A stretch of DNA of 41,341 nt, taken from the IMG/VR virus record IMGVR_UViG_3300034012_000426, positions 1-41,341 of that record; one strand, 5' to 3'. Of this stretch, positions 1-41,341 are shown piece by piece; the stretch's first letter is position 1, and each line of letters opens with the position of its first letter. Source of the DNA: a virus. The notes beneath the pieces were generated by a model. It was not told the origin of the DNA. It searched no databases and saw nothing but the letters and a program-made list of their open reading frames with translations. Position numbers and translations under genes: made by a program.

Positions 1-205
1 CCTGGTCCACTGATTCTAAGCCCTATCAGGTAACGCTCCATCAACGGCGGCACCTTATCCGCGCCAACGGCGCCATAGCCAAGGTTAGGCGTCACGTCAA
101 GGCTACCGATCTTGACGTTCTTGTAATCTTCAAGCCCGCTCAGTCCTAATGCGCTGGTGTTGTTGTGCAGGAATACCGCCAGCACGGCCTGTGCGTACTT
201 GATCT
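1..205. repeat. Terminal direct repeat, left copy (assembly circularisation)
   Basis: The first 205 bases match 41137-41341 at 204 of 205 positions. The only difference is g at 78 against a at 41214, the third base of a glycine codon (GGC/GGT) in the connector gene. The repeat lies wholly inside a coding region, so it is best read as assembler overlap on a circular or circularly permuted genome rather than a natural terminal repeat. Confidence 0.95.
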
Positions 206-539
206 GCGTTGGGATCTCAGTATCGGTGAAGTAGTCCGTCGTGATACGGAACGGGAACCCTACCGCATAGGTGTTGATGTAGGTGTCAGGCTTGCGCACG
301 CCTGTACGTGGCCACTGCAGCGCTTGGGTATCAGTCGCCCGTGCGCCAAGGAACCGCTCGCGGTCTAGCCGTTGCGTCGCGGTAAACAGCGCCCGGTTGC
401 GGCTATCAGTGTTGCCGCTGTTCCAATGCTGGACGTCAGCGTCCTCGACAAAGCCATCAATGATCGCTGTCGCTTCCGCCAGTGTCAGGTAGCTGTTGGC
501 GTTTGCGCCGCCCACTGTTGCGTCGATTACTACTGCCAT
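1..539 (-). CDS. Head-tail connector, DnaT-like family (split by contig ends)
   Basis: The ATG is at 539 and the frame runs off position 1. Through the circular junction it continues in the right-hand copy to a stop at 41112, giving 187 residues. The N-terminus (MAVVIDATVGGANANSYLTL) and the pattern of a helical body with 'GVRKPDTY' and 'IKYAQAVLAVFLHN' match the DnaT-like putative connector proteins found just after capsid genes in many siphophages; despite the name, the family's context is virion structure. It follows the capsid and a small basic protein and precedes the neck and stopper genes, which fits a connector ring protein at the portal exit. Function is inferred from family and position. 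Confidence 0.8.
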   Translation of the reverse strand, partial: MAVVIDATVGGANANSYLTLAEATAIIDGFVEDADVQHWNSGNTDSRNRALFTATQRLDRERFLGARATDTQALQWPRTGVRKPDTYINTYAVGFPFRITTDYFTDTEIPTQIKYAQAVLAVFLHNNTSALGLSGLEDYKNVKIGSLDVTPNLGYGAVGADKVPPLMERYLIGLRISGP

Positions 540-651
540 CGGTCTGGACCTCTGGGGTCAGTGTAGGAGTTGGCTCTGGCATAGAAAGAGAGGCCGCCGC
601 GTTAGCAGCAGCCTCCTTTTCACGCAGTCGCCGGAAAGCGAACAGACCCAT
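457..651 (-). CDS. Small basic protein overlapping the connector gene
   Basis: 64 residues. The ATG at 651 overlaps the TGA of the upstream gene in a TGATG arrangement, a good sign of coupled translation. It begins MGLFAFRRLREKEAAANAAA, continues with a Pro/Thr-rich middle and ends in an Arg-rich tail. Short proteins of this composition occur between capsid and connector genes in other siphophages, but I cannot name a family with certainty. The last 83 bases overlap the connector gene in another frame, so the C-terminus is doubly coding. It could be a fortuitous frame, but the coupled start and the otherwise empty 110-base gap argue that it is used. Confidence 0.55.
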   Translation of the reverse strand: MGLFAFRRLREKEAAANAAASLSMPEPTPTLTPEVQTDGSSNRRNSGRRKRQQLPDTGGSDSDH

Positions 652-1070
652 CAGACGCGCTTCAGCAGCACGCTAAGGATCACACCAGCCAGGGTGGTGG
701 TGGTGCCGGTCACGTCCAGAGACAGACGGTCGCCAGCCTCAAGGGTCAGGTTGGCGGTGGTGCTGGTCAGCTCACCAGAATCAGCAGCATCGAACTTCTG
801 CTCAGTAAGAGCAGTGCCCTTGAGGTTGATCTTGGTGGCGCCGAGCAGGTCATCGCCAGCGGTGGCGGCTTCGGTGCCTTGGCAGCGACGAATCGTAGCG
901 GTGACATCGGAACCGTCGTTACCAGCAACAGCATGCACCTCGCGGATGCTGACCACTTCGCACTTCACCGGAGCGGTGAAGAATTGCACATCAGCCACCG
1001 AGGAGGCGATGTAGTGGTCAGCAACGATGTACTGCTCTGTGGACAGTTCAAACTGGGAAGGTTGTGCCAT
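651..1070 (-). CDS. Probable capsid accessory or decoration protein
   Basis: 139 residues, starting MAQPSQFELSTEQYIVADHY, 11 bases after the capsid stop. The sequence is rich in Thr, Val and Ala with predicted beta strands ('TSTTANLTLEAGDRLSLDVTG') and no membrane segment or cysteine pair. A small, beta-rich protein encoded directly after the major capsid is commonly a head decoration or cement protein. That role is inferred from position and composition; I do not recognise a named family. The stop overlaps the next start by one base. Confidence 0.6.
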   Translation of the reverse strand: MAQPSQFELSTEQYIVADHYIASSVADVQFFTAPVKCEVVSIREVHAVAGNDGSDVTATIRRCQGTEAATAGDDLLGATKINLKGTALTEQKFDAADSGELTSTTANLTLEAGDRLSLDVTGTTTTLAGVILSVLLKRV

Positions 1071-1081
1071 GGTTAGTTACC

Positions 1082-2107
1082 TCAATCGAAGTTAGAGGTG
1101 TTGGTGGCGCGGACGATACCAATGTTCTTGGTCTCGTACACCTTCGACCAGTTTGTGATGGTCTCCAGTTGAGCGCGGGTCGGGTTGACCGTGGTGACGC
1201 CCCATTTAGCGCCAACAGGGTGGTAGCAGTAGTGCAGGTCGATCGACATGGCATCGCTCTTGGCGAGGATGTCACGGTCGGTTTCAGTCTGCATTGCAAG
1301 CTGTTCGCCGGAGGCAACAGCGCCCTGGGTGAAGAAGTAGGTGGCGTACTCGGTGCTGGCGCCGCTGCCGTCGGTCTGCACATCGTCAGACACGATCACG
1401 CGCAGGCCCATGTAGGTCGGCACGTTCACTTCGCCGCCGTAAGCAGCAACCATCGAACCGCCCGACTGGGTGGTGGTGCTGCCACGGGCTTCGGCAGTGC
1501 TGACGTAATCAATAGCACGACGCTCAACCAGGTCGTAGTAGACCTTGGAGTGCATGCAGATGGCAGTCAGCTTGTCGCCTTGGTCGCCCAGCAGGCTGCG
1601 GGCTTCGGCAACGTGACGGGGGCTCAGAACAGTCGGGGTGTCAGCGGTCAGGCCGTCGATCGACAGGTCCACAAAGGGAGCAGTCGCATTATTGCCCAGG
1701 GCGCCGAACACGCCGGCCAGGCAGGACAGCAGGTCCTTTTGGCGCTGGTTGGCAACGTAGTCAGCGATCTTGGCGCCGATGGCGGCCATGGGATCGGCAC
1801 CAGCTGCGAGGGCAGCCAGGTCACGAGCCTCAAAAGCACGGCCACGGTGCAGGATGACGCCGACCTGCTTGTCAGCGGTGATCTTGCCGGGGGTCAGCGA
1901 GCTGCTGTCAGTCAGCACCTCGAAGTCACCGGAAAGGTTGGCTTTCCAGAAGGGGACGTTGATAAAGTCACCACCCTCAGTTGCATTCAGCTCCGCCAAG
2001 GGCTGCACCACACCGCTAGCCAGGAAGGCATCACGCTGCGTGGTTTGCTCGATGACGTAAGGCGTAAAAACCTCTGGGATGATGATGTCAGAGCGAAGAG
2101 TCGCCAT
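1082..2107 (-). CDS. Major capsid protein (HK97-fold type)
   Basis: 341 residues. It begins MATLRSDIIIPEVFTPYVIE, typical of the HK97-fold coat protein group in which the N-terminal arm reads 'IIPEVF.PYV' (often annotated Gp13-like or P22-type major capsid). A spine-helix region ('DPMAAIGAKIADYVANQRQK'), a beta-rich middle ('YMGLRVIVSDDV') and the C-terminal 'DLHYCYHPVGAKWG' segment are all visible. No protease gene or N-terminal delta domain is seen; instead a separate scaffold gene precedes it, so assembly is probably scaffold-driven. It lies between the scaffold and the accessory protein. Confidence 0.93.
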   Translation of the reverse strand: MATLRSDIIIPEVFTPYVIEQTTQRDAFLASGVVQPLAELNATEGGDFINVPFWKANLSGDFEVLTDSSSLTPGKITADKQVGVILHRGRAFEARDLAALAAGADPMAAIGAKIADYVANQRQKDLLSCLAGVFGALGNNATAPFVDLSIDGLTADTPTVLSPRHVAEARSLLGDQGDKLTAICMHSKVYYDLVERRAIDYVSTAEARGSTTTQSGGSMVAAYGGEVNVPTYMGLRVIVSDDVQTDGSGASTEYATYFFTQGAVASGEQLAMQTETDRDILAKSDAMSIDLHYCYHPVGAKWGVTTVNPTRAQLETITNWSKVYETKNIGIVRATNTSNFD

Positions 2108-2178
2108 GATTCATCTCGGGGGAATGGTTTACGGTGTGGGCGCAGCCCAAAGCACCAGCGCAGCCGGTTGGCAATAGC

Positions 2179-2859
2179 TTAACGGTTAGCTGCTGCTTTC
2201 ATGCGATCGTACAAATCACGATCAGTGCGGAACAGTCGTGCCTGTTCAGTCAGATTGAAGCTATCGCGGCTAAATGGGTTTGCCATGCCTGCTGGGATGC
2301 CGCCAGTGCTAGCACCGGCTGATGGTGCACCACTGCCCTGCGGCTTGGGTTGCTTTTGCATCCATGCCGGCAGCGTCTTTGCCCACTCGCTGACTGGCGT
2401 GCGCTGGTAGCCATCAACCACTACCACGGTGCCGTCAGGGTCGCGCTCAATTTGATCAGCGCTCAGCTTGGTCTTGAGCACCAGGTCGGGGTCATGCACG
2501 ATGTCAGCTAGAGCCGTCACTGCTGGCGTGACCAACTCCAGCTCGCGGACGCGGCTTTCCAGTGCGGCAATGCGCTGGTCCTTTTCCGCCGTCGCCTCAC
2601 GGAACTGCTGCTCCAGAGCTTGTCGCGCCTCTTGATACTTGCCTTGCGATTCAAGCTGCTGTTGCTCGTGGTTGCGCTTGAACTCCAATAGCTCATTGAC
2701 ATCAACCCCATCAGGCAATGCTGGCGCCTTTTTGGCAGCACGCAATTCTGCAATCAGCTCTTTATTTTTGCGCTCAAGCGCTTCCACACTGCGTTGCAAT
2801 GCGTCGTTATTGTCACCCCCGGTAGCCGCAGGCTCCTGGGTTTGTGTTTCATCGGACAT
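2179..2859 (-). CDS. Scaffolding protein
   Basis: 226 residues. It begins with a short acidic/Gln-rich segment, followed by a long heptad-rich coiled coil from about residue 22 to 125 ('LQRSVEALERKNKELIAEL', 'RIAALESRVRELELV'). A Gly/Ser/Pro linker and a basic C-terminal helix-turn ('LTEQARLFRTDRDLYDRMKA') follow. A coiled-coil protein with a small basic C-terminal end immediately upstream of the major capsid gene is the hallmark of a phage internal scaffold; the C-terminal end usually binds coat protein. It is separated from the capsid start by 71 bases with no other gene. Confidence 0.85.
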   Translation of the reverse strand: MSDETQTQEPAATGGDNNDALQRSVEALERKNKELIAELRAAKKAPALPDGVDVNELLEFKRNHEQQQLESQGKYQEARQALEQQFREATAEKDQRIAALESRVRELELVTPAVTALADIVHDPDLVLKTKLSADQIERDPDGTVVVVDGYQRTPVSEWAKTLPAWMQKQPKPQGSGAPSAGASTGGIPAGMANPFSRDSFNLTEQARLFRTDRDLYDRMKAAANR

Positions 2860-2900
2860 GGATAAGCCGCAGGCTTAATTACGCTGTCATCGTACCAGCT

Positions 2901-3173
2901 ATGCCGATAATGGCACGCGAATGGGATACACCAATACGCGGCCCGTGGAATGCACTGATCAAGCAGGCGCTAGATGCGATCGACCGGCATGAGCACCTGT
3001 ACCGCAGCACCGGCAACGGCTGGCACGCCGCTAAGGCGCATGAGTTGCGGCGTTATGTATGCGAGCTGAAGACGTGGATACACCAGCAGGAGCGGGCTAC
3101 CATTTTTCCCGATTTGACCACCACGCCGCCGACAATTTGCCCTTGGCGATATTCTCGGCATGACGCGCCTTAA
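2901..3173 (+). CDS. Small hypothetical protein on the opposite strand of the head operon
   Basis: 90 residues from ATG 2901 (a second ATG at 2910 is equally possible). The text reads like a real protein: 'MAREWDTPIRGPWNALIKQA' followed by helices 'DAIDRHEHLYRS', 'WHAAKAHELRRYVCELKTWI'. The protein-like core (2910 to about 3096) fills exactly the gap between the scaffold gene and the 3' end of the DUF6321-like gene, both on the minus strand. The last 77 bases run antisense through the DUF6321-like gene and look like read-through. No family is recognised. It is the only plus-strand gene inside the head module. Confidence 0.6.
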   Translation: MPIMAREWDTPIRGPWNALIKQALDAIDRHEHLYRSTGNGWHAAKAHELRRYVCELKTWIHQQERATIFPDLTTTPPTICPWRYSRHDAP

Positions 3174-3369
3174 ATGATGCCCGTCTGGCCTTCGCTGCTG
3201 CTGTTTCTCCTGTTCGTGGTGGTGAGCCAGATACCCCCTGCTGGCCGAACCTGATCAACTTGACGGTCTCGCCATCCTTGGCCAGTACCGCATGCGATTT
3301 GGTCGGATGCTTAGGCGTCCGCTTGGGTTTGTTGTAACCCTCAAACTCCTCGCCGCGATAGGTGATCAT
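3097..3369 (-). CDS. DUF6321-like small protein
   Basis: 90 residues. The middle reads 'HPTKSHAVLAKDGETVKLIR', then 'FGQQGVSG', then a basic helix 'ARRASFKARHAENIAKGK' and an aromatic end 'SAAWWSNREKW'. This is the pattern of a small family (I believe DUF6321) found in phage head modules, in which a phosphate-binding-like RHAENI.KGK.SA..W motif is conserved. Function is unknown; the charge suggests nucleic-acid or capsid-interior binding. Its ATG overlaps the stop of the upstream Tudor-like gene (ATGA at 3366-3369). Confidence 0.8.
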   Translation of the reverse strand: MITYRGEEFEGYNKPKRTPKHPTKSHAVLAKDGETVKLIRFGQQGVSGSPPRTGETAAAKARRASFKARHAENIAKGKLSAAWWSNREKW

Positions 3370-3587
3370 CGCCGTGGTGCAGGTTTCAACTCTGACCGCT
3401 TTTTGATGACCGCGTTGCCGGTTGACTCGGACTTGATCCGCACGATGGGGTCGTCCATGCTGCCAACGCGGGTGACGCTACCGCCGCCTTGCGTTGGTAT
3501 GGTCGCCCGTTCACCGCCAATGCTGGTGATCACACCAAAGGTGCGCGTGCCTTGGTAGTTCCAGCTAACACGGTCGCCGCGTTTCAC
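3366..3587 (-). CDS. Hypervirulence-associated Tudor-like (DUF2945) protein
   Basis: 73 residues. The start is GTG at 3587, chosen because a perfect AGGAGG lies 8 bases upstream and because 'KRGDRVSWNYQGTRTFGVIT' is the expected N-terminus of the HVA1/DUF2945 Tudor-like fold. The family signature continues with 'VTRVGSMDDPIVRIKSES' and 'VIKKRSELKP'. These small beta-barrel proteins occur widely in bacteria and phages; biochemical function is unknown, with a protein or nucleic-acid docking role usually proposed. It sits in a string of tiny genes between the Mu F-like protein and the scaffold. Confidence 0.8.
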   Translation of the reverse strand: MKRGDRVSWNYQGTRTFGVITSIGGERATIPTQGGGSVTRVGSMDDPIVRIKSESTGNAVIKKRSELKPAPRR

Positions 3588-3652
3588 TTTTTCTTGCCTC
3601 CTTTCTTAGGCATGGGCTTTTGAGGCTTGGCTGGTCCGGTGTACTTAGGCAT
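3584..3652 (-). CDS. Tiny Lys/Pro-rich peptide (22 residues)
   Basis: An ATG at 3652 overlaps the TGA of the upstream DUF6496-like gene (TGATG) and the frame reads [20 protein letters not shown] plus two residues before a TGA at 3584 that overlaps the next GTG start. The peptide is very basic. Its 3' end carries the AGGAGG that serves the next gene, so it could be only a coupling leader. Its perfect fit between two coupled genes argues that it is translated; function is unknown. Confidence 0.45.
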   Translation of the reverse strand: MPKYTGPAKPQKPMPKKGGKKK

Positions 3653-3795
3653 CACTTTTTACCTTTGGGTTTACGGGTTTTGCCGGCTTTGGACAGGGCG
3701 ATGGCAACGGCTTGCTTTTGCGGCTTGCCGGCCTTCATCTCAGCTTTGATGTTGGCTGAGATGGTCTTCTGCGAGCTACCTTTCTTTAACGGCAC
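3652..3795 (-). CDS. DUF6496-like small basic protein
   Basis: 47 residues, GTG start at 3795 inside the 3' end of the Mu F-like gene (20-base overlap). The sequence '[20 protein letters not shown]' followed by '[18 protein letters not shown]' is the characteristic signature of a very widespread phage and bacterial mini-protein family (DUF6496). The family is usually found in phage morphogenesis clusters; function is unknown, and its charge suggests nucleic-acid binding. The GTG start is supported because the family begins exactly at this residue. Confidence 0.85.
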
Positions 3796-4975
3796 CGTAT
3801 CGAGCCCGCAACTGATCCAAGGTTAGCTCTGACCCATCGTCGCGAACCAGTTTGGCGATGGCGTCCTTAGGTCCATACTTAGCCGACAGCTTGTCGAAGT
3901 AGGCAACCTTGTTTGCACCGAGCGCCTTAGCTTTGGTTGGCAGGTCTTGCTTGGCAAGCCACTGGCCATAGGACTCATTTGCCGGCACCATGCCGCCTGC
4001 TGCAGCGCGTTTACTCGGCGGCGGCGGGGCAAAGCCTAAGGCGTCATAATCGATCACCGGAACGGTCGTGCTGCGACAGTTGAAGTGCTGCGGCGGCGTT
4101 GGTCCTTTGCCGTATTCAAACTCACGGCCATCCAGCGCCCGGCAGATCGCGCTGGTGCGGGTGTCAAGCGTAGCGACGTACCGATAACGCGGTGTGATGT
4201 CCTGGTTCGCCTCGTACACCTGCTGGCTGGCGGTATTGGCCACTTGATTGATGCTCGTGCGAACGAGGGCGATGACTTGGTTGTCGGCCACTGCTGTTGC
4301 CTGCCCGCCTGCGGCGATAAGCTGCTTGACGGTTTTGGCCTCCTCGCCAAACTGCAGGCTGCCGATCAGGCGCTTAGCAATAGCAGGAGTCGGCTCGCCA
4401 GTCAGCAGGCCTTGGCGTACCACCTGCGAGAACCGCTCGGCCTGATCAACGGCGATGCCACGAAATGCCTTGCTGACCACCTCGCCATTGGGCAGTGTGA
4501 TGGTGGCACCCTGGGCAGCGGTAAGGCTGAACGTTGCGGGTGCGCCTTGCACTGCAGCGAACAGGTCATCACTAAGCGCCACCACGTTGATTTGGGTTGG
4601 GTCAGTTGTGACCACCGACTGCGCAAACTGCGGGCTGATCTCCACGGTGCGCACTGCATCACGAGCGCCAGCAGGCAATGCACGTTGCAACTGATCGGCC
4701 ACAAACTCAGACTGCAACTGCGCGATGCCTTGCAGCTCGGTTGCGGTTATTTCGGTTGCGTCACCAGCCCAGGTGCCGAGGCTGTCCTTTAGCTGCGCAA
4801 GGATCGCCCGCAGTCTGGCAGCCTTGACCGGAGCGGCTAGCTCATCAATAGTGCGGAGCTGATTGACCGCATCAATGATGATGTCGTTATAGGCATTGAT
4901 AATGCGCCGGCCAACGCTATTGCTAAACCTGTTTAGGTCAATGGCGTTGCGGTATAGCGATTCTGGTGTACTCAT
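3776..4975 (-). CDS. Mu F-like / SPP1 gp7-like minor head protein
   Basis: 399 residues. The N-terminal two thirds are helical. The conserved phage Mu gpF head-morphogenesis domain occupies about residues 200-310 and ends in '[18 protein letters not shown]' and '[14 protein letters not shown]'. The spaced Cys and His in 'AICRALDG...QHFNCRS' are the diagnostic residues. The protein normally associates with the portal and a few copies enter the procapsid. The position two genes after the portal fits. The C-terminal 80 residues ('[20 protein letters not shown]') are an accessory tail that is often present in this family. Confidence 0.9.
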
Positions 4976-5409
4976 GCGCCTTTAAGACGCTTTTGCGATG
5001 GCTTGCGAGTACCCGCGACACGACGTGCTGCACTTGCTGGCTGACCAACAATGTTGTTAAGTTCACGAAAGTACCTTGCATCAGATTGAGCAAGCTGACG
5101 CAAGGTGCCCCGCAATGCGTCCGATACCTTGCCGGATCCTTGGCTTTGTTTACTAGATGCCGCAGTTTTTTGATTGGCTCCTTTTTTAATGTTACGACGA
5201 ATAATGCGCATACCTGCAACATTGCCTCCCAATGATTGCACGCGCATTTGCTCAGCCTTGTATAAATCACGCTGACCGCGACGCAATGCACGCGTCATGC
5301 TGCCGCCTTTTGGCTGAGGTTTTGACGGTTTTGGACGGCTAATTACTCCATCAGTACCACCACCGGCAAAGCGACCACGAGAGTCACGGACTTGATTGCG
5401 GACAGCCAT
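4972..5409 (-). CDS. Basic hypothetical protein of the head module
   Basis: 145 residues, starting MAVRNQVRDSRGRFAGGG and highly basic throughout, with a central helical, Arg/Lys-rich stretch ('MTRALRRGQRDLYKAEQMRV', 'MRIIRRNIKKG') and a C-terminal Lys/Arg tail. It overlaps the Mu F-like start by four bases (ATGA). No family is recognised. A small positively charged protein next to the portal and Mu F-like genes could bind DNA inside the procapsid, but that is inference. Its base composition looks a little richer in A+T than its neighbours. Confidence 0.65.
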   Translation of the reverse strand: MAVRNQVRDSRGRFAGGGTDGVISRPKPSKPQPKGGSMTRALRRGQRDLYKAEQMRVQSLGGNVAGMRIIRRNIKKGANQKTAASSKQSQGSGKVSDALRGTLRQLAQSDARYFRELNNIVGQPASAARRVAGTRKPSQKRLKGA

Positions 5410-5425
5410 GGTAATAACTCTTTTT

Positions 5426-5743
5426 TTACATGATACCCAATTGCTGCGGCGCGTATCCAGACCTGATGCTTACATTCGCGCCACGAGTTAATGCGCCCTG
5501 CACTGCTGCAGCGAAGGCGTCGTAACCGTTCTGGCCGTCTTCCATAATGCGCAGCTCGTCTACTTCATCGGCTTTGCCGTCTTTGTACCATGTCAGCCGG
5601 ATGACAGCTAGCACCTCATCAGGCAGGTCGCAAACGGTGTAATCAAGTTCCTGCTTCCTGGGCTTCTTCGGCTCCATCCAGATCATCAGGTCCACTAGCC
5701 AGTCTGTCAGATTGTCCAGCAGACGGTAGATCAAGCCCCGCAT
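5426..5743 (-). CDS. Hypothetical protein overlapping the portal 3' end
   Basis: 105 residues from ATG 5743. This start is preferred because a GGAGG sits nine bases upstream, although it lies 101 bases inside the portal gene; ATGs at 5686 and 5677 are alternatives. The N-terminus is amphipathic and hydrophobic ('MRGLIYRLLDNLTDWLVDLM'), followed by a soluble domain with beta strands ('VLAVIRLTWYKDGKADEVDE', 'YDAFAAAVQGALTRGANVSI'). No family is recognised. The position between portal and minor head protein suggests a virion-assembly role. Confidence 0.6.
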   Translation of the reverse strand: MRGLIYRLLDNLTDWLVDLMIWMEPKKPRKQELDYTVCDLPDEVLAVIRLTWYKDGKADEVDELRIMEDGQNGYDAFAAAVQGALTRGANVSIRSGYAPQQLGIM

Positions 5744-7088
5744 TGGATGTGGCCTCCAGCTCCTCGTCCACATCAAAGTTATCGCCCAACACGTCGCCTT
5801 CGGCAAGCTCGCGGAGCAATGTCTCCTGCGAGATGGTGCCAGCGGTGTACAGCGACAGCAGCGCGGCGATGTCCTGCGGCTCAAGGCGTGCGCCGAGGAA
5901 GTCACGGTTGACGTAGGCGCTGCCGGCGGCAGTGGCATTGCCGAGGTACTGCGCGTGAAACTGCAGGCAGTTGTCGATCATGTCTTGCATGTTTTGCGCA
6001 ATCACCATCATGGTGCTGTCGCCTTGGCTGCGGTCGATTCGTTTTGATTCGGCGGTTTCGGCGCTCAGCTTTTGGCCTAGCACTGCCGACAGCCCTAGCT
6101 CATTGATCTGCAACGCAAGCTGCTCAAGCCGGCGGAACTGCGCCTCGAAGCTGCGGCCTGCTGGTTCGATGTACTCAGCGCGGCCTTCAGCAGGAAATGC
6201 AATCGCCTCGCCGGGTCCGGCTGATACCTCCTCAGCGCTTGACGGGAAGCCGAACAGCGCCAGCATGGGCACCGCTGAGACATGGAGGATATTGTCGAGG
6301 TCTGACTGGATCTGATAGGTCTTTAGGTTCAGCTCTGCGATGTCTTCCAGCGGCGGGCGCGACTCCATAAAACCATGCCGTTGCGCGTAGGCAATGCTGA
6401 ACGGGATCTGGCTAAGGCTGGTGCGGCCTTCATCGACAACGGTGAACTCACCGCTGTCCTGCTTGCGGTGGATGCGGTACTCGCCAGGCGTTAGGACACG
6501 AACCTGCTCGACGGCTTTCTCGCCAAACTCGCCATCTGGCACTGTGACCACTTCCGATAGCCGCAACTGGGTCAGCACTTGCTTGCCCTCTTGCGTCTCG
6601 GTGCGCCAGCCAAGGATCTGCCGGGGCGTGTAGGTCACCCAATAGGGTCGACCCCCATTAGCCGGTGCATCCACCAATGTACCAATGTGGCCATAACGGA
6701 CCATTTTGCGGGCTGCTTCATAGGTCCAGACATTGAGGTCATTGCCTTGCAGGTCTACGTCGAATAGTTGCTCGCGGATGACGTCAGCGGTGTCATCCAG
6801 TCGGACGGGCTTGCGGGTCAGCATGCCGGCCAACATGCGCTCTAGGCGGATGTAATACGGCGGGCAGACGCTACGGGCTAGGCGGTTGTCGTAGGACTCG
6901 TCTAGCTCGCGTGGTTCTTGCGGCAGGTAACGGCGATGCTTCTTGCGCATGCCGTAGGTGCCCTGCAGCAGATCCTCGATCAGGATCCAGTGTGGCTCTT
7001 GCGCGTACCAGCTTGTATTAGGGTCATTGACCTTCGATACGGTGCGCTGCGCTAGCGGCCGGTCATACGCATTAAAGCCTGTATACAC
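5643..7088 (-). CDS. Portal protein (DUF4055 family)
   Basis: 481 residues. The N-terminal 'HWILIEDLLQGTYGMRKKHR' and 'RYLPQEP', then 'YYIRLERMLAGMLTRKPVRL', are typical of the DUF4055 group, which structure comparisons place among phage portal proteins. A helical stem region with 'LDNILHVSAVPMLALFGF' and the following wing and crown helices ('RRLEQLALQINELGLSAVLG', 'AQNMQDMIDNCLQFHAQYLG') are visible. The portal forms the dodecameric DNA-entry channel at one capsid vertex and binds terminase during packaging. It lies downstream of terminase and upstream of the Mu F-like gene, the standard order. Confidence 0.9.
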   Translation of the reverse strand: MYTGFNAYDRPLAQRTVSKVNDPNTSWYAQEPHWILIEDLLQGTYGMRKKHRRYLPQEPRELDESYDNRLARSVCPPYYIRLERMLAGMLTRKPVRLDDTADVIREQLFDVDLQGNDLNVWTYEAARKMVRYGHIGTLVDAPANGGRPYWVTYTPRQILGWRTETQEGKQVLTQLRLSEVVTVPDGEFGEKAVEQVRVLTPGEYRIHRKQDSGEFTVVDEGRTSLSQIPFSIAYAQRHGFMESRPPLEDIAELNLKTYQIQSDLDNILHVSAVPMLALFGFPSSAEEVSAGPGEAIAFPAEGRAEYIEPAGRSFEAQFRRLEQLALQINELGLSAVLGQKLSAETAESKRIDRSQGDSTMMVIAQNMQDMIDNCLQFHAQYLGNATAAGSAYVNRDFLGARLEPQDIAALLSLYTAGTISQETLLRELAEGDVLGDNFDVDEELEATSNAGLDLPSAGQSDRLASGPDDLDGAEEAQEAGT

Positions 7089-7117
7089 GACCGCTAACTG
7101 CTGACAATGGTGTCAGT

Positions 7118-7261
7118 TTACGGCTTCAGCCCCTGATGGCAGGCCGGGTGGTTGTGATGCGCCTGAACGGCTTGATCACGGCCGACGCTGATGCCGACGC
7201 CGTACATCATGAACAGCAGCGTCAGGGCTGCGAAGCGATTGAGCCAGGGGTTGATGGTCAT
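7118..7261 (-). CDS. Small single-pass membrane protein
   Basis: 47 residues from ATG 7261 (MTINPWLNRF), with one clear transmembrane helix at about residues 10-28 ('FAALTLLFMMYGVGISVG') and a His-rich polar end ('VQAHHNHPACHQGLKP'). The frame remains open upstream into the terminase gene, but those residues look like shadow sequence, so the internal ATG is preferred. It sits between large terminase and portal. No family is recognised. Confidence 0.5.
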   Translation of the reverse strand: MTINPWLNRFAALTLLFMMYGVGISVGRDQAVQAHHNHPACHQGLKP

Positions 7262-7332
7262 GGTTGGGATGGTAGATGGGCGGCCGGCTGGCCGTGAGCA
7301 AAAGATACCAGCGTTTGCCGCCGTGGTCAACC

Positions 7333-8682
7333 CTAGTAGAGCCGAATGCCCGTGCTGCGTCCAGCGCCAGCGTGTAGCGGGTTGAACTCGCGCCACACCA
7401 GGTAGCCGAGCGCGTCGTTCATGTGGTCAAAGCCCGCGTCCTTGTCCGGCTCGCCCTTGTCGGTGTAGCACTGCAGCTCTAAGCATTCGATCACGCGACG
7501 GCAGCCCTGCGCCACCTGCAACCTGACCTGCCCTTTGCCGTTTTCCAGCAAAGCCTGAACAGCAGCCACCCGATCACGAACGGGAGGATTTGCTCGCGGC
7601 GACTGGTTGGACATGCCATAGCTCTCAAGGATCTGCACATCGGTCTGGCTTGCGTTGGTGCTGCGGTTGCCGCCGCTGGCGTCTGGGTAGGCGTACATCC
7701 GCCTATCGGGGTAACGCCTGACCACCTCCTGCGCCAGTGCGTCGGTGTCGTGGGCGCCGCTAATCTCATCAATTACCAGCAGGCTGCTGCCAAGCCTGAT
7801 AGCAATCACCGCCGACATGTTGCCAACGTTGAAGTCAACGCCAACCCTTAGCGGTTCGCGGTCAGTATCCGGCAGCTCGCTGACCACATGCTTAGCCCGG
7901 TCGAAACGGTCATACACCTGCCCAGTTGTCAGGTTGACAAACTCTCCGTCTAGGTACGCCCGCAGCAGGCTTGGGTCGTAGTTGGCTTCCAGCCGCTCGA
8001 TGAAATCCGGTGGCAGGTGCGGGTTGTCAACCGTGCGCATCTTGATCAGATGCCGGTCAGGCCTTGCTTTGGCCTCGTCGCTGCCGAAGGTGTTCCACAT
8101 CCACCGGAAGCCCTCTGGCGTCGATGCCGCACCAAACTGCCGGACATTGCCGCTGCGGAGTCGGCCAAGGATCTTTGGGAATGCCTTGTTGGCAATGCTG
8201 GGCGTCACGGTGTCGATCTCATCAGCCAGCACCCAGGCAAGGTTCAAACCGATGATGCGGCTCCAGTTCTCAAAGCTGCGGCACAGGATCTTGGTGTCAC
8301 CGCCCGGCAAGTGCAGCATGTACTCCGGCAGCGGGCTAGCCCTGAAGGTGTACGGGATGTCGTACGCCTCTAGGAATGCCTCGAAGTCCGTCTGCCAGAT
8401 GTCGCGGATCAGCGGTCCGGTCGGCTCCATGACGCAGCCAATAAAGCCCTGATTGACCGCTGCCAGCATCACGGCCTTAGCGCACAATGCCCTGGTCTTG
8501 CCAGCGCCGTAGCCAGCCGAGATGCCAAGGATCTGCGTTGCGGTGTCATCGACAAACGCAAGCTGCCCAGGGTGCAGGTCAGCACGGATGCGGGCAACTA
8601 AGTCACCCGTATCCTCTGGCGTCTGCTGCTGCATGAATGCAAGCAGCGGCACTGGTTCGCAGATGCCGCTGACGATGCTCAC
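7333..8682 (-). CDS. Large terminase subunit
   Basis: 449 residues, GTG start at 8682 overlapping the methyltransferase stop. ATPase domain: Walker A 'GISAGYGAGKT' at residues 53-63, Walker B 'WVLADEID' at 150-157, coupling motif 'GAASTPEG' near 184. Nuclease domain: 'GVDFNVGN' (Asp282), 'YPDASG' near 336 and 'FDHMNDALGY' near 422 give the three acidic residues of the RNase H-like fold. The enzyme translocates DNA into the prohead and cuts the concatemer. The order small terminase, methyltransferase, large terminase, portal is uninterrupted. Confidence 0.96.
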   Translation of the reverse strand: MSIVSGICEPVPLLAFMQQQTPEDTGDLVARIRADLHPGQLAFVDDTATQILGISAGYGAGKTRALCAKAVMLAAVNQGFIGCVMEPTGPLIRDIWQTDFEAFLEAYDIPYTFRASPLPEYMLHLPGGDTKILCRSFENWSRIIGLNLAWVLADEIDTVTPSIANKAFPKILGRLRSGNVRQFGAASTPEGFRWMWNTFGSDEAKARPDRHLIKMRTVDNPHLPPDFIERLEANYDPSLLRAYLDGEFVNLTTGQVYDRFDRAKHVVSELPDTDREPLRVGVDFNVGNMSAVIAIRLGSSLLVIDEISGAHDTDALAQEVVRRYPDRRMYAYPDASGGNRSTNASQTDVQILESYGMSNQSPRANPPVRDRVAAVQALLENGKGQVRLQVAQGCRRVIECLELQCYTDKGEPDKDAGFDHMNDALGYLVWREFNPLHAGAGRSTGIRLY

Positions 8683-9938
8683 AACAGCGTTCCCTGCATG
8701 TCAGTCGCCTGTACTCGCTGGCGCGCAATCTCCAGATACTCGGCCTCTCGCTCGATGCCGATAAACCGGAAGCCCTCGAGCACTGCAGCTTTGCCAGTGC
8801 TGCCGCTGCCCATGAACGGGTCCAGCACCACGCCGCCCGGTGGTGTCACCAGTCGGCACAGATAGCGCATCAGCTCGGTTGGCTTGACGGTCGGGTGCCC
8901 GTTGCCGTCGCCACGGTCAGACTTGCTGGCCTTGGCGCAGTAGAAGAAACGGGCGGCATCGCCCAGCAGCTCGCACGGCTCATCGCTGCCGTCATGGATC
9001 AGGTTCGCCGGCCAGCGGCCTTCTGGCTTTAGCTCCAGCACAGCCTCGCGGCGTCCGGCCTGCCGGCACTTATCGCTGGGGTTGTCGATGTTGGCCTGCG
9101 ATGGCTGCATCATGCGGCACGGTTCCGCGTGAGACACCCGACACCCATCCACGTTGATCGCCCCGGTGCCGTGCTCCAGCACGTTCGCCGCCACCGTGCC
9201 CATCAGCGGCTTGCGCGCCACCGTGATTGGCTCCAGTGCTGGCTTCAGCGCTGTGCCCCAGCCGGCCCATTGCTGCGCGGCAGGGGTCGCGGGGGCGGTG
9301 ATGTCCAGCGTGGTGCTGCTGCGGTCGTTGTCTTGGCCGGGTGCGACAGCTAGCACGGTCCCGCGCTGCTGCCCCACCACTTCGCGCTCGGCTGCCTCGA
9401 TGCTGTCGAACGGCAGCCCAAAGGTGTCGCGGATCAGGTTGAACTGATCAGGAGTTGGCAGATTGAAACCCAGCTCCCAGTTGGCCACGCAGCCAGTTAG
9501 CCCGCCAGTCTTGCTCGGGAACAGCGCCGCTACCTGCTTTTGCGTGATTCCGTGCTCAGTCCTCCACTTGCGGAACCACGGGCCGAACCATGCGACCGAT
9601 GCGCCACCGTGCTTGTCGATCGCCTTGCTCACATCCAGCGATTTCGGAAACCCCGACCCATACACCCACGCGATCATGTCGCGGATCTCAAAGCCGGCAT
9701 CCTCGATCTGCACCGCCATCCGGTGCTGCGTCCTGGTGCCCGCGAACGCCAGCAGGTGCCCGCCAGGCTTCAGCACCCGCAGCACCTCGCGCCACACCTC
9801 CACCGTGGGCACGTCGTAGTCCCACGCCTTGCCCATGAAGCTCAGCCCATACGGCGGATCCGTCACGCACGCATCCACGCTGCAGTCCGGCAGCTCGCGC
9901 AGCCGTTCTAAGCAGTCGCCGTGTAGTAACTGAATCAC
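8679..9938 (-). CDS. DNA methyltransferase with an inserted XRE-like HTH segment
   Basis: 419 residues, GTG start overlapping the small terminase stop. The catalytic motif 'DPPY' (residues 27-30) precedes the AdoMet-binding motif 'LDPFMGSGSTGKA' near residue 380, the order of beta-class N6-adenine/N4-cytosine methylases; DPPY favours N6-adenine. Between the halves, about residues 117-180, lies a segment resembling an XRE helix-turn-helix ('FRKWRTEHGITQKQVAALF', 'VANWELGFNLPTPDQF'), which may help target recognition. No matching restriction enzyme is adjacent, so this is an orphan methylase, perhaps for anti-restriction or for marking a packaging site. Confidence 0.92.
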   Translation of the reverse strand: MIQLLHGDCLERLRELPDCSVDACVTDPPYGLSFMGKAWDYDVPTVEVWREVLRVLKPGGHLLAFAGTRTQHRMAVQIEDAGFEIRDMIAWVYGSGFPKSLDVSKAIDKHGGASVAWFGPWFRKWRTEHGITQKQVAALFPSKTGGLTGCVANWELGFNLPTPDQFNLIRDTFGLPFDSIEAAEREVVGQQRGTVLAVAPGQDNDRSSTTLDITAPATPAAQQWAGWGTALKPALEPITVARKPLMGTVAANVLEHGTGAINVDGCRVSHAEPCRMMQPSQANIDNPSDKCRQAGRREAVLELKPEGRWPANLIHDGSDEPCELLGDAARFFYCAKASKSDRGDGNGHPTVKPTELMRYLCRLVTPPGGVVLDPFMGSGSTGKAAVLEGFRFIGIEREAEYLEIARQRVQATDMQGTLL

Positions 9939-10258
9939 GACATCTCAAACCGCAGCAGCCTGGCTTGCTTCTCTACTGCAGTCATGGCAAGGCCGACTTG
10001 ATTGTTCTCGCGTGCAATGCGCTCGTAATCTTGCAGCCGCGCTAAAGCAGCTTCAAGCCACTGAGGCCGCTCCAGCTCAGCGTCAAGCGCCATTAATTTA
10101 CGCGCTTCAGCCAAATAATCACGCACTTGACGTTCACTTATTCCCCACTTTTCGGAACCGTATTGAACAATTTGATTATGATTCCATGCACGCAAAAGTA
10201 ATCCATAAACCTCATTTACGCGGTTTTGGATCTCGTCTTTAGTGCTTTTACGCGCCAT
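9935..10258 (-). CDS. Small terminase subunit
   Basis: 107 residues. It begins MARKSTKDEIQNRVNEVYGL, followed by a helix-turn-helix ('EKWGISERQVRDYLAEARKL') and a helical oligomerisation region ('WLEAALARLQDYERIARENN', 'LAMTAVEKQARLL'). This is the typical small terminase arrangement: N-terminal DNA-binding HTH, central coiled coil and short C-terminal tail for contact with the large subunit. It would recognise the cos or pac site. It lies just upstream of the methyltransferase and large terminase, with four-base stop/start overlaps. Confidence 0.88.
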   Translation of the reverse strand: MARKSTKDEIQNRVNEVYGLLLRAWNHNQIVQYGSEKWGISERQVRDYLAEARKLMALDAELERPQWLEAALARLQDYERIARENNQVGLAMTAVEKQARLLRFEMS

Positions 10259-10262
10259 TGTA

Positions 10263-11303
10263 TTACTCCCGGATTTGAATCGGCATGATGAGATACGTCT
10301 GCTCTGTCATGCTAGTCGGCCTCAGCACGACTGGCGTTGTTGCACTATTGGCCGACATTGTAACAGTCTCCGCTTGCCGCATGGCTTTAAGGCCATCAAG
10401 CAGGTAATGCACGTTGAACGCCCATGCGCCGGCGGCGGTGCCTTCGTAGGTGATCAGCTCCTTGCCATTGTTGGCATCGGCCTCGGCGGTGATGGCCAGT
10501 GCGCCTGCGCCGGCGGTGAGCTTAACCACAGAGTTATGCGCCTCTGCAATCAGCGCGACGCGCTCTAGCGAACGGGCAAAGCGGTGCCGGTCCAGGGTCA
10601 TGGTGTGCTCAAAGCTGGCGGGCACCAACGCTGCCACGTTGGGATACTTGCCATCAAGGATGCGGCTGTAGATGGTGATGCCATCACCGGCATCGATGAC
10701 GGCCTGACCGGCTGCTGCTGCCACGGTGACGGTGCGGTCCTGCAGCAGCTTCATCGTGCTGGCGGGTAGCACCAGGTCAATGCCGTCTGGTAGCGCTACG
10801 GGGATACGCATGAGCCGGTGGCCGTCAGTGGCCTCCATGTAGCCGGCTGCCATGTGAATGCCGGAGAGCATGGCCTTGCTGATGTCTGTACTGCAACACG
10901 GCAGGCAGGCGCGTACACCGTCGGATAGCGATAGCTCAGCACCAGGTGCCTCTACAACCGGCATGGCGGGGTAATCCTCCGCATCCATCGCTGCAAGGCC
11001 GTAGGAGGCCCCACAGGCGCTCAGGAGCCCATCTGACAGGGTGAGGACCTCGCCATCCTCAAAGCGGCTTACAAGCCCCGCTAGCAGCCTGTGTGGCAAC
11101 GCGACGGTGCCAGATGCCTCTACAGCTGCGGGGACCGTAACGCTGATGCCAAGGTCCAGGTTGAAGCCGGTGATGGTCATGGTTGCGCCATCGGCAGCAA
11201 GCAGGCAGCAGCTCAAGATCGGGTGGCTGTTGCTGGTGCTGATGGCTGGGGCAATGGTGCGTAGCGCATGGGCGAGGTCGCCCTGTGTGGTAATGAGCTT
11301 CAT
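10263..11303 (-). CDS. dnaN: DNA polymerase III beta sliding clamp
   Basis: 346 residues from ATG 11303 (MKLITTQGDLAHALRTIAPA), chosen because it overlaps the upstream stop as ATGA and matches the family N-terminus. Three repeated clamp domains can be followed: 'SNSHPILSCCLLAA' in the first, 'GIHMAAGYMEATDGHRLM' in the second, 'YLLDGLKAM' and the ending 'TYLIMPIQIRE' in the third, the last being the classic C-terminal strand. The clamp would tether the host replicase to phage DNA. No DNA polymerase gene is seen, so it probably competes with or replaces the host clamp on host Pol III. Length is a little short of the roughly 366-residue E. coli protein. Confidence 0.93.
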   Translation of the reverse strand: MKLITTQGDLAHALRTIAPAISTSNSHPILSCCLLAADGATMTITGFNLDLGISVTVPAAVEASGTVALPHRLLAGLVSRFEDGEVLTLSDGLLSACGASYGLAAMDAEDYPAMPVVEAPGAELSLSDGVRACLPCCSTDISKAMLSGIHMAAGYMEATDGHRLMRIPVALPDGIDLVLPASTMKLLQDRTVTVAAAAGQAVIDAGDGITIYSRILDGKYPNVAALVPASFEHTMTLDRHRFARSLERVALIAEAHNSVVKLTAGAGALAITAEADANNGKELITYEGTAAGAWAFNVHYLLDGLKAMRQAETVTMSANSATTPVVLRPTSMTEQTYLIMPIQIRE

Positions 11304-11503
11304 TCGTGTAGGTGTGTGAGATACCAAGCAGCCTTGGCTAGGTCAATGTCGCCAGCCTTAAGCCTCTCGCGCCAGCAGTATTTCATAACATTGCCTTTGA
11401 TGTAACCGCGCCATTCCTCTGGTGTGAGTGCTGCGCGGATTGCATCAATGCATTCAATGCTGCTGCTGGTGTAGTGGCTTGGGTGGTCAACGGGATCCGA
11501 CAC
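11300..11503 (-). CDS. DUF3310 family protein
   Basis: 67 residues from GTG 11503. The core 'VDHPSHYTSSSIECIDAIRA', then 'GYIKGNVMKYCWRERLKAGD' and 'DLAKAAWYLTHL', is the DUF3310 signature (phage nucleotide kinase-like annotation in some databases). The frame is open further upstream, but those residues are low-complexity and antisense-like; the GTG starts right before the conserved VDHPSHY, so it is preferred. DUF3310 proteins are common in phage early regions; their exact function is not established. It ends in ATGA with the clamp gene. Confidence 0.85.
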   Translation of the reverse strand: MSDPVDHPSHYTSSSIECIDAIRAALTPEEWRGYIKGNVMKYCWRERLKAGDIDLAKAAWYLTHLHE

Positions 11504-11699
11504 TGGCCGCTTGGGTGAGGTAGAGGATGATGCGGTCGTAATCAGCAGCAAAGCTGGCGACCAATTCAGCGGGTATGGGCACGCCGTCATCGGTGGCATT
11601 ATCCACGACTGCGGCGGCATAAGCAAGTGCATGGTCCATGGTGTCGCTGAGGCGATTCAGGACTGGTTGCTGCTTGGGTGAGATGTTGACGAGATCCAT
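11487..11699 (-). CDS. Small acidic hypothetical protein
   Basis: 70 residues from ATG 11699 (MDLVNISPKQQPVLNRLSDT). Predicted to be mostly helical ('MDHALAYAAAVVDNA', 'LVASFAADYDRIILYLTQAA'), with no membrane segment or recognised motif. The start lies 43 bases inside the upstream ribbon-helix-helix gene and the end overlaps the DUF3310 gene by 17 bases, so it is embedded in a coupled cluster. Function unknown. Confidence 0.6.
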   Translation of the reverse strand: MDLVNISPKQQPVLNRLSDTMDHALAYAAAVVDNATDDGVPIPAELVASFAADYDRIILYLTQAASVGSR

Positions 11700-11932
11700 G
11701 TAACAACAAAAGCGGTGAGCTGTTCGACCATCCGTCGCGGAATGTCACCACGCAGGTAAGCGGTCGCATCGGACACTAGCCGGTGATAACCAGCAACGGT
11801 AAGGCCACTGTCGCAATTCGACACCAACGCCCTGCTGCGGATCAACTCCGCACGTGACACCCCAGCCGCTGCGGCCTGCTGGTCTAGTGCCAACAGGTCA
11901 GGCTCTTCAAAACGGACTTTGACTTCACGCAT
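11657..11932 (-). CDS. Ribbon-helix-helix (CopG-like) DNA-binding protein
   Basis: 91 residues. The N-terminal strand-helix-helix 'REVKVRFEEPDLLALDQQAA' and 'AGVSRAELIRSRAL' fits a ribbon-helix-helix fold, in which alternating residues of the first strand (V, V, F) face inward and K/R face DNA. The remaining part is helical ('AGYHRLVSDATAYLRG'). Such proteins usually act as dimeric repressors. It begins just after a repeat-rich spacer (11933-12219) that could hold its operator. Which gene it controls cannot be told from sequence. Confidence 0.65.
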   Translation of the reverse strand: MREVKVRFEEPDLLALDQQAAAAGVSRAELIRSRALVSNCDSGLTVAGYHRLVSDATAYLRGDIPRRMVEQLTAFVVTWISSTSHPSSNQS

Positions 11933-11964
11933 CAGGCGGGCTCCAAAGGCGGCAGATTAGGGCA

Positions 11965-12219
11965 TGTCCCACCCAAAACGCAGGTAGGGCAGAAGTGGGA
12001 CAAGGCAGTTCCCATGCAGCGCAGGCGTTCTCGGCATCCGTCCTACCTTCCTCTCCTACTCTTAAAGAGTAATAAAAAGAAGAGAAGGAAAGGGGCGCGT
12101 AGGGGATTCTGCGAAGTAGGTAGGACACTGGCAGGTAGGGATGATTGCCCCAAACCTCTTGCGCCGGAAAGGATCTCAGCGATTTTGAGGTAGGACACCA
12201 TCCCCACCTAGGTAGGACA
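11965..12219. repeat. Iteron-like cluster of GGTAGGACA-type repeats
   Basis: In this gene-free spacer, GGTAGGACA occurs at 12119-12127, 12189-12197 and 12211-12219. Near copies are GGTAGGGCA (11983), AGTGGGACA (11994) and GGTAGGGAT (12133); inverted forms are TGTCCCACC (11965) and CGTCCTACC (12039). The last direct copy abuts the primase stop. The spacer also carries the palindrome TACTCTTAAAGAGTA (12056-12070) and an A-rich purine run. Clustered repeats plus an A+T-rich tract beside a primase gene suggest a replication origin or an operator array. Confidence 0.55.
12056..12070. promoter_or_regulatory. Palindrome inside the iteron-like spacer
   Basis: TACTCTT-A-AAGAGTA is a perfect seven-base inverted repeat around a single central base. 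It is flanked by a pyrimidine-rich arm (ccttcctctcc) and a purine-rich arm (agaagagaaggaaagg) that form a longer imperfect inverted repeat. It could be an operator for a dimeric regulator such as the ribbon-helix-helix protein encoded downstream, or part of an origin. There is no U-run typical of an intrinsic terminator in either direction. Confidence 0.4.
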
Positions 12220-14262
12220 TCACCGCCGGTAGACGTAAGCCCTGCTTCCGCCGATACTGCCTCGGTAACGCCTGTAACCCAGCCGCTTGAGCACGTCCGC
12301 CACTTGCATCTGATCACCCCTGCTTTGGCGTTCAACGGGCTTTTTAATGGCATCGGTGAGCAACTTCTCAGTGGTAATGTCCGTAAGTGGATTCTTCTTT
12401 AACCAAGCTTCAATTTCAGCCTGCCAGGGATTGTCCACGACATAAGATTCGTTTTCGCTTGCAAGGAGGCGTTCCATGTCAGCAGGCAGGCGGCTGGTCT
12501 CACCATTGCGGTATGCAGCAACAGCGGCGGACCATATTGCATCACGCTCCAGTAATAGCGCGGCGGTGTCAATTTGGTCAGCCTGCGTCTTGGTTGTGGG
12601 TATGACCCAGAACCGCCGGTTGCCAGTTTCATCCACCAAAAAGCCGGTCGTTCGATTAGTAGTGCCAACAATAATTCCGCGCCTAGGGAATGCTTCAGTT
12701 GACTTGCCGTAAGGCACGCGGAACATATCAACCGCCTGCGATAGGAACGCTTTGACTTGACCGGCGTGCTTGCGATTGGTTACATGGTCAAGCTCTGCCC
12801 ACTCCATAATCCAAGAGCGGTGTAATACCATCAGGTCATCTTTTGAGCTGATGTCACCTAAGGCATCACTGAAGAAGTCACCGGCAAGGCAGTTCCAGAA
12901 TGATGACTTGTAAGCGCCTTGGTCGCCCATAATCACGCATGCTGTGTCGTGCTTGCAGCCAGGGTTGTAGGCACGAGCAACAGCACCGATCAGCGTGCGC
13001 TTTAGCATTTCGTCGTAGATGGTGCCTGGTGTGTCACTAGGTCGCAGGTAGCCAGTGGAAAGCGCTTCGATGTAAGCAGGCGCAACGGTTGCGGCAACCC
13101 GGTCGAGGTACTCGACAACCGGGTCATAAGGCGACTCGTTAGCCACCTGCACAATGCAGTCCAGGGCAACCTCCTTGGAGACCTTGTAACCCATCTCTGC
13201 CAGGGTGAGGTAAAACCGCTCGGCGCCTTCAATGGGAGCGCCGTCTACTTCAATGCGCTGGGTGAAGGTGTTGTAGCGGTAGGCGCTGTCGCCGTGCCGC
13301 AGCAGGTTCAGCAGCTCTGCAGCATTCATGGGCTGCAGTTGCGGGTTCACCGCTGACGGCGGCTGCTTGCTTGCAGGCCGCTCACGGCGGACAGGCTCAA
13401 GTTGCTGCCGGCCGCGCCAACCATCTTGCTTGGCTAGTTGACCAAGGGTGCCAAGGGTGATGCCACCGCCGGACTTGAAGCCACGCCACTTGTGTTCGCA
13501 GTCACCAGGCTTGAACTTGGATGACTGCGCTGACCAGTTGATCCAGTCAGCCAGCAGGGCATCGTCGACGCTGTGTAGCGCCATGCCCACCTCAAGCCAC
13601 TGGTCATAGTCATCAGCGCGGCTGGGTTGCAGCGCTTCGAGATATGACCGCGCCCGCGCTGTGTCGTCATTGCCGGCAGCAGTCATCAACGGCAACGGCG
13701 CCTGCACAGGCTGCCGTAGCATCCGCGCTAACAAATCCGCCGGTGCCTCAGCAATGTCCACATCGCTTGGCGATCGACCTGGCACCCAGCTATAGCCAGA
13801 GGTAAGCGGGTGCGCACCGGCAATGACGGACTGGCAGCCATCCCAGCGCAGCTCAACCTGTTCGGGCTTGCCTTCGCTGTCAATGACGCCAGTTTTGTAC
13901 TTACGAGTGCGGATGTCTGCCCAGTACTGCTGAGGCACTTGGTAAATGATCTGAAACCGCCCGTCGCGGCCACTGGTTACGGTCCAAGACTGCGGCAACG
14001 AGCTGACCGGGATGCCCCATTCATCGAACAACCGCGACGCGGACTTGCCGTCATGGTCAACGAACAGCAGGCCACCGCTAAGGGTGCCGCAACAAACGCC
14101 AATTGCCTTGGCGCGGCCAGACTTCAGCTCATTGCCAAGCTGAGCGCGAGTGATGTGGCCATCCTGCCAATCCTTGATGTATGGCCGTTTTTCGCCATCA
14201 ACTGGCACATAAGACCAGTCACGTGGCAGCTTCATGAGCTGCGCCAACAGGTCACTGCTCAT
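12220..14262 (-). CDS. Prim-Pol primase fused to VirE-type helicase
   Basis: 680 residues. Residues about 1-190 form a bifunctional primase/polymerase (Prim-Pol) domain: 'GEKRPYIKDWQ' and the metal-binding 'LFVDHDG' (Asp69, Asp71), with 'WTVTSGRDGRFQIIY' behind. Residues about 200-285 match a primase C-terminal linker domain ('DYDQWLEVGMALHS', 'HKWRGFK'). From about 400 a VirE/D5-like superfamily 3 helicase begins: Walker A 'GDQGAYKSS' at 446-454, then 'WIMEWAELD' and 'GTTNRTTGFLVDETGNRRFW'. It would unwind and prime phage DNA. The start overlaps the upstream regulator by four bases. Confidence 0.93.
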   Translation of the reverse strand: MSSDLLAQLMKLPRDWSYVPVDGEKRPYIKDWQDGHITRAQLGNELKSGRAKAIGVCCGTLSGGLLFVDHDGKSASRLFDEWGIPVSSLPQSWTVTSGRDGRFQIIYQVPQQYWADIRTRKYKTGVIDSEGKPEQVELRWDGCQSVIAGAHPLTSGYSWVPGRSPSDVDIAEAPADLLARMLRQPVQAPLPLMTAAGNDDTARARSYLEALQPSRADDYDQWLEVGMALHSVDDALLADWINWSAQSSKFKPGDCEHKWRGFKSGGGITLGTLGQLAKQDGWRGRQQLEPVRRERPASKQPPSAVNPQLQPMNAAELLNLLRHGDSAYRYNTFTQRIEVDGAPIEGAERFYLTLAEMGYKVSKEVALDCIVQVANESPYDPVVEYLDRVAATVAPAYIEALSTGYLRPSDTPGTIYDEMLKRTLIGAVARAYNPGCKHDTACVIMGDQGAYKSSFWNCLAGDFFSDALGDISSKDDLMVLHRSWIMEWAELDHVTNRKHAGQVKAFLSQAVDMFRVPYGKSTEAFPRRGIIVGTTNRTTGFLVDETGNRRFWVIPTTKTQADQIDTAALLLERDAIWSAAVAAYRNGETSRLPADMERLLASENESYVVDNPWQAEIEAWLKKNPLTDITTEKLLTDAIKKPVERQSRGDQMQVADVLKRLGYRRYRGSIGGSRAYVYRR

Positions 14263-14432
14263 GACTCGCGGCGTCCCGTAGCAGGCAGCAGGCCTTGCTT
14301 GTCAAGGCGCATGGCCTGCTCGACTACGAGTCGCAGCACGGCACTACGGGACAAGCCAGCGACGCGACGGGCATCAAGCCAAGCAAGCTGTTCAGCCGTG
14401 AACTGGACCGAAAGCGGGTGAGCTAGCTCCAT
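14259..14432 (-). CDS. Small ribbon-helix-helix protein leading the leftward operon
   Basis: 57 residues, ATG at 14432, stop overlapping the primase start (ATGA). The sequence 'HPLSVQFTAEQLAWLDARRV' then 'AGLSRSAVLRLVVEQAMRL' has the strand-helix-helix pattern of Arc/CopG-type DNA-binding proteins, with a typical 'SRSAVLR' second helix. As first gene of the leftward operon, next to the divergent start region, it is a natural candidate for an autoregulator of the early promoters. That role is inference. Confidence 0.75.
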   Translation of the reverse strand: MELAHPLSVQFTAEQLAWLDARRVAGLSRSAVLRLVVEQAMRLDKQGLLPATGRRES

Positions 14433-14500
14433 GGGTTTTAGCGGTGGGCTTGCGCAGCCTAGCGCTTTTTGCTAAGGTTGCAAGGCCACCAGCAGTGCCA
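14433..14500. promoter_or_regulatory. Divergent start region with weak promoter-like boxes
   Basis: This 68-base spacer separates the two divergent transcription units. On the minus strand TTGCAA, 16 bases, TAGGCT resembles a sigma-70 promoter for the leftward genes. On the plus strand TTGCGC, 17 bases, TAAGGT could serve the rightward genes. The two candidates overlap. Both are only partial matches, so the call rests mainly on the genome layout. Confidence 0.35.
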
Positions 14501-15010
14501 ATGACCAAATCAGTCCCATTACCACCTCTTGAGGTGATTACAGAACTTATTCAGTACGATCAGGAAACCGGATTTTTTTCTTGGAAAAAGGCTGCAGGAG
14601 GAAAAACTGCAGGAGCCGAAGCTGGTTGTATTGATGCCAATGGATACAAGCGCATCAGGATTAATGGCCGCAAATATCAAGCGCAAAGACTGGCTTGGCT
14701 ATTGGCGACAGGAGAAGACCCTGGCGACTTTCATGTTGACCACATTAATTCAAATCCAAGTGACAATTCATTTGTTAATCTTCGGTTGGCAAGTAATACA
14801 GAAAATGCCTGCAATCGCGGCGCTCCAAAAAATAGCAGCAGCGGCTACAAAGGCGTAAGCTGGAAAAAATCGAAAAACAAATGGAATGCGCAAATACAAT
14901 CAAATGGCGTAAAAAAGAATCTTGGATATTTTGATACGGCAGAGGATGCTCACGCCGCTTATTGCAAAGCATCTCAACAGTTGCACGGAGTTTTTGCTAG
15001 AGGATTATGA
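14501..15010 (+). CDS. HNH endonuclease with C-terminal AP2 domain (homing type)
   Basis: 169 residues from ATG 14501 (MTKSVPLPPLEVITELIQYD); an ATG at 14444 would add 19 low-quality residues. The HNH core spans about residues 55-105 ('KRIRINGRKYQAQRLAWLLA', 'HVDHINSNPSDNSFVNLRLA'), with the 'VDHI...N..N' metal and catalytic residues present. The C-terminal 55 residues ('SGYKGVSWKKSKNKWNAQIQ', 'NLGYFDTAEDAHAAYCKA') are an AP2/ERF-type DNA-binding domain. This pairing is typical of phage homing endonucleases. Its A-rich composition differs from its neighbours, which suggests transfer, yet its stop overlaps the helicase start. Confidence 0.92.
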   Translation: MTKSVPLPPLEVITELIQYDQETGFFSWKKAAGGKTAGAEAGCIDANGYKRIRINGRKYQAQRLAWLLATGEDPGDFHVDHINSNPSDNSFVNLRLASNTENACNRGAPKNSSSGYKGVSWKKSKNKWNAQIQSNGVKKNLGYFDTAEDAHAAYCKASQQLHGVFARGL

Positions 15011-16362
15011 ACCTCCGCCCCTACCAGCAACAACTCATCACCGATATCCGCCTGCAGTACCAGCTCGGCAAGCGCACAGTGCTAGCAGTGCTGCCAACCG
15101 GCGGCGGCAAGACGGTGTGCTTCAGCTATATCGCCCAAGCTGCCGCCAAAAAGGGCAACCGTGTCTGCATACTTGTCCACCGCGCAGAGCTGCTGGACCA
15201 GGCCAGCCGAGCACTGACCGGCATGGGTGTCACGCATGGCCGCATCGCAGCAGGCCGCAGCATGGACCTAAGCCATGCGGTGCAGGTTGCTTCAGTCCAG
15301 ACCCTTGCCCGGAGGCTGCACAAACTGCCGGGGGAGTTCTTTCAGCTCTTGGTGGTGGACGAGGCACACCACACCAATGCAGGCCAGTGGGCAACGGTCA
15401 TTCGCCATTTCCAAATAGCGCACGTTTTAGGAGTGACAGCGACGCCATGCCGTGGCGACGGTCGTGGGCTTGGCGACCACTACCAGGCCATGGTGCAGGG
15501 CCCCAGCGCTGCGTGGCTGACCGACAACGGCTACCTCGCCAGTGCTCGTGTGCTGGCACCACCGGGGTTCGATACTGCTGGCCTGCGCAAGCGCATGGGT
15601 GACTTTGACGCCAAGCAAGCAGAGGAGCGCGTCGGGACCATCATGGGCGACTGCGTTAGCCACTACCGCAAGCATCTAACAGGTCAGACCGCTATTGCCT
15701 TCTGCTGCTCAGTGGCGCATGCCGAAGCGGTTGCGGCGCTATTCATGAGCCAGGGCATCCCAGCCGCCAGCATTGATGGCACCATGACCGCCGACCAGCG
15801 CAGAGACCTGTTAACAGCGCTGGGCACTGGTCGCATCAAGGTGCTCACATCCTGCAGCCTTATCGGTGAGGGTGTAGACGTGCCCAGCGTCGGCGGGTGC
15901 ATTCTCCTCAGGCCAACTCAGTCGGTCAGCTTGCACCTGCAGATGATCGGTCGCTGCCTGAGGCCAAGCCATGGCAAAACCGCTGTGGTGCTGGACCATG
16001 TGGGCAACACGTTGCGGCTAGGCCATCACCTAGAAGACCGCGACTGGACACTGGACGGTGCCCGCAAACGCGACCGCGACCAATCGCCCAGCGTCAAGGT
16101 GTGCCCCGTGTGCTTCAGCACCAGCATGAGCACCGCGCAAGTGTGCTCTGACTGCGGGCATGTGTTTGCACCGCAGGAGACCAGGGAGCTAAAGGTGGTC
16201 GAGGGTGAACTGCAGGAGCTAACCACACGCGAGCGCAAACGCGAGCAGGGCACAGCCCAGTCCCTCGAAGACCTCCGCAAGCTGGCGCAGCAACGCGGCT
16301 ACAAACGCGGCTGGGCAGAGCGGGTGTATCAGGCACGTCTAGCTAAAAGGCACGGACTATGA
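15007..16362 (+). CDS. Superfamily 2 DEAD/DEAH-box helicase with C-terminal zinc ribbon
   Basis: 451 residues. 'LRPYQQQLITDI' is the Q-motif region; Walker A 'LPTGGGKT' is at residues 30-36, the 'VVDEAHH' box at 115-121 and 'GVTATPCRGDG' is motif III-like. The second RecA domain carries 'GEGVDVPSVGGCILLRPTQS' and motif VI 'QMIGRCLRPS'. Near residue 370 a four-cysteine zinc ribbon ('CPVCFSTS...CSDCGHVF') follows. Helicases of this type are common in phage replication-recombination clusters and may remodel forks or recombination intermediates. The start overlaps the HNH-AP2 stop. Confidence 0.94.
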   Translation: MNLRPYQQQLITDIRLQYQLGKRTVLAVLPTGGGKTVCFSYIAQAAAKKGNRVCILVHRAELLDQASRALTGMGVTHGRIAAGRSMDLSHAVQVASVQTLARRLHKLPGEFFQLLVVDEAHHTNAGQWATVIRHFQIAHVLGVTATPCRGDGRGLGDHYQAMVQGPSAAWLTDNGYLASARVLAPPGFDTAGLRKRMGDFDAKQAEERVGTIMGDCVSHYRKHLTGQTAIAFCCSVAHAEAVAALFMSQGIPAASIDGTMTADQRRDLLTALGTGRIKVLTSCSLIGEGVDVPSVGGCILLRPTQSVSLHLQMIGRCLRPSHGKTAVVLDHVGNTLRLGHHLEDRDWTLDGARKRDRDQSPSVKVCPVCFSTSMSTAQVCSDCGHVFAPQETRELKVVEGELQELTTRERKREQGTAQSLEDLRKLAQQRGYKRGWAERVYQARLAKRHGL

Positions 16363-16910
16363 CTTGGAATCAAGCTGAGTATTCAAAAAAACGCCGAGAT
16401 CACTGCAAGCAACTCGGCATGTGCACAAAATGCTACAAAAGGCCAGCATTGGTACAGCGCAAGCAATGCGCTGATTGTCAAATGGATTCAGTCATTCAAG
16501 AAGCATTTAAGTTTGATCGCAGGCGCAAAATGCCTGGAAGCACCGCAAAGCGAGGATCATGCTATGTCGATCAATTTTGTATCGCTGTGCGCAAGCAGTG
16601 GCGAGATGACATCAAAAATAAATGGACCGGCAAATGCTTTTACACTGGCCTGCAAATTGAAATAGGTGCCACTGCTGGATTGGATCACATGCTTCCAGTT
16701 TCAAGAGCGTCGGCATTTGGACCTGCCAAGGTTTTTCATCCAGACAACCTTGTTTGGTGCCATTCATCTGTCAATATGCTCAAGGGCGACATGACTGCGG
16801 ACGAGTTTTACGTTTGGCTTAGGCATGATCTACCCATGGCCATCGCAAGCATGAGCAGTGAGCGAGCAGCGCATCCAGCAGGAGATCCGGCTAGCCATCA
16901 GCCACGGTGA
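16359..16910 (+). CDS. Zinc-finger HNH-like nuclease
   Basis: 183 residues. The N-terminus has a four-cysteine zinc finger ('CTKCYKRPALVQRKQCADCQ') of the type found in several phage HNH proteins. After a basic linker comes an HNH-like core: 'GKCFYTGLQIEIGATAGLDH', then 'MLPVSR', 'HPDNLVWCHSSVNMLKGDM'. The Asp-His pair and the downstream Asn and Lys match the HNH fold, with 'CFYTG' in place of a CxxC knuckle. Its last 53 bases overlap the VRR-NUC gene. It may process DNA in recombination or be a selfish nuclease; these cannot be told apart here. Confidence 0.75.
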   Translation: MTWNQAEYSKKRRDHCKQLGMCTKCYKRPALVQRKQCADCQMDSVIQEAFKFDRRRKMPGSTAKRGSCYVDQFCIAVRKQWRDDIKNKWTGKCFYTGLQIEIGATAGLDHMLPVSRASAFGPAKVFHPDNLVWCHSSVNMLKGDMTADEFYVWLRHDLPMAIASMSSERAAHPAGDPASHQPR

Positions 16911-17286
16911 TACCAAGGTCTTCCGCAATAACACCGGCACCCTGCGCGACCAGCATGGCCGCCCTGTGCAGTTCGGCCTGTGCAAAGGCAGTGCTGACCT
17001 GATCGGCTGGACAACGCGCACGGTCACTCAGGAGATGGTCGGACAGCGCATCGCCGTGTTCACCAGCATCGAGGTCAAGACCCCAACCGGCAGGCTCAGG
17101 CTAGAGCAGCAGCAGTGGCTTGATGCGGTGCAGGCAGCAGGCGGTATCGCTGGTGTGGCACGCAGCGTTGAGGATGCCCAACGGTTGACCATGGTTGACC
17201 ACGGTGGTAGTATTCCTCCAGCCACAAGCCGGATGCATGGCCCGGAGTTAGTCCCGTCAGCGACGAAGGCTGATCACCACCCATAA
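16858..17286 (+). CDS. VRR-NUC domain nuclease
   Basis: 142 residues, GTG start at 16858. 'SEQRIQQEIRLAISHGDTKV' leads into 'FRNNTGTLRD', 'FGLCKGSADLIGW' and 'FTSIEVKTPTGRLRLEQQQW', which contain the E...GxxD...ExK catalytic set of the PD-(D/E)XK-like VRR-NUC family, followed by 'VQAAGGIAGVARSVEDA'. Phage members are thought to cut branched DNA or Holliday junctions. The last 20 codons lie outside the domain and coincide with the first copy of a 59-base tandem repeat, so this tail may be an accident of the overlapping element. Confidence 0.88.
   Translation: MSEQRIQQEIRLAISHGDTKVFRNNTGTLRDQHGRPVQFGLCKGSADLIGWTTRTVTQEMVGQRIAVFTSIEVKTPTGRLRLEQQQWLDAVQAAGGIAGVARSVEDAQRLTMVDHGGSIPPATSRMHGPELVPSATKADHHP
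17185..17213 (+). promoter_or_regulatory. Promoter-like sequence B inside the 3' end of the VRR-NUC gene
   Basis: TTGACC (17185-17190), 17 bases, TAGTAT (17208-17213): close to the sigma-70 consensus with ideal spacing. The start point would fall near 17220, exactly before the tandem repeat at 17224. The first ten bases, TTGACCATGG, recur in the second candidate promoter at 17384, which suggests duplication of a promoter segment. Confidence 0.5.
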
Positions 17287-17361
17287 GCCGGATGCAGGGG
17301 CCGGAGATAGTCCCGCCGACGACGCAGGTCGGTCGCCTCGGGGGTCGGGCGTTACCTGACC
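17219..17361 (+). ncRNA. Candidate structured small RNA with tandem 59-base units
   Basis: Two repeat units (17224-17278 and 17283-17337) align with 43 of 55 identical bases. Each can form hairpin 1 (CCGG/CCGG with a nine-base loop) and hairpin 2. Hairpin 2 is TCAGC/GCTGA in unit 1 (17257-17273) and CCGAC/GTCGG in unit 2 (17316-17332), so three base pairs changed on both sides and stayed paired; a G-U pair closes both. A further hairpin, GGTCGGG/CCTGACC with loop CGTTA, follows at 17343-17361. A promoter-like sequence lies just upstream. Compensatory change supports selection on structure, but two copies are a small sample. Confidence 0.5.
17224..17337. repeat. Imperfect tandem repeat, 59-base period
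   Basis: The first unit begins acaagccggatgca at 17224, the second ataagccggatgca at 17283. Of 55 aligned bases 12 differ, and six of those twelve lie in three compensating base pairs. The first unit overlaps the end of the VRR-NUC frame; the second lies after its stop codon, so protein coding does not explain conservation of the second copy. Confidence 0.85.
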
Positions 17362-17383
17362 TCATCCATTCCCCTCACCACGC

Positions 17384-17411
17384 TTGACCATGGCGGCACA
17401 TGGTGTAGGAT
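17384..17411 (+). promoter_or_regulatory. Promoter-like sequence A before the small-gene island
   Basis: TTGACC (17384-17389), 16 bases, TAGGAT (17406-17411), with the start expected near 17418, about 20 bases before the ATG at 17438. It shares TTGACCATGG and further downstream bases with the upstream candidate at 17185. It would drive the small genes and then the recombination genes. Confidence 0.5.
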
Positions 17412-17437
17412 ATGGGGGTCCCAAACGGATTCCACCC

Positions 17438-17638
17438 ATGACCCGCACACCTCTCGCCATGCTCCCCTCCAGCGCCACCAACATGGCTGTGCGCTGCCAG
17501 TCGGCCTGCATCGCATCGGTCGGGTCAGACATGGAAGCATGGGACCGCTGGAGCGCCAGCCTTGACCGCTGGATGTCGCATCCTCAATTCGACATGGCGG
17601 AGTTCAGCCGCCTATGTCGGGTCTACGGGCTCGACTGA
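17438..17638 (+). CDS. Small hypothetical protein
   Basis: 66 residues from ATG 17438 (MTRTPLAMLPSSATNMAVRC). The C-terminal half is aromatic and helical: 'DMEAWDRWSASLDRWMSHPQ', 'FDMAEFSRLCRVYGLD'. The ATG directly follows the ATTCCACCC leader and lies about 20 bases after the expected start from promoter-like sequence A, which is why this start is preferred to an upstream ATG at 17384. No family is recognised. Confidence 0.55.
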   Translation: MTRTPLAMLPSSATNMAVRCQSACIASVGSDMEAWDRWSASLDRWMSHPQFDMAEFSRLCRVYGLD

Positions 17639-17654
17639 GCCCATCATTCCACCC

Positions 17655-17843
17655 ATGAACTTAATTCAATTCGGCTACGACAAAGATTCCGAAATCTGGC
17701 AGCGCGGTTACGCCCGGTCGGATTGGAGCCTTAAAGCATTAGAGGACTCTCGTAACAATGGCTGGCAAATCTGCGATCGCTACGGCAATCGCTCTGGATA
17801 CATGACGAAAGACGATGCACTGGCTGCACTGCAGTCTGCCTGA
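17655..17843 (+). CDS. Small hypothetical protein
   Basis: 62 residues from ATG 17655 (MNLIQFGYDKDSEIWQRGYA). It is soluble, rich in charged and aromatic residues, and ends 'GYMTKDDALAALQSA'. The ATG directly follows the second ATTCCACCC leader, which fixes the start. The gene contains one HIP1 octamer (17773-17780). No family is recognised. A short hairpin, CCGGGA/TCCCGG (17857-17879), follows it without a T-run. Confidence 0.6.
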   Translation: MNLIQFGYDKDSEIWQRGYARSDWSLKALEDSRNNGWQICDRYGNRSGYMTKDDALAALQSA

Positions 17844-17903
17844 CCCACGCGGCCAACCGGGAGCCGCACCCAATCCCGGCACCATTCCACCCGCTTTAAG
17901 CAA

Positions 17904-18083
17904 ATGACAACCACACTGACCCTGATTCTTGCCCTGCTCCTGCTGCCGCTGGTCATCCTGCTCTGGGCAACCGAGTCCACTGAGCAACGCGCCAAGCGAC
18001 TGCGTGGTTACGGCTGGACGCAGCGCCGCATTGCAGACCACATGCGCATCAGCCGCTACCGCGTCCGCTTAGCACTGGCGTAA
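17904..18083 (+). CDS. Membrane-anchored small helix-turn-helix protein
   Basis: 59 residues. An N-terminal transmembrane helix (about residues 3-21, 'TTLTLILALLLLPLVILLW') is followed by a short linker and a helix-turn-helix-like C-terminus ('RLRGYGWTQRRIADHMRISR', then YRVRLALA), as in resolvase or sigma region 4 type HTHs. If both predictions hold, the DNA-binding part faces the cytoplasm while the helix sits in the membrane. The third ATTCCACCC element lies just upstream. Role unknown; a membrane-tethered regulator or replication anchor are possibilities. Confidence 0.65.
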   Translation: MTTTLTLILALLLLPLVILLWATESTEQRAKRLRGYGWTQRRIADHMRISRYRVRLALA

Positions 18084-18090
18084 AGAAAAC

Positions 18091-18113
18091 GGGGCGGCCA
18101 CACCAACCGCCCC
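18091..18113 (-). terminator. Hairpin with T-run on the minus strand
   Basis: GGGGCGG (18091-18097) and CCGCCCC (18107-18113) form a perfect seven-base stem with a nine-base loop. Read on the minus strand, the stem is followed by GTTTTCTTTA, as in an intrinsic terminator; on the plus strand there is no T-run. All genes here are on the plus strand, so its job may be to stop antisense transcription, or it may act as an mRNA hairpin between genes. Confidence 0.35.
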
Positions 18114-18137
18114 ACCTCAACACACCGCGTTAATTCT

Positions 18138-18338
18138 ATGACCGACTCAGACCGCTACTGGACTTTCATCACTGCAGCGCAGTATGCCGGTAACTTCTTT
18201 ACCGCCTTGGCTGAAGCCGGCCTCAAGGCTGACCCGATCAACCGCGAGCGCCTGCTGCTTGCATTCCCGGAGATCTACGCAACCTATGGCCCTAGCAGCC
18301 GGCTGCACCGCAAACTGCGCGAGGGGGTGGAAGCATGA
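18138..18338 (+). CDS. Small hypothetical protein before the exonuclease
   Basis: 66 residues (MTDSDRYWTFITAAQYAGNF). It looks like a folded helical protein: 'FTALAEAGLKADPINRERLL', 'FPEIYATYGPSSRLHRKLRE'. Its stop overlaps the exonuclease start by four bases (ATGA), indicating co-translation with the RecE-like gene and a possible link with recombination. No family is recognised. Confidence 0.7.
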   Translation: MTDSDRYWTFITAAQYAGNFFTALAEAGLKADPINRERLLLAFPEIYATYGPSSRLHRKLREGVEA

Positions 18339-19129
18339 CCATCTCTAATGCCGACTATCACGCTGACCCAGCCATCAGCGCCAGTCACCTCAAAGCGGTA
18401 ATGCAATCGCCTTACCACTATTGGGCGCGATATCTGGACCCGCATCGCTTGCCGGTTGAACCGACAGCAGCGATGAAGCTAGGCAGCTTGGTGCATTGCG
18501 CCGTGCTGGAGCCTGATGAGCTGTCATCCCGCTATGGCGTCTGCGGGCCACGCAACACCAAAGCAGGCAAGGAACAGGCTGAGCAGATGGCTACTGCTGG
18601 CATCGAAGCCGTAACGGCCGGCGACATGCTGACCGCTAACTGCATGGCCGATAGCGTCCGACGGCATCCTGCTGCATCAGCGCTGCTCGCTCATGGCAAG
18701 GCCGAGCAGTCGTTCTGGTGGGATGACCTGCCAACAGGACTGCGCTGCAAATGCCGCCCAGACTGGTATCAAGGCAGCACCATCGTTGACCTGAAGACAT
18801 GCCAAGACGCCAGCCCTGCAGCGTTTGCCCGTAGCGTGGCGACCTTCGCCTACCACGTCCAAGCAGCGCATTACCTGACTGGCCTGCACGGCGCTGGCCG
18901 GTTTGTGTTTATCGCAGTGGAAAAGACTGCGCCGTATGCGGTCGCCGTCTACGAACTGGACCATGCCGCTATGGCATTAGGGCGGACCATGCGCGATAAT
19001 GCACTGGACGTGATCGCCACCTGCAAGGCCGCTGACATGTGGCCCGGCTACGGCGACACCTCAGTCCAAACGCTCAGCCTGCCCGGCTGGGCACTTAATG
19101 CCAACCAGCAATCACCCATCGAGTTCTGA
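18335..19129 (+). CDS. RecE-like PD-(D/E)XK exonuclease
   Basis: 264 residues. '[20 protein letters not shown]' and '[16 protein letters not shown]' are the N-terminal signature of the exonuclease VIII/PDDEXK-like group. The catalytic set follows: '[20 protein letters not shown]' (Asp in RPDW, then D-L-K) and '[12 protein letters not shown]' with the conserved Gln-Tyr. The enzyme would resect double-strand ends 5' to 3' to give single strands for the annealase encoded immediately downstream. The stop and the RecT start overlap as TGATG, so the two are coupled. Confidence 0.92.
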
Positions 19130-19875
19130 TGTCAACCGCTATCACCCTTTGGACCCCAGAGCAAACGCAGCTTATTAGCAGCACCATTGCACCAGGTTGC
19201 AGCAATGATGAGCTACGGCTGTTTGCCTATGCGTGCCAGCGCACTGGCCTTGACCCGTTCAGCAAGCAGATCTACGCCATCAAGCGTGGCGGCAAAATGA
19301 CCATCCAAGCAGGCATTGATGGCCTGCGTGCCATTGCCGAGCGCACCGGACAACTGGACGGCAGCGAGACGTACTGGTGCGGCGAAGATGGCGACTGGCG
19401 CGATGTATGGCTCTCCAGCAAGCCGCCCGCTGCAGCTAAGACCATCGTGCATCGCAAAGGCAGCCAGCATCCTTTTATTGGTGTTGCCCGCTTTGCTGAC
19501 TACAACGCCGGTCAGGGGCTGTGGTCCAAGATGCCTGCCGCGATGATTGCCAAGTGCTCCGAGGCGCTGGCGCTTCGTAAGGCATTCCCTGCCGACATGT
19601 CTGGTGTGTACAGCACCGACGAAATGGACCAAGCCGAGACTGTTACGGTCACGCCAGCTGAGCAGGTCAAGCTGCCTGCTACCACCAAGGTAGACAGCAG
19701 CAAGACGTTCACCGCTGGTAAGGCAGCCATCGCTAAGGCCAAAACCCTGCAGGATCTAGAAGACCTGCAACCGCGTATGGCGGCACGGCTAGAAGCCGGT
19801 GAGATCAGCCAAGAGCAGCACGATCAACTTTTGCAACTAATGCTTGAAAAAGAGAATGAGTTATCTGACAACTGA
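19129..19875 (+). CDS. bet: RecT/Bet-family single-strand annealing protein
   Basis: 248 residues. '[20 protein letters not shown]' and '[20 protein letters not shown]' followed by '[11 protein letters not shown]' are the defining features of the lambda Bet/RecT family; '[19 protein letters not shown]' is the second conserved block. The C-terminal 60 residues are linker plus helices ('[20 protein letters not shown]') that usually contact SSB or partners. It anneals complementary single strands made by the adjacent exonuclease, giving recombination-dependent repair and concatemer formation. The 3' end overlaps the HTH gene by 20 bases. Confidence 0.93.
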
Positions 19876-20062
19876 GCAACTAGCCGAGCGTTGGGGCCTC
19901 AAGCCGTCCAGCATTAAGTCTCAACGATTACGCGGCCAAGGGCCTAGCTATTACACAGTCCCGAGGCTAGGATGTCCACTCGGCCAGTCCCGCGTCAGGT
20001 ACAACCTGCCTGATGTACTGGCCTTTGAAGAGACCCATTCCATTACACCAATCAACCCATGA
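19856..20062 (+). CDS. Excisionase-like helix-turn-helix protein
   Basis: 68 residues from ATG 19856 ([20 protein letters not shown]); a TTG at 19844 would add four residues. '[20 protein letters not shown]' and '[11 protein letters not shown]' is the winged HTH pattern of the HTH_17/excisionase-MerR family. Such proteins bind DNA directly, as excisionases or small regulators. An excisionase role would fit the integrase gene elsewhere in the genome, but a regulator of the early operon is equally possible. The end overlaps the SSB start by four bases. Confidence 0.75.
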
Positions 20063-20406
20063 GTTTGTATGCTTCCGGCGTCGTGCGCATTATTAGCGAG
20101 CCGCAAATTAAGTTTTTTGATTCCGGTACTTGTGTTTGCAACTTTGGTGCAGGCATTCAGGAAGGCAAAGATAAAGACGGCAACTACATCAACAATGCAA
20201 TTGACGTAGAGGTCTGGGGTAAAGGCGGTCAGATGATTGCCGACAACTGCAAAAAAGGTGACAGCATCATGGTTACCGGCGGCATTCGCCGTCAGGACTG
20301 GCAGGATAAGGAGAGCGGCGCTAAACGCTCTAAGCATGTGCTGAATGTCACCCGGTTTGAATACCTGCCGCGTGCTGCTGCTGCTAGCGAGGAGTCTGCA
20401 TTCTGA
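20059..20406 (+). CDS. ssb: Single-stranded DNA-binding protein
   Basis: 115 residues. 'LYASGVVRIISEPQIKFFDS' begins an OB-fold; 'CNFGAGIQEGKDKDG', 'IDVEVWGKGGQMIADNCKKG' and 'DSIMVTGGIRRQDWQDKES' are the standard bacterial-type SSB strands. The C-terminus is short ('AAAASEESAF') and only mildly acidic compared with the DDDIPF tail of host SSB, so interactions with host partners may be reduced. It lies behind the exonuclease-annealase pair and would protect the single strands they produce. Confidence 0.9.
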   Translation: MSLYASGVVRIISEPQIKFFDSGTCVCNFGAGIQEGKDKDGNYINNAIDVEVWGKGGQMIADNCKKGDSIMVTGGIRRQDWQDKESGAKRSKHVLNVTRFEYLPRAAAASEESAF

Positions 20407-20558
20407 TGAACCAAACTAGCCTTGAAGCTGCATTCAAGGAGTGGTGGGAGGCGTCCTACGGGCGCCCTCCTGGCACCCATGCAGTGATGACCCATGCCGC
20501 CTTTGCGGCCCATGTCCTTGAGTTGATGGAGCTTATCAGTGAACAACCCAATAGCTGA
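20406..20558 (+). CDS. Tiny helical hypothetical protein
   Basis: 50 residues. The ATG at 20406 overlaps the SSB stop (TGATG). 'MNQTSLEAAFKEWWEASYGR' then 'THAVMTHAAFAAHVLELMEL' predicts two helices around a 'YGRPPG' turn. The coupled start and protein-like composition support it. No family is recognised. Confidence 0.65.
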   Translation: MNQTSLEAAFKEWWEASYGRPPGTHAVMTHAAFAAHVLELMELISEQPNS

Positions 20559-20697
20559 CCAGCAACGGCAGGACTACTTGGAGTGGTTGTATCACCACTA
20601 TGGCCGCACCTGCGAAACCTATACCGGCCTGTACCAGCAGCGCATTGCTGACTTGGTAAAGCGCGACATGGAGGAGGCACTAGAGGGCAATGCCTAG
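20539..20697 (+). CDS. Tiny hypothetical protein
   Basis: 52 residues from GTG 20539, overlapping the previous gene by 20 bases and the next by eight. 'NNPIADQQRQDYLEWLYHHY' and 'TYTGLYQQRIADLVKRDMEE' are helical and rich in aromatic and charged residues. The dense overlaps fit an early phage operon. No family is recognised. Confidence 0.6.
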   Translation: MNNPIADQQRQDYLEWLYHHYGRTCETYTGLYQQRIADLVKRDMEEALEGNA

Positions 20698-20980
20698 CCC
20701 GCGCATACCAACGCAGCGCGGCCGTAACTACACGGTGAACATCCGCATGAGCCGCGAGGAGATTGAAGCTGCCCGCAAACTCGGCGGCGGCAACATCAGT
20801 CAAGGCTTCAGGCACGCCATTCGCTATGCGACGGATCGTGACATGAAGCCCGTGACGCTTACAACGCTGCTGCGTTCGGCTGCCGTCCTTGCCCAAGATT
20901 TAGAAGATACATGCAAACAATTCAGGTCCGATGCTATGAGCCGAGTTAGACGTGCCAGCAGTTCAAGTCCGATGCCCTAG
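20690..20980 (+). CDS. Ribbon-helix-helix-like small protein
   Basis: 96 residues from ATG 20690. After a basic N-terminus, 'RNYTVNIRMSREEIEAARKL' and 'GNISQGFRHAIRYA' form a strand-helix-helix pattern like an Arc/MetJ-type DNA-binding protein, followed by a helix ('TLLRSAAVLAQDLEDTCKQF') and a Ser/Pro-rich end that overlaps the next gene. It is the third such protein in the genome. A regulatory role is likely, target unknown. Confidence 0.65.
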   Translation: MPSPRIPTQRGRNYTVNIRMSREEIEAARKLGGGNISQGFRHAIRYATDRDMKPVTLTTLLRSAAVLAQDLEDTCKQFRSDAMSRVRRASSSSPMP

Positions 20981-21185
20981 CTGCTCATGCCAGCAGACGT
21001 ATGTCGTTATGACCAATCAATTGGCTGACGGTACGATTGTTAGGCGTCGCCGCTGCGATGGGTGTAATCACCGCTGGTACACCAAGCAACCGGCAGAAAT
21101 TCAAATTTCAAAGTATGACCTGAAATGGTCAGCATCTAAGCACTGCACTGGTAAACACGTTATCGACATCAATGATCCTATCTGA
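20952..21185 (+). CDS. Zinc-ribbon protein with NrdR-like knuckles
   Basis: 77 residues, GTG start at 20952. 'VRCPSCSCQQTYVVMTNQLA' and 'TIVRRRRCDGCNHRWYT' make a CxxC...CxxC zinc ribbon with the 'RRRRCDGC..RWYT' pattern of the NrdR repressor zinc domain. The ATP-cone domain of NrdR is absent. Phage proteins of this kind may act as small transcription regulators. The end overlaps dCTP deaminase by 14 bases, which could point to nucleotide metabolism control, though this is inference. Confidence 0.7.
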   Translation: MPAVQVRCPSCSCQQTYVVMTNQLADGTIVRRRRCDGCNHRWYTKQPAEIQISKYDLKWSASKHCTGKHVIDINDPI

Positions 21186-21726
21186 CACCGAAATCGAAGA
21201 CCTGATCGTCACTCAGGGGATGGTGCAGGGCCATGACCCAGAGCTGATCAATCCTGCCAGCTTGGACCTGCGGCTTGGCAACCTGATCATGCTCGAATCG
21301 GTCCAAGGGCACCAGATGATTCCGCTTGACATCAGCGGTTACACCGTGGAGCATCCATACGAGTTGGTGCCTGGTCAGTTTGTGCTGGCCCAGACGGTCG
21401 AGACCTTTTACATGCCGGAAGATATCGCCGGCCTGTTTTTCCTGAAGTCAAGCCGCGCCAGGGAGGGCTATGAGAACCTCCACGCCGGCTATGCCGATCC
21501 CGGCTGGAATGGCAGCACGCTAACGCTAGAGCTGAAAAACGCCCGTCAGCTGCAGCCGCTGCCCATTTACCCAGGGCTCAAGATTGGTCAGATGGTGTTC
21601 TTTCGCATGAGCCAGCAGCCAGCGCTGAGCTATGCGCAGGTTGGGCATTACAACAATGACAAGCTAGTGGCTGCCTCCAAGCAGTTCCTGAGCCGCAGCC
21701 AAATGCCAAGGCTCGATGCTGCATGA
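21172..21726 (+). CDS. dcd: dCTP deaminase
   Basis: 184 residues. 'MILSDTEIEDLI' and 'INPASLDLRLGN' are the N-terminal signature of dCTP deaminase. The active-site segments 'FLKSSRAREG' and 'HAGYADPGWNGSTLTLELKN', containing the catalytic Glu, are present, as is 'GLKIGQMVFFRM'. It converts dCTP to dUTP, feeding dTTP synthesis, and belongs to the trimeric dUTPase superfamily. Neither thymidylate synthase nor a separate dUTPase was recognised. The C-terminus overlaps an antisense gene. Confidence 0.93.
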   Translation: MILSDTEIEDLIVTQGMVQGHDPELINPASLDLRLGNLIMLESVQGHQMIPLDISGYTVEHPYELVPGQFVLAQTVETFYMPEDIAGLFFLKSSRAREGYENLHAGYADPGWNGSTLTLELKNARQLQPLPIYPGLKIGQMVFFRMSQQPALSYAQVGHYNNDKLVAASKQFLSRSQMPRLDAA

Positions 21727-21906
21727 GCGCATCGCCTCGGCAGCTAGCCACTTAATTTGCGAGCGCTGGCTGGCCTCCTGCTCAGCCAGTAGCAAGCTGT
21801 ACTCAAGTAACGCATTCCAATCTTTTGCTGCATGTAGCTGGCGCAACATGTTAGCGTTGGCAGCGCCGTGGAACTGTGCTTCCATTGTGTGAACTAATGG
21901 ATTCAT
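21664..21906 (-). CDS. Antisense small helical protein between dcd and the sigma factor
   Basis: 80 residues from ATG 21906 (MNPLVHTMEAQFHGAANANM). The core 'LRQLHAAKDWNALLEYSLLL' and 'AEQEASQRSQIKWLAAEAM' is strongly helical and protein-like and fills the 180-base gap between two plus-strand genes; the last 21 codons are antisense to dcd. Its ATG and the ATG of the sigma factor on the other strand are one base apart (CATCATGG), so each gene's control region lies inside the other or beyond. I do not recognise the family with certainty. It could regulate the sigma gene. Confidence 0.6.
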   Translation of the reverse strand: MNPLVHTMEAQFHGAANANMLRQLHAAKDWNALLEYSLLLAEQEASQRSQIKWLAAEAMRSCSIEPWHLAAAQELLGGSH

Positions 21907-21907
21907 C

Positions 21908-22921
21908 ATGGCTGACAGCATCAAAGACTACCTCAACAGTATCGCCAAATATCCACTACTGACACCGCAACAAGAGATACAACTCGGCAGGCGTGTCATT
22001 AGATGGCAAGAATTAAGACAATGCGACAGGGAGCTAACCCGTGATGAGCAACGCGAGTTGCGAAGCGGTGAACGCGCTAGGCAACGGTTTATTAAGTCCA
22101 ACCTGCAGCTTGTAGTCCATGTAGCCCGCAAGTACGACAAGCGCAGCAACAAGACGCTTGAGTTGATGGACTTGATCCAAGAGGGCAATATCGGCCTTGC
22201 GCGTGCGGTTGAGCTATTCGACCCGTCACGCGGTTACAAGTTTTCAACTTATGCCTATTGGTGGATCAGGCAAGGCATTACGCGGGCATTGATCCAGCAT
22301 GACTCCATAATTCGCCTGCCAACCAGTTTGCATGAGATGCTATACAAGATAAACCGCACCATGCAGGATCTAAGCCATAAGATCGGCAGACAGCCAACCA
22401 TGAGCGAAATATCTAACGCGCTAGATATGGACGTAGAAGAACTGTCATACTTGTTAAAGCAAACCTATAAAGTGACAAGCCTAGACCAGCGGGTTGCTGA
22501 CACCGAGACCACATGCATCGGTGACAACATTGCTGACCCTAACTATGACAATGACCTGATAGAAACCCGGCAAGAGATACGCGAATTGATGGATTGTTTT
22601 AACAAATACTTAGACCCGTTGACCAAACAAGTAATCCATGCCAGAAACCTTGCGCGGCCTGTTACCTGGGCGCAACTTGAACAGCAAACAGGCGTCAGCC
22701 GCACCAAGCTGCAAAACTTAGAGCGTCGTGGCATTAGCCGCCTTCGTATGCTGATGAGCAACCCATTAAGCAATACCCCGCTTGGCCATGTCGAAACCAA
22801 CAATCAGCCGCTATCAGGATGTATGGAGGGTTTGCTTCAACGGTATGTGCCGAGAGCACAGGCAGCAGTGGCAAGCACTAATTTTTTACCATCAGATGCT
22901 CAATCAACCAACCAATCCTGA
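21908..22921 (+). CDS. Sigma-70 family RNA polymerase sigma factor (cyanobacterial style)
   Basis: 337 residues. Region 1.2 'DSIKDYLNSIAKYPLLTPQQ', regions 2.1-2.2 'RFIKSNLQLVVHVARKYDKR' and 'DLIQEGNIGLARAVELFDP', and regions 2.3-2.4 'YKFSTYAYWWIRQGITRALI' are all present, with W118, W119, Q122 and T125 at the sigma-70 -10 contact positions. Region 3 follows (140-190). The region 4.2 helix reads 'GVSRTKLQNLERRG' where E. coli has 'DVTRERIRQIEAKA', so several -35 contact residues differ. A 50-residue tail follows. The style resembles group 2 factors of cyanobacteria. It is last in the rightward operon and converges on an HNH gene. Confidence 0.95.
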   Translation: MADSIKDYLNSIAKYPLLTPQQEIQLGRRVIRWQELRQCDRELTRDEQRELRSGERARQRFIKSNLQLVVHVARKYDKRSNKTLELMDLIQEGNIGLARAVELFDPSRGYKFSTYAYWWIRQGITRALIQHDSIIRLPTSLHEMLYKINRTMQDLSHKIGRQPTMSEISNALDMDVEELSYLLKQTYKVTSLDQRVADTETTCIGDNIADPNYDNDLIETRQEIRELMDCFNKYLDPLTKQVIHARNLARPVTWAQLEQQTGVSRTKLQNLERRGISRLRMLMSNPLSNTPLGHVETNNQPLSGCMEGLLQRYVPRAQAAVASTNFLPSDAQSTNQS

Positions 22922-23199
22922 ATCTTTAGAACGCGATCAACAGACCACGAATCTTGACGGCTAAACCATTCGCGCCATTCCTCGCTGCCTTTCTTACGGT
23001 TGCAATTCTTGCACGCCGGTACAAGATTGCAAGCAACAGTAGCGCCACCTTTATGGCGTGGCTTCACATGGTCTAGCGTGTCAGCCGGGGCGCCGCAATA
23101 CGCGCATGTATGGCCCCATGCTTCAAAGATTTGCTGTCTAAATTGATGCTTTGCGCTGCGTTTTGATACGAGGTTGGAGCCATCAATCAAATGATCCAC
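22900..23199 (-). CDS. HNH endonuclease
   Basis: 99 residues, GTG start at 23199. The HNH core is complete: 'HTCAYCGAPADTLDHVKPRH' and 'KGGATVACNLVPACKNCNRK', giving two CxxC zinc knuckles, the DH pair and the Asn. It may be a stand-alone homing nuclease or, as in HK97-like phages, help terminase cut DNA; it is far from terminase here, which favours the former. Its 3' end overlaps the sigma factor end by 22 bases on the opposite strand. Confidence 0.9.
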   Translation of the reverse strand: MDHLIDGSNLVSKRSAKHQFRQQIFEAWGHTCAYCGAPADTLDHVKPRHKGGATVACNLVPACKNCNRKKGSEEWREWFSRQDSWSVDRVLKIQDWLVD

Positions 23200-23365
23200 G
23201 CAGTTCCGGGATGGGTAACACCTGAACCGTGAGGCCCAGGACGTGATCGTTGGACGGCGCTAACTCAGTGAGCCGCGCTACGAAATTGTCCGATACCTCT
23301 TCCGGGTCGTCGTCTTCAGATTCCACCACAATGGTGTACTCAATCTCAAGGACGTACTGTCTCAT
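23183..23365 (-). CDS. Small acidic hypothetical protein
   Basis: 60 residues from ATG 23365 (MRQYVLEIEYTIVVESEDDD). Predicted beta-alpha-beta ('QYVLEIEYTIVVES', 'DNFVARLTELAPSN', 'VLGLTVQVLPI'), a ferredoxin-like small fold. It overlaps the phosphoesterase stop by four bases (ATGA) and the HNH start by 17. No family is recognised. Confidence 0.65.
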   Translation of the reverse strand: MRQYVLEIEYTIVVESEDDDPEEVSDNFVARLTELAPSNDHVLGLTVQVLPIPELRGSFD

Positions 23366-24213
23366 ACGGTTGGCCTGCAGGAGATGTCAACGCCGCCGCG
23401 CTCCCGTGGCCGCAGCGTTAGCCATATCCCGCCAAGTGACTTAGGCATTACGATGCGCTCAATCGCCCAGCCGCCTGTAGCGCCAAACTCCTGCTTATAG
23501 GTGCCGGTCTGCAAGTGCCAGCGCTGCTCAATCCATGCCTTGCCGTTTTCTGCGATGCGGTAGCACGGGTGTGCCACAATGCTGCGCTCGTGGTTGTGGC
23601 CGTTAAGCATGATGTCTGCATCAGGTGCGATCTGCGCGTACCGGCCGCCCCCCATGGTGCCTTTGGTGACGATGCCGCCCCATGCGCCGTGGTGGAAGAA
23701 CAATGTGCAGCGGCGTGTACGGCCGGCTGACTGCCGGAACGCAAACCGCACAAAGCCTTGGTAGCCCATGTGTTCGGTGACCGCGCCATCGTTGCGCATC
23801 AGCCGCACCACGTTCTCTAGCGGGTCGATCTCTTGATTGTTGAGCACGGCAGTCTCGTGGTTGCCGTCGCCCATCATCAGGATCATGTCACCGTATGGCC
23901 GGAGCAGGTCGGCTGACTCGCGGAACACCAGATCAAAGTAGTTGCCGCCAAGGTGCTCTGGTCTGATGTCGCCTTTGCTGCCGCGCCGATCCTTTTTGCC
24001 TTGCATCAGGCAAAGCACGTCGCCAAACATCAAAGCATGGCCGCCAATCGCTTTGCACTCATCCAGGTGCTGCAGCAGCAGCTTGCGGTTGCACTTTGGG
24101 TTGTCTAGGTGGATGTCCGACAGCAGCAGAAAGGTTGCTTCTTCCTTGGTGCTGTTGTACGGTATCCGTATCTCCAAAAGCTCTGGCGATACTCGCGTAG
24201 ACGTGATCGCCAT
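23362..24213 (-). CDS. Calcineurin-like metallophosphoesterase
   Basis: 283 residues. The five metal-binding blocks are visible: 'LLSDIHLDNP' (Asp33, His35), 'MFGDVLCL' (Asp65), 'MMGDGNHETA' (Asn118, His119), 'LFFHHGAWGG' (His174 or 175) and 'LNGHNHERSI' (His206, His208). The two-metal site hydrolyses phosphoesters, in phages usually of nucleotides or DNA ends, but the substrate cannot be told from sequence. It lies after the endolysin on the lysis strand. It is longer than minimal phosphoesterases because of a basic insertion near residues 72-90 and a C-terminal 50-residue extension. Confidence 0.9.
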   Translation of the reverse strand: MAITSTRVSPELLEIRIPYNSTKEEATFLLLSDIHLDNPKCNRKLLLQHLDECKAIGGHALMFGDVLCLMQGKKDRRGSKGDIRPEHLGGNYFDLVFRESADLLRPYGDMILMMGDGNHETAVLNNQEIDPLENVVRLMRNDGAVTEHMGYQGFVRFAFRQSAGRTRRCTLFFHHGAWGGIVTKGTMGGGRYAQIAPDADIMLNGHNHERSIVAHPCYRIAENGKAWIEQRWHLQTGTYKQEFGATGGWAIERIVMPKSLGGIWLTLRPRERGGVDISCRPTV

Positions 24214-24241
24214 GCCGTTGGTAGCGGCTTACACAGGCAGT

Positions 24242-25300
24242 CTAATAAGGCCAAGTGAGACGCGGCCTGCCTTGGCGGATGCCGGTATGGATAAAGCCCT
24301 TGGGTGCGCCTAGTCCAGTGCTGTATGGCCAATGCTTGACGCACCAGTCCTGCAGCTTATAGATGTCCACGCCGTTGATATACCAGTCAACTGCACCCAC
24401 GCCGGGCGCATTAAATAGGTGCTCGCTGCCGCTGGCACCACCTACCTGCCGATTGATGGCTGCTGGTCTGTAACCCGACGTGATGATGAGCGGCTTGTTG
24501 CCAAATGCACCACGAGCGCGTTCTAGGAATGCTGCCAGCTCAGCTGCGGTATCTACTTGGTACTGGTGATCAAAGCGCCGTGCCTCTTGGTCTAGCGCAA
24601 ACTCACCGATTCGGATGTGCGGCGTGATCCGTGCGCTGAACGGACTGCTAGGCGTCAGTTTGGCTGCTCCCTGCTGCTGATCGCCAACCCACAGCCTGCC
24701 TTCTGCCTGCCGGCGACGTAGCAAACCAGCCTCGACGTTGGTGCCGGGGTTGCGGTACAGCAGCAGCGCATCAGGGACGCCTGCCCAGTCCTTGCCCTTC
24801 AGCCGTTTGCTGATCGTCTCAAATCCTTCGGATCCGTAGAACCCGCTGCCCAGGTTGTAGGCAAAGCTAATCAGCGCACATTGCTGGTTGCCGCTCATGG
24901 CATTCCAAAACGGCACCGTGGCACGCAGCTTGGCGGCAATGCGGTCTATCTCAAGTTCAAGCAGGCTGCTGGCTTCAATAACTGTAATCTTGTCGCCGCG
25001 TTGCACCTTGCGGCCATCGCTGTACCTGGTGGTGCCATAGCCGATGGTCCACGGGTCGCCGCCGCTAAGCGGATCAGGGTAAGCGCTTAGGTGGCAGCCC
25101 TCAAACTCTTTTATCAGCTTTATCGCTGGCCCATAATTATGCAGCTTGCCGCCTTGCTGCCAGGTTTTGTACCAGGCTTGGTCCCTATTCAAGATTGCAG
25201 GCGCAACCTTTAATAGCTCCGCTTCCAATTCAGAGATGGCCGCCATTTGGTGTGGCGTGCCGTGCTTGTAGTACCGGAACAGGTCGCTCAGTTTGACCAT
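24242..25300 (-). CDS. Two-domain endolysin: GH24 lysozyme plus M15-like peptidase
   Basis: 352 residues. About 55-205 is a T4/P22-type lysozyme with 'EFEGCHLSAYPDP' and 'WTIGYGTTRYSDG', giving the catalytic Glu67, Asp76 and Thr85. About 220-352 resembles a zinc D-Ala-D-Ala peptidase (M15A/M15_3): 'LIITSGYRPAAINRQVGGAS', 'SEHLFNAPGVGAVDWY' and 'GFIHTGIRQGRPRLTW' with the His, Asp, His zinc ligands. The enzyme would cut both glycan and peptide bonds. There is no signal peptide, so a holin is needed for export. The ATG lies inside the end of the upstream frame. Confidence 0.93.
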   Translation of the reverse strand: MVKLSDLFRYYKHGTPHQMAAISELEAELLKVAPAILNRDQAWYKTWQQGGKLHNYGPAIKLIKEFEGCHLSAYPDPLSGGDPWTIGYGTTRYSDGRKVQRGDKITVIEASSLLELEIDRIAAKLRATVPFWNAMSGNQQCALISFAYNLGSGFYGSEGFETISKRLKGKDWAGVPDALLLYRNPGTNVEAGLLRRRQAEGRLWVGDQQQGAAKLTPSSPFSARITPHIRIGEFALDQEARRFDHQYQVDTAAELAAFLERARGAFGNKPLIITSGYRPAAINRQVGGASGSEHLFNAPGVGAVDWYINGVDIYKLQDWCVKHWPYSTGLGAPKGFIHTGIRQGRPRLTWPY

Positions 25301-25628
25301 GGTGACTTGATCTCCATTGCACCGCCAAGCAGGCGGCTATCTCCGGTTTGCAGTGTGTCGTCTACTGGGTGATGCGTAATCACCGGCTCAGGGCCTACGG
25401 GCTGCGCTGCGTGCCAGTCCGCTTCGGCTTGGTCTAGTTTGGCCGGCAACTGGGCCTCGAATCGCTGTTTGCGAATAGCGAACGAGGTCAGCGCTTTTTT
25501 GCTTTCAGCAGGTTCAGTACCTGAAACACCAGCTGCACAATGCTGTTGCTCTTCAGCGGGCTAATGGCGATCAGCTCGCTAGCAGCAGCAACGATAATCC
25601 AGAAGGCGGGATGAGAAAGGAAGTCCAC
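25288..25628 (-). CDS. Predicted -1 frameshift product in the lysis cassette
   Basis: If ribosomes slip by -1 at A_AAA_AAG (25500-25494), the 45 N-terminal residues of the membrane protein are joined to 'ALTSFAIRKQRFEAQLPAKL' and a further 48 residues ending 'GGAMEIKSPWSN' at 25288, 113 residues in all. The downstream frame overlaps the endolysin start and has no ATG or GTG in its first two thirds; a TTG at 25449 is the only other reasonable start (53 residues, with GAGG five bases upstream). The extension is polar and could reach into the periplasm or cytoplasm. A short and a long form would suit a holin/antiholin or spanin-like pair, which is inference. Confidence 0.55.
25455..25500 (-). 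promoter_or_regulatory. Candidate -1 ribosomal frameshift signal (slippery site and stem-loop)
   Basis: The heptamer A AAA AAG at 25500-25494, in the reading frame of the 46-residue gene, is the same as in E. coli dnaX. Six bases (CGCTGA, including the zero-frame stop) separate it from a stem-loop at 25487-25455: CCTCG/CGAGG and TCGCT/AGCGA, ten base pairs with a small internal bulge and a ten-base loop. Slippery heptamer, short spacer and hairpin is the standard arrangement for -1 frameshifting. Confidence 0.6.
25488..25628 (-). CDS. Small membrane protein, holin candidate (zero-frame product)
   Basis: 46 residues from GTG 25628, four bases after the preceding stop. A hydrophobic segment at about residues 9-23 ('FWIIVAAASELIAIS') is followed by 'PLKSNSIVQLVFQVLNLLKA' and a basic end (KKR). 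One transmembrane helix plus a second amphipathic helix fits a small holin or holin partner. Position between another membrane protein and the endolysin supports a lysis role. The 3' end carries the slippery sequence described separately. Confidence 0.65.
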   Translation of the reverse strand: MDFLSHPAFWIIVAAASELIAISPLKSNSIVQLVFQVLNLLKAKKR

Positions 25629-25632
25629 GGGG

Positions 25633-25881
25633 TTAGCGTGTAGGCCGTGCCTCAAGCATAGTCACGCGCTGCTCAACGCCATTAAGACGTGAAAAAGTTT
25701 CCTTACGGTCTTCCTTGATGTCCGTATGCAGCACCTCTAGCTGTGTGGCAATATGCTCTACGGCAGCGGTCAGTCTGATTACAGCTTCGCGTGCTTCATC
25801 GTTGCGACGGCTAAAGCCCATCGCGCCCATCGCGGCAACGGAGATCGACGCTCCAGCAATAGCAGCGATGACCTCGATCAT
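25633..25881 (-). CDS. Small membrane protein with coiled coil, lysis cassette
   Basis: 82 residues. N-terminal transmembrane helix at about 2-22 ('IEVIAAIAGASISVAAMGAM'), then a coiled coil ('REAVIRLTAAVEHIATQLEV', 'DRKETFSRLNGVEQRVTMLE'). This layout is seen in phage lysis genes, for example XhlA-like or holin-associated proteins, where the order may be reversed. It precedes the holin candidate and endolysin, so a role in membrane disruption is likely but not proven. Confidence 0.65.
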   Translation of the reverse strand: MIEVIAAIAGASISVAAMGAMGFSRRNDEAREAVIRLTAAVEHIATQLEVLHTDIKEDRKETFSRLNGVEQRVTMLEARPTR

Positions 25882-25890
25882 GTAATCAGT

Positions 25891-26028
25891 TTAACGACCC
25901 TGCCCGCGCAGCTTTTTGCGGCCACGGCGTCGCGGCCTGGACCGCTGCCCTTGCCCTTGGCTGGTTGTCTTGGGGACAGGATTCTTGCGGACGGTGCCGC
26001 TTAGACCAGCCTTTGCTTTTACTGCCAC
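25891..26028 (-). CDS. Small very basic protein
   Basis: 45 residues from GTG 26028. 'AVKAKAGLSGTVRKNPVPKT' is followed by a Gln/Gly linker and an Arg/Lys-rich tail ('RPRRRGRKKLRGQGR'). It overlaps the upstream gene by ten bases. The start matches the point where the protein-like sequence begins. Strong positive charge suggests nucleic-acid or membrane-surface binding; function is unknown. Confidence 0.55.
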   Translation of the reverse strand: MAVKAKAGLSGTVRKNPVPKTTSQGQGQRSRPRRRGRKKLRGQGR

Positions 26029-26348
26029 GGGACGCCAGCTTCAACGGTCGGAAACTGCTGGTCTACGATCCGTGCAGCGAGCGCTTCCTCGATCTCGGTG
26101 ACCTTATCGGGGCCGAACTTGTCCTTGACCCACTGAACGCAAAGCTCTTCGGTGAGCTGGCTGAACGGGATCATGCTGCCCTCAGGACGCTCCAGACCCA
26201 TGGAGCCATAGGCACCGGAGTTGTAGGGATTGCCTTCGGGGTCAACCTCATCAGAGATGCCCACCACCGTCCAGTGAGCGGTAAAGACGTAACCGTCCGA
26301 AACCTCGCGTTCTAGGTTGGCGATGGCCCAGTTGTAGGTGATGCTCAT
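26019..26348 (-). CDS. Conserved phage protein with cyanophage-like features
   Basis: 109 residues. 'MSITYNWAIANLEREVSDGY' then 'VFTAHWTVVGISDEVDPEGN', 'GAYGSMGLERPEGSMIPFSQ' and the ending 'TVEAGVPWQ' match a small protein type that recurs in cyanophages (beta-rich N-terminus 'FTAHWT', acidic helix 'LTEELCVQWVKDKFG', C-terminal PW). Function is unknown; it is generally found near structural genes. It lies between integrase and the lysis genes. Confidence 0.7.
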   Translation of the reverse strand: MSITYNWAIANLEREVSDGYVFTAHWTVVGISDEVDPEGNPYNSGAYGSMGLERPEGSMIPFSQLTEELCVQWVKDKFGPDKVTEIEEALAARIVDQQFPTVEAGVPWQ

Positions 26349-26376
26349 GATTGGTGGTCAGTAGCAGCAGTGTAAG

Positions 26377-27231
26377 TCAAAGCTCAGGAACTTCGTATTC
26401 CTGAGTCGTGTTGCAGTAGTGCTTAAAGATCACCTCAGCCGTATTGCCCGCCCAGTTTGCAACCTGCGGCACTGGGATGCCAGCTTCGATCCAACGGCTG
26501 ATTGCCGTATGCCGACAGTCGTATGGACGGTAAGCATGGGAGATCAGGCCAGCAGCATGAAGCGGCTGCAGCTTTTTCCTGAAGTAGCTCTGAAATGCAA
26601 GCCGGTCCCAAGGGAAAATAAACTCGCCGTCCTTTGGTAACTGGTCAAGAATCGTTTGGCATTTGCGGTTGAGCGGCACCCATCGCTTTTTGTTGGTCTT
26701 GGTGCTGTCTTTGTAACCGTGCGTCAGGGTCCAATTGCTGTGAACAAGAATCTTGCCATCTTTGATGTCTGACCACTTAAGGGCTCGCACCTCACCAGTG
26801 CGCATGGCGGTCTGCAGCATGAACTCGGTGTAAGCCGACCAGTCAGCGCTGCAATAGGTGTACTTCGCGGCCAGGGCAGCTAGCACCAAGCCAACCTCAT
26901 TGCGCGGGATGACGATGATGTCGATGTCCCGCTGCGGCGCCTTTGGCATCTTGAAACTTGCCAGCGGGTTGCGTGCCAGATACGCGACGTCTTCCTGCGC
27001 TGCCCACTTGTACATGCTTTTGGTGTACATCGCCACGCGGCGAGACGTGAGCACTGGGGTTTGCCCCAACACCCAGATCACCACCTGCCGTGCCTGCTCA
27101 ATATCCTGCACTGGGCAGCGCCTGAGCCACTTGGTGACTTGACGGTAATCAGACGTCAGGCTGGTTGGGCACAGCGAAATAGAACGCTCCGCAAGGAAGG
27201 CGTCCCATAGCTCGCTGACTGTCAGTGTCAC
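26377..27231 (-). CDS. int: Tyrosine recombinase (integrase)
   Basis: 284 residues. A SAM-like N-terminal core-binding domain (about 1-95, 'SELWDAFLAERSISLC', 'VAMYTKSMYKWAAQED') is followed by the catalytic domain: Arg149 in 'TAMRTGEVRALKWSD', Lys in 'STKTNKKRWVPL', Arg240 in 'YDCRHTAISRW', 'VANWAGNTAEV' and the nucleophile Tyr272 in 'FKHYCNTT'. The usual His of HxxR is Tyr237 and the usual His of LGH is Asn263, both substitutions known in active relatives. The arm-binding domain is short. It suggests integration into the host chromosome. No repressor gene or tRNA-like attachment site was found. Confidence 0.92.
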   Translation of the reverse strand: MTLTVSELWDAFLAERSISLCPTSLTSDYRQVTKWLRRCPVQDIEQARQVVIWVLGQTPVLTSRRVAMYTKSMYKWAAQEDVAYLARNPLASFKMPKAPQRDIDIIVIPRNEVGLVLAALAAKYTYCSADWSAYTEFMLQTAMRTGEVRALKWSDIKDGKILVHSNWTLTHGYKDSTKTNKKRWVPLNRKCQTILDQLPKDGEFIFPWDRLAFQSYFRKKLQPLHAAGLISHAYRPYDCRHTAISRWIEAGIPVPQVANWAGNTAEVIFKHYCNTTQEYEVPEL

Positions 27232-27251
27232 TGTGTCATTTGTGAAGGTGA

Positions 27252-27443
27252 CTACTCGGCGTCGGGCAGTTGCTCTATGGCGAGACGGAGATCTTCAATG
27301 GCGAATTGAGTTTCTTGGTTCGTGTCTGCTACATAGCTGACGTGATCGAGCTTCTTCAGTAAATGTTCTTTTAGGTTCGGTGGTTTTGTTTGTGTCAGAG
27401 CGGCCATAAAATTAGAAGATACTTCGTCGTAAAAGTTGGTCAT
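27252..27443 (-). CDS. Small hypothetical protein upstream of integrase
   Basis: 63 residues from ATG 27443 (MTNFYDEVSSNFMAALTQTK). Two helices are predicted ('LKEHLLKKLDHVSYVADTNQ', 'FAIEDLRLAIEQLP'). It ends 20 bases before the integrase start on the same strand and follows the hairpin region, so it may head a short integrase transcript. No family is recognised; it could be a recombination accessory factor. Confidence 0.55.
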   Translation of the reverse strand: MTNFYDEVSSNFMAALTQTKPPNLKEHLLKKLDHVSYVADTNQETQFAIEDLRLAIEQLPDAE

Positions 27444-27484
27444 TTGGGTTAAGCGTAGAAGTGGGAATGACTACTGCTGCTACT

Positions 27485-27490
27485 TGTCAA
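27485..27490 (-). promoter_or_regulatory. Isolated TTGACA box before the integrase unit
   Basis: On the minus strand a perfect TTGACA occurs 42 bases before the ATG at 27443, directly after the terminator-like hairpin. No convincing -10 box lies at 16-18 bases, so a standard promoter is uncertain; the place in the genome (new unit after a tail fibre gene) is the main argument. Confidence 0.25.
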
Positions 27491-27496
27491 ATTCTG

Positions 27497-27532
27497 CGGG
27501 AGGCGATCAACCCTCCCGGCCTAGCAAGCTAG
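27497..27532 (-). terminator. Paired hairpins after the tail fibre gene
   Basis: Reading leftward from the fibre gene, a stem CCTAG/CTAGG (27519-27532) is followed at once by CGGGAGG/CCTCCCG (27518-27497, perfect seven-base stem, eight-base loop). The sequence after it is cagaatttg, without a clean T-run, so termination may be partial or factor-dependent. The stretch 27533-27632 holds no gene I can support. GGCCTAGCAAGC occurs twice here (27518-27529 and 27630-27641), the second copy spanning the fibre stop codon. Confidence 0.45.
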
Positions 27533-27632
27533 GACTTAGAGCCGATGCAGCAACCAGACACTTCCAGTCCATGCAACGGCGACGGCTTCATTGTAGCTAA
27601 CTCAGACACAGAGGAGAGTAGGACTACTGGGC

Positions 27633-29537
27633 CTAGCAAGCCATCAGCACGCAGGGCACGCAGTAGCTGCCATCGTCATAGGTGCAGGTGACGTGAGTTG
27701 AAGTCACCTTGGCGATGGTTTTGCTGCGGATGATGTCGTCGACCTGGGGCTTGGCGGTGCCATCACCAGCGGACATCAGAAGATCTCCGCGCTGCACCGT
27801 GACGCCCTCTGCAATGCGGATGATGAAGTCACCCGTCATCGCGCAGTAGAAGTCGTCGGTGTAGGTATCGTCATCGTCGTCCCATGCTTGGAACACGCCG
27901 GACACGTTGGGATCGCCTTCAACGTCGCTCACCTTCATACGGTTGAGCTGTTCGTTCTCTTCATCGCCCCATTCGCACATCTCGTCGATGTTGCTCAGTA
28001 CGGTGCCACGCAAGATCTCTTCGCGTTCAGCGCCACCAGGGAGCTGAGCCCAACGGGAAAGGTGAGCACCGTTGTAGCTGACGGTAGTACCGGAAACGGA
28101 AATACTGCCTTCGCCTATATTATCTTGAGCAAACTGCACCAGGTCGCCGTCATTTGTTTTTCTGTTGACGTACATTGGTGCGCCACTTTCTCTTGAAAGC
28201 TCTGCATAGCCTATTGGGGACAATGCAATGCCAGTAACCGTGCCATCTAGCGAAAGATTGGTACGTCCGATGCCGATTACACCGCCGTTTGAAATCCTCA
28301 TCCGCTCCGTCGGGCTGCTCGCTCCGTCGGCGGTAGTGGAGAACACTAGTCTTGACGGAAGGTCATTTGATCCGGGGGTTCCGTCTACTTCAGCAAGTAC
28401 ATATGCCCCAGGTGTGTCTAGGTCTGTACCATCATGACCACAAAAAGCAATTGATCCGAGAGTATCTCCATTTTGAACAACTGAGGTCGAGCGTACTTTG
28501 CCAAAACGCAGCGATGGTCCGGTAGTGTCGTTTGCGGTGTTGGTTAAGTTGAGGGAAGACGGCAGCATGCCAGCTCCTTCAGCCTGAATTGAAGCTTGGA
28601 TTGTGCCAACACTACGACTAGTAGACGTGCCAACTAACAGGCGTCCTGAGCTGTCGATGCGGGCGCGTTCTGTGCTGTTTGTGCCAAACGTTAAAGGGCT
28701 TGTTGTTGTCGTATAAAGATCGGTTTGCCAAGAACCACTATAAATAGTTCTTAGAAAAGCTTTTTCTGGGCTTCCGTCGCCAGTTTGATTAAATGTAAGC
28801 TTCCACCCACCACCGCTTGCTCCACTGTGAGTGCCCCCAAGTCTTAAAAGTTCATAAACAGTGCCATCGGAAACATTTGCTGAACTATGAAGTTGTGCTC
28901 CAGGTGCAGTAGTGCCAATCCCTACCGCTTCTGCTGACGCATCAACAAAGAAAAGCGAAGAGTTTGTATCGCCTTCAATGCGGAAATCATAATTAGCGCC
29001 GCCATCGTTGAACACCACCTCGCTGGTGCCCCATTCGACGCGCTCGACGCCGTTGGTGGTTATCGCTACTTGGTCGGCGCCGGGTGAATAGATGCCGGTG
29101 TTTAGGTCGCCGGTGAAGGTAACTGTTGGAGCGCTGTCCGTACCAAGCGGCACATCTACCGGCAGCGCAGAGGTAATGCCAGTAGTGGTGGTGGTCAGAC
29201 GCACCGTGCCGCCGGTGGTAATGCCAAGCTGATCAGCGTTTGGGCTATAGATGCCCGTATTCAGGTCCGACGCGAACGCCAAGCCGGGGGCCGAGACCGT
29301 ACCTGCCTCAATGGTCAGCGTGCCATCCAGTTCTCTCAGTGTGATCCAAGCGTTGTTGGCAGCATTACGGAGCTTCAACAGCCCGGTGCTGGTATCAGCC
29401 CACCACTGGTAGGCATACATGGTTGCTGGCTCTGTCGCGCCGCTGTTGTTGCTGACGATGGCGGCCAGCGCGTTGTTCAGGTCAGAGCGGACAGCAGCAC
29501 CAGTGCCGTTAGCGATGACGTAATCGTGTTGAGCCAC
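27633..29537 (-). CDS. Tail fibre protein with repeated module and C-terminal chaperone-like domain
   Basis: 634 residues. The N-terminal 70 residues ('QHDYVIANGTGAAVRSDLNN', 'YAYQWWADTSTGLLKLRNAA') are a phage attachment module shared by many marine phage fibres. Two copies of a beta module 'DLNTGIYSPxADQxxITTxG' follow (about 91-110 and 144-163). Long beta-rich parts lead to a C-terminus 'GDFIIRIAEGVTVQRGDLLM', 'IRSKTIAKVTSTHVTCTY' and 'SYCVPCVLMAC', like G2-type intramolecular chaperone domains that may be cleaved off after trimer folding. It would bind the host surface and follows the J-like tail tip protein. Confidence 0.85.
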   Translation of the reverse strand: MAQHDYVIANGTGAAVRSDLNNALAAIVSNNSGATEPATMYAYQWWADTSTGLLKLRNAANNAWITLRELDGTLTIEAGTVSAPGLAFASDLNTGIYSPNADQLGITTGGTVRLTTTTTGITSALPVDVPLGTDSAPTVTFTGDLNTGIYSPGADQVAITTNGVERVEWGTSEVVFNDGGANYDFRIEGDTNSSLFFVDASAEAVGIGTTAPGAQLHSSANVSDGTVYELLRLGGTHSGASGGGWKLTFNQTGDGSPEKAFLRTIYSGSWQTDLYTTTTSPLTFGTNSTERARIDSSGRLLVGTSTSRSVGTIQASIQAEGAGMLPSSLNLTNTANDTTGPSLRFGKVRSTSVVQNGDTLGSIAFCGHDGTDLDTPGAYVLAEVDGTPGSNDLPSRLVFSTTADGASSPTERMRISNGGVIGIGRTNLSLDGTVTGIALSPIGYAELSRESGAPMYVNRKTNDGDLVQFAQDNIGEGSISVSGTTVSYNGAHLSRWAQLPGGAEREEILRGTVLSNIDEMCEWGDEENEQLNRMKVSDVEGDPNVSGVFQAWDDDDDTYTDDFYCAMTGDFIIRIAEGVTVQRGDLLMSAGDGTAKPQVDDIIRSKTIAKVTSTHVTCTYDDGSYCVPCVLMAC

Positions 29538-29565
29538 AACTTACAAGACAGGCAGTGTCTACACT

Positions 29566-32500
29566 TTAAACGCCCTTGCCAAATCCGACTGCACTCCACA
29601 GGAAGTTCCTGTCAACTGCGGTGCCACTACTGTTCCTGAAGGTGACATCAAAGCCTGTGCTGGTCACGTTGGTGACGTTGAAGTAGTCACCTGTTGCAAG
29701 GTTCTGGGCCACAATGCCGACGCTGGGCAGGTAAGCATTGATGCCGCCGAGGCTGGCAGTGCCGGTAAAGAACGCTTTGTCAAACGTGATGGACTTGGTG
29801 CCTGCCGTACTGGCGACCGCTCCAACCGATTGCTCTGTCCTGCGCTGGAACGTTGCCTCATAGCCCAGTTCATCAATCAAGATGTTCTCTGCTGGGTCAT
29901 TGCTAGTCAGCTCTGCCTTGAACTGGAAGCCACGGCCAAGGAAAGTGCCATTGACGAACTCCTGCCAGCTTGTCCAGGTTGGCGTGCCGCTTGGGTTGTC
30001 GCTGGTACGCCGCAGGTACAGCTTGCTATTGACCGAATCGACCACACCGCCGTCCCAATCAGACCAGTCATCAACCAAGCCATTACGACTGTCGATCAGG
30101 TCGCTAGGGAAAAATCCGCGAGTGACAAAGAACCTAGTCAGGTCAACCGAATACGAAGCGCCGAGGTCCAAGGTTGCATTGAACTCATAAGTGCCTGTCC
30201 CAACCGTGTCACCGATGAAGTCCATCACCGGCAGCAGGTCAAAATCCACCACGTCATCAATCTCCTCATCCCCGTCAAGGGTGAGGGCGTCATAGTCCTC
30301 GTTGTAGAACACGTCCGTCTTGTTGCCCTGGAATGGCGGCACATCCGCATCCTCACGCCTTGACTGCACCAGCAGCCGTCCAAGCGCATCAGGAAAGTCA
30401 ACGATGACACTGGTTTCTGCTGCAGACTGTCGGCCGCCGTCATCCTCAAACTTGACCAGGATCTCACCCTCGACCAGCGGCACAATTGCTTCCGTGTTGT
30501 GGCCTGCGATCGCAGGGATCAGGTCAACGCTGTTGCTCCATGTGCCAGTGCCATTCGTAAGGTTGGTGTGCCTGATGTGAACACGGCCAGCCACCTTCAC
30601 GTCTAGATCAACCGTTGCATCCCACCGCAGGCGGGCGCTGTTAGCGCTAATGGCCTCAATCGTCAAGTTTTGCACGTTGCCGGGAGATGCCGTCTTGCCG
30701 ATCAGCGCAAACTGTGCCGTTGCGGTGGAGCTGATCCGTCCGGTAAGGCCAATGCTGACGATTTGGACGTACAGCGTCCCAGCACGCAACCCAGTCAGCC
30801 GGATCGACGGTGATGTCGTCTCCAGTTGCCGCCAATTGTCATTGTCAATTTTGTACTGCAACCGATAGTTGACCGCCTTGATGGCGCGGTTGGCAACAAT
30901 CCTGACGGTTGGCTCAATCCAGCTCAGCTCAAAAGCAGTAAGCACGTTGGAGCCGTCAACGTACAGGTGCTCAGTGCCATCAATGCTGCTCGGCGGATCA
31001 GGTGCAGGTTCAACGATTGGTTCCTGCGGGATGGTGTTCGGATCGGTCAGGCCGCCATCGCCTACGTCACGGAACGACAGCTTTAGGTCCGATTCAATCG
31101 CGGCATAGATGCTGGCGTTATATGACAGCGCCGTGATGCCGTAGATGCCATCTTCACCCTCGGCAACCGTGATGACACGGAACTGCTGCGTCTGCGTGCC
31201 GGTGCTTTGGATAATCCAAATGCTCTGCGGATTAGGAGATTCGCTAAATGCACTGCTGACCGTGACCACGCTGCCCGCTAAACCGCTGATGCTGCGCGTT
31301 TCGACCAAGCCCGTAGGCAGCAGCACGCTGATGGTTGGGCTTCCTCCCAAGGTGGGAGCAGAATCAAGAGTTACGGTCGTCGTCGTTGCTGCGCTGATCC
31401 TGCCGCCCTGCCTGCTACCAGCCTTCATCGGGTCGGCAATGTCAATCACCATTCCAGGCCGCAGGACGATGCCACTATCAAGCGACACCGAAAATGTGAC
31501 GGTCTCAGTCAGGTTCTGCTCTGAGAGCAACGCCCACTTGCCCAAGCGGTGCGCCTGACCCTGCGAGTAGCAGCCAATGGCCTTGATGTCCTTATTGATG
31601 ATGCCGTATTTAGCAACCGCATCTGCCAGCTCGACATATTCATAAGTGACCTCACCAAGCTGCTGGTAGGTCTGGTATGCAACCGTTGCGGTGGTGTGCC
31701 GTGCCTTCTGTGCGCTGCCGCTGTAGCTGAACAGCCCATCAACGACATTGGCAGGTGTCAACAGGTACTGCGGATCTGCAGGCTTGTCCTGCAACACCAC
31801 CATCGACCCGGCGCCGTAGTAGGCAATGCCACGAAACAGGGCGACGAACTCTTGGATGACGTTGTAGACCTCATCACGGCTGTTGATCAGCATGTTGCAA
31901 CTGAACCGTGGCTCCTGACCGCCGCGTCCGTTGCTGACAAGCGTGTTGCAGTATTGGCTGATGGCGAAAAAGTCGTAACGGTCAAGGCTGCTGGTTGGAA
32001 TGCCTGCGCCGTAGCGCGTACTGGTCATCAAGTCCCACAAGCACCAAGCTGGGTCTGCGCACCATGTAGCAGCGCCAAACGTGCCGTCCCAGACGCCTGA
32101 GTAGGTAACGCGCCCTGGGTAGGTCGTCGTATCAACGGTGGCGTTGCTGGGTAGCTGCACCTTGATGCCACGCACCAGATACTTACGGGCTGGCACCGTG
32201 TCAAACTGCCGCGAGTCAAACCGCAAGAAAGTCAGTGCGCTGTTGGGATAACGCAGCTTTTCGTCAATGATCTCGGTGTAGCTGCTGAAGTAAGTGCGGT
32301 TTTGCCTGCGGGCGCTGGTCTCATCAGCACTGTTGCGGACAACGCGGATATCAACAGGGAACGCACCCGATAGGCTGACTATATAGTCACGCTGATAGCT
32401 ATTGGTGGTCTTGCCGCTGATGGTGTCATCAAATAGCTTGGTAAAGCCGCCACCGTTGTATTGGATGTAAACGCCAATGCTGACGCTATGGCCGATGATG

Positions 32501-33378
32501 TCGCCGTCGTCTTCAATGATCTGCAGTGCTGGTAGCTGCACCGTGACGCGCACACGGTCAACATCAGTATCCGTGACGGTACGGGTTACAGATGCAGCAT
32601 TTGTGACCTCAACGTTGACGGTCTTTTCAGACTGCGTGCCTTCGGTGTTAGGGATGTATGCCTGATTCTGCGTTCCGTTGCGGGTGACAACGGTGTAGCC
32701 AGTGAAGTTATCAATGCCGCTGCTGCTTTGAATCGGTGTGCCGTCCAGGTAGATGCCCTTAACGCCGTTCTCAATGCCTTGGATTTCGCCTTCGCTGATC
32801 AGGTCAAGAACACTGCCGTATTGGACCGATTGCAGCGAGTCATCGGCCTCCGTTGGTACATGCGTCGTGCCACCACCACCTTTGCCACCGCCACCGCCAC
32901 CACCCCCTGCACCAGCGATCGTGGCACCAAGGCCAGCGTTGTGGACGCGAATGTTGCCCGCAATGAAGGTGTGCTGGCCTTCAACGGTCAGGTTGTAAAC
33001 CGTGCCAGGCTCTAGCGATTGCTTGGCGATGATGGGCCGCAGGTGCCCTAAGCCGTCAATCAGGCAGTCATCAGGCCCCAGCGTGTCAATGCAAACAAAC
33101 GCATTGAACTGGTTGAGTACCCAGTGATTAGGCGTTGCATCAAGGTGTTTGCCACCCCAGTAGCTGTAACGGGTAATCGGTTCGCTGTCGTGGACATGCA
33201 GCTTGAGGATCTTGGCAGGCAGGATCTGCCCTTGATCGTCAAAGCTCAGAACGATGTCACCGGGCTTCAGCTCATCAATGCGGCACTGCCCGCCAGGGAT
33301 ATCGACAAGCGTGTATCCAGGGAAGCAGCCGCCGCCACCACCGCCACCGCCACCACCAGCACCTTGGATCTGTGTCAT
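29566..33378 (-). CDS. Lambda J-like tail tip/host specificity protein with Hint domain
   Basis: 1270 residues. After MTQIQGA and ten glycines a Hint domain occupies residues 18-147. Next come another Gly run and the J body: 'DSLQSVQYGSVLDLISEGEI', 'TYFSSYTEIIDEKLRYPNSA', 'YSGVWDGTFGAATWCADPAW', 'CLWDLMTSTRYGAGIPTSSL', which match lambda gpJ tail-tip hub domains. Fibronectin type III-like domains lie around 810-990 ('LQYKIDNDNWRQLE', 'LRAGTLYVQIVSIGLTGRIS'). The C-terminal 270 residues are a beta-rich, likely host-binding end. J closes the tail tip and determines host range. The start overlaps the gene I homologue. Confidence 0.93.
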   Translation of the reverse strand: MTQIQGAGGGGGGGGGGCFPGYTLVDIPGGQCRIDELKPGDIVLSFDDQGQILPAKILKLHVHDSEPITRYSYWGGKHLDATPNHWVLNQFNAFVCIDTLGPDDCLIDGLGHLRPIIAKQSLEPGTVYNLTVEGQHTFIAGNIRVHNAGLGATIAGAGGGGGGGGKGGGGTTHVPTEADDSLQSVQYGSVLDLISEGEIQGIENGVKGIYLDGTPIQSSSGIDNFTGYTVVTRNGTQNQAYIPNTEGTQSEKTVNVEVTNAASVTRTVTDTDVDRVRVTVQLPALQIIEDDGDIIGHSVSIGVYIQYNGGGFTKLFDDTISGKTTNSYQRDYIVSLSGAFPVDIRVVRNSADETSARRQNRTYFSSYTEIIDEKLRYPNSALTFLRFDSRQFDTVPARKYLVRGIKVQLPSNATVDTTTYPGRVTYSGVWDGTFGAATWCADPAWCLWDLMTSTRYGAGIPTSSLDRYDFFAISQYCNTLVSNGRGGQEPRFSCNMLINSRDEVYNVIQEFVALFRGIAYYGAGSMVVLQDKPADPQYLLTPANVVDGLFSYSGSAQKARHTTATVAYQTYQQLGEVTYEYVELADAVAKYGIINKDIKAIGCYSQGQAHRLGKWALLSEQNLTETVTFSVSLDSGIVLRPGMVIDIADPMKAGSRQGGRISAATTTTVTLDSAPTLGGSPTISVLLPTGLVETRSISGLAGSVVTVSSAFSESPNPQSIWIIQSTGTQTQQFRVITVAEGEDGIYGITALSYNASIYAAIESDLKLSFRDVGDGGLTDPNTIPQEPIVEPAPDPPSSIDGTEHLYVDGSNVLTAFELSWIEPTVRIVANRAIKAVNYRLQYKIDNDNWRQLETTSPSIRLTGLRAGTLYVQIVSIGLTGRISSTATAQFALIGKTASPGNVQNLTIEAISANSARLRWDATVDLDVKVAGRVHIRHTNLTNGTGTWSNSVDLIPAIAGHNTEAIVPLVEGEILVKFEDDGGRQSAAETSVIVDFPDALGRLLVQSRREDADVPPFQGNKTDVFYNEDYDALTLDGDEEIDDVVDFDLLPVMDFIGDTVGTGTYEFNATLDLGASYSVDLTRFFVTRGFFPSDLIDSRNGLVDDWSDWDGGVVDSVNSKLYLRRTSDNPSGTPTWTSWQEFVNGTFLGRGFQFKAELTSNDPAENILIDELGYEATFQRRTEQSVGAVASTAGTKSITFDKAFFTGTASLGGINAYLPSVGIVAQNLATGDYFNVTNVTSTGFDVTFRNSSGTAVDRNFLWSAVGFGKGV
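32938..33327 (-). other. Intein-like Hint (BIL-type) domain inside the J-like protein
   Basis: Residues 18-147 of the J-like protein. The N-terminal Cys18 in 'CFPGYTLVDIPGGQCRIDEL' followed by 'KPGDIVLSFDDQG' is intein block A; 'HLDATPNHWVLNQFNAFV' is block B with the TxxH motif; 'VYNLTVEGQHTFIAGNIRVH' plus Asn147 is blocks F and G. The next residue is Ala, not Cys, Ser or Thr, so the classical splicing nucleophile is missing. That fits bacterial intein-like domains, which cleave or splice by other routes. There is no homing endonuclease insert. The domain is bounded on both sides by glycine runs. Confidence 0.88.
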
Positions 33379-34019
33379 CTCAGTTGATCAACGTCAAGGC
33401 CAGCGCTTAGGACTGCTGAGCCAGCAAAGACCCGACCATAAGCAATCGGAACCGGCAATCCCTGCTGGCTGGTGTTGTTGATGCCGCTGAAGCTGAAGCT
33501 CTCAAGCCTGGCTGCTTCCTTGCCGCGCACTAACGGCGAGATGTTGGGTTGCGGCGAAATCATCTGCGCAACACCGCCAAGTAACAGCGCAGCACCAAGT
33601 CCGCCAATTGCCGTGGCTGCAGCACCACCAATAATTCCAGCTCCAGCCCCAGCCAATCCTGCACCCAAGCCTAGAAAACCTCCAGCCGCAGGGCCAAGGA
33701 CAATGGCAGCCAAGACAAGACCGATGCCTGCAAAAACCTGCCCGACACCTTGACCAGCACCTGCGATCACCGGGGCAATGCTGAACACCTCACGCTCTGA
33801 CCAAGGCAGGCAGACCAGCTCTGCATTTTCTGGCCCGATGCGCTCCTTGCCGACCGTGACGCGATAACCCCAATCGCTTTTAATCAGCCACTGCTCAAGA
33901 TCAGGAAAGTTCACACACAACGCCTTGATTGCTTGCGCTGGTGTGTCTACTTCAAACTCGAAACGGCAGCGGCCACCTAGGAACTTGCGGAGGGCGCCGT
34001 AGACCTTAACGACTTTCAT
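33375..34019 (-). CDS. Lambda I-like tail assembly protein
   Basis: 214 residues. The N-terminal beta-grasp-like part ('KVVKVYGALRKFLGGRCRFE', 'AIKALCVNFPDLEQWLIKSD', 'LVCLPWSEREVFSIAPVIAG') matches lambda gpI. A long Gly/Ala hydrophobic stretch ('GIGLVLAAIVLGPAAGGFLG' and on to about residue 150) follows, and the C-terminal 'NISPLVRGKEAARLESFSFS', 'GLPVPIAYGRVFAGSAVLSA' is typical for this family. It is needed for tail tip assembly together with K and J. It overlaps both neighbours. Confidence 0.9.
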   Translation of the reverse strand: MKVVKVYGALRKFLGGRCRFEFEVDTPAQAIKALCVNFPDLEQWLIKSDWGYRVTVGKERIGPENAELVCLPWSEREVFSIAPVIAGAGQGVGQVFAGIGLVLAAIVLGPAAGGFLGLGAGLAGAGAGIIGGAAATAIGGLGAALLLGGVAQMISPQPNISPLVRGKEAARLESFSFSGINNTSQQGLPVPIAYGRVFAGSAVLSAGLDVDQLR

Positions 34020-34719
34020 GCCGCAGGACCATGGCAGTGCTCTTTACATAGTAGCCGCCGTACACGTCTCGACTAGATAGCCGCCCCTGCACATGATGCA
34101 AAATCTGCTGGTCACCAAGGTAAATGGCGCCGTGGTTAGGCAGGTCAGCGCCAAGCTGCATCAAGATCGCGTCGCCGTACTGCAACTCATCAAACGGCAC
34201 GCGCCGGAAGCCTTGGGACTTGTACCCATTGACGTACAGGTTTTCACCACGCTCCCAGAAGCCATCACGCCTCGGGAAGTCGGCCAGCTCCAAACCCCAT
34301 TCACGCTGATACCAGTCACGGCACAGGCTGTAGCAATCCACCACGCCAAAGACAAACTCACGCCCGACATATGGCAGCTCAAAGTCAGACGGCTCGCACT
34401 GGCCCCATTCCTCAGTCTTGGGGTTGACGATCACCCATGGCAGGCGGCTGCTATTGCAACCGATACGGTCCGCATCTGACGGCTCAGGCTTGGTGACAGG
34501 GTGGCTGTGAACGATCGCCACGACCTCGCCCAAATCTTCAGCCGCTGCATAGTCGGCAGGGTCCAACACGAAGTGCTCATCAGGCGTTGCGGCGATATTG
34601 CTGCAGGCGTAAAACCGCTTCCGGCCCTTGACCACATGGACAACCCCGCACATTTCCTTGGGGTCGCATGCCTGCGCGTAGGCGAGGATCTCGGTTTGCA
34701 GGGTTGTGCCTAGCTTCAT
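34006..34719 (-). CDS. Lambda K-like tail protein with JAMM and NlpC/P60 domains
   Basis: 237 residues. Domain 1 (about 1-115) is a Mov34/JAMM metalloprotease-like fold with Glu22 in 'KEMCGVV' and 'HSHPVTKPEPSDAD' (His71, His73, Ser81, Asp84). Domain 2 (about 118-235) is an NlpC/P60 cysteine peptidase with Cys129 in 'GVVDCYSLCRDWYQ' and His196 in 'LPNHGAIYLG'. This pairing is diagnostic for lambda gpK. The enzyme probably processes tail tip parts or opens peptidoglycan during DNA entry. Confidence 0.93.
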   Translation of the reverse strand: MKLGTTLQTEILAYAQACDPKEMCGVVHVVKGRKRFYACSNIAATPDEHFVLDPADYAAAEDLGEVVAIVHSHPVTKPEPSDADRIGCNSSRLPWVIVNPKTEEWGQCEPSDFELPYVGREFVFGVVDCYSLCRDWYQREWGLELADFPRRDGFWERGENLYVNGYKSQGFRRVPFDELQYGDAILMQLGADLPNHGAIYLGDQQILHHVQGRLSSRDVYGGYYVKSTAMVLRHESR

Positions 34720-35609
34720 TGCGTTAGACCAGCGCCAGGGAACGAGCCGAACGGCAGCTCTGCAGTGGAGCCAAACCGCAATCGGCAGCTACCAAGCCGC
34801 TTACCGCATACATCCTGCGCCAAGGTGCCGACCACCTGATCGTTGACATTCCAGTAGTTGCTGCCGGTGTAGCCGCATTCTGCCGATCTGTACTGCCACT
34901 GGCACACGTTGGCAATGATCTGACGCCTTGGCAGCATCACGCCTGCAAGGTCAAACTTACTGGCCAGCTCAAATTGCACCAGATCGCGGTTCTCGGATGA
35001 CTTCCGATCGACGTACCAGATCTCTGTCGGAAACCGTGCATTGGGGTCTGCATTGGTCTCGCCGTCTAGAAACTTCTTCAGAGTGCGGATCCTGCGCACA
35101 GTGGCGCCACCAAGGTCATTGCCGGGCGTCGTCGCATTGACCAGCAGCAGAATTGCTGTGATATCACCAGTCAGGTTGCTGATCGTCAGCGTTGGCCGTG
35201 GCAGGCTGCCAGTGTTGCTGTAGTCAAAACCCTCCGCCTTGACCGGAAGCCTGACGTAGGTATTGCTGTTGAAAACGATGTCGCCAGTCACGTTGGCATT
35301 GACGCCGTTATGCCAGTAGTACGTCGTGCTTGCACCATGCAACGTGGTGTCAAGCTGCAGCTCAAACAGCTCGATGATGGCATTCGGCGCCAGTACCGAC
35401 AGTTCTTCGTAGACGCTACTGATCGCTGCCCATGTGACGCCACCATCTGCAATGGTGCTACCGATATCGGTAGGCCAAGCAGGCTGTGTGCTAGCTGATG
35501 TGCCTGCAACAGTGCAGCGAAAAACAAGCCCTGTGGCCTGTACGGACGTTGCACGGACAATTGCGCCAACGCTGTAGGCGGTGCTGCTAGCCCAAGCTGC
35601 GTATGCCAT
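34716..35609 (-). CDS. Lambda L-like minor tail protein with N-terminal carbohydrate-binding-like module
   Basis: 297 residues. Residues about 1-65 ('WASSTAYSVGAIVRATSVQA', 'FRCTVAGTSASTQPAWPTDI') resemble a small carbohydrate-binding module often attached to phage tail proteins. The remainder is lambda gpL-like: 'IELFELQLDTT', 'LPRPTLTISNLTGDITAIL', 'RIRTLKKFLDG', and a C-terminal cysteine set 'CQWQYRSAECGYTG' and 'DVCGKRLGSCRLRFG', four Cys that in gpL bind an iron-sulphur cluster, then 'LPFGSFPG'. It forms part of the tail tip next to M and K. Confidence 0.9.
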   Translation of the reverse strand: MAYAAWASSTAYSVGAIVRATSVQATGLVFRCTVAGTSASTQPAWPTDIGSTIADGGVTWAAISSVYEELSVLAPNAIIELFELQLDTTLHGASTTYYWHNGVNANVTGDIVFNSNTYVRLPVKAEGFDYSNTGSLPRPTLTISNLTGDITAILLLVNATTPGNDLGGATVRRIRTLKKFLDGETNADPNARFPTEIWYVDRKSSENRDLVQFELASKFDLAGVMLPRRQIIANVCQWQYRSAECGYTGSNYWNVNDQVVGTLAQDVCGKRLGSCRLRFGSTAELPFGSFPGAGLTQ

Positions 35610-35953
35610 TAGGGCTCAAACACTTGCTGAAATGTGGCACTGATGGTCGCCCGGCCTGCGTACGTTATGGACTTGCTCCATGATGGACAAATCCATTTGT
35701 ATGCTGTCACCTCATCAGGCGGCGTCCAGTCAAAGGAAGCGCTATCAGCAGCGCGAGCATCAAGGAAGGTTTCAATAGTATCCGCATTAGCTTCGCTGAT
35801 GTTGTTCCATGTCAAGGACCACTCCTTAGGGTTTTGGTTCAGGCCGTAGGTCAGCCGCTGCTGGTAGCCGTCGCCAAACTGCACGGTGCGCACGGTTGGA
35901 GCGCTGCGCTTTTCGGCGCCGTAGCTTGCCGTGATCGCAGGGAAAGTAGCCAT
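35609..35953 (-). CDS. Lambda M-like minor tail protein
   Basis: 114 residues. 'FPAITASYGAEKRSAPTVRT' then 'VQFGDGYQQRLTYGLNQNPK', 'EWSLTWNNISEANADTIETF' and 'FDWTPPDEVTAYKWICPSW' match the gpM/phage minor tail family closely. The protein forms a ring joining the tape measure/tube end to the tail tip. One-base stop/start overlaps occur at both ends. Confidence 0.92.
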   Translation of the reverse strand: MATFPAITASYGAEKRSAPTVRTVQFGDGYQQRLTYGLNQNPKEWSLTWNNISEANADTIETFLDARAADSASFDWTPPDEVTAYKWICPSWSKSITYAGRATISATFQQVFEP

Positions 35954-38046
35954 CAGCGTGTATTAGCGAGCAAGCCGCCGGGACGTTGCATCTTGACGAT
36001 CTCAGCCTGCACTGCAGCACCGATGATCCTACCCATCTGATTGGAATTTGGCTCGTTGCCTTCCACGCTGGTGCCGCTTGCGTCTACGTTGACTACCACA
36101 TTAACGCCGCCACCAAAGCTGCCGGTTGGTGCAATGCCGCCGCTGCGGCCTGGCATGAACAGTTCAGGACCGCGCTCGCCAACGAGGTAGCCCTTGCCGC
36201 CCATCACGGTGCCGCCGTTGGCTCTAGCGCCACCAAAGAAATTGCCGACGCCGCTTAGACCAGGAACGATTGATGCCATGCCGAAAGCGCCGGGGTTGAA
36301 GCTGGCGCCTGATGCAAAGCCACCGCGATTGCCGCCAAACAAACCGCTAATTGCATTGATGGCTTTTTGGATGACAAATACCTGCAGGAGTTGGTTGGCA
36401 ATGTCGATCAACACGCCAGATGCAATCTGCCGCAGGCTGCTATTGAAATCTTGGCTGCCTTGAATCAATGCGTTAAAGGCAGATGTCATGCCTTGGCCAA
36501 CCGTATTGCTAATCCCGTCAGCCAGTGCCTGCTGTCGTTTTTGTTCTTCAGTTAGCTGCTTGGAGTATTCCAGCACTGAGGCATAGCCAGATGCTGCGGT
36601 TGTCAGTTTGGTGATGTATTCAGGCAGCGTTTCCTTGTTGCGCTGATCTTCAATCGTGCGCAGCCGCTCTGCATATTGCACCACTGCTTCAAAGATTGCC
36701 GCCTTGCGTTCATTAGGCCCCATCTCCTGCTGACTGGCCTGTAGGATTGCAAGCTGCTTATTATAGTAAGCCTCTTGCTGCTCGTTCTGGGTGCGCTGGG
36801 CAATACCAAGCCGCAACCGCAACTCAAGCTCTTGCGCTGTGATGTCTTTGATTTCTTTAGCTTGCTTGTCAGCAGACTTGCCGCCACCACCCTTTGCGGC
36901 GCCGCCTGTGCCAGCACCTAATGGCGGAGCGGTAAATAATTTATCAGTTTGTTTTGCACCTGCCTGCAGTTGCTTTTGAGCCGCAAGATTCTGATTTATC
37001 TTTTGCAAAATTGTGCCCTGTAGCTGAACAGCGCGATTTGCATTTGGATCATTAGGGCCAACGCTTTGCAGCAGGCGCTGATATTGCTGCAATGCTTGCA
37101 GGTTCTGCTGAATGCCTGTTTTATTTTTCTGAGATCCAACCTGATCAACACCTTTGGCGATATTGTCGACTGCTTGCGATGTGGCGCCGATATTCAAAAA
37201 CTGACGGGCGCCTGCAACGCTCCTCGTAAAGCCGCCCCCCCTGCCGGCAGACAATGCAGCATTGATCGCATCAACAACTGCGATCGCTTGATTGAAAATG
37301 GCCTTTAGCGCTGGGGTAAGCGCTGTGCCAATCCGTCGAGCTAGCGCATCGACGCCATCTTGCAAGGTGCTGAGTTTGCCATTTAGCGTATCGCTTTGCG
37401 CAATAGCGCCATTGGCGTATTTGCCGCCGGCACTGGTCAGCCGCTGCAGTGCTACCTCAACAGCCTTAGCGCTGATCTGACCTTTACTTAGAGCCTTTTG
37501 GAACTCCTCGCCGGTCATCCCATACATCTTGCGCAGCTCTTCCTGCAGCGCGATGCCACGCTCTTGGAACTGCAGCAGCTCTTCGCCTTGCAGCCTGCCC
37601 TTGGCTTGGACCTGACCGTAGGCGGTCACCAGGCCCTGCAGCTCAGCACCAGTTGCACCTGATGCGTCGGCCAGCCTGCGGGTGGTTTCTACAACATTGT
37701 TGGCCTGCACGCCAAAAGCCTGCAGACGCTTGGCTGCATCAATCAGTTCAGTGCTGGTAAATGGCGTTACCGCACCAAGCTGCTGCAGCTCTTGAATGAT
37801 TTGCTTTGCTTGCTGTGCGCTACCGGTAAGCACCTGCAGGCTGCGGGTTTGTGATTCAAGTTCTGCCGTCTTGGCAAATACAAACTTGGCAGCAGTGACA
37901 GCCGTAAATGCGCCAAGCAGGCCAGTTACAGCATCCTTTAAACCACTGACGCCGGCCTGTGCTGCTTTAGATGCTGCGCCAACCTGCTGAAGATTCCTTA
38001 CAGCACTCTGGCTGTTTACCTGAATATCAACAACCGAAACGGCCAC
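35953..38046 (-). CDS. Tail tape measure protein
   Basis: 697 residues, GTG start at 38046 with GGGAGG seven bases upstream. N-terminal tape-measure domain: 'VDIQVNSQSAVRNLQQVGAA', 'LESQTRSLQVLTGSAQQAKQ', 'LGAVTPFTSTELIDAAKRLQ', 'LADASGATGAELQGLVTAYG'. The middle is coiled coil and Gln-rich helix; the C-terminal part ends in Gly-rich 'ISGLFGGNRGGFASGASFNP' and 'GGTVMGGKGYLVGERGPELF'. By the rough rule of 0.15 nm per residue the tail would be about 100 nm long. Gene order after the chaperone G/GT is standard. Confidence 0.95.
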   Translation of the reverse strand: MAVSVVDIQVNSQSAVRNLQQVGAASKAAQAGVSGLKDAVTGLLGAFTAVTAAKFVFAKTAELESQTRSLQVLTGSAQQAKQIIQELQQLGAVTPFTSTELIDAAKRLQAFGVQANNVVETTRRLADASGATGAELQGLVTAYGQVQAKGRLQGEELLQFQERGIALQEELRKMYGMTGEEFQKALSKGQISAKAVEVALQRLTSAGGKYANGAIAQSDTLNGKLSTLQDGVDALARRIGTALTPALKAIFNQAIAVVDAINAALSAGRGGGFTRSVAGARQFLNIGATSQAVDNIAKGVDQVGSQKNKTGIQQNLQALQQYQRLLQSVGPNDPNANRAVQLQGTILQKINQNLAAQKQLQAGAKQTDKLFTAPPLGAGTGGAAKGGGGKSADKQAKEIKDITAQELELRLRLGIAQRTQNEQQEAYYNKQLAILQASQQEMGPNERKAAIFEAVVQYAERLRTIEDQRNKETLPEYITKLTTAASGYASVLEYSKQLTEEQKRQQALADGISNTVGQGMTSAFNALIQGSQDFNSSLRQIASGVLIDIANQLLQVFVIQKAINAISGLFGGNRGGFASGASFNPGAFGMASIVPGLSGVGNFFGGARANGGTVMGGKGYLVGERGPELFMPGRSGGIAPTGSFGGGVNVVVNVDASGTSVEGNEPNSNQMGRIIGAAVQAEIVKMQRPGGLLANTR

Positions 38047-38071
38047 GGCAACACCTCCCTATAGCGGCAGT

Positions 38072-38598
38072 CTACCGCCGCCGGGCCTTATCCATTTCCG
38101 CTTTTTCGCGTCTGCCCTTGACCTCATAGTATGCGGCAAAGTGCGTAAATTCTGCATCGGTTAGCTCGGTACGCAAACGGCTAACCGTCATGCCTAGCTC
38201 AGTTGCGAGGAAGAACTCGAAGAACAACCACGAGTCTTCCTCTAGTCTTTTTTTGCCTCTTCAAATCCTGCGCCATCACCAAGGCCGAACAAGAACAGCT
38301 CTAGGTCGTTCAGGACGCGCTCAGGCAGCTCGCGTTGCAGCTTGGCCGCATCAGCCGGTGCAAACGCTTTGGTGCCGTTTTCAAGCTCAGCAATCTGACA
38401 TAGCAGCTGCGTGCTAACGTCTAGCGCTTCATCAGTGCCGGTCAATGCAGATGCTTTTTTGCGGTCAGCGCGGGTGATGGGCTTGAAATAAAGCACCATC
38501 ACCACGTCGCCAGCATCTGTCTTCACTTCAAACTTGCGCCTTTGATTGAGGTCAAAGGCTCCGGTGAGCAGGTCAACCGGACGTTGGGCGGCAGGCAT
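38072..38598 (-). CDS. Tail assembly chaperone GT, -1 frameshift product
   Basis: A -1 slip at the A-run 38254-38248 (0-frame GCA AAA AAA GAC TAG) joins the G protein to 'RLEEDSWLFFEFFLATELG' and on to 'KAEMDKARRR', ending at 38072, 175 residues in total. The extension has the T-domain pattern 'FF.AT.LGMTVSRLRTELT' and 'DAEFTHFAAYYEVKGRREK'. A spacer of GACTA and a 12-base-pair hairpin (38242-38207) follow the slippery site. G and GT chaperones bring tape measure and tube protein together during tail assembly. Confidence 0.88.
38207..38254 (-). promoter_or_regulatory. -1 frameshift signal of the tail chaperone (slippery run and hairpin)
   Basis: Seven A residues (38254-38248), read GCA AAA AAA GAC in the zero frame, are followed after five bases by a hairpin: GAGGAAGA/TCTTCCTC and CTCG/CGAG, twelve base pairs with one bulged base and an eleven-base loop (38242-38207). 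The zero-frame stop TAG lies at the foot of the stem. Confidence 0.85.
38242..38598 (-). CDS. Tail assembly chaperone G (zero-frame product)
   Basis: 118 residues. 'RPVDLLTGAFDLNQRRKFEV' opens a beta-rich segment ('VVMVLYFKPITRADRKKASA') and a helical end ('ADAAKLQRELPERVLNDLEL', 'FLFGLGDGAGFEEAKKD'). It lies between the tail tube genes and tape measure and carries a slippery run just before its stop, both classical for the G/GT system. It is made in excess over the frameshifted form. The ATG overlaps the upstream stop. Confidence 0.9.
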   Translation of the reverse strand: MPAAQRPVDLLTGAFDLNQRRKFEVKTDAGDVVMVLYFKPITRADRKKASALTGTDEALDVSTQLLCQIAELENGTKAFAPADAAKLQRELPERVLNDLELFLFGLGDGAGFEEAKKD

Positions 38599-39017
38599 TA
38601 GATGCTAAGGGTCAGTGCCCCGGAGGTAACGAAATTAACCGAGACAATCTCGATTTCGCCCACAGTAGCGGAATACTCGGAACCTGTCACCACCAGCGTG
38701 CCGGTGATCTTTTTGCCGCCGGTTTCATCGAGGTACAGCTCAAACGCTGCATCAGCTTCATCGGTGGCTTGATTGACATCCTTGATCAGGTCCAGCTTGT
38801 CGCCAGAACCTGGAGCGTCATACATCAGCTCAATGGTGCCAGAACCGCTGATCAAGCCACCCACGTTGGCACGGTAGGTGTCGCCGTGATCGGTCACGTC
38901 AAGCGATTCCTTCTCGACGGTCATGGTCCAAGACCGGACCGCAGCAATCTCAGACAAGCCGCCTGCACCAGCTTTGTCAAAGAAGACAGTGCCCTGTTGC
39001 CCGCGATAAAAAGCCAT
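38598..39017 (-). CDS. Major tail tube protein, copy 2
   Basis: 139 residues. 'MAFYRGQQGTVFFDKAGAGG', 'RSWTMTVEKESLDVTDHGDT', 'YRANVGGLISGSGTIELMYD', 'EYSATVGEIEIVSVNFVTSG': a beta-sandwich tube protein. It is about 62 percent identical (86 of 138 aligned residues by eye) to the copy immediately upstream, so the gene was duplicated in tandem. The glycine-rich loop 'NVGGLISGSGT' is the same in both. One or both copies form the tail tube; a mixed tube or a specialised copy are possible. Confidence 0.85.
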   Translation of the reverse strand: MAFYRGQQGTVFFDKAGAGGLSEIAAVRSWTMTVEKESLDVTDHGDTYRANVGGLISGSGTIELMYDAPGSGDKLDLIKDVNQATDEADAAFELYLDETGGKKITGTLVVTGSEYSATVGEIEIVSVNFVTSGALTLSI

Positions 39018-39019
39018 GA

Positions 39020-39436
39020 TCAGATGTCCAGGGTAATGGCGCCGTTGGTAACGAAGTTGACCGTGATCACTTCGATTTCGCCAACGGTAGCCGAGTATTC
39101 GGCAGATGTGATGACACCGTCAAAGCTGACCTTTTTAGTGCCGTTTGTATCAAGGAACAGCTCAAACAGGGCTGCGCCTTCGTCGGTGGCCGTGTTGACA
39201 TGCTCGATAAAAGCGTTCGTCTCATCAGCGCTGCTGGCCGTGTAAAGCACCTCGACGGTGCCGCTGCCGCTGATCAGGCCGCCGACATTAGCGCGATAAG
39301 TGGCGCCTAGCGCGGTGGTGTCGAGTGATTCCTTCTCAACGGTCAGAGACCATGAGCGGGTGCTGGCAATGGTGACGCCAGTAGCGCCGCCGTCGTCAAA
39401 CTTGACGCTGCCTTGCTGCCCTCGGTAAAAAGCCAT
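39020..39436 (-). CDS. Major tail tube protein, copy 1
   Basis: 138 residues. Same architecture as the downstream copy: 'MAFYRGQQGSVKFDDGGATG', 'RSWSLTVEKESLDTTALGAT', 'YRANVGGLISGSGTVEVLYT', 'EYSATVGEIEVITVNFVTNG'. Only two bases separate the two genes, and the most variable part is the loop near residues 65-85. It follows the tail terminator gene, the expected place for the tube protein in siphophages. Confidence 0.85.
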   Translation of the reverse strand: MAFYRGQQGSVKFDDGGATGVTIASTRSWSLTVEKESLDTTALGATYRANVGGLISGSGTVEVLYTASSADETNAFIEHVNTATDEGAALFELFLDTNGTKKVSFDGVITSAEYSATVGEIEVITVNFVTNGAITLDI

Positions 39437-39438
39437 GG

Positions 39439-40077
39439 CTAGAGATCCTCGAAGGTTTCAAAGGTCATTCTGACCTGTGCTTGGAAGTAACCCTCAGGAG
39501 CTGGCGCAGCCACCACCTCTGGGCCAGTGGGCGGGTCAAAATGGACGCCGCTGATTACTTGTCTATTGTAAAGGTCTCTGATGCGTTTACCAATTGTGTA
39601 GTTAGCGCCAGGGCCAACGCCCTTAGCGGTAAAGATATTGACCACGATGGCGCCAATGACGCTGTTGCTGCTGCCAGTGGTGCCGCCCATGGTCAGGTAG
39701 TTGTTGTTGCCAAAGCTGACCAGGCACTGCACCCATGAGCTACCGGGCGTTGGGATGTACGGCTGGTTGTGGAAGACAACCGGCAAGGTGCTGCCCAGCG
39801 AGCTAACCACTGTAACATTTCCGCTGGTTGTCAACGCACCGGCAGCAGTCACGGTAAAAGAGTTGGTTGCTGTGGTGACCACAGTGAACGTGCCGTCAAC
39901 GCCGCCGCCAGATGTGTAGTCCAACGTCAGCGATTGGCCGACGTAGTAACCGTGCGCAGTGGCGTTGATCGTAACGACAGTGCCGGTTTGAGTGTATGTC
40001 GTCGTGAGGCTGGTCAGCTCAGCCGTTAATCGTGCCTCAATGGTGGCGCGAACGGTGTTTAGGTTTACAGCTGCCAT
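39439..40077 (-). CDS. Tail terminator-like protein with inserted beta-sandwich domain
   Basis: 212 residues; ATG overlaps the previous stop (TAATG) and has GGGAGG eight bases upstream. The outer parts, 'NLNTVRATIEARLTAELTSL' and 'FHNQPYIPTPGSSWVQCLVS' to 'KRIRDLYNRQV' and 'PAPEGYFQAQVRMTFETFED', form a gpU/DUF4128-type tail terminator. Residues about 27-92 ('VVTINATAHGYYVGQSLTLD', 'FTVVTTATNSFTVTAAG') are an inserted beta domain of a type widely found on phage tails. The terminator caps the tube; the insert would project outward. Confidence 0.8.
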   Translation of the reverse strand: MAAVNLNTVRATIEARLTAELTSLTTTYTQTGTVVTINATAHGYYVGQSLTLDYTSGGGVDGTFTVVTTATNSFTVTAAGALTTSGNVTVVSSLGSTLPVVFHNQPYIPTPGSSWVQCLVSFGNNNYLTMGGTTGSSNSVIGAIVVNIFTAKGVGPGANYTIGKRIRDLYNRQVISGVHFDPPTGPEVVAAPAPEGYFQAQVRMTFETFEDL

Positions 40078-40517
40078 TAGTCTTGCCTCCCGATGCGGTC
40101 AGCTTGCTGCCGCGCCCATGCGGTCATCTCGCGGGCAATGATGTCCGGGTATCCCTTGGTAATTTGATTGTTCTTGGAGCGCCACTGCCCTTGCCATGAT
40201 GCTGGCAGATTGTTGCCATACAGCACAGGCTCGGTGTAGGGCAGGCTGTTATGGATGTGGTACACATTGCCTGCCCGCTCAACTTGATAGTCAAGCCGAC
40301 GTGGTGGTGCAATGCCAGCAACACCACTTTGCGGGCCAGGGTCGTAGCCGGGCGTGCCTTGCTCGCTGATGGACCACGCAAGGCGCAGTCTGCCGGTATC
40401 AACCGGACTAGCCTCTTTAAGCCGTCTGTCAGTTTCTAGTACCGTGACACGCAGCAACTGCTCGTACTTCTGCAAACTGTAGTTGCCGATGTCGGCTAGG
40501 TTGATGCGGCGTGCCAT
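40077..40517 (-). CDS. Neck protein, HK97 gp10-like
   Basis: 146 residues. The family mark 'LKEASPVDTGRLRLAWSISE' is present, followed by 'YHIHNSLPYTEPVLYGNNLP' and a C-terminal helix 'IIAREMTAWARQQADRI'. Proteins of this HK97 gp10/lambda Z-like type bind near the neck and complete the tail before head joining. It lies between the head-closure protein and tail terminator, as in HK97-like phages. Confidence 0.85.
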   Translation of the reverse strand: MARRINLADIGNYSLQKYEQLLRVTVLETDRRLKEASPVDTGRLRLAWSISEQGTPGYDPGPQSGVAGIAPPRRLDYQVERAGNVYHIHNSLPYTEPVLYGNNLPASWQGQWRSKNNQITKGYPDIIAREMTAWARQQADRIGRQD

Positions 40518-40519
40518 CG

Positions 40520-40879
40520 TTATGCCCTCAGGATCAGTTCGTAAGTGATCGCTGTGTTGTCCTGTTCGATCGTGTCAACGCGAATGATTTGATGGCTGAT
40601 GCTGTTGATCACCACACGGTCAACCGTGTCAGGCACTGTGCCATTTAGGTCCAACGCAGCCACGATCAACCGTTTATCGCCTGCCTGTACCAGTTCGTTG
40701 ACCTCGCGCACGCTGACATCTTCAAGCACGCCCTTGATGCCGGTGTCAGAAACTGACTCGGTGATGGCGCCAGTAGTGGTGTTGTAGGCCCCAGGCGTCA
40801 CGATGCGAATCGTCACATCGCCGCCAAACCTTGCCATCACTTTGCTGGCAACTGATCGCAGCGAATCAGCAAGCGCCAT
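40520..40879 (-). CDS. Head closure (stopper) protein
   Basis: 119 residues. 'ADSLRSVASKVMARFGGDVT' then 'IRIVTPGAYNTTTGAITESV', 'GVLEDVSVREVNELVQAGDK' and 'RLIVAALDL...TVDRVVING-like' strands fit the gp16/FII-type head closure family, a small beta barrel with a long loop. It would seal the connector after packaging. The assignment rests on pattern and gene position between connector and neck genes. Confidence 0.75.
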   Translation of the reverse strand: MALADSLRSVASKVMARFGGDVTIRIVTPGAYNTTTGAITESVSDTGIKGVLEDVSVREVNELVQAGDKRLIVAALDLNGTVPDTVDRVVINSISHQIIRVDTIEQDNTAITYELILRA

Positions 40880-41109
40880 CAGAGGCGATAAGCAACGACG
40901 GAACCAGTTGCCAGTGTGATGCTGGTAAACACACCTTCCAGCTCGCAGCTAGGGTCCAGCACCACTGAGGTCAGCGCATTGCCGGTGTAGTCCAGTGCGG
41001 TCAGGCTGCTAATCACAGTGCTGGCCTCAAGCGATACAATCTTGCCGAAGCGGCCAGTGTGAGCAACAGTGTCGCTGATGTATTCAGCACCGGGGTACTT
41101 GTAACCCAT
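40879..41109 (-). CDS. Small structural protein
   Basis: 76 residues from ATG 41109 (MGYKYPGAEYISDTVAHTGR). Beta-rich ('IVSLEASTVISSLTALDYTG', 'LEGVFTSITLATGSVVAYRL'), ending in the 'FTSITLATGSVVAYR' pattern that recurs in short phage head or tail proteins. It sits between the connector and the stopper and may be a fibre-like or decoration subunit. Its start and stop abut or overlap both neighbours. Confidence 0.65.
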   Translation of the reverse strand: MGYKYPGAEYISDTVAHTGRFGKIVSLEASTVISSLTALDYTGNALTSVVLDPSCELEGVFTSITLATGSVVAYRL

Positions 41110-41111
41110 GA

Positions 41112-41341
41112 TCAGCTCCGGCGGATGGAAACGTTGCCTGGTCCACTGATTCTAAGCCCTATCAGGTAACGCTCCATCAACGGCGGCACCTTATCCGCGC
41201 CAACGGCGCCATAACCAAGGTTAGGCGTCACGTCAAGGCTACCGATCTTGACGTTCTTGTAATCTTCAAGCCCGCTCAGTCCTAATGCGCTGGTGTTGTT
41301 GTGCAGGAATACCGCCAGCACGGCCTGTGCGTACTTGATCT
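41112..41341 (-). CDS. Head-tail connector, C-terminal part in the right-hand repeat copy
   Basis: This is the 3' end of the connector gene that starts at 539 and crosses the circular junction. The stop is at 41112; the segment 41137-41341 duplicates 1-205. The residues 'LSGLEDYKNVKIGSLDVTPN' and 'ERYLIGLRISGPGNVSIRRS' complete the protein. The single base difference between copies is silent. Confidence 0.8.
   Translation of the reverse strand, partial: IKYAQAVLAVFLHNNTSALGLSGLEDYKNVKIGSLDVTPNLGYGAVGADKVPPLMERYLIGLRISGPGNVSIRRS
41137..41341. repeat. Terminal direct repeat, right copy
   Basis: Matches 1-205 at 204 of 205 positions (difference at 41214). See the left copy. The unit genome is therefore about 41,136 bases. 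Confidence 0.95.

Follow-up and report, generated by a model that had tools for sequence, protein, structure and literature searches.

Two adjoining tail tube genes in a probable cyanophage and its relatives, possibly encoding the two subunits of one heteromeric tail tube

The usual description of a long phage tail is a stack of identical hexamers; the few exceptions have fused double-domain tube proteins (T5, phiCbK and P74-26). The tail tube of R4C, as described in the accessible text of its structure paper, consists of hexameric discs of one tube protein and was solved with C6 symmetry imposed (PMC10276861). Within the R4C ring, strand beta5 pairs with strand beta2 of the neighbouring subunit and salt bridges connect D67, E70 and E103 with R91 and K126, while a long loop enters the next ring, where Met38 occupies a hydrophobic pocket; the R4C terminator likewise inserts the Met of its hairpin tip into the tube (PMC10276861). 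A duplicated tube domain was reported for T5 pb6 and P74-26, and also for phiCbK, the pseudo-hexameric rings being made of two unlike domains (PMC5717097, PMC8718954, PMC10034513), and the domains of P74-26 are only 16% identical (PMC10034513). In SPP1, two forms of the major tail protein, gp17.1 and gp17.1*, occur in one tube at 3:1, both made from one gene, with a frameshifted C-terminal extension in the second form (PMC8718954). A heterohexameric ring of two tube-fold paralogues, Hcp2-Hcp3, was solved from the type VI secretion system of Bacteroides fragilis according to the title of its entry (PDB 9vne), and heterohexameric Hcp is mentioned in PMC13323088. In Microbacterium phage DizzyRudy (cluster EL), gp17 and gp20 are annotated as major tail proteins and are 42% identical over 224 columns; cluster EL and other actinophages were noted for two major tail proteins, with no role given in the accessible text (PMC11080557). 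Paralogous phage tail proteins are therefore not unique to the two-gene cyanophages described below.

The window, which is the whole stretch of 41,341 bases analysed here, carries two adjoining genes on its minus strand in the open reading frame list: gene A at 39020-39436, encoding 138 aa, followed by gene B at 38598-39017, encoding 139 aa. BLASTP aligned the two proteins with 86 of 139 positions identical (62%), 78% positive and one gap (E 4e-59 as a single comparison), a likeness far beyond chance, and only two bases separate the stop of A from the start of B (TGA TC ATG). The original prediction of two adjoining genes of 138 and 139 residues, about 62% identical and two bases apart, agrees with these values. 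It had also named eight identical N-terminal residues and an identical central loop; the loop was found as a 15-residue stretch, TYRANVGGLISGSGT, common to both proteins, and the N-terminal identity was found as well, except that it covers nine residues (MAFYRGQQG). When A was searched against the whole record, no place beyond A and B was matched at E <= 0.001. The terminal segments, 1-205 and 41137-41341, overlap by 205 nt with 204 matches and one mismatch, cutting through a structural operon gene, and because of this overlap the record is probably a complete genome.

The layout of the locus sets it apart from the systems above. The domains of T5 pb6 and P74-26 are fused in one polypeptide, whereas A and B have separate genes. 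Each is a full-length open reading frame with its own start and stop, so they are not frameshift products of the SPP1 type. The Hcp2-Hcp3 ring belongs to a type VI secretion tube and not to a phage tail, and the DizzyRudy paralogues are much larger and lie two genes apart, with gp19 also annotated as a major tail protein. The same two-gene layout with a 2-nt gap is present in Synechococcus phage S-H1 (MK105819; recorded host Synechococcus WH7803; 32532-32948 and 32951-33373), whose A and B are each 67% identical to those of the window. The S-H1 pair was deposited as two hypothetical proteins, whose annotation would gain from a tail tube identity; no account of it, and no description of a tandem tail tube gene pair of this kind, was found in the literature searched, which lay mostly outside subscription journals.

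The assignment of A and B as major tail tube genes, as originally predicted, is borne out by profile matches, solved structures, predicted folds and gene order. Both proteins matched phrog_10528 (major tail protein), A with E 2.9e-22 and B with E 1.2e-19; Pfam Phage_tail_2 matched B below the cut-off and A not at all, and NCBIfam gave no match for either. A family profile searched against the PDB found the R4C tail tube protein (8gtb) as its best solved match, with E 1.1e-8, and the R4C fold is shared by the models of A and B. AlphaFold2 models, with a mean pLDDT of 84 for A and 80 for B, predicted a tube fold in both, comprising a beta-sandwich, one helix and a long beta-hairpin. Foldseek matched both models to the tubes of GTA, R4C, monocin and lambda with TM-scores of only about 0.5, and a VIA fold search with A alone gave Z mostly of 7-8, with an unrelated cellulose synthase (4p00) in the top row; the assignment therefore relies mainly on sequence and gene position. 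The genes upstream of A match head closure, neck and tail terminator proteins, and the last of these (39439-40077, minus strand; phrog_179, E 1.5e-13) directly adjoins A. Downstream of B follow a gpG-like gene (38242-38598, minus strand) whose start codon overlaps the stop of B, the tape measure gene (35953-38046, minus strand; Pfam TMP_3, E 7.7e-23) and genes for lambda M-, L- and J-like tail tip proteins. A and B are thus positioned between tail terminator and tape measure, as expected for tube genes, and both sequences and models support their membership in the siphophage tail tube proteins of the lambda gpV / R4C / TP901-1 superfamily.

The spread of the pair was followed in seven IMG/VR scans, taking the best 80 loci of each, together with S-H1, MED4-184, MED4-117, DSL-LC06, CRP-406 and the window, for a total of 558 loci with a tube gene in which re-fetched contigs count more than once. 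Two adjoining tube genes were found in 434 of the 558 loci examined, a proportion that is not a natural frequency since two-gene phages supplied six of the seven queries, and the 434 include 208 distinct complete nucleotide pairs. In all 434 the A-type gene precedes the B-type gene, the spacing is 2 nt and the two are separate open reading frames; no tube reading frame longer than 200 aa was present in the loci. The junction TGATCATG, which holds the stop of A, 2 nt and the start of B (39015-39022, minus strand, in the window), recurs in 363 of the 434. Among the 124 one-gene loci, 82 are of the M type (MED4-184-like), 20 of the P type and 18 of the X type, which is B-like and about 149 aa long; the other four are two distant outgroups and, at contig edges, two B-type genes. 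Two genes are thus not obligatory in the family: single-gene relatives exist, and one of their lineages is B-like. Since Synechococcus phage S-H1 has the pair and Prochlorococcus phage MED4-184 has one gene, the host of this virus is probably a cyanobacterium. When a single genome from each bacterial or archaeal species was scanned, 28 pattern matches were obtained, none of them a relative. For MED4-117, a second tube gene was considered on the basis of a further match place, but the neighbours of its annotated tube gene are not tube genes. Counting distinct lengths, the tape measure protein has a median of 733 aa in two-gene phages, 769 in M and 724.5 in X, with no clear link to copy number; the P rows, of about 480 aa, may represent another reading frame.

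The duplication is old. Within one genome, A and B differ with a median pS of 0.68 and a minimum of 0.52, and thus show no recent gene conversion; the 62% identity, the high pS and the 208 distinct nucleotide pairs rule out a recent duplication or an assembly artefact. A 54-row tree, from which the outgroup CRP-406 was omitted, recovered A as one clade (99/98) and gave no resolved order among B, P, X and M; P was absent from an earlier tree of 59 rows, in which B and X formed one clade (94/84) and A another (76/85). Judged from these divergences, the A/B duplication is ancient and the split is older than the divergence of the sampled two-gene phages, so that the tandem duplication originally proposed stands as the origin of the pair but dates far back. 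At 25 columns with differing A and B consensus, P resembles A at 18 and B at 3, X resembles B at 10 and A at 2, and M resembles A at 10 and B at 5. B has therefore undergone more change in total, whereas at the hairpin tip it is A that changed.

Both copies appear to be maintained with the same stringency. Across 1218 genome comparisons with dS of 0.1-1 in both genes, representing 153 distinct nucleotide pairs, the median dN/dS is 0.072 for A and 0.075 for B and the median dN ratio of B to A is 1.1; on these rates, A and B are under equal purifying selection. Such values bear on the idea that one copy is no virion protein at all, having become a regulator, a chaperone or a relic. Nothing direct speaks for that idea beyond the single-gene relatives, which show that one copy can suffice, and we consider it very improbable, with both copies full length, predicted to take the tube fold and equally constrained. 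Slightly less remote, though still improbable, is the explanation that A and B are interchangeable in function and retained for dosage or for surface variation that escapes tube-sensing defences. The host defence protein DSR2 does bind a tail tube protein, as seen in the DSR2-tube complex (PDB 8wyb; PMC10973363), which lends the escape version a precedent. However, the class-diagnostic residues are fixed in every pair counted and dN/dS is about 0.07 in both genes, which together point to distinct constrained roles rather than to dosage or diversifying escape.

Translation signals further distinguish the two genes. Among 217 distinct cases, a strong Shine-Dalgarno site (<= -4.5 kcal/mol) stands before A in 212 and before B in one; sites that are at least weak (<= -3 kcal/mol) are present at 82 of the 217 B starts, and the A site is the stronger in 215 of 217. 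In the window, a Shine-Dalgarno-like GAGGA lies before A at 39446-39450 (minus strand), within the end of the tail terminator gene, and the A-to-B junction has no strong site before B. Because strong sites occur before A and almost never before B, B is probably made by termination-reinitiation coupled to A, which is the simplest reading. The missing strong site is not proof of coupling, as single-copy starts of the M type (0 of 79) and P type (0 of 18) have none either, while those of the X type have one in 18 of 18. Furthermore, the site before A also encodes terminator residues, and coding constraint may explain it.

Residues that tell the classes apart were located by per-column counts of A proteins of 134-145 aa and B proteins of 134-160 aa, with edge-cut genes omitted and three L158-type B proteins set apart from 183 ordinary ones. 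Of 20 class-diagnostic columns, 1 falls among the 26 of the hairpin, 0 among the 31 of the C-terminus and 19 among the 81 elsewhere (Fisher p 1.7e-4), although variability within clades is not lower in the hairpin or C-terminus. They cluster at residues 17-26 and 66-79, and another three lie at 88-107, so that the class differences lie in strand beta2, in the pre-helix loop and helix and at the start of beta5, surfaces able to pair within a ring; those at the helix could belong to the outer surface instead. The exception in the hairpin is its tip. In all 186 distinct pairs, including three of the L158 type, the tip is Leu, Met or Phe in A and His or Gln in B. In the window the tip is Leu43 of A (codon at 39308-39310, minus strand) and His44 of B (38886-38888, minus strand), and a profile alignment places both at R4C Met38. 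The same alignment equates R4C D67 with A72/B73, invariably Glu in A (186 of 186) and Asp in B (183 of 183), and R4C R91 with A101, which is Lys in 186 of 186 A and in 182 of 183 B. At A82, the counterpart of R4C E70, the residue is Thr, Ser or Asn in A and mainly Thr or Gln in B; K126 is outside the aligned region. No obvious charge swap between A and B was found at the salt-bridge positions checked. For covariation between A and B, weighting at 90% identity leaves only about 20 effective sequences.

These patterns led us to a model, quite possible though short of probable, in which A and B are the two major subunits of one heteromeric siphophage tube, most likely arranged as alternating A3B3 rings. 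Ribosomes would start at A and re-initiate at B, so that the two proteins are made in matched amounts, and both would enter the same tube as A-B-A-B-A-B hexamers with pseudo-sixfold symmetry. The surfaces that pair within a ring would differ between A and B, whereas the hairpin that links rings, apart from its tip, and the C-terminal strands would be common to both; the tip residue plugging into the next ring would be hydrophobic from A and His or Gln from B. The result would be an unfused, two-gene version of the pseudo-hexameric rings of T5 and P74-26, for which these fused tubes and the Hcp2-Hcp3 heterohexamer are precedents. Alternation of this kind would account for the location of the divergence in the ring-pairing elements, with most of the stacking hairpin common to both proteins, and also for the fixed order, spacing and constraint of both genes. 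A fuller and more tentative version extends it to a widespread cyanophage group having an obligate A3B3 tube, two coupled genes and hydrophobic and His/Gln plugs that alternate round the ring. Of the roles named in the original prediction, namely a mixed tube, a specialised ring or a division of labour at the tail ends, the sequence evidence leans to the mixed tube and does not settle the matter.

The same columns can be read in terms of segregated rings, in which A and B each form homohexamers that are stacked as alternating ring types or as proximal and distal zones. Class differences are found in the helix and beta2 but, the tip excepted, in neither the hairpin nor the C-terminus, and unlike rings could therefore stack on each other; moreover, the L/M/F versus H/Q tip falls at what is the ring-to-ring contact in R4C (PMC10276861). 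The diagnostic columns nevertheless lie mainly in the elements that pair within the R4C ring (PMC10276861), a placement that homohexamers do not require, and no signal was found that would order the rings. We regard such segregation as unlikely.

The tail terminator, which in R4C contacts the tube through its own hairpin tip, was compared in the rows where both terminator and tube tips could be read, two of the three L158-type pairs included. Of the 170 two-gene phages that have a single terminator, 158 have a hydrophobic and in this respect A-like terminator tip, a pattern that would fit equally well with A as the protein of the proximal ring. In single-gene phages the terminator and tube tips agree in class in 38 of 38 M, 5 of 7 X and 0 of 2 P, a match of no statistical weight as only 2 independent pairs exist on the tree over these 47 rows. 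In T4, gp48 and gp54 are tube-like proteins. One copy could accordingly form the bulk shaft and the other only a ring at the terminator or at the tail tip, much as gp48 and gp54 form hexameric rings between baseplate and tube (PMC8718954), and the prevalent A-like terminator tip fits a special proximal ring. The equal constraint, with a dN ratio near unity, and the tight linkage of B to A exceed what a six-copy protein would need, and 319 of the 330 two-gene loci that extend far enough upstream have only one terminator; these points make an end ring doubtful. The other 11 loci, from five contigs, have two adjoining terminator genes (L158:1568-2494; L246:978-1899; also L088, L092 and L245). The paired terminator tips are Leu and His in L158 and L379, as in A and B, Leu and Phe in L378, and both Leu by eye in L366 and L367. 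The terminator of the window, with 212 aa, shows by eye an insert of about 70 residues near its N-terminus relative to relatives of about 140 aa.

The single-gene relatives place bounds on the alternating A3B3 model. Since M, P and X phages have one tube gene each, one tube protein can suffice. The tip in these is His or Gln in 17 of 17 P, Gln in 42 and Met in 4 M, and Phe, Met or Leu in 12 of 12 X. The arrangement in two X-type loci that were read is a terminator gene followed directly by X with a 2-nt spacing. The X lineage is most simply interpreted as having lost A, an indication that a B-type protein may not require A. The X-type phages (L247-L264) thus carry a lone B-like tube gene with an A-like hydrophobic tip, whereas X-like B proteins that are paired with an A have His at the tip in 3 of 3. 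It looks as if the hydrophobic tip compensates for the loss of A, which is suggestive only, as P and M manage with a polar tip. In addition, L158, L245 and L246 combine an S-H1-like A with an X-like B, and tight co-adaptation of A and B is therefore not needed.

If alternating A3B3 rings are formed, the conserved and unfused two-gene tube would represent the intermediate to be expected between homohexameric tubes and fused double-domain tubes, and pseudo-sixfold tubes could arise without gene fusion. The question of how a homo-ring becomes a hetero-ring would then be testable in an isolated cyanophage, S-H1.

Two minor features were observed further along the operon. The gpG-like gene matches phrog_20784, a family of unannotated function, and its putative role as a tail assembly chaperone is based on its position and a slippery run. 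A run of seven A lies just before its stop codon and a T-like reading frame follows in the -1 frame (38072-38270, minus strand), an arrangement resembling that for a programmed -1 frameshift yielding a G-T fusion. The lambda-J-like tail tip protein (29566-33378, minus strand) begins with poly-glycine, followed by a Hint/mini-intein-like module with sub-cut-off Pfam scores, which runs from Cys18 to a His-Asn pair and then Ala at about residue 147. An Ala at +1 is unusual in a splicing intein. After the module comes a second poly-glycine stretch, and J homology begins at residue 163.
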